IMG/VR virus record: IMGVR_UViG_3300037246_000312
Coordinates: 1-40,941 of that record
DNA length: 40,941 nucleotides
Strand: one strand, 5' to 3'
From: a virus
The notes beneath the pieces are model-generated. The model saw nothing but the letters and a program-made list of their open reading frames with translations, was not told the origin of the DNA and searched no databases. A program made the translations under genes and the position numbers. Shown here one piece after another: positions 1-40,941 of the stretch. Within the stretch, counting starts at the first letter, position 1, and each line of letters begins with the position of its first letter.

Positions 1-923
1 CCAAGACCCCGACGTTCCGGCCGGGTTCGTGGGTTTTTCATTGGGTGTGGACGTCACCACCGCCGACGCCGTAATTGCCGCCGGTGACCTTTACTTAATA
101 CGTCAAAAGGTTGAAGGGTTTAACGCCATTCCATTGGCAATGGGAACATCCGGCGCCGCCACTATGACTTTGTCTTTTTGGGTGAGGTCAACCGTCACCG
201 GAATTTATTGTTGTGCGTTTAGAAATGGGGCAAGCGACCGGAGTTATGTGACCGAATTTACAATCAACGTGTCCGACACTTGGGAATTTAAAACCATCAC
301 CTTGACGGGTGACTTGACCGGCACATGGTTGATTGATAACGGCGCCGGGTTGTTGTTGGACTTCCTTTTGGCAGTTGGGACCGACTTCCACACAACGGAA
401 GATATTTGGACCGCCGGGAATTTTGTGTCATCACCCAACCAAGTGAACGGCATGGACAACGCCGCCAATTTCTTCAAGATATTCCAAGTAAAATTGGAAG
501 TTGGCAACCAAGCAACGGCCTTCACGCCACGGCCTTGGCAGGAAGAACTGGCATTATGTAAACGCTATTATCAAAAGACTTTCCTTTATGACGTGACCCC
601 GGCCCAAAATGCGGGGAGTGAGGGCGCCCTGCAATATACTTGCTTGAGGGCCGGAGTCAGTATAACAAGATATGAGTGGAACCTTCCCGTCCAGTTAAGG
701 ATTGACCCTGCCGGGGGGACACAGATTTTTTACAGCCCCGGTGCCGCCACATCTGATTGGTGGAACGCTACCACCACCGCACAGGCGTCCGGCCTTTCAG
801 GAATTCAGGGAGTTACCGGGGAAGATAGGGTAGTTATTTCCAATTTACAGGTGGCGAATGACCAACTAACCGATTTAATTCAGATTCATGCAACGGTTGA
901 CGTTGAACTTTAAACAAACAAAG
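1..923 (+). repeat. Left copy of a 923-base imperfect terminal repeat
   Basis: Bases 1-117 are identical to 40019-40135. From base 118 on, single and clustered substitutions appear, with no net insertion or deletion up to the stop codon (offset 40018 throughout). Similarity carries past the stop into an A/G-rich leader. It is not an exact direct terminal repeat. Confidence 0.85.
2..913 (+). CDS. Tail fibre protein, C-terminal part (5' end missing)
   Basis: The reading frame is open from the first bases, so the gene begins outside the window; a GTG at 29 is an internal codon. The 303 visible residues match the C-terminal 303 residues of the complete fibre at 39234-40931, colinearly and without gaps but with many substitutions. 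The C-terminal motif (KLEVG...AFTPRP...ELALCKRYYQKT) is familiar from many phage tail-fibre tips, where it belongs to a beta-rich module thought to bind the receptor or carbohydrate. Amino-acid changes cluster towards the C-terminus (for example NQATAFTPRPWQEE here against DTATAFTPRPFGEE). It is either the same locus of a circular genome in another variant, or a second copy. Fibre identity is well supported; receptor binding is inferred. Confidence 0.8.
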   Translation, partial: QDPDVPAGFVGFSLGVDVTTADAVIAAGDLYLIRQKVEGFNAIPLAMGTSGAATMTLSFWVRSTVTGIYCCAFRNGASDRSYVTEFTINVSDTWEFKTITLTGDLTGTWLIDNGAGLLLDFLLAVGTDFHTTEDIWTAGNFVSSPNQVNGMDNAANFFKIFQVKLEVGNQATAFTPRPWQEELALCKRYYQKTFLYDVTPAQNAGSEGALQYTCLRAGVSITRYEWNLPVQLRIDPAGGTQIFYSPGAATSDWWNATTTAQASGLSGIQGVTGEDRVVISNLQVANDQLTDLIQIHATVDVEL

Positions 924-931
924 GGGGTTTT

Positions 932-1222
932 ATGATTTTTGACAGTGATGCACAAAAAAACTTTATGTTGGACGCGGTGCGAAAATACCCAACCAATTAT
1001 GAAACGGCGTTGAATTTGGCCAATGCGTTTGGGCAAGCCCTTCAAGATGGCCGGGTCATTGACGTCAAGGAACAGTTGAAGGCGTTGCCATTGGCAAAAC
1101 GTGCCACCGGTGCGGGAAGTGTTCCGGCGGAAGTGGTGAAGGATGCGGCGCCAAGTGACAACGGCAAGGACGGCAACGTGAAAAACGAAACCGCTTCAAC
1201 GAAGGGACCGGCAATACCATGA
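932..1222 (+). CDS. Small hypothetical protein, 96 aa
   Basis: The start is set by a strong ribosome-binding site (AAGGGGG, four bases before the ATG). This AAGGGGGTTTT leader recurs before several other genes in the window. The N-terminal half looks like a helical domain (FMLDAVRKYPTNYETALNLANAFGQAL); the C-terminal 35 residues are a flexible, charged Ala/Lys/Asn-rich tail. No family is recognised. It is the first gene after the tail fibre and overlaps the next start by four bases (ATGA), so the two are probably translationally coupled. It could be a small virion or chaperone-like protein, but nothing shows this directly. Confidence 0.65.
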   Translation: MIFDSDAQKNFMLDAVRKYPTNYETALNLANAFGQALQDGRVIDVKEQLKALPLAKRATGAGSVPAEVVKDAAPSDNGKDGNVKNETASTKGPAIP

Positions 1223-1443
1223 GCCACAACCCCAACGCAATCCGTTTGAATCCTCTTAACCGCAACCAAATATTGCAAACCCAAGGGCCGAATGAAATTG
1301 ATTTGGTGTTGGACCCGTTCATTCCGGCGGGTTGGAAACCGAACCCCGGCTCAAAGGTGGTGGGTGGTGGTGACGTGAAAACCGTCACGGACAAGTCAAG
1401 CGACGGCCTTGGAACCCCGGACAAAGGGAGTGGCAACCGGTAA
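1219..1443 (+). CDS. Small hypothetical protein, 74 aa
   Basis: The start overlaps the preceding stop as ATGA. The protein is Asn/Pro/Gly/Lys-rich with no hydrophobic segment or recognisable domain. The first 30 residues contain two asparagine-leucine motifs and the rest looks disordered. It ends with TAA directly against the ATG of the next gene. The tight packing supports it as a real gene; its function is unknown. Confidence 0.55.
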   Translation: MSHNPNAIRLNPLNRNQILQTQGPNEIDLVLDPFIPAGWKPNPGSKVVGGGDVKTVTDKSSDGLGTPDKGSGNR

Positions 1444-1635
1444 ATGCCTTTAATCAAGCCCCGGAAGGGTGCAACGAAAAAGCAAAAGCGGAAGATTGCC
1501 AGCGCCAACATTGCAATTGAAAAGCGGGCCGGGCGCCCGATTAAACAGGCCATTGCCATTGGATTGAACAGCGCGGGATTGGGCCGGAAGAAAACCCGGA
1601 AGCCGAAGAAACCACAGAGGAAGCAACGCCGATGA
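1444..1635 (+). CDS. Small Lys/Arg-rich protein, DUF6496-like
   Basis: A 63-residue, strongly basic protein. The N-terminus (PLIKPRKGATKKQKRK) and centre (GRPIKQAIAIGLNSAGLGRKK) follow the pattern of DUF6496-type small phage and bacterial proteins: a basic KPRKG start, a short helix with QA(I/V)AI, and a basic tail. Such proteins sit near head or tail genes and may bind nucleic acid. The gene abuts the previous stop and overlaps the next start by four bases. The family assignment is from pattern memory and is moderate; DNA binding is inferred from charge. Confidence 0.6.
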   Translation: MPLIKPRKGATKKQKRKIASANIAIEKRAGRPIKQAIAIGLNSAGLGRKKTRKPKKPQRKQRR

Positions 1636-1946
1636 ACAAACTTTTGAGAGTCCAGCAAGGGGAAAGCGTCCCATTCAAGTTTGACCGGGACGGTGGCGAA
1701 ATTGAAACTTTTGTTTGCACCGTGTCATTGGTCCAACGGCCGGGTGACACCGACTTGCTGACCGGTGCGGGCCGCATAATTCCCCCACGGTCCCAAGACC
1801 GGAGTTTCCCCGGATTCCTGACCAACACCGAAACCGGACCGTTGGCCATAGGCTTGTATTATTTGATTGCGTCCTTGGTCAGTGTGTCCACGAATGAATT
1901 GGAAGAAATCCAAGCCCGTGTGGATGTCACGGAAAGATGGGTGTAA
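1632..1946 (+). CDS. Hypothetical protein, 104 aa
   Basis: Starts in an ATGA overlap with the preceding gene, with GAGGAAG upstream. The protein has alternating short hydrophobic strands (VPFKFDRDGG, ETFVCTVSLVQRP, LAIGLYYLIASLVSV) and a C-terminal VDVTERWV, which suggests a small beta-sandwich rather than a membrane protein. Similar compact beta proteins occur in phage tail regions, but no family can be named. It overlaps the next gene by ten bases. Confidence 0.6.
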   Translation: MNKLLRVQQGESVPFKFDRDGGEIETFVCTVSLVQRPGDTDLLTGAGRIIPPRSQDRSFPGFLTNTETGPLAIGLYYLIASLVSVSTNELEEIQARVDVTERWV

Positions 1947-2128
1947 CCCCGGCGAAGGTTGGGACGGTTGGCGTTTCCATCACGGCGTTGTTGGGATGGT
2001 TGGCCGTTGAAGTTTACCAATTGAAGCATGAAGTGGTTGAAAACAAAACGAACATTGAAGCCGTCAAGGATAAGGTGGAGGACCACCGGCAAAGCCAACA
2101 AGAATTGATTAAGTTGCATTTAAAATAG
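1937..2128 (+). CDS. Small membrane protein with coiled-coil tail; holin- or spanin-like candidate
   Basis: 63 residues: one hydrophobic segment at about residues 9-28 (GTVGVSITALLGWLAVEVYQ), then a charged helix (HEVVENKTNIEAVKDKVEDH) that could form a coiled coil in the periplasm or cytoplasm. Size and layout fit small holins or inner-membrane spanin-type proteins. The start overlaps the preceding gene and has GGAAAG just upstream. It lies between the tail fibre and terminase, a place where some phages keep lysis genes, although the endolysin-like gene here is at 34141. The membrane segment is clear; the lysis role is a guess. Confidence 0.55.
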   Translation: MGVTPAKVGTVGVSITALLGWLAVEVYQLKHEVVENKTNIEAVKDKVEDHRQSQQELIKLHLK

Positions 2129-2217
2129 CGGACTTGCCAACAAGATTTGACGGATTGAAAAAACGGGCGCACAATAGGAACACGACCGGAGCCGATAAGG
2201 GAGTGAATAAGGGGACC

Positions 2218-2838
2218 ATGAACGAAAACGAAAAGCACGAAAAAGGAATCAAGGACACGTTGGAGTGGGCGGAAGCCCAAGGTGAGGCCGTCAAGGATTC
2301 ACAGGCCGAACCATCGGCGCAAGCGCCAACGGAACCAATGGACCCCGAAGTGGTGGACCCAATGGACGGAGCCATTCCCGGTTCATCGGTTGCCCCGGTG
2401 TTCACCAACCGCATGGGACGGCCCACCAAGTTTTTCCCGCAATACGTTGAACAGGCCAAAGTCCTTGCATCTAAAGGCTTTACGGACCTTGATTTGGCTC
2501 AAGCCTTCATGGTTCAAGAGTCAACCATCAACAATTGGAAAACAGAACACCCCGACTTTTTGGAGTCCATCAAAGCGGGGAAGGCAATGATTGACGACGG
2601 GGTGGAAATTTCCTTGCTTCAATCGGCAATGGGTTACAGTCACCCGGAAGAAAAGGTTTTTTGTTCGGAAGGTTCGATTGTGACCCACCAAACCGTAAAG
2701 CATTATCCGCCCAACGCCGCCGCCGCAAGTTTGTGGCTTCGCAACCGGCGCCCGGACAAGTGGCGGGACAAACATGAAATTGATTTCAAGGTGCCATTCA
2801 CCATCAACATGGACGAAGATGACGTTGGAACCCTATGA
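2218..2838 (+). CDS. Terminase small subunit
   Basis: The small subunit recognises packaging sites on phage DNA and regulates the large subunit. After a disordered acidic stretch of about 60 residues, the sequence (GRPTKFFPQYVEQAKVLASK, then DLDLAQAFMVQESTINNWK) is the N-terminal helix-turn-helix typical of the family. It is followed by the conserved ALL-type signature with GYSHPEEKVF and KHYPPNAAAASLWLRNRRPDKWRDK. I chose ATG 2218 (206 aa) because AAGGGG precedes it; TTG 2134 and GTG 2203 are in frame but have poorer context. The large subunit follows after one small gene. The assignment is strong. Confidence 0.92.
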   Translation: MNENEKHEKGIKDTLEWAEAQGEAVKDSQAEPSAQAPTEPMDPEVVDPMDGAIPGSSVAPVFTNRMGRPTKFFPQYVEQAKVLASKGFTDLDLAQAFMVQESTINNWKTEHPDFLESIKAGKAMIDDGVEISLLQSAMGYSHPEEKVFCSEGSIVTHQTVKHYPPNAAAASLWLRNRRPDKWRDKHEIDFKVPFTINMDEDDVGTL

Positions 2839-2914
2839 CACCGCGAAGAATTAAGCACACAATCCGTTATTCAATGCGAATGTTTTGGTACATCTATTTG
2901 GAGAGGAAAACGAA

Positions 2915-3142
2915 ATGGCGAAAACCAGCCTAAAGAAATCCACACGCATCAAAGCAGAAAATAGAATCCTACAACAAAAGTTAGTTGCCGAAATTGCGGC
3001 GGGCAAACGCGCCGCGCCGGTGGCGCCCACGCCGAAGCCCAAGGCCAAGCGTAAAGTCAAAAAGAAAAAAAAGGAAGGCGGTGGTAGTTTCCGCAAGTTG
3101 GTGAGGGACCGAAACAAACTATTCCAGAGTGTATTTGAATGA
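2915..3142 (+). CDS. Small basic coiled-coil protein between the terminase genes
   Basis: 75 residues. ATG 2915 follows GGAGAGG. Residues 1-28 form a likely helix (SLKKSTRIKAENRILQQKL), the middle is Pro/Ala/Lys-rich and disordered with an extreme lysine run (KPKAKRKVKKKKKEGGG), and the end is helical. It overlaps the large terminase start by four bases, so the two are translationally coupled. The position suggests an accessory packaging or DNA-binding role, but no family is recognised. Confidence 0.6.
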   Translation: MAKTSLKKSTRIKAENRILQQKLVAEIAAGKRAAPVAPTPKPKAKRKVKKKKKEGGGSFRKLVRDRNKLFQSVFE

Positions 3143-4515
3143 CAACCGCAACCCTTCCAGAACCACAGGCGACACTTGAGGAAAAGCCCTTCAAGCTGAC
3201 CGCCAAACAGACCGAAGCCTTGAAGGTTATAGGCGGCCCGGCCATTTATTCATTGCTTTATGGTGGGAGCCGGTCAACCAAGACCTTCACCATTGTGCGG
3301 ACCATCGTTTGGCGGGCGTTGGCCGTGGACAATTCACGCCACGCCATCCTTCGCCTTCGGTTCAACCAAGTAAAGAAGGCCATCTTTTTCGACACGTTCC
3401 CCAAGGTGATGCGCCTTTGTTTCCCGGAAGTCCCCTACAAGGACAACCGTGAAGATTTCTATGTACGGTTCCCCAACGGTTCTGAAATATGGTTCGGCGG
3501 GTTGGATGACAAGGAACGCACCGAAAAGATTTTGGGCCTTGAGTATTGCACCATCTTCCTCAATGAAGTGTCCCAAATAGCCTATGACACGTTCCTTTTG
3601 ATGATTACACGGTTGGCGCAGGTTTGCCGGTACAAGCGGAAGGGTGTGGTCCGGGAATTGCGGTTGCGAATGTTCCTTGACGAAAACCCACCGAACAAAG
3701 GCCATTGGTCCTATCGGTTGTTCATCGAAAAGAAGGAACCCAAAAGCGGCGCGGCGATTGAAGGGCCGGAGGACTATGCAAGCCTTTTGATGAACCCGGT
3801 GGACAACCTTGAGAACCTTCCGGCGGCCTACATCAAAGCGTTGCAGAAACTTCCGAAGATTAAGCGGGACCGGTTTTGGTTGGGCAAGTTTGCCGATGAC
3901 CGGGCCAACGCATTGTTCACCCCGGAAATGTTTGAGGCCAACCGCGTCACCGAAATCCCGGAAGGTGTGGACTTGGTGCGGGTGGTGGTGGCCGTTGACC
4001 CAAGTGGCGCCGAAGATGAACAGGACACCGACGCCGATGAAATAGGGATAGGCGTTTGCGGCCTTGGCACCGATGGCAATGGTTATGTGTTGGAGGACTT
4101 GACGTTGTTGGCGGGTCCGGCCAAGTGGGGAGCCGTGGCGGCGCAAGCCTACAAGCGGCACCACGCGGACCGGGTGATTGGTGAAAGGAATTATGGCGGG
4201 GCAATGGTGGAATTCACGGTGAGGGCGGCGGACGCCAACATTTCATACAAGTCCGTGAACGCAAGCCGTGGCAAGGTCCAACGGGCGGAGCCAATCAGCG
4301 CCTTGACCGAACAGGGCAAAATCAAATTTGTGGGCGCCTTCCCGGACCTTGAAGATGAATTGGGCGCCTTCACGACAACCGGATATATTGGAGAACGAAG
4401 CCCGAACCGGGCGGATTGGTTTGTGTGGGGCATGACTGAATTGTTCCCCGGAATGACACAGCGCGAAAAGAAGGAACGCGGCAAAATCAACATTCCACGG
4501 ATGAAAAGGATTTAA
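3139..4515 (+). CDS. Terminase large subunit (packaging ATPase/nuclease)
   Basis: Powers DNA packaging through the portal and cuts the concatemer. The N-terminal ATPase has a Walker A GGSRSTKT at residues 42-49 and a Walker B ending IFLNE near 139-143, with a following S/T motif. The C-terminal RNase H-like nuclease begins at VVVAVDPSG (Asp287) and continues with a conserved acid in GERNYGG (Glu349) and a further acidic cluster near 410-420 (DLEDELGAF). Length 458 is normal for P22/phage-type terminases. It starts in an ATGA overlap with the preceding small gene and is followed immediately by the portal. Assignment is very strong. Confidence 0.96.
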   Translation: MTTATLPEPQATLEEKPFKLTAKQTEALKVIGGPAIYSLLYGGSRSTKTFTIVRTIVWRALAVDNSRHAILRLRFNQVKKAIFFDTFPKVMRLCFPEVPYKDNREDFYVRFPNGSEIWFGGLDDKERTEKILGLEYCTIFLNEVSQIAYDTFLLMITRLAQVCRYKRKGVVRELRLRMFLDENPPNKGHWSYRLFIEKKEPKSGAAIEGPEDYASLLMNPVDNLENLPAAYIKALQKLPKIKRDRFWLGKFADDRANALFTPEMFEANRVTEIPEGVDLVRVVVAVDPSGAEDEQDTDADEIGIGVCGLGTDGNGYVLEDLTLLAGPAKWGAVAAQAYKRHHADRVIGERNYGGAMVEFTVRAADANISYKSVNASRGKVQRAEPISALTEQGKIKFVGAFPDLEDELGAFTTTGYIGERSPNRADWFVWGMTELFPGMTQREKKERGKINIPRMKRI

Positions 4516-4518
4516 CCC

Positions 4519-6669
4519 ATGACGGATTCAATGGAAATGGTGAGGGAAGCACCGACGGGCGACTTGGCCACCAAGTTGGAAAAGCTAAAGCAACGGACGG
4601 ACCACGACGCCGACGTGATGACGGACCAACGCAATAAAGCCAATGAGGACTTGCGGTTTGTCAACGTCACGGGTGGAATGTGGGAAAACTTCCTTGAACC
4701 CGAATTTGAGCGCCGGGCCAAGATGGAATTCGACTTGGTAAGCAACCACTTGTTTCGGTTCATGGGTGAATGGAATTTGAACCGGATGGGTGTGGAATAC
4801 CGGCCCGACGATGACGTGACGCAGGATTCCGACGCCGAATTGCTCAATGGAATATACCGGGCCGACTTCCGTGACGGGTCCGGGAAAGTCAGCTTGGACA
4901 ACGCGGTGTATGAAACGGCGACGTGTGGATATGGCGCCTTCAAGTTGGCCACCATCTTTGAGGACGAAGGTGACCCGGAGAATGAACGCCAACGCATTGA
5001 GTGGCGCCCGATTCAAAACGCCTTCAACACAGTCTTTTGGGATTCATCGGCAATCCGGCCGGATAAACGTGATGCGCGGTGGGTGACCGTGTTGACGGAG
5101 TACACGGAAGAACGCTTTGAAGAAGTGTTCCCCGGCTTCATACCCTCAAGCGCCTACACCCCGGAAACCTTGCGGCACCTGAATTTCACCGGCCAGAACT
5201 CAATCACGAATCCAATCTATGTGGCCACGTCATACGAAATAATCAAGAAAAAAGAGCCGGTATTTATTTACAACAACTTGGTGGAAGGTGAGGTTGAAGT
5301 TTACAGCAAGGAAGAACACAAAATATTTGAAAAGGAATTGAAGGCCGACAAGAACCGGACCTTTGTGCGTGAACGCAAGGTGGTGGTCCAACACGTTGAA
5401 AAGCGTGTATTCAGTGGCACCGACTTCCTCAAGCCCGTCAAGGTCATCATTGGAAAGTGGATTCCCATTATTCCAATGTATGGATACCGGGCCTATGTGG
5501 ACGGCGTGGAATGGTACAAGGGATTGGTCAGGCCGTTGAAGGATGCCAGCCGCCTTTTTAATATGCACATGAACCAATTGGCGGAGAACAGCGCAAGCAA
5601 CGGCCAGAAAATTCCCATCTTTGACCCCGACCAAATGCCGGACAACATTGCGGAGGGTTGGGCGGACTTGAACAATGCGCCCTATGTGTTGGCCGAATCA
5701 CTCAAGGACGAAGATGGCAACATAGTCCACCAAGGTCCGTTGGGATTCCTTGACCCCGGCAAGTTGGACCCGAACACGGCGGCGTCCATCCAAGCGTTGA
5801 TGGGATTCATTCAGGAAACCACCGGCGGGATGCCGAAGGATACGATGGACCCCAATGCCAGCGGCAAGGCTTTGCGGGCCATGATGAAGCGGGAAAACAT
5901 GAACACCCAACCGCTTCAAGACAACATCAACGGCGCCATTGAGTGGGGTGGAGTGGTCTATCAGAGTATGGCGGCCGAAGTTTACAACCAAGAACAGATT
6001 GTGCGGACCATTGGCGTGGATGGCACCGAAGGCCGGGAACAGCTTTTGAAGGTCATCATGGACGAAAAAACCGGGAAGATGGTGCGGGCCAACAACTTGC
6101 GGGGCAAGCGGTTCCGGGCTTATTCCGACATTGGGCCACAATACGAATCATTGAGGGAAGAAACGGTTGAAACCCTCAAGGCAATGGGTGAATTTCTCAA
6201 GGACACCCCGGCCGGGAATCAATACATTCCGGCCATCATTTTCACCATGTTGGACAACATGGAAGGCGTGGGCGTCGGTCCGTTGAAGGATATGAACCGC
6301 CGAAACATGATTATGCAGGGCTTGAAGAAACCCGAAACGGACGAAGAAAAACAAATGTTGGCACAGGCACAGCAACCGAAACCGGACCCACAAGCCCAAT
6401 TGATTGCGGCGGCGGCCAATCAGGCCAACGCAGAGGCCAAGAAATTTGAAAGCGAAGGCCGCAACCTTGATTCCAAATCAATCGACAACGTGGCCAGCGC
6501 CCGCAAAAAAGCCGCTGAAACGGCCAAGATTGTGTCCGAAACCAAACAGGGTGAGGCCAAGACCTTTTCACAGTTACGCAAGGAAGCGTTTGAACAGGCG
6601 CGGGGATTGCCGTTTGGTGGTGGCCCGGCCGCACCGGCACAACCACCGGCGTCAACACTACCAAATTAA
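4519..6669 (+). CDS. Portal protein, P22 gp1-like
   Basis: Forms the dodecameric ring through which DNA enters and leaves the head. At 716 residues it is close to P22 gp1 (725). The sequence has the P22-portal pattern: N-terminal helices with QRNKANEDLRFVNV and MEFDLVSNHLFRFMGEWN, a central region with VEWYKGLVRPLKDASRLFN and a long helical wing with GGMPKDTMDPNASGKALRA. The C-terminal 120 residues are Gln/Ala/Lys-rich and helical, like the barrel of P22-type portals. It starts three bases after the large terminase stop, with AAAGGAT upstream. The gene order TerS-TerL-portal confirms it. Confidence 0.93.
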   Translation: MTDSMEMVREAPTGDLATKLEKLKQRTDHDADVMTDQRNKANEDLRFVNVTGGMWENFLEPEFERRAKMEFDLVSNHLFRFMGEWNLNRMGVEYRPDDDVTQDSDAELLNGIYRADFRDGSGKVSLDNAVYETATCGYGAFKLATIFEDEGDPENERQRIEWRPIQNAFNTVFWDSSAIRPDKRDARWVTVLTEYTEERFEEVFPGFIPSSAYTPETLRHLNFTGQNSITNPIYVATSYEIIKKKEPVFIYNNLVEGEVEVYSKEEHKIFEKELKADKNRTFVRERKVVVQHVEKRVFSGTDFLKPVKVIIGKWIPIIPMYGYRAYVDGVEWYKGLVRPLKDASRLFNMHMNQLAENSASNGQKIPIFDPDQMPDNIAEGWADLNNAPYVLAESLKDEDGNIVHQGPLGFLDPGKLDPNTAASIQALMGFIQETTGGMPKDTMDPNASGKALRAMMKRENMNTQPLQDNINGAIEWGGVVYQSMAAEVYNQEQIVRTIGVDGTEGREQLLKVIMDEKTGKMVRANNLRGKRFRAYSDIGPQYESLREETVETLKAMGEFLKDTPAGNQYIPAIIFTMLDNMEGVGVGPLKDMNRRNMIMQGLKKPETDEEKQMLAQAQQPKPDPQAQLIAAAANQANAEAKKFESEGRNLDSKSIDNVASARKKAAETAKIVSETKQGEAKTFSQLRKEAFEQARGLPFGGGPAAPAQPPASTLPN

Positions 6670-6712
6670 AAGTGTTCCACGGGAAACAACTCAAGGAAAG
6701 GATGAAATAATC

Positions 6713-6919
6713 ATGCCTAAACACACACCGGCAAAGAGGGCGTTGAACAGGCGGAAGGCCGTGGCCCAAGAAAAGCGGAACATTGCGAAGTCATCAACGG
6801 CCATTCCAACGAAGTTGAACGCGGCACAATTGAAAGCCTTTAAGAGTGGCACACGCAAAAAAACGATTTCAGGGTTGGCCCGCAATGCGGCGGCCCGACC
6901 ACGAAGCCGGAAACGATAA
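6713..6919 (+). CDS. Small very basic protein, 68 aa
   Basis: ATG 6713 follows AAGGAAAGG; an open frame upstream is only overlap with the portal gene. The product is almost entirely Lys, Arg, Ala, Ser and Asn (PAKRALNRRKAVAQEKRN..., ending ARPRSRKR) with a predicted pI well above 11. The composition suggests nucleic-acid binding or charge neutralisation inside the head. It is first in a run of five small genes inserted between portal and scaffold. No family is recognised. Confidence 0.6.
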   Translation: MPKHTPAKRALNRRKAVAQEKRNIAKSSTAIPTKLNAAQLKAFKSGTRKKTISGLARNAAARPRSRKR

Positions 6920-6928
6920 GGGGAACCA

Positions 6929-7666
6929 ATGGCCACCAAGCAAAAACGAAGCACCATAAAAAGCCGGAAGGAAGAAATCCGCGCCCGGAGGAAACGCAAC
7001 CGGTTCAACCCACTCCAAGCGGAGTTGGACAAACCGTTGGCCAAATCACTCAAGGAAGGGCTTGCGGTTGGTGCGACGTTGGCCGGACCCGGCAAGTTTT
7101 TGAAGGTGGGCAAGGTATTCAAACGCGGTGACACCGCAAAGAAGGCGGGCAAAAGGACGGCCGAAACACGGGCGGCCGCAAAGGCCAAGGGCAAGGCAAT
7201 TGATGATAAACGCTTTAAAGCCATTCAGGCGGAGGGCAAAGCCCGGAAGCGAACAGGGTCACAGCCACGCGGAACATTCGGGCCGGACAAAAGGGTGACG
7301 GCGAAAAGGTTAGAGGAAAAAGGGGTGAGGCAACCCAATTTCAGGAAAGCCGGGACGGACAAAAGGGCGCGGGAAAACCTACAAAAACGCGGTGAGGAAC
7401 GCCTTGCCAAGCGCCCGGCCGTTGTTGAACGGAGCGCCAAATCAATAAAGAAAAACCCATTGACCGCCACAATCAGGGACGCCGGAACCGGGAAAATCAT
7501 TAAGGTTGGCCCGAAGGGATTGACCAAGGCGCAAAGGCAAACTATCAAGAGGGAAGCGAAGGGATTGACCGCCAAGGAAAAGCGGGACTTGGCCATTGTC
7601 AACAAACAGATTGTAAAAGTGCGGCGGCTATCAGGGAGAAAAGGCGGCGGTTCAACTTTCAAATAA
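6929..7666 (+). CDS. Large highly basic protein, 245 aa
   Basis: Starts nine bases after the previous stop with AAGGGGAACC upstream. Lys and Arg make up a very large share of the whole length, with repeated short motifs of the KAKGKA, KRTGSQ, KGLTAK type and a single slightly hydrophobic patch near residues 45-65 (GLAVGATLAGPGKFLKVGKV). It is probably disordered and DNA-binding. Its place between portal and scaffold suggests a virion or packaging-associated protein, perhaps co-packaged with DNA. P22 has no counterpart here. No family recognised; coding potential is well supported by length and spacing. Confidence 0.6.
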   Translation: MATKQKRSTIKSRKEEIRARRKRNRFNPLQAELDKPLAKSLKEGLAVGATLAGPGKFLKVGKVFKRGDTAKKAGKRTAETRAAAKAKGKAIDDKRFKAIQAEGKARKRTGSQPRGTFGPDKRVTAKRLEEKGVRQPNFRKAGTDKRARENLQKRGEERLAKRPAVVERSAKSIKKNPLTATIRDAGTGKIIKVGPKGLTKAQRQTIKREAKGLTAKEKRDLAIVNKQIVKVRRLSGRKGGGSTFK

Positions 7667-7675
7667 GGGGGTATC

Positions 7676-7882
7676 ATGCCGGGCGACATCGTTGTGGGAG
7701 TGAAACCAGCAAAGAAGGCCAAGCGGGTGGTGGGCGAAAAGGCCCAAATGAAAGCCTTGAAGGAATTGCGGGACGTCAATGACCAAATTCAAGTCCGGGA
7801 CAAAGCAATAGACCTTCGGTTTGAAGCCAACCGCAAGTTGTTTGACCGGCGCCGCAAGTTGCAGGAACAACTTGGGATATGA
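7676..7882 (+). CDS. Small coiled-coil protein, 68 aa
   Basis: Has a strong ribosome site (AAGGGGG, five bases before ATG). Residues 22-66 form a continuous charged helix (ALKELRDVNDQIQVRDKAID and RKLFDRRRKLQEQL) with heptad spacing, likely an oligomeric coiled coil. The N-terminal 20 residues are basic. Its position next to the scaffold genes would fit a minor head-assembly protein. No family recognised. Confidence 0.6.
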   Translation: MPGDIVVGVKPAKKAKRVVGEKAQMKALKELRDVNDQIQVRDKAIDLRFEANRKLFDRRRKLQEQLGI

Positions 7883-7937
7883 ATAGGGGCCGGGGTGTCC
7901 GCCGGGATGGCGGGGAAAGCAGGAAAGGCGGAAGGTT

Positions 7938-8150
7938 ATGGCAGTAACCAACACCCCGGTGGTTTTGCCCGACGGGAAGAACGAACCCCGGACATTGAAC
8001 CGGAAGGAACGCCGGGCCAACTTGGCCAAGGCCCAACAAGCAATGAGGGCGTGGAAGAAAAAGGGCGGCCGGTCAAGTGTGGCGCCACCGCCCGAAGTTG
8101 AAGGCTTAAATAAAGAAACGCCAATAAATGAAGGGCTTGACCCCGAATGA
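7938..8150 (+). CDS. Small basic protein, 70 aa
   Basis: GGAAGG lies just before ATG 7938 and the stop overlaps the next start (ATGA), which favours this frame over an overlapping one that opens at 7895. The centre is basic and helical (LNRKERRANLAKAQQAMRAW); the C-terminal 25 residues are acidic and Pro/Glu-rich. Several phages carry a small protein with an ERRA-type basic helix between portal and coat genes, but I cannot name a family. Probably part of the head-assembly operon. Confidence 0.55.
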   Translation: MAVTNTPVVLPDGKNEPRTLNRKERRANLAKAQQAMRAWKKKGGRSSVAPPPEVEGLNKETPINEGLDPE

Positions 8151-8419
8151 CCCAAGATTATTTTGACAAGCTGAAACAACAAAAGGTTGACGTGTTCAAG
8201 GCGGCGGACGCCCGGTTGAAGGCCCGTATCAGGCACAGGGCCGACGAATTGCAAGGGTCCAAGCCTTTGCCCCGCTATTTGTTGCGGGCATTTGAGTCCG
8301 GCGACCTTGGGCGGGTTGAAGCGTGTATTGACAAGGCAATGGGTGAAGGGTGGACGGCGGACGAAATCGACATCACCTTGGACAAGATGAAGGCACACAC
8401 CAAAAATTTAATGGAATAG
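8147..8419 (+). CDS. Hypothetical helical protein, 90 aa
   Basis: Coupled by a four-base overlap to the preceding gene. Predicted all-helical with alternating charge (YFDKLKQQKVDVFKAADARL, then DIDITLDKMKAHTKNLM). The middle contains ALP-like PLPRYLLRAFESGDLGRV. No known motif. It sits directly before the scaffold gene and is probably co-expressed with it as a minor head or assembly factor. Confidence 0.6.
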   Translation: MTQDYFDKLKQQKVDVFKAADARLKARIRHRADELQGSKPLPRYLLRAFESGDLGRVEACIDKAMGEGWTADEIDITLDKMKAHTKNLME

Positions 8420-8486
8420 TTTACCGGAACTTTAAACCGGGCGGCCAATGTGGCCATACTCTAAAACCATTACGGAGGATAAAACA

Positions 8487-9476
8487 ATGGGTGAAGCGGA
8501 AAACAGTGGCAAAAAAGTTGATGGTGATTCGGGAAAACCCGACCCAACGAAGGCCAAAATTACTTTTGACGACGGTGAACCCGACCCCGCAGATATTGAA
8601 GCGGAAGGGGAAGGCGACGACGAAGGTGGCGAAGGCGACGAAGGTGAAGGTGGAACCGAAGGTGATGACGATGACGGCGGCGAAGGCGACGGCCAAGCCG
8701 GGGAGTCCGATGACGACCAACAACAAATTGTCCGTGAAGGGGAAACGCAACCCCAAGCAACGACCCCACGGGGATTTCTTAAACGTATCAACAAACTAAA
8801 TGGAAGGGTAAGCGACGCCAAAGAGGGTGAAGCCACACAAAAGGACCGGGCGGATTTTCTTGCACAAGAAAACAAGGTCAAGGACATCCGAATCCAGCAA
8901 CTTGAGAGTGGCCAGCAAACAACACCCGAACCTTTAAAACGGCCGGACCCCGACAAGTTTGACGCCGGTATTTATGACCCCGAATATGAAAAGGCGGTTG
9001 ATGAATACCAAGACAAACGATTGGATGACCGGGTGAACGCAAGGTTGGCGGAGCAATCCAAAAAGTCCACCGTGACCAACGACCAAGTGGCGTTGGCTCA
9101 AAAACTTCGACAGAAACAGGAAGCCCACATTGAACGGGCCACCAAGTTGAAGGTCAAGGATTATGAAGAAACGGAGGACAAGGCCATTGCCATAATGGGG
9201 AACCAAAACGTCAACCATTTAATTTTGGCGTTGCCTGATAGGTCAGAGCAATTGATTTATTATTTGGGCAAACACCCGGACTTGGCGCAAAAGTATGGTG
9301 ATATGTTGGAAACCGAAACGGTGCGGGCGTTGATGGAATTGGGCGGGATTTTATCTGAAATAAAGGTGAAAACCGTTTCCAAGAAATCCCTCAAAGACCC
9401 CGATGAAGATTTGGAGGGCGGCAACTTGCCGACCGGCAAAAAGAAACGGGGACCGGCGGGGGCAACCTTCGCATAA
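8487..9476 (+). CDS. Scaffolding protein candidate
   Basis: In P22-type heads the scaffold guides coat assembly and leaves before packaging. This 329-residue protein lies directly before the coat gene, the expected place, and has the expected composition. Its N-terminal third (about residues 25-95) is extremely acidic with long Glu/Gly/Asp runs, the middle is a charged helix (GFLKRINKLNGRVSDAKEGE onward), and the rest alternates helices; the C-terminus is basic (GKKKRGP), as in scaffolds that bind coat through a basic end. ATG 8487 is chosen for GGAGG ten bases upstream. The role is inferred from position and composition rather than a motif. Confidence 0.75.
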   Translation: MGEAENSGKKVDGDSGKPDPTKAKITFDDGEPDPADIEAEGEGDDEGGEGDEGEGGTEGDDDDGGEGDGQAGESDDDQQQIVREGETQPQATTPRGFLKRINKLNGRVSDAKEGEATQKDRADFLAQENKVKDIRIQQLESGQQTTPEPLKRPDPDKFDAGIYDPEYEKAVDEYQDKRLDDRVNARLAEQSKKSTVTNDQVALAQKLRQKQEAHIERATKLKVKDYEETEDKAIAIMGNQNVNHLILALPDRSEQLIYYLGKHPDLAQKYGDMLETETVRALMELGGILSEIKVKTVSKKSLKDPDEDLEGGNLPTGKKKRGPAGATFA

Positions 9477-9513
9477 AGGGCCGGGCGTATGAAAGCCCGG
9501 TGTTTGCATCATG
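9475..9513 (+). promoter_or_regulatory. Hairpin between ribosome site and coat start
   Basis: No Shine-Dalgarno sequence lies within normal distance of the coat ATG. AAAGGG is at 9475-9480. It is followed by a perfect 6-bp stem, CCGGGC (9481-9486) and GCCCGG (9495-9500), then ten bases and the ATG at 9511. Folding would bring AAAGGG to about ten bases from the start. A ten-codon reading frame from ATG 9489 (MKARCLHHGQ) also overlaps the coat start and could give coupling. Confidence 0.55.
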
Positions 9514-10791
9514 GCCAATAATTTTGATAGCAACTTTACACGACAATTGGCCCGCGTGTTCTTGGAAAAATTTGAGTCCATGCGTGTGTTGTCGAAGAAC
9601 GTGGACACCCAACTTTTGGCCGGTAAGTTTAGCCCAAAGTCAGGTGATACCGTAGATTTTAAGCGGCCCACGGACTACACCACCCGGCGCACCCCGGAAG
9701 GTGACGTTTCGCTTTTAACGGCGGACGACATCATCACCGGCAAGGCGTCCGGGATTGTTCAAAATTACTTCACCGTTTTCGTTGACTATGACGAAGCGGA
9801 CGAAGCAATCAAAATGGACCAGCTTGACCAGCTTTTGGAGCCGATGGCAACCCGAATTGTCACGGACTTGGAAGTTGATTTTGCCGCGTTCATGTTAAAA
9901 AACTCCGGTCTTTTGGCCGGAACCTATGGCACCCCGGTTGCAACATGGGACGATGTTGCGCGGGCGGGCGCCATTATGGAGTCCTCCGGGATTCCTAAAG
10001 ATGGTAAATGGAATTACACGGTCAACCCTTTCACTCAAACATCATTGGCAAGTGACCAACGAAGTTTGGGCGCGGGCGGTTCGGCGGGTGGGTTGATTTC
10101 CGAAGCCCACAAACTGGCCATCATTTCGGATGGCTTCGCCGGTATGCGTGTAATGTCCGCCACCACCTTGGCAACACTTACTTCCCATAGTGTTGCGGAC
10201 CGCGTTGGGGCTATTGATGTCAACCCCGACGTCACATATGTCACGGCGAAGGACACAATGACCCAAGCGATTGTGGTCACTTCCTTCGGCATCAACTTGC
10301 AAGTCCGGGCCGGTGAGGTTCTACAAATCACCGGGCGGAATCGCTTGAACTTGAACACGCGGCAACCGATGATTGACGAAGCGGGCGCCGTGATTGTGTT
10401 CACGGGCGTAGTGACGCAAGCGGTGACTTTGGATGGTTCGGGTGAAGGCACCATTATAATTTCCGGTCCGGCTTTATTTGAAGCCGCCGGTCAGTACAAC
10501 ACGGTGGACACGGCGCCGGTTGCCACGGACGTTTTGACGTTGTTGGGTGCGCTCAGTACCTTGCAACAGCCAAACTTGTTTTGGCACAAAATGGCCTTTG
10601 GCATTGGGTCCGTTCCAATTAAGAAATTACATTCCACTGACACCTTGGGAACAACCGAAGATGGGTTGCAAATCAGGGTTTCAAAGGGCGTGGGATTTCT
10701 TGAGAACAATCAAAAAGTGCGGTTCGATTTCCGGCCCGCATACGCGGTTTACAATCCTTTCTTCGCGGGACAAGGATTTGGAACGCCGTAA
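9511..10791 (+). CDS. Major capsid (coat) protein, P22 gp5-like
   Basis: Builds the icosahedral head. At 426 residues it is close to P22 gp5 (430). The pattern matches: an N-terminal arm (FTRQLARVFLEKFESMRVLS), HK97-type helices and strands with DYDEADEAIKMDQLDQLLEP, a middle insertion resembling the P22 I-domain with ITGRNRLNLNTRQ and VVTQAVTLDGSGEGTI, and a C-terminal region (LFWHKMAFGIGSVPI ... RFDFRPAYAVYNPFFAG). It follows the scaffold and precedes gp4- and gp10-like genes. Start control is unusual because of the hairpin just before it. Assignment is strong on context and overall pattern. Confidence 0.88.
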   Translation: MANNFDSNFTRQLARVFLEKFESMRVLSKNVDTQLLAGKFSPKSGDTVDFKRPTDYTTRRTPEGDVSLLTADDIITGKASGIVQNYFTVFVDYDEADEAIKMDQLDQLLEPMATRIVTDLEVDFAAFMLKNSGLLAGTYGTPVATWDDVARAGAIMESSGIPKDGKWNYTVNPFTQTSLASDQRSLGAGGSAGGLISEAHKLAIISDGFAGMRVMSATTLATLTSHSVADRVGAIDVNPDVTYVTAKDTMTQAIVVTSFGINLQVRAGEVLQITGRNRLNLNTRQPMIDEAGAVIVFTGVVTQAVTLDGSGEGTIIISGPALFEAAGQYNTVDTAPVATDVLTLLGALSTLQQPNLFWHKMAFGIGSVPIKKLHSTDTLGTTEDGLQIRVSKGVGFLENNQKVRFDFRPAYAVYNPFFAGQGFGTP

Positions 10792-10806
10792 ATTTCAAGG
10801 GCATTT

Positions 10807-10856
10807 GGCCACGTCCGTCAATACTAACCAGCCAGATTGGACGGGCGGGCGTGGTC
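10807..10856 (+). terminator. Imperfect hairpin after the coat gene
   Basis: GGCCACG (10807-10813) pairs with CGTGGTC (10850-10856), and CCGTC (10815-10819) with GACGG (10840-10844), leaving a 20-base loop and a five-base bulge. No U-run follows, so this is not a standard intrinsic terminator. It may protect the abundant coat mRNA or slow readthrough into the next genes. It fills most of the 145-base gap after the coat gene. Confidence 0.35.
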
Positions 10857-10936
10857 AGCCTTTCAATTACTAATTTTTGAAAAATAGTTTTAAGTTAGTA
10901 GTTGGCCGCAAACCATTTAAAAACAAAGGGGGTTTT

Positions 10937-11230
10937 ATGAAGTGGGACAAAGGCAACGGTCAAATGATGGACGCCCAAGACAATGAAGAAACCGAAAAAT
11001 ATTTGCTTTCACTTGGGTTTAAGAAAGTAGGAAGCACACCGGTTGAAATCGGTGACCCGGACATGGATGACGCACCGGACAAGCCGGGGGAAGGCGGCCC
11101 GACGGAAACGCATGAAATAAGCATGGACGAAATGCCAAGCCAAGGCGAACCACAGGAACCGGAAAAAGAGGAACAGAGTATTTCCCCGGACGAAGTGGGC
11201 GAAATGCCAAAAGATATTTTAGGGGGTTGA
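10937..11230 (+). CDS. Small acidic protein, 97 aa, first of a paralogous pair
   Basis: ATG 10937 has the recurring AAAGGGGGTTTT leader. Residues 1-32 form a compact domain (MKWDKG...AQDNEETEKYLLSLGFKKVG) that is repeated in the next gene; the remaining 65 residues are acidic, Pro/Glu-rich and disordered. It lies between coat and gp4-like genes, where some phages carry head-decoration or accessory proteins. No family recognised. The shared MKW...EKY..LG(F/Y)KKVG motif with its neighbour argues that both are real and arose by tandem duplication. Confidence 0.65.
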   Translation: MKWDKGNGQMMDAQDNEETEKYLLSLGFKKVGSTPVEIGDPDMDDAPDKPGEGGPTETHEISMDEMPSQGEPQEPEKEEQSISPDEVGEMPKDILGG

Positions 11231-11231
11231 A

Positions 11232-11408
11232 ATGAAGTGGAAAAACCCAAGGGGGGAAATCACGGAAGTCCAAGACGATGAAACCAAAGAAAAGTATATG
11301 GTTGCCCTTGGATATAAGAAAGTGGGCGACGTGTATGAAATACCCGACACGGACGAAGTGCCGGGACCAACGCCGGAACAGGATGAACAAAACATTGTCG
11401 ATGGATAA
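11232..11408 (+). CDS. Small acidic protein, 58 aa, second of a paralogous pair
   Basis: Begins one base after the preceding stop, with AGGGGG six bases before the ATG. The first 32 residues (MKWKNPRGEITEVQDDETKE, then KYMVALGYKKVG) repeat the N-terminal domain of the gene before it, with the same MKW start, the QD(D/N)E turn and the LG(Y/F)KKVG end. The tail is short and acidic. It overlaps the next small gene. Function unknown; the paralogy is seen directly in the sequence. Confidence 0.65.
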   Translation: MKWKNPRGEITEVQDDETKEKYMVALGYKKVGDVYEIPDTDEVPGPTPEQDEQNIVDG

Positions 11409-11514
11409 CGGCCCGGAAAATAAAATTGAATGGGTTGCGTATTTGGTCATTTACTTGGCGATTGCCTTCGCCGTGGCGGGGTTGGCATTAACTATACTTG
11501 AGGTTTTAAAATGA
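11383..11514 (+). CDS. Small single-span membrane protein, 43 aa
   Basis: Starts at ATG 11383 (CCGGAACAGG directly upstream) or ATG 11401. It has a polar N-terminus, then one hydrophobic span (VAYLVIYLAIAFAVAGLALT) and a short tail. It overlaps the preceding gene and, by ATGA, the gp4-like gene after it. The tight fit supports it as a gene. It could be a holin-like or minor membrane protein; there is no evidence for a specific role. Confidence 0.5.
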   Translation: MNKTLSMDNGPENKIEWVAYLVIYLAIAFAVAGLALTILEVLK

Positions 11515-11969
11515 GTACAGGAACCGAAATTATCCAAGGCTCATTGGAGCGCATCGGCGCCCATTCCATTCACCAACCGGCGGCGCCGGAGGACATTATC
11601 AAGGGGATGTCCATTTTGAATTCCATGTTGCAACTTTGGATTTCGTGGGGTGTTGACATTCAAACGGTGCCGATTGATGCGCCCGGTCAGGATTTAAGCG
11701 AACCACCCGACGCCAAAAACGCAATCATTGACAACCTTGCCCTTATGTTGGCGCCCAACTTCGACAATGGAAAGGTTATCGTTTCGGCTTCGTTGGTGGC
11801 CAATGCCAAGCGTGGCATCACGCAAATCCGAACACTTTACAGAAAATTTACAGTCCCAAGGAAACGCCCGTCAAGTACGTTGCCGCGTGGCGCCGGGAAT
11901 TCAAAAGGCAGTTTCCGCCGGGACATTTTCTTTGGTGATGACGACACGGTGAGGGAGTTGGATGCCTAA
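11511..11969 (+). CDS. Head-completion / tail accessory protein, P22 gp4-like
   Basis: In P22, gp4 binds under the portal after packaging, closes the head and provides the platform for gp10. This 152-residue protein (P22 gp4 is 166) begins with the typical helical pattern (EIIQGSLERIGAHS ... PEDIIKGMSILNSMLQLW), then NAIIDNLALMLAPNFDNGK and a polar basic C-terminus. It is followed with an eight-base overlap by the gp10-like gene, the P22 order. The start overlaps the preceding membrane gene (ATGA). Identity rests on pattern plus synteny. Confidence 0.85.
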   Translation: MSTGTEIIQGSLERIGAHSIHQPAAPEDIIKGMSILNSMLQLWISWGVDIQTVPIDAPGQDLSEPPDAKNAIIDNLALMLAPNFDNGKVIVSASLVANAKRGITQIRTLYRKFTVPRKRPSSTLPRGAGNSKGSFRRDIFFGDDDTVRELDA

Positions 11970-13329
11970 AGTTGACTTCCCGAAGGGGTTGGATGGCGCC
12001 GAAAGTTTGCCACAAACCCGGACGGCATTGGAAAATTGTTTCAATAATAATCAGGGCCAAATCTTACCCCGGCCCGGAATCACCACCCTTGGTTCCAATC
12101 AAACCAACTTGGCCCGTGGCTCATTCACTTGGAACGGTTCGTTGTATTTCGTATTCGGCCAAGACCTTTTAAAAGTCACGGACATCCTGACCGGCGCCAC
12201 CACAGTCATCGACACCATTGCCGGTTCAAGCGTCATCAAAGCCGTGATTGGATTCAATGAGGTTGTTATCATGGCCAAGGACTTCGCCTTGTATGCCTTG
12301 GACAAAATGGATTTCCTCATTGACATCACCAACAACCAAAATTTTCAGTCCGTCACGGACGTGGCTTTTATTGACGGCCGGTTTGTTTATATCCCAACAA
12401 ATGGTGACCCGGCTTTTTTCTCCGACGTTGGAGTGGCGGCGACGGTTCAACCGCTTTCATTTTTCGACGCCGAAGAACTCCCCGATTTAAACAACGCCGT
12501 TTTCAACTTCGCAAACACTCTATATATAGGCGGAACGGATAGTTTTGAATTATTCCGGGACACCGGCGGAACGCCCAACCCTTTCACCCGTATCAGCGGC
12601 GCCCGGCATCGGTATGGTTTCATCGGTGCGTTGTTGGAATACACCAATTCTTTTTTGTTCCTTGGCCGGGAAAAGGACCAAGACTTTGGTTTTTATGCGA
12701 TTGGTCCGGGACAAACCGCAAAGATTTCCAACGCTTTCATTGACAAGATTTTAACAAACTATGCGCCGGAAGAACTGGCCGCGTGTATTCCGGGCCGGTT
12801 GAAGTGGCGCGGTTATGATATTGCAACCTTCACCTTGCCCCGTGATGCCTTTGGATTCTATCAAGGCAATTGGTTCCGGTTGTCCACGTTGGTGGGCGGG
12901 TTTCCCCGGCCGTGGTTGGGTGGGTACATCACGCAATTTGAAGGAAGATATTACACGTCATCGGTGCGGAGCATTGGCCGGTTCGACAACATCAACACCG
13001 ACTTTGGTGAGCGCATTGGCAAAACCATTGACCTTGGATTCAAACACCCGAACAATGAAAGGTTTTCATGCCAGTGTGTGGAATTTGGAATTTCCCAAGG
13101 CTTCAACGCCGAAGTTGGCACCGTCGGGCTTTTTATAAGCCGTGACAACCGCGTATATGGCCCGGCCATTTACCGTTCCCTTGGTGCGTTGGGCGAATAC
13201 AATGCCAAACTTTCATGGAATTCATCCGGCGGGATGGGGAATTATGACGGTTTCATGGGTTTGCGGATTTACTCCACAGGTGATTTGGTTTTTGCCGCCG
13301 ATTCTTTATTTTTAAATATTAGAGGCTGA
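11962..13329 (+). CDS. Packaged-DNA stabilisation protein, P22 gp10-like
   Basis: P22 gp10 adds to gp4 and seals the tail channel; it forms a beta-propeller-like hexamer. This protein has 455 residues against 472 in P22. The opening (LPQTRTALENCFNNNQGQIL and PRPGITTLG) is typical of the family, as are the repeated beta-rich segments (LYFVFGQDLLKV, FALYALDKMDFLI, GRFVYIPTNGDPAFFSD, NTLYIGGTDSFELF, YGFIGALLEYTNSFLFLG). It overlaps the gp4-like gene and directly precedes the fibre-like gene that sits where P22 has gp26. Assignment is strong. Confidence 0.9.
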   Translation: MPKVDFPKGLDGAESLPQTRTALENCFNNNQGQILPRPGITTLGSNQTNLARGSFTWNGSLYFVFGQDLLKVTDILTGATTVIDTIAGSSVIKAVIGFNEVVIMAKDFALYALDKMDFLIDITNNQNFQSVTDVAFIDGRFVYIPTNGDPAFFSDVGVAATVQPLSFFDAEELPDLNNAVFNFANTLYIGGTDSFELFRDTGGTPNPFTRISGARHRYGFIGALLEYTNSFLFLGREKDQDFGFYAIGPGQTAKISNAFIDKILTNYAPEELAACIPGRLKWRGYDIATFTLPRDAFGFYQGNWFRLSTLVGGFPRPWLGGYITQFEGRYYTSSVRSIGRFDNINTDFGERIGKTIDLGFKHPNNERFSCQCVEFGISQGFNAEVGTVGLFISRDNRVYGPAIYRSLGALGEYNAKLSWNSSGGMGNYDGFMGLRIYSTGDLVFAADSLFLNIRG

Positions 13330-13331
13330 CA

Positions 13332-15869
13332 ATGGACGCCCTTGTTTCAAAGCCGGACCACGGCGACGCCCTCATTGAGAAATTCAACGAACAACTTGTG
13401 GCCAGCCAAAGGTTGCAAGTTTTCTTTGATGACATTGCCGACAAGATAAACGAATTAGGCGGCGGCGACACTGGCACCATCACCCCGGAAAGTTTCCTTC
13501 CTTCCTCAATTATTTATCGCCCTTCGGTTGGCACCGACATTTTGGCGGCGGTCATCGACCCCAATGAGTTTTTAGGACGTGGCCCAACCGGTGAAATCCA
13601 AGGGCTTGACTTTGTGGAGTCGTGGGCAATTCTTGGCAACGGCACCGATGACATCCGTTTAAACGCTACCGGCGGTTCAAAAAGTTTCACCGTTGAATCC
13701 AACACGTCGTCCACAATGTTCCGGGTGGACGGTCCCAACAACCGCGTGGGGATTGCTCAAGGTGGCTTCACTCCCAATGATGGCACCCTTCACATTTTAA
13801 ACAGTACCGCCGAAGGTGGCGCGGTGACCGCCGACCTTGACGGCAATGAATTGGTGTTGGAACATAATTTTGACGGCGGGATGACAATTTTGAATGGTTC
13901 CAATTCCTTTGGAAATATCTTTTTCGGTTCGCCAGCCTATGACAACCGGGCCGGAAACATTTGGTTTTTGCATGACACCGATTTCACTTTGCCACGCTTG
14001 GGCTTTGATGTCAGGGAAAAAACTTATCTAACCATGTATGACACCATTGGTTCATTTTTCAATGAGAACCAAGACGCCGATATTGATTTTCAAATCAACA
14101 CCCAAAACGTCGCGCCTTTCCTTCAAGTGGATTCATCCGGTGACCGCATTGGAATTACTGACGCGGGCTTCGCACCAACAAAAGGTTTGATTCATATTAT
14201 TCAAAACGCCCCGGCGGGTTCGGCAACCCCGGCCAGCTTTGGCAATGCCATTGTCATTGAATCCAACCAAAGCAATGGAATAACTTTAATCACAATAGAC
14301 AGCCTTCAAAATAGCATTAACTTTGGCAACCACGTCAATCCAATCTTTGCCCGGTTTATGTATGACCACAATTTCACCAACGTCAACCAAGGCTTCAAGT
14401 GGTTCTTTTCAGTTGTCGAATGTTTGCAATTGCTCCCATCCTTTGGTTTTGATTGGAACCCAAACCAAAACGATTTGATGGATTTTCGCATCCGGGGGTT
14501 TGGGCTAAATTCCAGCGCCATTATGTTCGTTGATGCCAACGCTAAAAGGACGGGGTTTTCAAATACCAACGTCATCCCCCGACATGGGGTTGTTCAAATT
14601 ACGGCGACGGCAATCGCCGGGGCCGTGGACGCCGCCACCAACGGGAGTGTTCTTGTTGTTGAGGGCAACGGCAACACGGGAATGTCAATTCTTGGAAACA
14701 ACAACCATGTTGGAAGCATTTACTTTGGCGCACCAAGCGGAAACGACAACGGGGTTTATAGATTTAATCATAATTCTTTTTCTTTTGAATGGTTTAATCA
14801 GACGGTCAACACTTTAACGCTTGGTCCCGCTGAATTTGTTGTCAATCCATTGGGCGTGACCAATATGGATTTTAGGGCCGAAGGCGACACAAGCACCCAT
14901 TTATTATTTACGGATTCCAGTTTGGGTATTGTAGGGATTTCGCGGACAAGTTTGGCGCCCGTTCACGGCGCCCTTCACATTCAGCAAGCGGACGCCGGGG
15001 TGATTGCGCCATTGGTCACCGCCGACCTTTTAGTGTTGGAAGGAACCGGGGAAATTGGGATGTCCTTTTTGGTGGACAACGCCACGGGATTTGCCAACTT
15101 AAACTTCGGTGACCCGTCAAACGGTGCGGCCGCCGGGCAAATACGTTATGACGCCAACGCGGCCGCGTGGTTTTTTGCATCCACCGGCACCGAAATGATG
15201 CGTTTTAATCCCACCTTGGGGATTGTGGTGAATGAAACCGGCGCCGCCGTCCATGACTTTAGGGTTGAATCCGTTGGCTCCGCGAATATGCTTTTTATTG
15301 ACAGCGGCAACAACCGCGTGGGGATTGCGGACAACGGGTTTGCGCCCTCCGATGGTTTGCTTCACTTGTTTCGCGGTGGCGCGGCCGGGGTAGTTGCGGC
15401 CAGTGTTTTGGCGGATTCGATTGTGATTGAATCCAATGCGGCCACCGGGTTGTCCATACTTGTGCCGAATGATGGGACGGCCGCCAATATCTTTTTGGGT
15501 GCGCCGACAAGCGGAAACAGTGGCGGGCAAATCATTTATATTCCCTTCACCGGGTTGATGACCTTTTCAACCAGCGCATTGCCGGGAATCCGAATTGATA
15601 CCGACCAAAACATTTTATTGGGAACCATTGGCGCGGCCGCTACCAGCGCCGCCGGAGCGTTGCACATTCCCAACGACACTTCACCCACGGCGGTTTTGGC
15701 CAATGCCATTGTGTTGGGGTCAAAGGATTCGGGCGCGGGTGGGAGTTTGGCGGTCCCGGAATTGTGGATTGAAGAACCGCCGGAAGTGATTGGGACTTTT
15801 ACCCCGTCACATAAATTCAAGGTGTGGATAAACGGAACCGAATATTTTATCCAATTGGATGCCGTATGA
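13332..15869 (+). CDS. Long tail protein with five shaft repeats, in the tail-needle position
   Basis: 845 residues. Residues 1-115 form an N-terminal part with a helix (DALIEKFNEQLVASQRLQVF) likely to anchor to the gp10-like ring. Five modules of roughly 130 residues follow (about 118-250, 251-382, 383-511, 512-640, 641-756). Each repeats the order DF.(V/A)E/R, LF.D, N/DR(V/I)GI or equivalent, AP..G.LHI, a spacer, then VIES/VLEG, (M/L)SIL, I(F/Y)FG(A/S)P. A distinct C-terminal cap of about 90 residues ends in HKFKVWINGTEYFIQLD. The NRVGI and LHI motifs are common in trimeric phage fibre shafts. In P22 this slot holds the tail needle gp26 (233 aa), so this could be an enlarged needle or a fibre. 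Structural role is well supported; the exact role is inferred. Confidence 0.8.
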   Translation: MDALVSKPDHGDALIEKFNEQLVASQRLQVFFDDIADKINELGGGDTGTITPESFLPSSIIYRPSVGTDILAAVIDPNEFLGRGPTGEIQGLDFVESWAILGNGTDDIRLNATGGSKSFTVESNTSSTMFRVDGPNNRVGIAQGGFTPNDGTLHILNSTAEGGAVTADLDGNELVLEHNFDGGMTILNGSNSFGNIFFGSPAYDNRAGNIWFLHDTDFTLPRLGFDVREKTYLTMYDTIGSFFNENQDADIDFQINTQNVAPFLQVDSSGDRIGITDAGFAPTKGLIHIIQNAPAGSATPASFGNAIVIESNQSNGITLITIDSLQNSINFGNHVNPIFARFMYDHNFTNVNQGFKWFFSVVECLQLLPSFGFDWNPNQNDLMDFRIRGFGLNSSAIMFVDANAKRTGFSNTNVIPRHGVVQITATAIAGAVDAATNGSVLVVEGNGNTGMSILGNNNHVGSIYFGAPSGNDNGVYRFNHNSFSFEWFNQTVNTLTLGPAEFVVNPLGVTNMDFRAEGDTSTHLLFTDSSLGIVGISRTSLAPVHGALHIQQADAGVIAPLVTADLLVLEGTGEIGMSFLVDNATGFANLNFGDPSNGAAAGQIRYDANAAAWFFASTGTEMMRFNPTLGIVVNETGAAVHDFRVESVGSANMLFIDSGNNRVGIADNGFAPSDGLLHLFRGGAAGVVAASVLADSIVIESNAATGLSILVPNDGTAANIFLGAPTSGNSGGQIIYIPFTGLMTFSTSALPGIRIDTDQNILLGTIGAAATSAAGALHIPNDTSPTAVLANAIVLGSKDSGAGGSLAVPELWIEEPPEVIGTFTPSHKFKVWINGTEYFIQLDAV

Positions 15870-16336
15870 TTGACACTTTAGGTTCATATAAAATCAAAGG
15901 TTGGAAGAAATATTTGGCGGCCAATTTGTATTTGAAGGGGATGGCGTCATTCCAATGGGGTGTGAATGATTGCATGACTTTATCGTGTGACGCAATCAAA
16001 GCCATGACCGGCATGGACCCAATGGCCAATTGGTTGCGTGGCCGTTATTCCAACAAACATGAAGCCATTGCCTTGGTGCGTGGTCACTTCGGCCTTTCAT
16101 TTATCGACACCTTTGAAATGGTTTTTGAAACGATTGGTTTTCAGCAATCACGCAAAGTTGAAATGGGTGACATTCTTTTTGTGCGGGTTGAAAACCTTGA
16201 CCCGGAGGCGGCCGCATTGTTTGAAGGTGTGACGTTGGCCACGGTGTTCAATGACGTTGGACACATTGTTTGCCCCGGCCGGGACGGGCTTGTGGTCCTT
16301 GAAAAATACAACTTGGTGAGGGGATGGACACTTTAA
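15866..16336 (+). CDS. DUF6950-like protein, possible NlpC/P60-type hydrolase
   Basis: 156 residues, started by ATGA overlap with the preceding stop. The motif FQWGVNDCMTLSCDAIKAMT with Cys36, then DPMANWLRGRYSN, is the DUF6950 signature. The late GHIVCPGRDGLVVL supplies His133. A Cys after a Trp-Gly-x-Asn-Asp and a later Gly-His resemble the NlpC/P60 cell-wall peptidase layout, so a role in opening the cell wall during infection is plausible. In tailed phages such proteins often lie among tail genes, as here. Family likeness is good; catalysis is inferred. Confidence 0.7.
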   Translation: MIDTLGSYKIKGWKKYLAANLYLKGMASFQWGVNDCMTLSCDAIKAMTGMDPMANWLRGRYSNKHEAIALVRGHFGLSFIDTFEMVFETIGFQQSRKVEMGDILFVRVENLDPEAAALFEGVTLATVFNDVGHIVCPGRDGLVVLEKYNLVRGWTL

Positions 16337-16965
16337 ATTGGCCGGTGACAACCGGTTGCGAAAATATTGGTGGCGGGTGTGAAAGTTGCCCTTCCTTGTG
16401 GGAGTACAAGCGGAACGGGTGGGATTATTCAGTCAAGGAACAGGACGGCACCCTTTACGTTCCAAGTTTTGTTTTTGAACCGTCGATTTTCACCGTGTCA
16501 TTGGGAAGCGATTTATTCCACAAGGACGTGTCCACGGGATTCATCCGGCGGGTGTTCAAGATTATGAACCGGGAACGGCGCCACCTATTTGAATTATTGA
16601 CCAAGCGGCCGGAAAGGCTTTTGGAGTTGTCCGGGGATTTGGTTTTCACTGAAAACATTTTCGTGGGTGTGACGGTGGAAGAAACGGCCTTTAAATCGCG
16701 CATTAAGGATTTGCAAAAAGTCCCAAGTCCCAACCGGTACATTTCATTTTTGCCGTTGTTGGGTCCGATGGGTGAATTGGATTTGGATGGCATAAGGGTG
16801 GCGACGGCCGGGCCAGAGGATTGGGAATTAAAACGCCCTTGCAATCCAACATGGATTGAGGATATAAAGGGGCAATGTGACGCCCAAGGCGTTGAATGGG
16901 TGGATAGTTTTTACATTTATAAATCCAAATTGGAGGTAGAAAAATGCCGGGTGCGGGTGGAATAG
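16324..16965 (+). CDS. DUF5131 family protein (phage Gp37/Gp68-like)
   Basis: 213 residues. The N-terminus TGCENIGGGCESCPS (Cys12, Cys19, Cys22) is the cysteine cluster of the Gp37/Gp68 (DUF5131) family. Other family traits follow: a TIM-barrel-like body with PSIFTVSLGSDLFHKDV, HLFELLTKRPERLLEL, ENIFVGVTVEE and a C-terminal CDAQGVEWV-type segment. The cluster suggests an iron-sulphur or metal site, and the family is considered radical-SAM-related, but its reaction is unknown. It overlaps the DUF6950 gene and the ejection gene after it. Finding it inside the virion operon is unusual. Confidence 0.8.
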   Translation: MDTLNWPVTTGCENIGGGCESCPSLWEYKRNGWDYSVKEQDGTLYVPSFVFEPSIFTVSLGSDLFHKDVSTGFIRRVFKIMNRERRHLFELLTKRPERLLELSGDLVFTENIFVGVTVEETAFKSRIKDLQKVPSPNRYISFLPLLGPMGELDLDGIRVATAGPEDWELKRPCNPTWIEDIKGQCDAQGVEWVDSFYIYKSKLEVEKCRVRVE

Positions 16966-17693
16966 CGGCAATTGGAATTGGCACAAGTTTGGCGGCGGGG
17001 TTTTTAGGTGGCGGCGGTGACGCGGCCAGCGAAGCGGCGGCCGCACAGGCGGCGGCGAAGCAACGGGCCATTGAGACTTTGCAAAAGAACCTTTCACCAT
17101 TCGTTGAAGCGGGAACGGGTGCCTTGCCGGGCTTGCAACAGGCTTCGACCTTGGGCGGAATTGACCAACGGTTGGGTGACATCTTCGGCGGTGGTACGTT
17201 CCAAAACTTGGTTCAAGAACGGACGCGGGCGGTTGAAAACAGAAACGCGGCGGGCGGAAATTTCAGGTCCGGCGCCGGGCTTTTAGCGGCCGCACAGGTG
17301 CCAACGGACGTGGGCCTTCAATTGGAACAATTGGGCCAAGGCCGTTTGAGTCAGCTTTCCGGGATTGGATTGAACGCGGCCGGAAATTTGGGTGGTGGCG
17401 TGGCCAACTTGCAAGCCGGAATTGGCCGGGACATTGGAAGCGGAATTTTAGGCCAAGCCCAAGGTGATGCGGCACAAATTCAAAACGCTATCAACACAGG
17501 CGTGGGAGTGGCCGGATTATTCGCGCCAACCGCCGGAGCGCCACTACAAGCGGCACAGGGCGGCGGCGGCGGATTCGTACAACAACAAGGATTCGGCGGC
17601 GGCGGAGGCTTTGCGGGTGGTGGGGTGAACCCCGGCACAAGCGTTGATTCAGTTTCCGCCAGTTTGGCCGGAAGTTTATTTGGAGGCTTTTAA
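16944..17693 (+). CDS. Ejection (internal virion) protein, P22 gp7-like / DNA transfer protein
   Basis: GGAGG lies nine bases before the ATG. The N-terminus is a Gly/Ala-rich hydrophobic segment (IAAIGIGTSLAAGFLGGGGD), then SEAAAAQAAAKQRAIETLQK. The sequence continues with LSPFVEAGTGALPGLQQAST, the FQNLVQERTRAVENRNAAGG region, and a glycine-rich tail (QGGGGGFVQQQGFGGGGGF). This is the usual look of P22-type DNA transfer proteins, which leave the virion with the DNA and help it cross the envelope. It is first of three consecutive candidates, matching P22 gp7-gp20-gp16. The role is inferred from pattern and order. Confidence 0.8.
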   Translation: MPGAGGIAAIGIGTSLAAGFLGGGGDAASEAAAAQAAAKQRAIETLQKNLSPFVEAGTGALPGLQQASTLGGIDQRLGDIFGGGTFQNLVQERTRAVENRNAAGGNFRSGAGLLAAAQVPTDVGLQLEQLGQGRLSQLSGIGLNAAGNLGGGVANLQAGIGRDIGSGILGQAQGDAAQIQNAINTGVGVAGLFAPTAGAPLQAAQGGGGGFVQQQGFGGGGGFAGGGVNPGTSVDSVSASLAGSLFGGF

Positions 17694-19364
17694 ATGCCAA
17701 CACTTGAGCAAATTCACGGTGGTTCATTGGTTCCTGATTTTTCCCCGGCCATCAATACGGCCCTCAAGGTGTTCGGAACGGGCCGGGAACGGGCCAAAGA
17801 GGCGGAGGAACAGCGCCTTGCCGGTGTTGTTTCAGGCTCCCAAGAGGCTTTGAGGGACGAAGAACGCGGCGCCGACCCATTGGCCGGGCCAACCCCGGAA
17901 CAGCAAAACGAAGCCCTTGTCCGCCTATCTGCATTGAATCCACAGGCGGCGCAGGTTATCCGGGGACATTTGGAACGAAATGACCGGAACGCCCTCAAGC
18001 AAATTGCCCTTGAAACCGAACAAAGCCAAAAAAACGCCGTATTTATCAGCGGGGCCAAGGATTTCCGTGGGATGCGTGACCGGATTATGACTATTGTGGA
18101 CCAAAAGAAGGCGGCGGGCCAAAGCGTTGAAGGGGCATTGGCTTTGCTTGAACTTCCCGAAGCAAAATTGAAACTTGAAATGCAAAGCCGACGCACCCAA
18201 TTGACCGACGCCAAAGTGTTGTTGGAAAATTTTACGGCCAAGGAAGAACGGGAACGGGTTGGCAAATTGGAACGCACCGCACAGGCGGCCAGCCGACTTT
18301 TGCAAGCCGACGTTGACAAACAGCCCACCATGTTCCGGGATTTAATTCAGGCGGCAACGGACAACAACAACCCGCAAGTGGCGGCGCAATTTGACAGGAT
18401 TGCCGGTTTGCCACGCGGGGAACGAAATCAAGCGTTGCAATTGCTTGTTGATGAAGCCGGTGAGGGGAAAACCACGGCCGTGGCGCCGGGTCAGCAAGTC
18501 CTTGACCGATTTGGAAATGTTAAGGCCGAAGGCGCACCCAAACCCATTGGCGTCGCAAATTTAGACTTGGAAACTTTCACAGACGCAAGCCGACAAGAGT
18601 TTGAACGGGGTGGCCGAACCCGGCCCGACCTTTTAGTGCGTGACCCTTTGAAGGTGGCCGCCAAAAACGCCGAAAAGTTTTCAGCTAAAACGCGGGACTT
18701 TGGAAACGGTACGACAATCCAAACAGGCACCAAAGGCACCACCCGCGTGTTGGACCCGGACGGCAACGTGGTCCCGGAAAATGAAAGGCGCAAGGTTATC
18801 AAAGAGGCCAACGATTTTGAGGTTGCGTTAATTGAACGCCAACAAAAAGCGCGGGGATTGGCCAAGGATGCCGTATCAAGGGCCGGGCAAGCCTTCGACG
18901 ATATACAGCAAAACAAAGGTGAAATCCAAATTTTAAACCAAGGGATTGCTTTATTGGTTGAAGGCGGAGCAAAAACCGGCCCGGTCCATGATTTGATGCC
19001 GGACTTTAGGGTGGCAACGATTAGGCTCCGAAACATTCAACAACGGCTTGGTTTAAAGGTCATTGCAAGCGTGACCTTCGGCGCATTGTCTGAAAAGGAA
19101 TTAAAAATTGCAATGGCCACGGGATTGCCCACAAAGTTACCGCCCAAGGAATTAAGGAAGTGGATGGTTCGGCGGCGTGAAGCCCTCATAAAATTAAATA
19201 ATTGGCTTGAGGATTCCGCCCTTCACCTTTCAACGCCCGGAAATAATATTGCGACTTGGACCAACAAACAAAGGCGGGAACAGGTTGAACGCAAACGGGC
19301 GGCCAAAGGACGGGGCGGCGACATCGGTGGGTTATCAACCAACCAATTATTGGATGACCTTTAA
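17694..19364 (+). CDS. Ejection protein, P22 gp20-like position
   Basis: Begins directly after the preceding TAA; GGAGG lies inside the end of that gene, eight bases away. 556 residues, helical and charged throughout, without membrane segments. It has Ala/Gln/Glu-rich helices (RERAKEAEEQRLAGVVSGSQ; AAQVIRGHLERNDRNALKQI) and a later domain around residues 390-540 (AGQAFDDIQQNKGEIQILNQ; LRNIQQRLGLKVIASVTFGA). Such proteins fill the second ejection-protein slot in podoviruses. Sequence alone does not name a family; position between two other ejection-like genes supports the call. Confidence 0.7.
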   Translation: MPTLEQIHGGSLVPDFSPAINTALKVFGTGRERAKEAEEQRLAGVVSGSQEALRDEERGADPLAGPTPEQQNEALVRLSALNPQAAQVIRGHLERNDRNALKQIALETEQSQKNAVFISGAKDFRGMRDRIMTIVDQKKAAGQSVEGALALLELPEAKLKLEMQSRRTQLTDAKVLLENFTAKEERERVGKLERTAQAASRLLQADVDKQPTMFRDLIQAATDNNNPQVAAQFDRIAGLPRGERNQALQLLVDEAGEGKTTAVAPGQQVLDRFGNVKAEGAPKPIGVANLDLETFTDASRQEFERGGRTRPDLLVRDPLKVAAKNAEKFSAKTRDFGNGTTIQTGTKGTTRVLDPDGNVVPENERRKVIKEANDFEVALIERQQKARGLAKDAVSRAGQAFDDIQQNKGEIQILNQGIALLVEGGAKTGPVHDLMPDFRVATIRLRNIQQRLGLKVIASVTFGALSEKELKIAMATGLPTKLPPKELRKWMVRRREALIKLNNWLEDSALHLSTPGNNIATWTNKQRREQVERKRAAKGRGGDIGGLSTNQLLDDL

Positions 19365-21791
19365 ATGGCAACGCGGGAACGAAAACTACAAATCATGCAA
19401 GAATTGGCGGACCGTGGCGACCAAGATTTGTTGCCACCGGAAAAGCGGGCAATTTTTGACCAGTTAGTTGCCAACGGCGCAATCACTCTTAAAGAACAGG
19501 CCACGCAAGCCGCACCCGGCCCGGCCGACTTTTCACAGGCCGACGCATTGGGCCGCCCACCCGAAGCCACACCAAGCCAAGTTGGCATCGAACAAGGCGG
19601 ACAAGATGAAAGCATCACCGCACAGATTGACCGCCAAATTGGTTTGATAGTTGAACCGGCCGTGGCCATTGGCTCCGGCGCATTGGCGGAACCGATTGCC
19701 GGGTTGTCTGGATTATTCCAAGCCATCAACCCATTTGCGGACGAAGGCGCCGGTGAACGGGCCGTTGCAGGTGTCCGGGAAGCCTTGACCTTTCAGCCTG
19801 AATCAGCGGAAGGCAAAATTGGATTGCGAAACGTGGCGGAGTTTGCGCCGATTAAAAAATTCATTGAAGTGTTGGAGGGAAGCGAAAAAGCCCTTGGTGA
19901 CATTGGATTCAAAATTGGGATGTTGTCAGGAATCCCGGAAGTGGCCGGAGCGTTTGGAGCGTTTGGCGCATCCATTCCCACCGCCGTGTTGGAAGGGCTT
20001 GGCTTTGTCAGTCTCAAAAATTTACGTTTGGGCAAGGCCAAACTGATAGACAAAAAAACCGGAAGGCCCAACCCTGAATTGCAAAAGGCTTTGGATGACG
20101 CCGGGGTTGACTTCGATGACTTCAACAAAGACCAATTGGCGGAGTTGGGAAACGTGGGCGAAGTCCGTGGTGAAATCCCGGTGCTAAAAAGACGGAAGGA
20201 AGGGCCACGACAAACACAGGCCGACGCCCAAAAGGCGCAAGCCGAAGAAATAGCGCGGGCGGCAAGGGCGGAAGAAATTGGCGTGACCTTGACCGGCGGC
20301 CAACGGACGCAGGACTTCCAGCAATTGACCAACGAACAGCGATTGATAACCACAATAAACAAACAGGAAGTGGCCCGGCCATTGCGACAATTGGAAGCCG
20401 AAAACAGCGCGGCCTTTATTAAAAATGTGGACGATATGGTTGACGGGTTGGGCGGAACCTTGGAAAGCGGTGAAATTTTAAAGGGCGCATTGGATGGCCG
20501 GTTGAAGTTATTGCAAAAGGAAAAAAGCGCATTATATAAAGAGTTTGCGGACACGGCGCCCGAAACCGCCGCCATTCCAATCATCACGGACACAATCACG
20601 GAAGCAATGCAACCCCAAGCGTTGCGGCGGCAAATCCAAACGAACAGTCCAAGCGGCGTGAAAGCCTTGGACGAATTATTGGTGGAATTTGGAATTGACA
20701 AAGACCCCGGCCGGGTCAAGCGGTTCAACAAACCAATCAAAGACGCCGACGGCGATATAATTGAAGTGGGCCGGGACATCACGCCTTTGACCATCGGAAA
20801 TTTTGACACCTTCCGCAAGGCAATCAACGCAATTGAATCCGCCGACCAAAAAAACAGCTTCGCCATCAAAGTTTTGTCCGGGCCAATTAAAAGGGCGTTG
20901 GACAATGAAGCCGGTTTGGTTGACGACGCGGCAAGGGCGGCGGGCGTCACGGACGAAGGCGTTTTGAAGCCGTTGACAGAGGCCCGCAAGGTGGTCCGTG
21001 AAATTAAAACCGAATTTTCACCCAACGCAATCGCCGGGAAGTTGACCAAGGCCAAGCCCGACGGATTCACGCCGATGGTGGAAGCGTCAAAAGCCTTTGA
21101 CGAAGTGATGGCGCCGGGCAAGCCGGTTGAATTCCTTGAAAGGACTTTGGAGCAATTGAACAAAGCCGGGCCGGAAGGTCAACAAGCCATTCGCGCATTG
21201 CAAGCCACAACCATGTTTAGAATTATAGACAAGGCTTTGCAGGGTGCCGAAAAGTTTGGCGACCAAGTTATATTCAGCCCCACGGTATTCAGGAAAACTT
21301 TAAACACCTTTGCACAAACTTCCAAGGGCGGCAAAAACCGGTTGAACATTCTTTTTAAAGGCAATCCAAAGCTATTGGCCGACCTTCGACGGCTTGAAAA
21401 GGTTGCCAAAGACCTTTCACCGCCCGGCCGGTCCGTTCCCAAGGGTTCGGCGCCGATTCTTTTGGACCTTGCGGAAAGCATGAAAAAATTGCCCGGTTTT
21501 CGGATTATTGGCGACACTTTGGAAAAGGCTTTGAACATAGGAGCCGATACCCGGACAATAAACCGGGCATTGGCCACGGACCCACAATTCAGCCGTGGAA
21601 TAAAACTTCTAACCGGAAATTTCCCACGCATTGCGGCGGCCTTGGGGATTGGTTTGGTGTCCGGTGAAGTTGAAAAACGAAAAAGTGCAATCACCGGCGT
21701 CCAAGTTGACCTTCCCGGTGGTTCACAAATTTTAAACCCGGAAGGGCAATTGGTTCCCGGAACGATTGACGAAGGGCCAGCGGAATTTTAA
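19365..21791 (+). CDS. Ejection protein, P22 gp16-like position
   Basis: 808 residues, starting immediately after the previous stop. A short N-terminal helix (KLQIMQELADRGDQDLLPPE) resembles repeat helices seen in large internal virion proteins. A hydrophobic Gly/Ala-rich region at about 85-120 (VAIGSGALAEPIAGLSGLFQ) and another at 185-215 (GMLSGIPEVAGAFGAFGASI) could insert into membrane. The remainder is helical and charged. No lysozyme motif is evident. Size, tandem position after two other ejection genes and membrane-active patches support a role in DNA entry. Confidence 0.7.
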   Translation: MATRERKLQIMQELADRGDQDLLPPEKRAIFDQLVANGAITLKEQATQAAPGPADFSQADALGRPPEATPSQVGIEQGGQDESITAQIDRQIGLIVEPAVAIGSGALAEPIAGLSGLFQAINPFADEGAGERAVAGVREALTFQPESAEGKIGLRNVAEFAPIKKFIEVLEGSEKALGDIGFKIGMLSGIPEVAGAFGAFGASIPTAVLEGLGFVSLKNLRLGKAKLIDKKTGRPNPELQKALDDAGVDFDDFNKDQLAELGNVGEVRGEIPVLKRRKEGPRQTQADAQKAQAEEIARAARAEEIGVTLTGGQRTQDFQQLTNEQRLITTINKQEVARPLRQLEAENSAAFIKNVDDMVDGLGGTLESGEILKGALDGRLKLLQKEKSALYKEFADTAPETAAIPIITDTITEAMQPQALRRQIQTNSPSGVKALDELLVEFGIDKDPGRVKRFNKPIKDADGDIIEVGRDITPLTIGNFDTFRKAINAIESADQKNSFAIKVLSGPIKRALDNEAGLVDDAARAAGVTDEGVLKPLTEARKVVREIKTEFSPNAIAGKLTKAKPDGFTPMVEASKAFDEVMAPGKPVEFLERTLEQLNKAGPEGQQAIRALQATTMFRIIDKALQGAEKFGDQVIFSPTVFRKTLNTFAQTSKGGKNRLNILFKGNPKLLADLRRLEKVAKDLSPPGRSVPKGSAPILLDLAESMKKLPGFRIIGDTLEKALNIGADTRTINRALATDPQFSRGIKLLTGNFPRIAAALGIGLVSGEVEKRKSAITGVQVDLPGGSQILNPEGQLVPGTIDEGPAEF

Positions 21792-21806
21792 ATAGGAGTT
21801 TAAAAA

Positions 21807-22916
21807 ATGCCAGCCAGAATTGATGAAAAAACCCAATTTGTTGATTTCGCCGGAGTGCCGATTGTAAACGGTTCAATTTTCATTGGATTGCAGAACGCCG
21901 ACCCGGTGGCCAACCCTATCACCATTTATTCGGATAGGGCGTTGACCATTCCCATTGCAAACCCACAAGCAACGGATTCCGAAGGCCGGAGTGTCAACAA
22001 AATTTGGATTCCCGGCGATTATTCCATACAGGTCAACGATGCGTTGGCCGTTCAAAAAATGATTGACTTGGACGCCGGTGTGGACATCACGGCCAGCGGC
22101 GTGACGCCCTTGGACACCGTGAACGGCACCGACACCATCACGGCCCAAGGTTCGCCCACCGTTTTGGCTTTGAATGATAATGAACTTTATGTTTTCCAAG
22201 CCGTCAACAACAACACCGGCGCCACAACTTTAAACATTGACGGATTAGGCGCCAAGGTTATAAAAAACAACTTGGTCAATGATTTGGTGGCCAACGATAT
22301 TTTGGCCAACGGCGTGGTGGTTGTTGCCTACAATGCCGGACAAGATATTTTTGAATGGGTCAATCAGAACACTTCCAACCTTGAACAAAATCTTTTGACC
22401 ACGTTGCAACCCACTGGCTTGGGTCAATTTTACATGGGAGTGGTGCCACCGGCCGGGTGGGTGTTGTCCGACGGCGGAAGCATTGGCAACGCATCTTCGG
22501 GTGGGACAAATCGGGCTAATTCTGATACGGAGCCACTTTTCACGTTGCTATATAATTCAATGGCCGACGCACAAGCGCCGGTTTCCGGTGGGCGTGGTGT
22601 TGGTGCGGCCGCTGACTTCGCATTGAATAAAAACATCACGTTGCCAGATATGCGCGGGCGTGTGCCAGTTGGAACCGGCGGAACGGACCCGGCCATTCAT
22701 GGCGACATGGGTGGAGCCGAAACCGTCACCTTGGTTGAGGCCGAAATGCCAAGCCACACGCACACGGCCAATTTGAATGTGTTGTCACCAAGGTCAGGCG
22801 GCGGAACCACGGGCGGCGGGTTCATCGTCATTCAAATCACCGGCGCCACCGGCGGGGACGGTCCACATTCCAATATGCAACCTTGGGTTTCATTGAGTTT
22901 TGTGATTAAACTTTAG
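21807..22916 (+). CDS. Tail protein: P22 tailspike-like head-binding domain plus phage collar domain
   Basis: 369 residues with AATAGGAG before the start. Residues about 8-92 resemble the P22 tailspike head-binding domain: VNGSIFIGLQNADPVANPIT, IYSDRALTIPIANPQ, then WIPGDYSIQVNDALAVQKM. A linker with beta repeats follows (TLNIDGLGAKVIKNNLV). Residues about 210-369 carry the collar-type domain, with GQFYMGVVPPAGWVLSDGGS, ITLPDMRGRVPVGTGG and EAEMPSHTHTANL, ending NMQPWVSLSFVIKL. So this is a short spike or fibre joined to the tail through its N-terminus. No depolymerase motif is visible. It ends the virion block. Domain calls are strong. Confidence 0.88.
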   Translation: MPARIDEKTQFVDFAGVPIVNGSIFIGLQNADPVANPITIYSDRALTIPIANPQATDSEGRSVNKIWIPGDYSIQVNDALAVQKMIDLDAGVDITASGVTPLDTVNGTDTITAQGSPTVLALNDNELYVFQAVNNNTGATTLNIDGLGAKVIKNNLVNDLVANDILANGVVVVAYNAGQDIFEWVNQNTSNLEQNLLTTLQPTGLGQFYMGVVPPAGWVLSDGGSIGNASSGGTNRANSDTEPLFTLLYNSMADAQAPVSGGRGVGAAADFALNKNITLPDMRGRVPVGTGGTDPAIHGDMGGAETVTLVEAEMPSHTHTANLNVLSPRSGGGTTGGGFIVIQITGATGGDGPHSNMQPWVSLSFVIKL

Positions 22917-22923
22917 GTGGGTT

Positions 22924-23175
22924 TTAATTCGCCGGTAAAAAGGCCGCCGTATCCGGCAACCTTCCTTTTCCACGCTTCAACCAATCTTCGGCCACGTCAA
23001 ACTTTGCGGCCATCATAAAAACCAAAGAACCCGACGGGCGCCGATAACCGGTTTCAAGTGAGGCCACATATTGTTGGGCAATTCCCAACGCTTCGCCAAA
23101 TTCCGCTTGGGTCATTCCTTCCCTGTTTCGCAGTCTTAAAATCCTTTTTCTAATTCCCGCCATATAATTCACCAT
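22924..23175 (-). CDS. Cro/CI-type helix-turn-helix repressor
   Basis: 83 residues on the minus strand. The start is ATG at 23175, preceded in the reverse strand by AGGGGGA. An HTH_3-type domain occupies residues about 6-60: KRILRLRNREGMTQAEFGEA, LGIAQQYVASLETGYRRPSG. It lacks a CI-type protease or dimerisation domain, so it is a small Cro-like or XRE-type regulator. It is convergent with the collar gene, only seven bases away, and divergent from the early promoter at 23229, so it likely controls that promoter. DNA binding is well supported; lysogeny control is not. Confidence 0.88.
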   Translation of the reverse strand: MVNYMAGIRKRILRLRNREGMTQAEFGEALGIAQQYVASLETGYRRPSGSLVFMMAAKFDVAEDWLKRGKGRLPDTAAFLPAN

Positions 23176-23228
23176 CAAAATCCCCCTAAGTCATTGTTTT
23201 AATTGAATATTTATTTTATCTTTGGACG

Positions 23229-23256
23229 TTGACAATTAACTCCATTGTGGTAAACT
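23229..23256 (+). promoter_or_regulatory. Early promoter upstream of the DUF932 gene
   Basis: TTGACA (23229-23234), 16-base spacer, TAAACT (23251-23256). The stretch CCATTGTGGTAAACTAT recurs with few changes at 24193. On the other strand the same place reads TTGTCA, so a divergent repressor promoter may overlap this -35 element. Confidence 0.7.
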
Positions 23257-23313
23257 ATGTGTGTAGTGAAACAACATTGAAGTTGATTTTAACTTAAACT
23301 TTTGGAGAACACA

Positions 23314-24117
23314 ATGACGAAATTCAATTATCCTTTATCTAATGACCAAATCAACAACGTGGCGCCTTCGGTTTTCGCCAATCATGCAAGCGTGAAAACT
23401 TCGGAGCGTTATACCTTTGTCCCCACCATTCAGGTGGTTGACATTTTACGGAATCAAGGTTGGAGTCCGGTGCAAGCGTTTGAAAGCCGTGTCCGAAATG
23501 AGGACCGCCAAGGCTTTCAAAAACATTCAATCCGTTTTGCCAAGTTGGACGACACGGCGTTGATTGCGGGCGACACCCGGCCGGAAATCCTTTTGACTTC
23601 GGCGCATGATGGAACGGCGGCTTTTAATTTCCACGCGGCTTTGTTTCGTATGATTTGCGCCAACGGTATGGTGGTTGCGGATACTACCTTCCAGAAAATC
23701 GGCGTTAAACACGTTGGATTTGCAGAGGGTGACGTTATTGACGCCACTTATCGGATTATCAACGACGTGCCGAAGATTGCGGAGTCCGTTGAAAACTTCC
23801 GGGCCATTGACTTGTCCACGGATGAACAGTTGGTTTTTGCCGAAGCGGCGTTGAAGTTGCGTTGGGCTGATACCGGAACGGAACCTGTGACCGCTGACAA
23901 GTTGTTGGGCGCCCGTCGCTATGATGACAAGGGAACCGACCTTTGGCACACGTTCAACGTGGTTCAAGAAAACCTTATCAAAGGCGGCGCCCGTGGTGCC
24001 TTCAAGTATGGTGAGCGCCGCAAAAGCGTCCGCAAGGTCACTTCAATCAATGAGGACGTGCGATTGAATAAAGCCCTTTGGACTTTGACCGAAAAAATGG
24101 CCGAAATAAAGGCTTAA
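23314..24117 (+). CDS. DUF932 (DUF945) phage/plasmid protein
   Basis: 267 residues from ATG 23314, with TTTTGGAG seven bases upstream. The family pattern is clear: N-terminal FVPTIQVVDILRNQGWSPVQ, KHSIRFAK, PEILLTSAHDGTAAFNFHAA, LFRMICANGMVV, and a C-terminal half with DLWHTFNVVQENLIKGG and the RKVTSINEDVRLNKALWTL end. Members are widespread on phages and plasmids and often highly expressed early, but the biochemical role is not known. It has its own promoter and terminator, so it is monocistronic and first in the early region. Confidence 0.88.
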   Translation: MTKFNYPLSNDQINNVAPSVFANHASVKTSERYTFVPTIQVVDILRNQGWSPVQAFESRVRNEDRQGFQKHSIRFAKLDDTALIAGDTRPEILLTSAHDGTAAFNFHAALFRMICANGMVVADTTFQKIGVKHVGFAEGDVIDATYRIINDVPKIAESVENFRAIDLSTDEQLVFAEAALKLRWADTGTEPVTADKLLGARRYDDKGTDLWHTFNVVQENLIKGGARGAFKYGERRKSVRKVTSINEDVRLNKALWTLTEKMAEIKA

Positions 24118-24133
24118 TTATCAACACTTTCCG

Positions 24134-24158
24134 GGCGCCTTCGGGCGCCTTTTTTTTT
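24134..24158 (+). terminator. Intrinsic terminator after the DUF932 gene
   Basis: Perfect 6-bp GGCGCC/GGCGCC stem (24134-24139 and 24144-24149) with a TTCG loop, followed by nine T residues (24150-24158). The same hairpin without the T-run appears further downstream between early genes. Confidence 0.9.
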
Positions 24159-24179
24159 GTCTTTTTCTTCGCTTTTCCC

Positions 24180-24207
24180 TTGTAATTCCACCCCATTGTG
24201 GTATACT
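24180..24207 (+). promoter_or_regulatory. Second early promoter
   Basis: TTGTAA (24180-24185), 16-base spacer, TATACT (24202-24207), with CCATTGTGGTATACTAT shared with the promoter at 23229. It drives the run of small genes from 24253. The repeated CCATTGTGG and GTAGTGA blocks may be operator sites. Confidence 0.7.
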
Positions 24208-24252
24208 ATAAGGGTAGTGAGGGCAACAACTTAAAACTTTGGAGGTTTTAAA

Positions 24253-24504
24253 ATGACACTTTCCCCGGAAAAAACTTTCTTCGACAAAACAGCGGTGGCC
24301 AACAACCTTTTGACGGTTGCCGAATTCCGAAAATTTGCGCGGGCCTTGGGCCTGACTTCGTGGCGCGGTGGCGCCCGACGGTATGCGGCCTTGAAAGGCG
24401 GCGCCTTGGTGGTTCTGGCAAGCGGTGACTTGTTGGTGTTTTCCAGAAAAGCCGGGAAGATAGTGAGCCGAACCTATCCACAAAAAAAGTGGGGTTGGGC
24501 TTAA
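24253..24504 (+). CDS. Early hypothetical protein, 83 aa
   Basis: ATG 24253 has the leader AACTTAAAACTTTGGAGG. Predicted fold is a short helix bundle followed by a small sheet: VAEFRKFARALGLTSWRGGA, then GALVVLASGDLLVFSRKAGK. No catalytic motif. It is first after the second early promoter, so it is probably transcribed immediately on infection and may act on the host. Family unknown. Confidence 0.65.
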   Translation: MTLSPEKTFFDKTAVANNLLTVAEFRKFARALGLTSWRGGARRYAALKGGALVVLASGDLLVFSRKAGKIVSRTYPQKKWGWA

Positions 24505-24509
24505 AAATC

Positions 24510-24546
24510 GGCGGCCTTCGGGCCGCCTTCAACTTTAACTTTGGAG
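24510..24546 (+). promoter_or_regulatory. UUCG hairpin and leader module 1
   Basis: A 7-bp GGCGGCC/GGCCGCC stem with TTCG loop (24510-24527), no T-run, then TTC and AACTTTAACTTTGGAG (24531-24546), the ribosome site for the gene at 24555. The same arrangement occurs twice more. Confidence 0.75.
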
Positions 24547-24554
24547 ATTAAAAA

Positions 24555-24902
24555 ATGAAAAACTTAACGGACAAAAGCGTGACGGTGGTGGCAAGGCAAA
24601 GAGTGAAAATTTTCGGGAAAGGGCTTTATGATTTCGGTGAGGATTTTATCTTCAATTCATGTGCGTCCTATGCCTTGGAGTATAACGATTGCCCGATTGC
24701 CAGCTATAACCGGGCGGTTAATTTGGGACACGCAACTCATTGGGCCAACGCCACGGCCGCGTGTATTTCTTCCGACGGCCCGAAATATGTGGACCCGGAA
24801 ATCACTTTGAACATTGGGGACGTGGTTTATTTTGAAGGGCGCCATTTTGAGATTGAACCGGCCAACAACAACAACGTCCACTTGAAGGAAGTCAAAATAT
24901 AA
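24555..24902 (+). CDS. Early hypothetical protein, 115 aa
   Basis: Starts after the repeated AACTTTGGAG leader. Predicted beta-rich protein with paired cysteines scattered (NSCASYALEYNDC, ATAACIS). The C-terminus contains ITLNIGDVVYFEGRHFEIEP, reminiscent of small barrel domains. No family recognised. It is translated from its own strong ribosome site, separated from its neighbours by hairpins. Likely an early host-interaction protein, inferred from position only. Confidence 0.65.
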   Translation: MKNLTDKSVTVVARQRVKIFGKGLYDFGEDFIFNSCASYALEYNDCPIASYNRAVNLGHATHWANATAACISSDGPKYVDPEITLNIGDVVYFEGRHFEIEPANNNNVHLKEVKI

Positions 24903-24908
24903 ATAGGC

Positions 24909-24946
24909 GGGCGCCTTCGGGCGCCTTCAACTTAAACTTTGGAGCG
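24909..24946 (+). promoter_or_regulatory. UUCG hairpin and leader module 2
   Basis: GGCGCC/GGCGCC stem around TTCG (24910-24925), directly followed by TTC and AACTTAAACTTTGGAG, then the ATG at 24954. Confidence 0.75.
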
Positions 24947-24953
24947 TAGAAAA

Positions 24954-25259
24954 ATGCAAACCATTTATGAATATAAAGGCCACACCTATCAAGGTTATGA
25001 GGAAACGGAATTTGACGGCGACAACACCAAGATTTACCATTTTGTCCAACCACCGGAAGGCGAACAAATCCACATGGATTTCACGCCCTATGATTTCCCA
25101 ACGGAAAAGGAATTTCAAATATGGATTGACTTGGGAAAGCCCGGCCGCATCACCAACGAACACGGAAGCCACAACATGGGACCGGGCGACTTGGCCAGAA
25201 TGTGGGAATCATGGAACCGGGACAAGGACATCATGGACGAAATTGAGCAACGACGTTGA
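24954..25259 (+). CDS. Early hypothetical protein, 101 aa
   Basis: ATG 24954 follows TTGGAGCGTAGAAAA. Begins with a beta hairpin (QTIYEYKGHTYQGYEETEFD), then an acidic/aromatic middle (HMDFTPYDFPTEKEFQIWID), and a helical end (LARMWESWNRDKDIMDEIEQ). The high negative charge is typical of small early phage proteins that bind host enzymes, but no target can be named. Its stop codon lies inside a TTGACA, though no -10 box follows at the right distance. Confidence 0.65.
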   Translation: MQTIYEYKGHTYQGYEETEFDGDNTKIYHFVQPPEGEQIHMDFTPYDFPTEKEFQIWIDLGKPGRITNEHGSHNMGPGDLARMWESWNRDKDIMDEIEQRR

Positions 25260-25266
25260 CACGGGT

Positions 25267-25306
25267 GGCGCCTTCGGGCGCCGCCTTCAACTTTAACTTT
25301 GGAGCG
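25267..25306 (+). promoter_or_regulatory. UUCG hairpin and leader module 3
   Basis: GGCGCC/GGCGCC stem with TTCG loop (25267-25282), then GCCTTC and AACTTTAACTTTGGAG, then the ATG at 25314. The stretch from GGAG to the start codon is identical to that of module 2. Confidence 0.75.
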
Positions 25307-25313
25307 TAGAAAA

Positions 25314-25499
25314 ATGAGGAACGAATTATACGAATTGGAAACGGCGATTTCCTACCTTGAAACGTGCGGCTTTGAGTATGACCGCCAAGGACCGAATTGG
25401 GTCAACCATTTTTCCAAGGATGGAATTGATTATTTCCTTCCAAACATGGAAGTGATTAAACACCGCGTTGACGAAACCACGCCGGAAGGCGGTGAGTGA
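25314..25499 (+). CDS. Early hypothetical protein, 61 aa
   Basis: Starts after the third hairpin-leader module. Small acidic protein: an N-terminal helix (NELYELETAISYLETCGFEY) and a short sheet (GIDYFLPNMEVIKHRV). The layout helix-then-strand with F.YDRQGPNWV resembles small host-takeover proteins, but no family is recognised. Its stop shares one base with the next start, so the following small genes are read from the same message without a new leader. Confidence 0.6.
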   Translation: MRNELYELETAISYLETCGFEYDRQGPNWVNHFSKDGIDYFLPNMEVIKHRVDETTPEGGE

Positions 25500-25630
25500 T
25501 GGGAGTTTTATTTTACTATCTGAAAAGGAATTGGCGGGCCGTCGATGAATGGCTTTTTGACCATTTTGATTTTGGCTTGCTGGAAATGGCCGACGTGGCC
25601 GAAACATTTTTGATTGAGGCGACACGATGA
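25499..25630 (+). CDS. Small early protein, 43 aa
   Basis: ATG 25499 shares its first base with the stop of the preceding gene. The product is aromatic and acidic (MGVLFYYLKRNWRAVDEWLF, DHFDFGLLEMADVAETFLIE), with an amphipathic helix at the end. It ends in an ATGA overlap with the next gene. Overlap at both ends is the main evidence; function unknown. Confidence 0.5.
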   Translation: MGVLFYYLKRNWRAVDEWLFDHFDFGLLEMADVAETFLIEATR

Positions 25631-25848
25631 ACAAAGTGATTGTGGGAATTGAATATATAAAAGGAATTTTTATAAAAGGCCACACCAAGAAAAACGGCCG
25701 AACCGTCCACCCTTATTATCGTTCACCGGGCGGAGACTACAAAACGAATTGGTCAACCCGTGGGAACACGAACCCGGTGACGGGAAAGGAAGGGTTTGCC
25801 AGCTTATCCTTTGCAAAACATTTTCAAGAACGGAGGCGAAAGCAATGA
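25627..25848 (+). CDS. Small basic early protein, 73 aa
   Basis: Coupled through ATGA overlaps on both sides, with GAGG upstream. Begins with a beta strand pair (KVIVGIEYIKGIFIKGHTKK), then a Tyr/Ser/Gly-rich loop (PYYRSPGGDYKTNWS) and a basic helix (SLSFAKHFQERRRKQ). It may bind nucleic acid, judged only by charge. No family recognised. Confidence 0.55.
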   Translation: MNKVIVGIEYIKGIFIKGHTKKNGRTVHPYYRSPGGDYKTNWSTRGNTNPVTGKEGFASLSFAKHFQERRRKQ

Positions 25849-26000
25849 ACAGGACAAAGAGAAATATATTTGATTCGATTTTTATGATTTTACTTTATTG
25901 GTATTCCCCAACGGCGTTTTGGTTTTACTTGGGATTTGTGGTTGTTTGTTCGTTTCTTATTGTAGCGGTTGAAAATTATTATTGGGAATGGAGGCGGTGA
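25845..26000 (+). CDS. Small membrane protein, 51 aa
   Basis: GGAGG lies eight bases before the ATG, which overlaps the preceding stop. The protein is mostly hydrophobic and aromatic: SIFMILLYWYSPTAFWFYLG and FVVVCSFLIVAVENYYW could form two spans or one long hairpin in the inner membrane, with basic ends (NRTKRN, WEWRR). Early phage membrane proteins of this size often affect superinfection or host transport, but nothing specific is visible. Confidence 0.55.
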   Translation: MNRTKRNIFDSIFMILLYWYSPTAFWFYLGFVVVCSFLIVAVENYYWEWRR

Positions 26001-26002
26001 AC

Positions 26003-26107
26003 ATGAATAAATTTTTAATTGGAATCAGCGTTGTAAATTTTCTTTTATTGCTTTGGTTGTTGGTTGCCGCCAATGAGTTGGTGGCCTTGGTCAAAATATT
26101 ATCTTGA
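26003..26107 (+). CDS. Tiny single-span membrane protein, 34 aa
   Basis: GGAGG (25990-25994) is eight bases before the ATG. One hydrophobic span (FLIGISVVNFLLLLWLLVAA) covers most of the protein, which ends ELVALVKILS. The stop codon is embedded in the -35 box of the next promoter. It may be a membrane effector or an assembly partner of the membrane protein before it. Short, so confidence is moderate. Confidence 0.5.
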   Translation: MNKFLIGISVVNFLLLLWLLVAANELVALVKILS

Positions 26108-26132
26108 CATCACCCCTTTGTTGTGATATAAT
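26104..26132 (+). promoter_or_regulatory. Consensus sigma70 promoter
   Basis: TTGACA (26104-26109), 17-base spacer, TATAAT (26127-26132): both hexamers and spacing are perfect. The -35 box contains the stop codon of the gene at 26003. The spacer CCTTTGTTGTGA partly resembles the CCATTGTGG element of the other early promoters. Confidence 0.88.
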
Positions 26133-26178
26133 TAAATAGTAAGTGGGAAGAAAACTAAAATTCTTTGGAGAAAACAAA

Positions 26179-26610
26179 ATGAAATTCAATTACAACGATG
26201 GCGGCCGGAAGGAAGCGGGCTACAAGGGCGACGCAAGTGATTGCTTCGTCCGGTCCGTTTGCATTGCCGGGGATTATTCTTACCAACATATCTATGACTT
26301 GGTGAATGATTATTGCCAACACGAAAGGCAAACCAAAAAGATGCGAAGCCGGTCATCTTCACGCACCGGCGTCCACACCAAAACGTCCAAGATTATTTTC
26401 GACGCCTTGGGGTTTGAATGGACGCCCACCATGTTCATCGGCTCCGGGTGCAAGGTTCACTTGCGCGAAAAGGAATTGCCCAAGGGTGTCCTCATTGCCA
26501 GAGTGTCAAAGCATTGGTGCGCCATCATTGACGGCGTGATTCACGACACCCACAACCCGGACCGCGACGGAACCCGGTGCGTTTATGGATATTGGAGAAA
26601 GGTGGCATGA
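26179..26610 (+). CDS. Cysteine-protease-like early protein, 143 aa
   Basis: ATG 26179 has CTTTGGAG upstream. The pattern NDGGR...GYKGDASDCFVRSVCIA, later GSGCKVHLREKELPKGVLIA, then VSKHWCAIIDGVIHDTHNPD and RDGTRCVYGYW is a recurring phage protein type. Cys22 in the SDC turn, His112 before the CAIIDG strand, and Asp123 in IHDT have the order expected of a papain-like or C39-like Cys-His-Asp site. Activity is inferred, as I know of no demonstrated substrate. It is first gene after the strongest promoter and overlaps the next gene by four bases. Confidence 0.65.
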   Translation: MKFNYNDGGRKEAGYKGDASDCFVRSVCIAGDYSYQHIYDLVNDYCQHERQTKKMRSRSSSRTGVHTKTSKIIFDALGFEWTPTMFIGSGCKVHLREKELPKGVLIARVSKHWCAIIDGVIHDTHNPDRDGTRCVYGYWRKVA

Positions 26611-27035
26611 AAAAGACCGACGCGGACAAGATGACCAAGGAAGAAATCGAAAAGCGTGATGGTGTTGACGATTTAATTATTGAGGATGACGGGGTGGTTG
26701 GCCGTGACATTGGGTTGGCTTCAATCGGTGACGGCAAACTTCATTTCAGGGCTTGCAAGAACATGGAAGCCCGTGAAAAACTTTTGGAGCAAATCAACAT
26801 CCGAATGACGGCAACCAATTCCACTTTGATTTGGAAATTAAAGTATGCGTTGGACAAGGCGGAGTTTGCCCGCAACCATGTGTTGACGGAGGACTTGGCC
26901 AAGGTTGAAAAGTTTTTGAGGGACGCGGCCCGGTTGACGCGGGCGGCAATGGCTGACTTTGACCGGGACGCCGACGCCTTCCGCACCTTGGCGGACGTGG
27001 CCAAGGAAATCAAGACGTCGGAGGGCGACGAATGA
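26607..27035 (+). CDS. Hypothetical helical protein, 142 aa
   Basis: Starts in ATGA overlap with the protease-like gene. The N-terminal third is acidic (DKMTKEEIEKRDGVDDLIIE); the rest forms long helices (ACKNMEAREKLLEQINIRMT; LTEDLAKVEKFLRDAARLTR) that could make a coiled coil or helical bundle. No family recognised. It may belong with the recombination genes further down, since it is in the same transcript and coupled to the next small gene. Confidence 0.6.
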   Translation: MKKTDADKMTKEEIEKRDGVDDLIIEDDGVVGRDIGLASIGDGKLHFRACKNMEAREKLLEQINIRMTATNSTLIWKLKYALDKAEFARNHVLTEDLAKVEKFLRDAARLTRAAMADFDRDADAFRTLADVAKEIKTSEGDE

Positions 27036-27169
27036 ACCGGATTGAATGGTGGGACAACCTGACCGAACACCAAAAATTGGTCCGCCGGGCCATGTGGTGT
27101 TTTTATTTCGTGATGAACGGCAACGTCAAGCCACAACCGCGTTGGTTTTGGGTAGGGGGTGGCGCATGA
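27032..27169 (+). CDS. Small Trp-rich protein, 45 aa
   Basis: GGAGGG lies seven bases before the ATG, which overlaps the preceding stop; its own stop overlaps the next start. Rich in Trp and Arg (NRIEWWDNLTEHQKLVRRAM, WCFYFVMNGNVKPQP, RWFWVGGG). The hydrophobic middle is too short for a clear membrane span. Function unknown. Overlaps at both ends support translation. Confidence 0.5.
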   Translation: MNRIEWWDNLTEHQKLVRRAMWCFYFVMNGNVKPQPRWFWVGGGA

Positions 27170-27597
27170 AAATTGATGAAACGAAGGTCCACGAATTGGC
27201 GTTGAAAGTCACCAACCCACGGATGACCCCGGAGGAACAGAAAGCCAACCTTGAATTGGGCCGCCTTCAATATGTTCACGGCTTTAAAACGCGGGCGTTG
27301 TTCGGCGGGCCGCTGACCTTGTTAGAGGCCAAGGCGTTGGTCCGGGAACAATTGACCTTCGACCACTGGCAAGTCACCTTTTATGAAGTGGTGCAATTCC
27401 CCCACGCCCGATTTTTTAAGGACGAAGCCGAAGCAATGGAATTTTTCAGGAAGGCCACGGAAGAACGCGGCGGATTGAGGCCGCAAAGGATGGAAGTTTT
27501 CAAACCAAAAACGGAATTGTATGGCAAGCGGGAAGCGGCCATTGAATGGAAGGCCGCAGGATACCGGCCGGACCCAATGACTTTGAAATATCGTTGA
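27166..27597 (+). CDS. Hypothetical protein, 143 aa
   Basis: ATG 27166 overlaps the previous stop. Compact alpha/beta sequence with TPEEQKANLELGRLQYVHGF, LLEAKALVREQLTFDHWQVT and YEVVQFPHARFFKDEAEAME. Features such as HWQVTFYEVVQF suggest a small nucleotide-independent domain, but no motif identifies it. It directly precedes the ERF gene, so it may be linked to recombination. Its stop lies inside TTGACA of a possible promoter. Confidence 0.6.
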   Translation: MKIDETKVHELALKVTNPRMTPEEQKANLELGRLQYVHGFKTRALFGGPLTLLEAKALVREQLTFDHWQVTFYEVVQFPHARFFKDEAEAMEFFRKATEERGGLRPQRMEVFKPKTELYGKREAAIEWKAAGYRPDPMTLKYR

Positions 27598-27622
27598 CAA
27601 TCAAACAACAAAGGGGTAGGAT
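27594..27622 (+). promoter_or_regulatory. Possible promoter before the ERF gene
   Basis: TTGACA (27594-27599), 17-base spacer, TAGGAT (27617-27622, four of six). It would start transcription at or next to the ATG 27629, which makes a normal leader impossible; AGGGGTAGG in the same place is a good ribosome site. So it may be coincidental. Confidence 0.3.
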
Positions 27623-27628
27623 TCTATC

Positions 27629-28378
27629 ATGGAAAATGAAAAGAAATATCCGGTTTCAATAATCAAGGCCATCCATGCGGTGATGACAAAAGTGGAATAT
27701 GTGGTCAAGGATGGCAACAACGAATTCCATCATTATAGATATGCAAGCGAAGCGGCGTTGATTGCGGCATTGCGCCCGGTGATGTTGGCGGAGGGTTTAA
27801 TCATTATCCCAAGCGGTGAAGAACTTTTGCCGGTGGATGAATTTGGAATTACCCACATCGTTTTGACCTACACCCTCACCCACATTGACGGCGACGTGTG
27901 GCCGGACAAAATAAAAGCGTTTGGCTCCGGGTCCGATAAGTCCGGGAAGCGGAAGGATGACACTTTTGCCGTGGGTGACAAGGGAACATATAAAGCGATA
28001 ACCGGCGCCTATAAGTATTTCATCAAAAACCTTTTCCAGATTGAAACAGGAACGGACCCGGAAAAGGACGGCGCCAAGAAAAAGAAGGAAGAAACAACCA
28101 CCACCACCGGCGACGGCGGCGGCCGGGCCAACACCCGGAAGGTCACGGCGGCGCAGGTCAAAAGGTTGAAGGCCATCAAAACAGATTTTGAATGGACCGA
28201 CGAAGCGGCCAAGAAACTTTTGGCGGGCTTCGGTTATACAACTTCAACGGACATTGAGCATTGGGAGGACTACAACGCCATTGTGGGGGAATTGCAAAAG
28301 GGAATGGATGGCAAAGCCAAGGCGGACCCAAAGGGATATTGCATTTTTGTAAATGGCAAGGCCAAGGAAAAGAAATAA
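27629..28378 (+). CDS. ERF-family single-strand annealing protein
   Basis: 249 residues. ERF proteins anneal complementary single strands for phage recombination and genome circularisation. The ERF domain covers about residues 5-150: SIIKAIHAVMTKVEYVVKDG, FHHYRYASEAALIAALRPVM, LAEGLIIIPSGEE, IVLTYTLTHIDGDVW, then the signature FAVGDKGTYKAITGAYKYFI. A Lys/Thr/Gly-rich linker follows, then a small helical domain (TAAQVKRLKAIKTDFEWTDE) that could mediate protein contacts. P22 Erf is the namesake. AGGGGTAGG precedes the start. Assignment is strong. Confidence 0.92.
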   Translation: MENEKKYPVSIIKAIHAVMTKVEYVVKDGNNEFHHYRYASEAALIAALRPVMLAEGLIIIPSGEELLPVDEFGITHIVLTYTLTHIDGDVWPDKIKAFGSGSDKSGKRKDDTFAVGDKGTYKAITGAYKYFIKNLFQIETGTDPEKDGAKKKKEETTTTTGDGGGRANTRKVTAAQVKRLKAIKTDFEWTDEAAKKLLAGFGYTTSTDIEHWEDYNAIVGELQKGMDGKAKADPKGYCIFVNGKAKEKK

Positions 28379-28384
28379 AAATTT

Positions 28385-28515
28385 GACCCAATGACGGGTC
28401 CGGGCGGTCCAGTTGATTCAAGGAAATGGGTTTACAGGCCGCCCGTTAAAATAAAACGCCGGATAATACACCCGCAAGGGTGGGCGGGTTTTGGTGTCTC
28501 CAACACCTTAGTTGG
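28385..28515 (+). ncRNA. Highly structured non-coding stretch after the ERF gene
   Basis: Successive inverted repeats lie here: GACCC/GGGTC (28385-28389, 28396-28400); CGGGCGG/CCGCCCG (28401-28407, 28439-28445); CACCC-GCAA-GGGTG (28469-28482), followed by GGCGGGTTTT as in a terminator; and two mutually exclusive small stems, GGTGT/ACACC and CCAAC/GTTGG (28493-28515). An ATG at 28391 is in frame with the next gene, but it lacks a ribosome site and the encoded stretch is unremarkable. This may be a regulatory leader, attenuator or RNA; the type is uncertain. Confidence 0.4.
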
Positions 28516-28534
28516 CCAGCCCCGGCAAAAAATT

Positions 28535-29206
28535 ATGGGATACGTTAAAAATTATTATTGGGATTTGCTTATGAGTGACGACCAAGACAGCTTTGACTTT
28601 GAACCGCCGGAACCGAAATTTGGAAAGGGGGAAATGATTGTGAAGATTTCCCCGGACCACTTCACGGCCAACGGTGTGCGGTTCAACCGGCCGGACGGCA
28701 TGGGTGACAAGGCGTTGACGGAGGCTTGCCAACCAAATGTAAATTGTTTTTATTGTCGGAAGGTTATGGCCATCAATTTTGGTTTGAAAATCAGCAAAGC
28801 CATGTTGGTTGGCCTTTATGCCTTATATCATAGGCAAAAGAGGCAAGGCGGTTTTCAAAAGTACGCGAACACCAACGAAATCGTGGAACGCCAAACCAAA
28901 AGTTTCGGCGCCAACGTGCGGACCGTCGTTTCAAAAAATAAGCATTTCGGCTTGTTGGAAAAGATGCAAGGCCCACGGCCGGGCGATAAAAAGCCGAACA
29001 AAGAAGGAAGCGGTAAAACCGGGCGTTATCGCATGACAGAACGCGGCCGGTTGTTTGTTGAAAATAGGTTGGCAATTCAATTTCATTGCGCCACATACCG
29101 GGACGAAAATTTAAATTGTTTCGGCAAAAAGCAATTTGTCAGCGAAATGGATTTGAAAAATTTTAATTGGAAGGAAGCGTTTTATGGCGCTCCGCCCAAA
29201 ACTTAA
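28535..29206 (+). CDS. Zinc-knuckle / winged-helix-like DNA-binding protein
   Basis: ATG 28535 or 28571 is preferred over 28391 because of the hairpins upstream; 223 residues from 28535. A NCFYCRKVM cysteine pair near residue 73 is followed by helices (SKAMLVGLYALYHRQKRQGG) and a winged-helix-like segment with VSKNKHFGLLEKMQ and GRYRMTERGRLFVENRLAI. This layout recurs in phage proteins of the zinc-finger plus winged-helix type, probably DNA- or RNA-binding. Its place between ERF and the replication genes fits a regulatory or replication role. Family is from pattern memory. Confidence 0.6.
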   Translation: MGYVKNYYWDLLMSDDQDSFDFEPPEPKFGKGEMIVKISPDHFTANGVRFNRPDGMGDKALTEACQPNVNCFYCRKVMAINFGLKISKAMLVGLYALYHRQKRQGGFQKYANTNEIVERQTKSFGANVRTVVSKNKHFGLLEKMQGPRPGDKKPNKEGSGKTGRYRMTERGRLFVENRLAIQFHCATYRDENLNCFGKKQFVSEMDLKNFNWKEAFYGAPPKT

Positions 29207-29226
29207 CCCATCGAAAGGGGGTTTTT

Positions 29227-29676
29227 ATGAGACACAGGGAAATTGCAGAATCAACTTTAAATGAATTAGCGAAACTCACCACGCCATTGTCAGGCGAAAC
29301 GATTGACACGGTGATAATGCGATTAGTCAAAAGCTACAAGAAAAACGGCCACGCACCAACACCACAGGCCACCGCCGAATTTATCACCCGGAAAACCAAC
29401 CCGGACCGGTTGCGGGATTTAATGCGGCCAAAATATAATACAATGACCTATTGGCAAGCGGCGCGGGCCGTGATGATTGCCGCCAAACAAAACCGGATGG
29501 GTCTTTTGTCAATCACCAACGCGGTCTTTGACTTCCCGAACACGCCGGAAAAATCGGACCGTGTGAACCGGGCCGTCCGTTCCATGCAAGTTGCCCTTCG
29601 TGGTTATACCGGCGGCGCGGCAAGTAAAATTTTCAAGGAACCGGAAACCGATGTTTTTGAGTTGAAAAAGAAGTGA
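29227..29676 (+). CDS. Hypothetical protein, 149 aa
   Basis: The recurring AAAGGGGGTTTTT leader sets ATG 29227. Mixed helices with basic patches: REIAESTLNELAKLTTPLSG, TIDTVIMRLVKSYKKNG, YWQAARAVMIAAKQNRMGLL, then RVNRAVRSMQVALRGYTGGA. It may be a helical DNA-binding protein, as suggested by the charge and the neighbouring zinc proteins. No family recognised. It overlaps the following gene through a GTGA start. Confidence 0.6.
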   Translation: MRHREIAESTLNELAKLTTPLSGETIDTVIMRLVKSYKKNGHAPTPQATAEFITRKTNPDRLRDLMRPKYNTMTYWQAARAVMIAAKQNRMGLLSITNAVFDFPNTPEKSDRVNRAVRSMQVALRGYTGGAASKIFKEPETDVFELKKK

Positions 29677-29885
29677 GTATTTTAAACGGCGAAGGGTTTG
29701 GGGATTGCCATGATTGGAAACGTGGCGAAACCTTGCCGTGGAAAGTCACAGACTATAAGTGCCAAGATTGCGGCGCCTATTTCCGCCACTGTTATGATGA
29801 CATCCCCGACATTTTTGAAGCAATGGAATTTTGCAAAGTCCCGGCGAAGTGTGAACCAACGATTGATATTGAGGGGGTGAAATGA
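29673..29885 (+). CDS. Small zinc-ribbon-like protein, 70 aa
   Basis: Starts at GTG in a GTGA overlap with the gene before. Residues 12-47 hold GDCHDWKRGE and YKCQDCGAYFRHCYDD, giving a C-x2-C pair plus further Cys/His that could bind zinc. A final Cys sits in VPAKCEP. Small zinc proteins of this kind are frequent in phage early regions, but the target is unknown. It is coupled to the following secreted protein. Confidence 0.6.
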   Translation: MSILNGEGFGDCHDWKRGETLPWKVTDYKCQDCGAYFRHCYDDIPDIFEAMEFCKVPAKCEPTIDIEGVK

Positions 29886-30232
29886 AAAAACTTTTATTTA
29901 TCGCGGCCTTGGCTTGGTTTTCCACAGTCAGCGGCCCGGCATCGGCTCAAAATAAGGGCGTCAAACCGCTTTTCAGCCCTCCAACCTTTTCCGCACCCCA
30001 ACCCTTTGCCCTTCCGGGTTATAGGTTCGGGCGTCAAAATGGCGCCCACACGCGGCCAAATACGGGCGGTTCCATAAACATTTGGGTGACGCCGGACTAT
30101 GACACCCACCGGCGGGATTTGAGGGACCAAAAAAGTTGGGCCAGCCCAACGCCCAACCCCTTCGCCAATGACCCAAGGAACCCGATGCAACAACGGGCGA
30201 AGCCACGCGGTTATATTGTCAATTTCAATTGA
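29882..30232 (+). CDS. Secreted or periplasmic hypothetical protein, 116 aa
   Basis: ATG 29882 overlaps the previous stop, with GAGGGGG upstream. A classical Sec signal peptide covers residues 1-22 (KKLLFIAALAWFSTV then SGPASA-QN, cleavage after ASA). The mature part is Pro/Phe/Arg-rich and probably disordered (FSPPTFSAPQPFALPG; SPTPNPFANDPRNP). No enzyme motif. A phage early protein sent to the periplasm could block superinfection or affect the envelope, but this is inference. Its stop is nested in TTGACA. Confidence 0.6.
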   Translation: MKKLLFIAALAWFSTVSGPASAQNKGVKPLFSPPTFSAPQPFALPGYRFGRQNGAHTRPNTGGSINIWVTPDYDTHRRDLRDQKSWASPTPNPFANDPRNPMQQRAKPRGYIVNFN

Positions 30233-30256
30233 CACCCGGCGCCATTCTGCTATTGT
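30229..30256 (+). promoter_or_regulatory. Possible promoter for a small RNA
   Basis: TTGACA (30229-30234), 16-base spacer, TATTGT (30251-30256). The -35 contains the stop codon of the preceding gene. Downstream lies a structured stretch ending in an intrinsic terminator. Confidence 0.4.
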
Positions 30257-30261
30257 GTGCG

Positions 30262-30362
30262 GGTGCGCTATGGGTCAAAAATTTTAAAGTCCTTCGATGG
30301 ACTGATACGAAAACCCGTTTGGCCACCCTTGGCGCACACCAAAGGCCGGGCGGGTTTTTTCG
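30262..30362 (+). ncRNA. Candidate small RNA of about 100 nt with terminator
   Basis: If the promoter at 30229 is real, transcription would begin near 30262 and end at the terminator at 30358. GTGCGC (30263-30268) can pair with GCGCAC (30332-30337), AGTCC with GGACT (30288-30303, loop TTCGAT), and AAAACCCG with CGGGTTTT. No convincing coding frame fits: a start at 30229 overlaps the previous stop and has no ribosome site. Pairing is by eye only. Confidence 0.4.
30310..30360 (+). terminator. Intrinsic terminator in the gap before the replication gene
   Basis: AAAACCCG (30310-30317) pairs with CGGGTTTT (30351-30358), enclosing a second TTTGG/CCAAA stem; the run ends in six T residues. The palindromic A-tail and T-tail could also work on the minus strand. 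Confidence 0.7.
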
Positions 30363-30567
30363 TTTTAAATTGGGGGGTAGGGAATTGCAAAGAGGATGTT
30401 TTTTAAAAAGAATTTGTTTTTACCATTGATATTGAGTGGTTCGGAGAGTGCCGAAAAAAAAGTCTTTAAATCTTTATGCACATCTTTTTCTTTATACACC
30501 CCAAAATGAAATGTTCTGAAAAATAAATTTTAAACCATTGACGCCAATGGGGTTGGGAGTGTAAAAA
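30363..30567 (+). other. AT-rich gap with two DnaA-box-like sites; possible replication origin
   Basis: After the terminator the sequence becomes clearly AT-rich, unlike its surroundings. TTATGCACA (30474-30482) is a perfect TTATNCACA DnaA box, and TTATACACC (30492-30500) is an eight-of-nine match in the same orientation, 18 bases on. No gene is seen here. The next gene resembles helicase-loader C-termini. This makes it the best origin candidate in the window, but the evidence is limited to these sites. Confidence 0.45.
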
Positions 30568-30903
30568 ATGGTTGACAGGTTTGCCGATTATGAGGATGTT
30601 CTAAAAGAATTAAAACCCGATGACCTTATTGACCAACCGGCGGCGTTTGAAATTGCTTGGAGTTACTACCCGGTGCGGGTAGGGAAGAAGGCGGCCAAGC
30701 GTCATTTTATTGCCACGGTAAAAACCAAAAGGGATTGGCTCCGCAATGTTCACGGATTCAATTTTTATGTGGATTGGGTGACACGCCGCCGACGCAATGG
30801 CCACAAGGACTTGCAATTCCAAAACGGTTCAACGTGGTTTAATAATTGGGATGATTGGGCGGTCATGTCTGAAACGGAACCGGAAAGGGTGCCGAAATTA
30901 TGA
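30568..30903 (+). CDS. Replication protein resembling the C-terminal part of helicase loaders
   Basis: 111 residues. GGGAG lies eight bases before the ATG. The pattern FEIAWSYYPVRVGKKAAKRH, a middle helix, and the end NGSTWFNNWDDWA matches the YP-x-(K/R)-x-GKK ... STWLNN..W motif found at the C-terminus of phage O/DnaT-like replication proteins that bind the host helicase. The DNA-binding N-terminal half of longer family members is missing, so it may be a minimal loader or partner protein. It follows the AT-rich gap with DnaA-like boxes. Family assignment is by motif. Confidence 0.65.
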   Translation: MVDRFADYEDVLKELKPDDLIDQPAAFEIAWSYYPVRVGKKAAKRHFIATVKTKRDWLRNVHGFNFYVDWVTRRRRNGHKDLQFQNGSTWFNNWDDWAVMSETEPERVPKL

Positions 30904-31454
30904 AACCCGAAAAGTTAAAAAAAATCAGGGCGATTTTAAACAACCCGGCCAGCACCGAAAACGAAAAGGAAATATGCCGGAAGTTGTTGGCCAAACACCC
31001 GGAAGCCGACGGGCAATTTCATGTTTTTGATAATGCGAAGGGAAGCCCGTTTTCCCCTATTGAACCATTGGAGGATATTTTCAGGCGGCAAGCGGCACAA
31101 GCCCAACGGTCCGCCTTTTACAATCAACACACAGGGCAAGCGGCCAACCGGCAAGCGGCGGCCCAACGGGACGCACAAGCGGCACAGGCCGCACAGGCCC
31201 GGCAAACCGGGCAAGGCCAGCAATTCGGCGGCGGGTTTGGCAACCATGACCCATTTAGTGGTGTCTTGGGTGGTGCCTTTGGCGCCGGTGGTCAGGCACA
31301 AACACCCAAGGCCGATTATTCGCAAGCCGACTTTGAACGGGCGCAAGCCAACATTGAAGGCCAACGCCGGGCGCAGGAAAACAGCGTTGCAAAGATATTG
31401 AAAAAAAGTTTTCTTAAAAACTTGGCGGCCGTATTAAGAGGGAAACCAAAATGA
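30900..31454 (+). CDS. Ala/Gln/Gly-rich hypothetical protein, 184 aa
   Basis: Overlaps the previous stop (ATGA) and has GGAAAGGG upstream. Residues 1-35 (PEKLKKIRAILNNPASTENE, KEICRKLLAKHP) look like the short N-terminal helices of DUF2786-like proteins. The middle is low-complexity (AAAQRDAQAAQAAQARQTGQ, QQFGGGFGNHD). The last 50 residues form a helix and a basic end (KILKKSFLKNLAAVLRGKPK). It may be a replication-associated protein with a flexible linker. The DUF2786 likeness is weak. Confidence 0.5.
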   Translation: MKPEKLKKIRAILNNPASTENEKEICRKLLAKHPEADGQFHVFDNAKGSPFSPIEPLEDIFRRQAAQAQRSAFYNQHTGQAANRQAAAQRDAQAAQAAQARQTGQGQQFGGGFGNHDPFSGVLGGAFGAGGQAQTPKADYSQADFERAQANIEGQRRAQENSVAKILKKSFLKNLAAVLRGKPK

Positions 31455-32002
31455 CACAAATGAAGGTGACCGAAACCAAAGGTTTGTTTTCTGATTCCGA
31501 AATTCAAGCGGTGTTGGATTATGGGACGGCGTTGCCCAAACAAAAAAACCGCGTGACGCCAAAGGATGACCCCTATTTCCGGGATTGCATGGTGGCTTGG
31601 ATTGACATGGAAAAAGACCCGGCCGTGGAATGGATGTTTAAAAAGTTTACTCCGTTGTTTTATGACTTCCCACAAATCACCCGGCTTGAAGTGTTGCAGT
31701 TTGTCACCTATGGCGTCGGCCAGTATTGCGGGTGGCACGTTGACCAAACCAAAGAGAATGACCACGGCGGTGACCGTATTGTGACTTCTATTTTGCAATT
31801 GAGTGACCCAAGCGAATTTGATGGCGGCAATTTGGAAATACTTTTGAAGGATGAAACTTTCCCCGGAGCCGGGGACGAAGAATTTTACACCGTCAAGCCA
31901 CGCAAAGGGTCAGTCATCTTTTTCGCGGGCGACGTTTGCCACCGTGTCACGCAGGTCACACGCGGCGCCCGGCGGGCGTTGGTTTGTTGGGGTCTTAAAT
32001 AA
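31451..32002 (+). CDS. 2OG-Fe(II) oxygenase 1
   Basis: 183 residues. The jelly-roll oxygenase signature is complete: CGWHVDQT gives His96 and Asp98 of the HxD, HRVTQVTRGARRALVCW gives the distal His164 and the 2-oxoglutarate-binding Arg174. Surrounding strands (RLEVLQFVTYGVGQY; IVTSILQLSDPSEFDGGNLE; GSVIFFAGDVC) match the PiuC/prolyl-hydroxylase-like class. Such enzymes hydroxylate proteins or nucleic-acid bases; the substrate cannot be told. It is followed by a paralogue. The start is set by AGAGGGA and ATGA overlap with the preceding gene. Confidence 0.88.
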   Translation: MTQMKVTETKGLFSDSEIQAVLDYGTALPKQKNRVTPKDDPYFRDCMVAWIDMEKDPAVEWMFKKFTPLFYDFPQITRLEVLQFVTYGVGQYCGWHVDQTKENDHGGDRIVTSILQLSDPSEFDGGNLEILLKDETFPGAGDEEFYTVKPRKGSVIFFAGDVCHRVTQVTRGARRALVCWGLK

Positions 32003-32529
32003 TGGCCGACCGAAACCCGCTTGTGTTCAACAAGGACAATGTTTTCACCACCGCCGAATGTGAACGCATTGCAGGGATGGCCGAAAAAGAAAAAACAACC
32101 GTCATTGAGCAAGGCGAAGGCCGAAGCGCCAACCTTAAAAACTTGAAAGTGTCGTGGCTTTTATACAACATTCACACCCAATTCATTTTTGAACGGCTTG
32201 GATTTATGCTTGACGGGTGGCCGATTTCACGCTTGGAAGATTTGCAGTTTTCAACCTATGGACCCGGCGGGAAATGTGATTGGCACATTGACCACAACGA
32301 AGCCACCCACGGCGGCGCCGCAATGGACCGGCTTTGCAATGCCATTGTGCAATTGAGTCCGCCAACCGATTATACCGGCGGGGAATTGCAATTTAGAATT
32401 GGCACCGCCACTTTCCCCGGACCAATGGCCCAAGGTTCGGTGTTGGTGTTGGATAAAACAATTTGGCACCGCGTCGCACCATTGGAAAGCGGCACCCGTA
32501 AAAGTTTGGTGTCGTGGGGATTGAAGTGA
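32002..32529 (+). CDS. 2OG-Fe(II) oxygenase 2
   Basis: 175 residues, starting on the last base of the previous stop. CDWHIDHN gives His95 and Asp97; IWHRVAPLESGTRKSLVSW gives His156 and Arg166. The core LEDLQFSTYGPGGKCDWHID and GSVLVLDKTIWHRV parallels the neighbour, and both end in WGLK, so they are tandem paralogues. The N-terminal halves differ more, which suggests different substrates. Family is certain; the reaction is unknown. Confidence 0.88.
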   Translation: MADRNPLVFNKDNVFTTAECERIAGMAEKEKTTVIEQGEGRSANLKNLKVSWLLYNIHTQFIFERLGFMLDGWPISRLEDLQFSTYGPGGKCDWHIDHNEATHGGAAMDRLCNAIVQLSPPTDYTGGELQFRIGTATFPGPMAQGSVLVLDKTIWHRVAPLESGTRKSLVSWGLK

Positions 32530-32573
32530 CCCATATAGAATATTTGGAACTTGAACAACAAAGGGAAATTAAA

Positions 32574-33206
32574 ATGACACCGGAACGATGGCGACGCTTA
32601 CAGGACGCCCGAAGGCTTGCGGATATGCACCACGCCGCCCTTGCCGACCATAGCCGCCTTGGTGAAGGTGAAATTGTGGACCGCCTTGGGCAAGCGGAAT
32701 TTGAAAGGCTTGCCAACGAAGTCCCGGCAGATATGCGAATTCACCAACACCGGATTGTTGGCCTTGACGAAGCCAGCGAATTGACGCCCGAATTTTTGCG
32801 GGAATTTTCCGACGTATTGATTGCCCAAGACATTGCCCCGGACGCCGACGCTTTGCAAATCCAACGACTTCCGGGCGGTGGTTCCCGGTATCGTTTCGGC
32901 CGCTTTGCCACGACGCGGTTGCAAGGCCGCCCGGTGACGGGCCGGGAAATTTTGGAACGTCAACGCAACGCCAACACGGCGCCGGTTATATTTGGACCAC
33001 CGGACCCACAGGACGTTGAAGCAGATTTTTATAAAAACAAACTTGGCCGGGAGATTGGCGGAAGCCTTTTTGACCGTTGGTTTGACTTGCATGATTCCAA
33101 CGTAGAGTTGGAAGCGTTTTTGTTTAAGTGTTGGAAATATGGAAAGCAATTTGAAATTCAAGGTGGTTGTTCCGTGGGTGAATTGGAGGAAAATGAAAAT
33201 GGATGA
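32574..33206 (+). CDS. Hypothetical protein, 210 aa
   Basis: ATG 32574 is chosen for AAGGGAAATTAAA upstream; the upstream GTG 32514 overlaps the oxygenase. Helical N-terminus (RWRRLQDARRLADMHHAALA) and a DEASELTPEFLREFSDVLIA segment; a basic patch and GREILERQRNANTAPVIFGP in the middle; an acidic C-terminus (FDLHDSNVELEAFLFKCW). No family recognised. It may work with the oxygenases since it directly follows them. Confidence 0.6.
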   Translation: MTPERWRRLQDARRLADMHHAALADHSRLGEGEIVDRLGQAEFERLANEVPADMRIHQHRIVGLDEASELTPEFLREFSDVLIAQDIAPDADALQIQRLPGGGSRYRFGRFATTRLQGRPVTGREILERQRNANTAPVIFGPPDPQDVEADFYKNKLGREIGGSLFDRWFDLHDSNVELEAFLFKCWKYGKQFEIQGGCSVGELEENENG

Positions 33207-33414
33207 ATTGGCGATTTGTAGTTATTGCGGAGAAATGTGCAACCCAATGCACCACGAATGTGGCCCGGTTGGATTTAATGAGCCAAAATATCAGTGGGAA
33301 ATTGAAATTGGTGGACGAATGGGAATTGTTTGTAAAATGCAAAGCCCGGAACCCAACCGGTTCCAAAGGTTCATGTATAAATTGGTTTTGGGTTGGAAAA
33401 TAAATTTATTGTAA
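33199..33414 (+). CDS. Small cysteine-rich protein, 71 aa
   Basis: GGAGG (33185-33189) sits nine bases before ATG 33199 (or three before ATG 33193). The N-terminus LAICSYCGEMCNPMHHECG has C-x2-C, C and H-x-C and should bind one zinc. The rest alternates strands (YQWEIEIGGRMGIVCKM) with a basic aromatic end (RFMYKLVLGWKINLL). It overlaps the preceding stop. A small zinc protein of unknown function. Confidence 0.6.
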   Translation: MDELAICSYCGEMCNPMHHECGPVGFNEPKYQWEIEIGGRMGIVCKMQSPEPNRFQRFMYKLVLGWKINLL

Positions 33415-33424
33415 GGGGGTTTTT

Positions 33425-33733
33425 ATGTTGAAGGTTTTGTTGTCGGAAAAATGGCGGGATGACGTCCCCGTTTATAAATTTTTCACCGGAGCCGAAGCGA
33501 AAAAATATCACCAGTTTTTGAATTCAGATTTTAGGGGAGGCAAAACATCAGTGAAATTACATGAAGAAAAGTTGGCCGACCTTGAAAAGCCCGGCCGTCA
33601 AAAAGGGCTTCACGAATTCCGGGCGATTAAAAACGCAAAGGCCGGACTGACACGGGCCAAACGAAAAAGGGACGCCGCAAAGTTTCGCATTGATAAAATC
33701 GAAGCCGCCATAAAGGATTGGTTTGCAATCTAA
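33425..33733 (+). CDS. Hypothetical basic protein, 102 aa
   Basis: Has the recurring AAGGGGGTTTTT leader. N-terminus mixed (LLSEKWRDDVPVYKFFTGAE), then a long charged helix (SVKLHEEKLADLEKPGRQKG; AIKNAKAGLTRAKRKRDAAK) probably forming a coiled coil with DNA-binding charge. It precedes a nuclease and overlaps it by eleven bases, suggesting a linked role. No family recognised. Confidence 0.6.
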   Translation: MLKVLLSEKWRDDVPVYKFFTGAEAKKYHQFLNSDFRGGKTSVKLHEEKLADLEKPGRQKGLHEFRAIKNAKAGLTRAKRKRDAAKFRIDKIEAAIKDWFAI

Positions 33734-34166
33734 AATAAATATTTCAGAACACGAACACCAAAAAGTTGTCATCGAATGGTGTGGCTTAATGGCCCGGCAC
33801 AAGTTTCCAATGTTGAAATGGATTTTTGCGGTGCCAAACGGTGGTGACCGTCACAAAGCCGTGGCCGGTAAGTTGAAAGCCGAAGGCGTCAAGGCCGGAG
33901 TCCCGGACCTTTGCCTTCCGTATCCAAAGCCAATGGTTGTTGAATCCTACCCCGAAGCCCTTGGGGTGGATGTTCGGCCCGGTTGGCATGGACTTTTCAT
34001 TGAAATGAAATCGAAGGACACCAAGGGCCGGGTCAGCCCGGCACAACAAGAGTGGCTTGATTATTTGGAATCAGTGGGATATAAGGTGAAAGTAGCTTGG
34101 AACGCTGACGAAGCCATCCAAATAATTGAGGATTATCTAAGTGGTGAACCTTCGACAAATCCGTGA
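33723..34166 (+). CDS. VRR-NUC domain nuclease
   Basis: 147 residues. The PD-(D/E)XK-type VRR-NUC pattern is complete: SEHEHQKVVIEWC at the start, FAVPNGGDRHKA (38-45), GVKAGVPDLCLP with Asp62, and FIEMKSKDTKGRVSPAQQEW with Glu94, Lys96 and Gln108. Such enzymes are Holliday-junction or flap nucleases; this one probably works in recombination with ERF. The start is TTG 33723, the only reasonable one, with AAAGGA five bases upstream. The family's conserved first helix begins just after it, so no shorter start works. Confidence 0.87.
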   Translation: MQSKINISEHEHQKVVIEWCGLMARHKFPMLKWIFAVPNGGDRHKAVAGKLKAEGVKAGVPDLCLPYPKPMVVESYPEALGVDVRPGWHGLFIEMKSKDTKGRVSPAQQEWLDYLESVGYKVKVAWNADEAIQIIEDYLSGEPSTNP

Positions 34167-34647
34167 CCATGTAATTGTCCCCACCTTGGAAGCCCTTGGC
34201 CTACACTCCCCGGCGGCCGTTGACCTTGTACTTTTCACAGGCTTGCAGGAATCCGGTTATAGGTACATCAAACAGCTTGGCACCGGCCCGGCCCTTTCCT
34301 TTTGGCAAATTGAACCCACCACCGCACAAGATAACTTCACAAATTATTTAGAATACAGGGAAGAACTCAAGGACTTGGTTTATGATTTCATGTTTTTCAC
34401 TGAGAAAAAAGACCATGCCATCCGGGACTTGAGGGACATCATAGCGGAAAATTTAATTGGAAGCCTACCCTTTGCCGTTGCCATGTGCCGGATTAAATAC
34501 CGCCGGGACAAAATGCCGTTGCCCGCCGTGGGTGATGGTCCGGGAATGGCCCGCATTTGGAAACAAGTATACAACACACCGCAGGGCGCCGGGCGTGAAA
34601 GCGAATTCATCAACGCATGGGAAAAACACAAGGGGGAATTGGAATGA
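34141..34647 (+). CDS. Endolysin-like / lysozyme-fold protein
   Basis: 168 residues from GTG 34141 (or 34144), with GAGGA upstream. The sequence VDLVLFTGLQESGYRYIKQL, GTGPALSFWQIEPTTAQDNF, a central helical part with SLPFAVAMCRIKYRR and the end RIWKQVYNTPQGAGRESEFI matches a recurring phage protein type with lysozyme-like layout, where Glu37 in LQES would be catalytic. The following lipoprotein gene is a possible spanin partner. No signal peptide is visible, so a holin would be needed. Endolysin activity is inferred. Confidence 0.65.
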   Translation: MVNLRQIRDHVIVPTLEALGLHSPAAVDLVLFTGLQESGYRYIKQLGTGPALSFWQIEPTTAQDNFTNYLEYREELKDLVYDFMFFTEKKDHAIRDLRDIIAENLIGSLPFAVAMCRIKYRRDKMPLPAVGDGPGMARIWKQVYNTPQGAGRESEFINAWEKHKGELE

Positions 34648-34910
34648 AAATTTGGCTTTTCATTTTGACCGTTGCCTTGGCCGGTTGCACCACCACCCAC
34701 GTCAAGCGTGTGGACGGTGAAAAAGTCTTTGAAGCGTCCAACACTTCGATTGGATGGGACCGTGAAAACATCCGGTTGGATTTGAACAAAGCCCCGGACA
34801 AGGTGAGGGTGGGAATCAGAATTGGGAAGTCCGGCGGCGCCGCAGGATTGGACCGGGCCATCACTGGCCTTGAAAATGCGTTGGAGGGCTTGAAGGATTT
34901 GAGGCCATGA
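34644..34910 (+). CDS. Lipoprotein next to the endolysin-like gene, Rz1/o-spanin-like candidate
   Basis: 88 residues, ATGA overlap with the endolysin-like gene. The signal ends in the lipobox LAGC (Cys15 at the lipid site: KIWLFILTVALAG-C). The mature part is a small beta-rich domain (IGWDRENIRLDLNKAPDKVR, VGIRIGKSGG) and a helix. Position and lipobox fit an outer-membrane spanin component or a lysis-timing lipoprotein. Short and without Pro-rich Rz1 features, so the spanin call is tentative. Confidence 0.55.
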   Translation: MKIWLFILTVALAGCTTTHVKRVDGEKVFEASNTSIGWDRENIRLDLNKAPDKVRVGIRIGKSGGAAGLDRAITGLENALEGLKDLRP

Positions 34911-35308
34911 AATATAAAGCGGGCTACAAATACCAGTTGGCCGAAAATTTCCAAATGACCACCGAATTCACCGGAAAGACTATAAAACAAGGCTTTATTC
35001 GCCTTACAGTGGGCGGAGTTTTGACCTTGAACAAAGGATATGCGTGGGACGGACCAAGCGGCCCGGCGATTGATACCAAAAATTTCATGTTGGGTTCGTT
35101 GGTCCATGACGCCTTATATCAGTTAATGCGGAAAAAAAGGTTGGACCCTAAAATTTACCGGGAACCCGCTGACCGATTGCTTCAACAAATGTGCGTCGAT
35201 CATGGAATGTGGAAGGTCCGGGCGTGGTGGGTTTACAAATTTGTTTCAATGTTTGCCGCGTCGGCCGCTGACCCAAGCCACGAAAAGAAAATTTTAACCG
35301 CACCATAA
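34907..35308 (+). CDS. DUF1353 family protein
   Basis: 133 residues. The signature KGYAWDGPSGPAIDTKNFML followed by GSLVHDALYQLMRKKRL, with His-Asp in a helix, and DRLLQQMCVDHGM is DUF1353. The family occurs in many phages near lysis or tail genes; the conserved histidines and acid suggest an enzyme, but its activity is unknown. The C-terminus has a partly hydrophobic helix (VRAWWVYKFVSMFAASAA). It overlaps the lipoprotein gene and precedes a second lipoprotein. Confidence 0.85.
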   Translation: MKYKAGYKYQLAENFQMTTEFTGKTIKQGFIRLTVGGVLTLNKGYAWDGPSGPAIDTKNFMLGSLVHDALYQLMRKKRLDPKIYREPADRLLQQMCVDHGMWKVRAWWVYKFVSMFAASAADPSHEKKILTAP

Positions 35309-35317
35309 GGGGGAACC

Positions 35318-35572
35318 ATGAAAGCGATTTTATTATTGATTGCTTATAATTTATTTTTTGTTTGGTTTTTTGTCTTGTCCGGGTGCGACACCCTTGGCAC
35401 CTTGTTGGAAGGTGATTTTGGAATGGAGGGTGAGGACGGCGACAAATATGAGTGCGTGGACAACCTTGACAAATGCGTGAAGCGTTGCGAAGTGACAACC
35501 ACCGGCGGCGCAAAGTATTTTAAGGAATTCAACCTTTCCCCGGACAAATGTGAAAAGGAACAGCCCGCATAA
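35318..35572 (+). CDS. Second lipoprotein, Cys-rich, 84 aa
   Basis: AAGGGGGAACC precedes the ATG. The N-terminus KAILLLIAYNLFFVWFFV leads into the lipobox LSGC (Cys23). The mature part has further cysteines (ECVDNLDKCVKRCEV, DKCEKE) that may form disulphides in the periplasm. It may be an outer-membrane lysis or exclusion lipoprotein. It overlaps the next gene's start. Lipoprotein nature is strong; function unknown. Confidence 0.6.
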   Translation: MKAILLLIAYNLFFVWFFVLSGCDTLGTLLEGDFGMEGEDGDKYECVDNLDKCVKRCEVTTTGGAKYFKEFNLSPDKCEKEQPA

Positions 35573-37896
35573 TGGTAGCCATCCCCGTTGTTGATTTTCA
35601 AACCGCATATTTAAATTCAGTACCACCCCAAATGGTGTTGGATTCAACCCGCAATGGCGTTGTCATCCAAGACAATGTTGTGCCGATTGCGGCAAATCTT
35701 TTTCAAGTCAACCTATCCACCGGCGCGGACCGGTTCATTGTGGACGCCGACAACGTGCGGGGAAGTGATGCGGCCAGTGGTGAATTGGTTTTGCGTGGGA
35801 CATCCAACGCCGACCTTGGCCAAGTCCGTGTTCAATCACCCATTGAGATTGATGACGTCACGGACGCCATTGCCTTAAATCCTTACGCTATAAGGTATTT
35901 CCCAAACCAAACTATCAACGTCGGATTTGTGGGTGGTGGACTTCGCATTGGCCCAATCATTGACTTCACCAACTCCCTTTTCATTTGGGAAGCCATAAGC
36001 GGAAGCCCAATAATCACTTCGGGCGTGAACCCTTCGTTTGCGGCCTTCACTTTGTTCAATGCCTTACCAATTTTAGCGGGCGGTGTCGGTGCAACTTTCA
36101 ATCCGTTGGCGTCCCTTTGCCTCAATGCGGGTGTGACTATTAAGAACGACGAAACCGGCACCCGAACAACCACGCAAAATATTGCAGTCCAAGCCGGGTT
36201 GCAAACCCGCGCCCGTGGAACAGCGGCCACGATGACTTTGACCAGAGTGACCGGGATGCGATTTATGCCAACCTTTTCCACCACGCCCGGCAACACCGTG
36301 AACTTGGGAACGGTGACCGGGTTGGAATGTTTAAACCCGGCCCAAGCATTATTCCAGCCTTCCACGGGTGTGGAAAACATGACCGCATACTTTGGGTTGG
36401 ACGTTGCGGCCATACCCTTCGGCGGGAATATTTTAAAGGTTGGCTATCGGTGCGACATTCAACAAGCAACCAATAGTTGGTGCCTTCAAAACACCGGCGG
36501 CGCTTGGGCTGATTTTGGTGACGGATTTGCAAAGTGGAACGATGACGCGGGAATCATATTTGGCACCGCCACGGATGTTTTCATGCGTTGGAATTCCGTA
36601 CAACTTGCCATTGAGATAAATACATTTTTTGGAATAGGAAACAGCGCCCTTTTCCTCCGGCCGGATGGTGATAATTCATGGGAGTGGTTAAGTACCAACG
36701 ACATTGGGTTGCAATACAACGTCCAAAATTTAAGTTATGGAAGCACCAACGCGGCGCCATTGCTCCAAAATTGGTTTGTGATATTTGCGGCGCCAAACGG
36801 GCGGGCGCCCGCAGTCAACGGGGAATATTCAGACGTATTGTGGACGGCGGGCGGTTCCATTGACATTGATGGCCACACAATGTCGGACGTCAACGCCTTC
36901 AAGATAAATTCCCCGGCCGTTCTTTTAAACGGCGGCACAATCGACGACATTTCCAATTTATATGTGGCGGCCATGCCATCCTTCGGAGCCACGCGGACAC
37001 AGGCTTTGCGGGTGTTGGGCCGTTCACGGCTTGACGGTGCGGAAAACCGTGGGAGCAATGAACCGGCACAAATAACCGGCGACGAAAACAATTATCAGTT
37101 GGGCGCCAACAACAACGGCCGCACCATGAATTTGTTGAACACCGACGCGGACCGGGCCATCACCGGGATTGATGCGTCCTTTGGCTTTGCCCAAACCGGT
37201 GACCACATTGCCCTTTATAATACCGGCGCCTTTGATATAAGCCTGACCCACCAAGATGTGGCCAGCTTGGCGGCCAATCGTTTCATCACCCCGGAGGGCT
37301 TGCCCTATGTTCTTCACCCTCAAAGGGTGGTTTGGCTTTGGTATGATGACACCGGGACGGACCGGTGGCGGGTGCAATCCACTTTTGGCCACTTGGAACG
37401 GACTTTGCATTTGTCCGGTTCCCAATTCCGCAAAGGGGCAACGGCACCCACGGACGTGACCATTGGCACCACGCCCACCATTCCGGCGTTGTTGTTTGAT
37501 GCCACAAATGAATTGGCGTCGTTGTACCATTCAATTCCAATTGACGCCGACTTGACGCAGGACATTATTTTACGGATTCAATTTTCCTTGGCGGCCGTTG
37601 AAACGAATTTGGACACTTGTGATTTTACTTGTGACTATACGGCGCCGACTTTAGCGGGTGGCGCCGGGATTGCGAAAACATCCACGCAGGTGACCGGCCA
37701 ATTCACAGCGGTGACCGGCCGCTTGGCCATTGGCGACATTTACGAAATGGACATCACGTTTTCAGCCGGTGACGCCACCAACCCATTGGCGGCGGCCCGT
37801 GGCATTGCCTTTGAACTTCATTTGACCAACACCGTGGGCGTTGGTGCAATCCATTTGCTTGACGGTGATTTTATTTACACCGCTTTACGGAGTTAA
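35572..37896 (+). CDS. Tail fibre protein, 774 aa
   Basis: Beta-rich throughout. N-terminal repeats such as LVLRGTSNADLGQVRVQSPI and AIRYFPNQTINVGFVGGGLR are followed by a parallel-beta-like middle with FNALPILAGGVGATFNPLAS and TGTRTTTQNIAVQAG. A phage-tail type tip follows (GTIDDISNLYVAAMPSFGAT; FAQTGDHIALYNTGAFDISL; HPQRVVWLWYDDTGTDRWRV). The last 140 residues form a distinct beta domain (IILRIQFSLAAVETNLDTCD). No depolymerase active site is evident. It starts on the last base of the preceding stop. Most likely a fibre or spike; exact role unknown. Confidence 0.75.
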   Translation: MVAIPVVDFQTAYLNSVPPQMVLDSTRNGVVIQDNVVPIAANLFQVNLSTGADRFIVDADNVRGSDAASGELVLRGTSNADLGQVRVQSPIEIDDVTDAIALNPYAIRYFPNQTINVGFVGGGLRIGPIIDFTNSLFIWEAISGSPIITSGVNPSFAAFTLFNALPILAGGVGATFNPLASLCLNAGVTIKNDETGTRTTTQNIAVQAGLQTRARGTAATMTLTRVTGMRFMPTFSTTPGNTVNLGTVTGLECLNPAQALFQPSTGVENMTAYFGLDVAAIPFGGNILKVGYRCDIQQATNSWCLQNTGGAWADFGDGFAKWNDDAGIIFGTATDVFMRWNSVQLAIEINTFFGIGNSALFLRPDGDNSWEWLSTNDIGLQYNVQNLSYGSTNAAPLLQNWFVIFAAPNGRAPAVNGEYSDVLWTAGGSIDIDGHTMSDVNAFKINSPAVLLNGGTIDDISNLYVAAMPSFGATRTQALRVLGRSRLDGAENRGSNEPAQITGDENNYQLGANNNGRTMNLLNTDADRAITGIDASFGFAQTGDHIALYNTGAFDISLTHQDVASLAANRFITPEGLPYVLHPQRVVWLWYDDTGTDRWRVQSTFGHLERTLHLSGSQFRKGATAPTDVTIGTTPTIPALLFDATNELASLYHSIPIDADLTQDIILRIQFSLAAVETNLDTCDFTCDYTAPTLAGGAGIAKTSTQVTGQFTAVTGRLAIGDIYEMDITFSAGDATNPLAAARGIAFELHLTNTVGVGAIHLLDGDFIYTALRS

Positions 37897-37900
37897 AAAA

Positions 37901-38140
37901 ATGGCCACAGGATTTGAACTTGACCAAGACCATTGGGATTTAATAAATCAATTCATCGGTGAACAGGCCGCCCGTGATGGTGTAGTCACCGACGGCGAAA
38001 TGGTGGACCTTATGCGCCAATGGTGGGGGTTCATTTCCGACAAGGCCGCATTGAAGGCCCGGTTGGATGGTGAGGGAGCAATCCAAAAAGCCGATGAACT
38101 AAGGGTATTAAAGGCCCGCGTGGCCGAATTGGAAAGGTGA
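37901..38140 (+). CDS. Small hypothetical protein with C-terminal coiled coil, 79 aa
   Basis: ATG 37901 follows GGAGTTAAAAAA. Residues 1-45 form an acidic helical domain (DQDHWDLINQFIGEQAARDG, TDGEMVDLMRQWWGF); the rest is a charged helix (SDKAALKARLDGEGAIQKAD, ELRVLKARVAELER) able to form a coiled coil. It lies between two tail proteins, so it is perhaps a tail chaperone or connector. No family recognised. Confidence 0.6.
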   Translation: MATGFELDQDHWDLINQFIGEQAARDGVVTDGEMVDLMRQWWGFISDKAALKARLDGEGAIQKADELRVLKARVAELER

Positions 38141-38144
38141 CAAA

Positions 38145-38999
38145 GTGACTTGGTATTCCGCAAATTTTGGAAGCAACAAGGCCGGGTTGGCCAACGTGGG
38201 GTTCCGGGAATACAACAACGCGGGCGGTGATGCCGTGGCCCGGACCCAAGCGGGCGTTGTGGATGCCGGGGACGGAATGTATGGCGTGGACGTGACGTTG
38301 AACGCCGCCACCGTGGGCCTTCAATGGGACACAGGCGAAGCGGTGCCGGTGTTTGCCAATGAGGACGTCAACCAGTTGGCCGCCATCGACGGCAAAATTG
38401 ACATCATTGACGCCAATGTTGATTTGATTCTCACCGATACCACCCAACTTTTGGTGGACGTTGCGGCGTTGAACGCCCAAAATGTTTTGATTCTTGCCGA
38501 CACCACTCAATTGCTTATCGACACGTTGGCCATCCAAGCGCAAAATGTTGCAATACTGGCCGACACGGTGCAAATCCTTGTCGATACCAGCCTTCTTTTG
38601 ATAGACACTTCCGCCATCATTGCCCAAAATGTTTTAATCCTTGCGGACACGGCGACAATTTTATTGGGCCTTTCCATTGTGGACGGCAAGGTGGACCAAA
38701 TCCTTTTGGACACCACCCAACTTTTGGTGGACACCATTGCGATATTGGCCGACACCAACGCCATCATTTTGGACACCGACAACATCAACACTTTGCTTTC
38801 CGACATTGAGGACGGCCATGACATCCGGGAAATTTTGCGAATCATTACAGCGTCCGCCAACGGTATTTTGAGTGGCGCCGAATCCGGTTCAACCCAAATC
38901 ACTTTGAAGTCATTGGACGGCGGGAAGAACCGGCAAGTCACCGACGTGGACGACGACGGCAACCGCTTGAACATTGTTTCAAGGGACTTCACGCCTTAA
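38145..38999 (+). CDS. Tail whisker-like protein with a long coiled-coil repeat, 284 aa
   Basis: GTG start, preceded by GGAAAGG. Three parts: an N-terminal beta domain (YSANFGSNKAGLANVGFREY ... MYGVDVTLNAATVGLQWDTG); a coiled-coil-like rod at about residues 75-235 made of repeated units such as DTTQLLVDV, QNVLILADT and TQLLIDT; and a C-terminal beta tip (SANGILSGAESGSTQITLKS, DGNRLNIVSRDF). Similar rod proteins with an ADxNGNR-type tip occur in many phages. It is likely a trimeric tail whisker or fibre. Structure is inferred from periodicity. Confidence 0.75.
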   Translation: MTWYSANFGSNKAGLANVGFREYNNAGGDAVARTQAGVVDAGDGMYGVDVTLNAATVGLQWDTGEAVPVFANEDVNQLAAIDGKIDIIDANVDLILTDTTQLLVDVAALNAQNVLILADTTQLLIDTLAIQAQNVAILADTVQILVDTSLLLIDTSAIIAQNVLILADTATILLGLSIVDGKVDQILLDTTQLLVDTIAILADTNAIILDTDNINTLLSDIEDGHDIREILRIITASANGILSGAESGSTQITLKSLDGGKNRQVTDVDDDGNRLNIVSRDFTP

Positions 39000-39161
39000 A
39001 TGTTTCCAACAAAGTTTTTCCCAACCAAATTTTTTGTGGGCAAATTCTGGCCACCGTCCGGGGCAATTCCACGGCCCGACTTTTTGGATACGAATTTCCG
39101 GGCGTTCAATAAGCGGAAGTCAGACCGGAAAAGAATTTGCAGGTCATCCGGCAATCGTTGA
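39000..39161 (+). CDS. Tiny Phe/Pro-rich protein, 53 aa
   Basis: Begins at the base after the preceding stop. The N-terminus repeats aromatic triplets (MFPTKFFPTKFFVGKFWPP), a form recognised from small proteins encoded beside phage tail fibres. The C-terminus is basic (RAFNKRKSDRKRICRSSGNR). It may join the tail or act as a fibre accessory, but this is unproven. The direct-repeat FPTKF is unusual and supports a real gene despite its length. Confidence 0.6.
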   Translation: MFPTKFFPTKFFVGKFWPPSGAIPRPDFLDTNFRAFNKRKSDRKRICRSSGNR

Positions 39162-39178
39162 AATTTAAGTTGATTTAA

Positions 39179-39207
39179 TTGGGCAAAAGTGTTTTAAGGT
39201 TTATAAG
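39179..39207 (+). promoter_or_regulatory. Possible promoter for the last fibre gene
   Basis: TTGGGC (39179-39184), 17-base spacer, TATAAG (39202-39207, five of six). It lies in the 72-base gap before the last fibre gene, which is AT-rich. The -35 is weak, so the call is tentative. Confidence 0.35.
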
Positions 39208-39233
39208 TTTTGACTTTTTGAGGAAGCCAAAAA

Positions 39234-40931
39234 ATGCCAGTTGATATTCCCACCCTTAACGTCGCACCTTCCACTATCGTTGCCCGCCTTGCGGCCGGTG
39301 ATTTACTTGACCAAACACCCGTTGCCGTCCGGGCGTTGATGTTTAATGGCGTTCCGTTGGCGGCGGCCACGGTTGCGCCCGGTGACTTGGTTTTAATTCA
39401 AGACCTTGACGACAGCCTTATTTTAAAAGCTGTTACCGCCCAATCCATTGCCGACCTAAACGTAACTTCCGGGGATGTTGTTGGTCCGGGGGGTGCAACT
39501 GACGAAGCGTTGGCGCGGTATGACACCGGCACCGGAAAACTTATTCAAGACAGTTTGATTTTGGTGGATGACGCCGGGGCCATGACCGGGTTGACCGGTG
39601 TGGACGTGACGGGAAACATCACCGTGTCCGGGAACGTGGACGGCCGTGACGTTTCGGGTGACGGTTCCCAACTTGACACCAACACCGGGTTGTTGGCCGG
39701 GATTGAGCCGGGCGCCGATGTTACCGACGAAGGCAATGTTACAATTGCCCTTGACGGTGCCACGCCGGGTTTGGTTGCCCCTGATGCGGCGGACGGCGTT
39801 TTTATTCAGGATGATTCAGATTCAAACAACCTTAAACTTGCCACGGTCCAAAGCATTGTGGACTTGGCGGCCGGTGGTGGTGTTGGTCCCAACCTGTTAA
39901 TCAACGGGGCTTTCAACATAGCGCAAAGGGGAACAAGTTTCCCGGCCATAGCAAGTGGCGTTCATCCAGTGGACCGTTGGGCTTGGGGACAAAATGGCGC
40001 CGGAGTTGTCACAGCAAGCCAAGACCCCGACGTTCCGGCCGGGTTCGTGGGTTTTTCATTGGGTGTGGACGTCACCACCGCCGACGCCGTAATTGCCGCC
40101 GGTGACCTTTACTTAATACGTCAAAAGGTTGAAGGATTTAACGCTATTCCATTGTCAATGGGAACATCCGGCGCCGCCACTATGACTTTGTCTTTTTGGG
40201 TGAGGTCAACCGTCACCGGAATTTATTGTTGTGCGTTTAGAAATGGGGCAAGCGACCGGTCCTATGTGACCGAATTTACAATCAACGTGTCCGACACTTG
40301 GGAATTTAAAACCATCACCTTGACGGGTGACTTGACCGGCACATGGTTGATTGATACCGGCTCCGGGTTGTTGTTGGACTTCCTTTTGGCAGTTGGGACC
40401 GATTTCCACACAACGGAAGATATTTGGACCGCCGGGAACTTTGTATCATCACCCAACCAAGTGAACGGCATGGACAACGCCGCCAATTTCTTCAAGATAT
40501 TCCAAGTCAAGTTGGAAGTGGGTGACACGGCAACGGCCTTCACGCCACGGCCTTTTGGTGAAGAGCTGGCATTATGCAAACGCTATTATCAAAAGACTTT
40601 CCCTTATGCCACGGTCCCGGCCCAAAATGCTGGGAGTGAAGCCGCCCTGCAATATACTTGCTTGAGGGCTGGTGTCAGTATAACCAGATATGAGTGGAAC
40701 TTGCCTGTCCAGCTCAGGATTGACCCTGCTGGGGGGACCCAAATATTTTACAGCCCAGGTGCCGCCACTTCTGATTGGTGGAACTCTACCGCTACCGCAC
40801 AGCTTTCCGGCCTTTCAGGGGTTCAGGGGGTCACCGGGGAAAACCGTGTAGTTATTTCCAACTTACAGGTGGCCAATGACCAATTGACGGACTTGATTCA
40901 GATTCATGCAACAGTTGATGTAGAACTTTAA
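39234..40931 (+). CDS. Tail fibre protein, complete, 565 aa
   Basis: AGGAAGCC lies before the ATG. Residues 1-75 form an N-terminal attachment domain (DQTPVAVRALMFNGVPLAAA; GDLVLIQDLDDSLILKAVTA). The linker SGDVVGPGGATDEALARYDT at about 79-98, with GKLIQDS after it, is a common phage-fibre joint. Short beta repeats follow (GVDVTGNITVSGNVDGRD). Residues from about 220 form the receptor-binding-type tip (LLINGAFNIAQRGTSFPAIA, DRWAWGQ ... AFTPRPFGEELALCKRYYQK). The last 303 residues match the partial gene at 2-913. A promoter may lie upstream. Fibre identity is strong; receptor unknown. Confidence 0.88.
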   Translation: MPVDIPTLNVAPSTIVARLAAGDLLDQTPVAVRALMFNGVPLAAATVAPGDLVLIQDLDDSLILKAVTAQSIADLNVTSGDVVGPGGATDEALARYDTGTGKLIQDSLILVDDAGAMTGLTGVDVTGNITVSGNVDGRDVSGDGSQLDTNTGLLAGIEPGADVTDEGNVTIALDGATPGLVAPDAADGVFIQDDSDSNNLKLATVQSIVDLAAGGGVGPNLLINGAFNIAQRGTSFPAIASGVHPVDRWAWGQNGAGVVTASQDPDVPAGFVGFSLGVDVTTADAVIAAGDLYLIRQKVEGFNAIPLSMGTSGAATMTLSFWVRSTVTGIYCCAFRNGASDRSYVTEFTINVSDTWEFKTITLTGDLTGTWLIDTGSGLLLDFLLAVGTDFHTTEDIWTAGNFVSSPNQVNGMDNAANFFKIFQVKLEVGDTATAFTPRPFGEELALCKRYYQKTFPYATVPAQNAGSEAALQYTCLRAGVSITRYEWNLPVQLRIDPAGGTQIFYSPGAATSDWWNSTATAQLSGLSGVQGVTGENRVVISNLQVANDQLTDLIQIHATVDVEL

Positions 40932-40941
40932 CCAACAAGGG
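40019..40941 (+). repeat. Right copy of a 923-base imperfect terminal repeat
   Basis: Matches 1-923 without net gaps. Identical over its first 117 bases, then increasingly substituted; many changes are synonymous, including a Ser AGT-to-TCC codon switch near 40259. After the stop codon both copies continue into A-rich sequence with AACAA and GGG. Confidence 0.85.

Follow-up and report, generated by a model that had tools for sequence, protein, structure and literature searches.

Two overlapping paralogous 2OG-Fe(II) oxygenase genes, candidate protein hydroxylases, in a P22-like podovirus

Gene Pair and Catalytic Residues

The window, i.e., the whole 40,941-base stretch of an IMG/VR virus record that was analyzed, contains two adjacent, intact 2OG-Fe(II) oxygenase genes, here called A and B (Table 1). 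Their reading frames overlap by one base (TAATG), and the upstream ORF overlaps A by four bases (ATGA), as is characteristic of genes that are translated together; the upstream ORF is possibly co-translated with oxygenase A. This ORF has no PHROG match and no Pfam match above cut-off, and P0003, downstream of the pair and suggested in a preliminary description of this DNA as a possible partner, has no detectable relatives in Pfam, PHROGs, phage records, or IMG/VR.

Table 1. Features of the oxygenase locus, with positions in the window.
Feature	Positions	Strand	Evidence or remark
Upstream ORF, 184 aa, Gln/Ala/Gly-rich middle	30900..31454	+	overlaps oxygenase A by ATGA
2OG-Fe(II) oxygenase A (P0001, 183 aa)	31451..32002	+	PF13640, phrog_61, motif check, model
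2OG-Fe(II) oxygenase B (P0002, 175 aa)	32002..32529	+	PF13640, phrog_61, motif check, model
Downstream ORF (P0003, 210 aa)	32574..33206	+	starts 44 bases past oxygenase B

Both proteins pass the curated Pfam cut-off of 27 bits for PF13640 (A: E=1.1e-17, 65.2 bits; B: E=1.9e-10, 42 bits) and match phrog_61, annotated as “2OG-Fe(II) oxygenase” (3.2e-29 for A and 2.4e-20 for B). Pairwise BLASTP aligns them with 35% identity over 144 aa (E=4e-27), and both have WGLK as their C-terminal end; together, these features argue that the likeness reflects paralogy rather than chance. Members of the superfamily carry an H-x-D...H iron triad and a distal Arg/Lys, and a letter-by-letter check located all four residues in each protein, as H96/D98/H164/R174 in A and H95/D97/H156/R166 in B. 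Judging from sequence, A and B are probably active 2OG oxygenases. The preliminary description had proposed tandem paralogous oxygenases at 31451-32529 with a common WGLK end and had named the same catalytic residues, and these points were borne out, the residue positions exactly. It had also stated that the N-terminal halves differ, which holds for the sequences but not for the fold, as the AlphaFold2 models of A and B, both confident (mean pLDDT of 89.0 and 89.6, respectively), have the same order of strands and helices in these diverged halves.

Differences Between the Copies

A and B differ from each other between strands 2 and 3, at R44 in A vs. K46 in B, and in the loop that precedes the distal His, which is shorter in B. 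The Arg replaced by K46 is conserved in the family, L150 of B stands where A has F158, and a column comparison shows B departing from the family at more conserved positions than A does. Such departures, along with the lower PF13640 score of B, would fit a scenario in which one copy, most likely B on account of K46, the loop deletion, and the change from F158 to L150, has had its catalysis abolished or altered and now works as the other copy's partner. We regard this as quite unlikely, given that B has kept every residue of the H-x-D...H...R set and that its modeled fold is confident.

Both copies have Cys at the third position ahead of the first iron His (C93 in A and C92 in B). At this column, Tyr is found in 137 of the 140 matched motifs of relatives, in a search whose DNA pattern admitted Tyr and Cys and no other residue, and PiuC has Phe. 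The aromatic residue of the phage family (Tyr) and of PiuC (Phe) is absent in both A and B; membership of the superfamily does not formally depend on it. Such a Tyr-to-Cys replacement, located in the active-site region, is uncommon and might change the reaction that is catalyzed.

Genome Context and Residence of the Pair

Matches to portal, coat, scaffold, head-tail adaptor Ad3, and head closure Hc3 proteins indicate a P22/Sf6-like podovirus. The pair is placed between replication/recombination-like and lysis genes, with an Erf-like annealing protein and a short replication-initiator-like ORF before it and a VRR-NUC protein and the tail-fibre region after it. A link of the VRR-NUC gene through CRP-810 was rejected, as the two nucleases have no similarity. 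ORFs 29-913 and 39234-40931, one close to each end of the record, both match the C-terminal end of the tail-fibre family phrog_4492. Scans for tRNAs and RNA families were empty.

Eighty terminase relatives were taken from IMG/VR, and PF13640 was found in none of the 49 records searched, several of which exceed 39 kb and many of which are fragments. This suggests that the pair is accessory, an argument that the fragments weaken. In codon usage and in word depletion, the two genes are like the rest of the genome, which argues for long residence and against a recent acquisition.

Relatives and Origin of the Pair

Single-protein scans of IMG/VR recovered no close relatives of A or B. A DNA pattern over the conserved motif matched at least 120 IMG/VR loci; Y, G, G, W, H, and D are prescribed by this pattern, which biases the conservation seen at their columns. 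Including earlier loci, we collected at least 141 homologues, and at least 10 loci in this motif-restricted sample have more than one. In a tree of 81 dereplicated rows, whose relevant part has low support, A and B are sisters on long branches (support 94/87), a placement that is suggestive but not decisive. This placement, together with the common Cys where relatives have Tyr, favors an old tandem duplication as the likely origin of the pair. In three other loci (L116, L151, and L194), tandem 2OG oxygenase genes combine different clades. The nearest tree neighbors, L190 and L229, have one common gene layout: a phrog_81-type and then a phrog_61-type 2OG oxygenase (L190:1725-3010 and L229:7273-8465) lie downstream of tail-fibre genes, the homologue in L190 directly following the other oxygenase and the tail-fibre genes.

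The gene neighbors of the relatives are varied. In 6 of 75 dereplicated loci, a collagen-like Gly-X-Y protein is encoded on the strand of the homologue and no more than 3 kb away; four of these loci belong to one tree clade. None were found in 850 kb of loci without the oxygenase gene, which served as an unmatched control. The phage contigs with such neighbors, genes with long Gly-X-Y repeats, are L117, L121, L163, L166, L172, and L185, and their homologues are candidate phage collagen prolyl hydroxylases. Many other family members adjoin genes for RNR, helicase, UvsY, and thymidylate synthase, so the context of the relatives gives no single direction for the whole family, and some members may have a nucleic-acid or metabolic role.

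Proteins labeled “ferrochelatase” and “endonuclease V” beside oxygenase genes might themselves be 2OG enzymes. The “DNA endonuclease V” proteins of S-SM1 and 023Pt_psg01 (L006:3971-4459 and L007:5420-5902) both have HxD motifs and no Pfam family match. An alignment to oxygenase A was obtained both for phrog_274, which bears this label, and for a BFVD structure of that name; the annotation could be mistaken.

Nearest Enzymes by Sequence and Fold

Among solved structures, phmmer matched the pair to PiuC/PKHD only, and the spacing from the distal His to the Arg (+10) lines up with PiuC. Matches to PRK05467/YbiX are partial, and the score for the NCBIfam equivalog (46.3 bits) is below its cut-off of 143. 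A profile built from 68 phage homologues matched PKHD, P4H, P3H1, and PHD2 structures, with E-values down to 5e-19; at the weak end were one unnamed 2OG oxygenase and EctD (4e-5), the sole other named enzyme. For both models, the best 50 Foldseek matches comprise PiuC, the Pseudomonas putida P4H (including its EF-Tu complex), the viral vCPH, an algal P4H, PHD2, and a few other 2OG oxygenases. The nearest fold and profile neighbors are thus protein hydroxylases, which supports placing the pair in the P4H/PHD/PiuC branch. TET/JBP and AlkB are absent from the Pfam matches, the solved-structure profile matches, and the fold matches listed. A bacterial precedent for protein hydroxylation is the Pseudomonas enzyme PPHD, which hydroxylates EF-Tu (PMC7864055). 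We found no publication tying PiuC to a 2OG hydroxylase assay, nor one tying phage tail fibres to prolyl 4-hydroxylase.

Restriction-Word Depletion and DNA Modification

The avoidance of GATC noted in the preliminary description was confirmed, with one site in the whole window (1-40941) vs. ~84 expected from codon shuffles, and it is part of a far wider word depletion. CGAG/CTCG is absent (0 vs. ~88 expected), as are GCWGC (0 vs. ~37) and CTAG (0), and CCWGG occurs once (vs. ~42). Of the 39 six-base palindromes expected at least four times, 27 are absent, compared with 0.03 in codon shuffles, and the other 12 are close to or above expectation. Within the two oxygenase genes, none of the 13 sites expected for the tested word set is present. 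Eight relatives sharing the terminase have no such depletion. This extreme depletion of restriction-type words is a matter apart from the oxygenase pair and the more remarkable of the two.

These losses bear on the earlier suggestion that the enzymes hydroxylate bases and so protect the phage DNA. DNA-base hydroxylases, TET/JBP-like or acting on thymine, could block host restriction, and both the many family members adjoining RNR, thymidylate synthase, UvsY, and helicase genes and the position of the pair downstream of Erf and replication-like genes would suit them. Yet site loss on this scale, which extends to the oxygenase genes, would be needless if bases were broadly protected; it suggests loss on unprotected DNA and argues, short of proof, that the DNA is exposed to restriction rather than shielded by modified bases. 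The ORFs scanned, which covered all but some small ones, include no methyltransferase, thymidylate synthase, kinase, glycosyltransferase, or other nucleotide- or base-modification gene. With these observations and the lack of any TET/JBP or AlkB match among the searches above, the suggestion was not upheld, and we consider a base-modifying role very unlikely.

Protein Hydroxylation and Metabolic Alternatives

The other role envisaged in the preliminary description, hydroxylation of host or virion proteins, is favored by the fold models, the sequence profile, and the context of relatives, the substrate itself being a prediction. On balance, and by a modest preference, we interpret the pair as two protein hydroxylases, probably prolyl, of the PiuC/P4H/PHD branch that divide their substrates and are accessory in this P22-like podovirus. 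The pair would descend from a single phage 2OG-Fe(II) oxygenase gene that was duplicated in tandem long ago. Each enzyme would hold Fe(II) by its H-x-D...H triad and 2-oxoglutarate by the distal Arg, and would, with O2, hydroxylate an amino-acid residue on its side chain, most likely a proline, in a protein of the host or the virion. Both copies may have been kept because they split substrates, as their differences in the strand 2-3 segment, at R44 vs. K46, and in the loop ahead of the distal His would allow. From the same evidence we infer that both copies are active, that they act on proteins by prolyl chemistry, and that there is a division of labor between them. A more specific version, in which a diverged prolyl-hydroxylase pair with a unique Tyr-to-Cys change enables a small podovirus to hydroxylate two host or virion proteins, e.g., a factor in translation or replication, as one step of a takeover, appears rather unlikely.

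Several observations weigh against a protein substrate. The window has no Gly-X-Y protein, so a collagen-like substrate within it was rejected, and no clearly proline-rich virion protein. The pair's neighbors are replication/recombination-like and lysis genes, and many relatives lie beside RNR, helicase, and UvsY genes. In addition, EctD, a weak profile match, acts on a small molecule, and the substrate of PiuC is likewise no firm guide. The Cys that replaces Tyr near the active site, with its possible effect on the reaction, is a further point against.

An effect on metabolism, through small-molecule substrates or through a drawdown of 2-oxoglutarate that shifts the nitrogen/carbon state of the host, has been put forward for cyanophage 2OG oxygenases (PMC3037559; PMC9602691). 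The small-molecule hydroxylase EctD among the weak profile matches would be in keeping with it, as would PiuC, the nearest solved relative, which is annotated as an iron-uptake factor. Two diverged copies, however, suit substrate specificity better than bulk consumption, and 2OG turnover without substrate is usually slow, so that a metabolic effect seems improbable here. Protein hydroxylation remains the reading we favor; the fold neighbors, along with the collagen-like gene neighbors of some relatives, point toward it rather than toward DNA modification, and it is open to experimental test. Enzymes of this group are abundant in phages, and the publications consulted describe no tested function for them.

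Comparison with Known Systems

The best sequence and fold matches of the pair are the PKHD-type hydroxylases PiuC and YbiX, which have the same His-to-Arg spacing; the phage proteins are shorter, share only ~21% identity over the fold, and fall far under the equivalog cut-offs. With the prolyl 4-hydroxylases vCPH (5c5t), PPHD (4iw3), and PHD2, they share the fold and catalytic frame at <22% identity, but the window has no collagen-like protein and the substrate of A and B is only predicted.

Among phages, 2OG oxygenases were reported in 14 of 16 T4-like cyanophage genomes (PMC3037559), as eight distinct types in HTVC023P-type pelagiphages (PMC9599517), and as 24 in the single genome of S-SCSM1 (PMC9602691); according to the last study, their viral functions have not been specifically investigated. 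Gene tables of S-SM1, HTVC033P, and HTVC008M show clusters of 2OG oxygenases. The phrog_61 enzymes of these T4-like cyanophages and pelagiphages resemble A and B in domain and size class and in having at least two adjacent copies in one operon. By contrast, the present genome is that of a P22-like podovirus, identity reaches ~37% at most among the enzymes aligned, and A and B have Cys in place of Tyr three residues before the first His. Overall, tandem 2OG oxygenase clusters are already common in marine phages, and the pair described here is a divergent addition to them.
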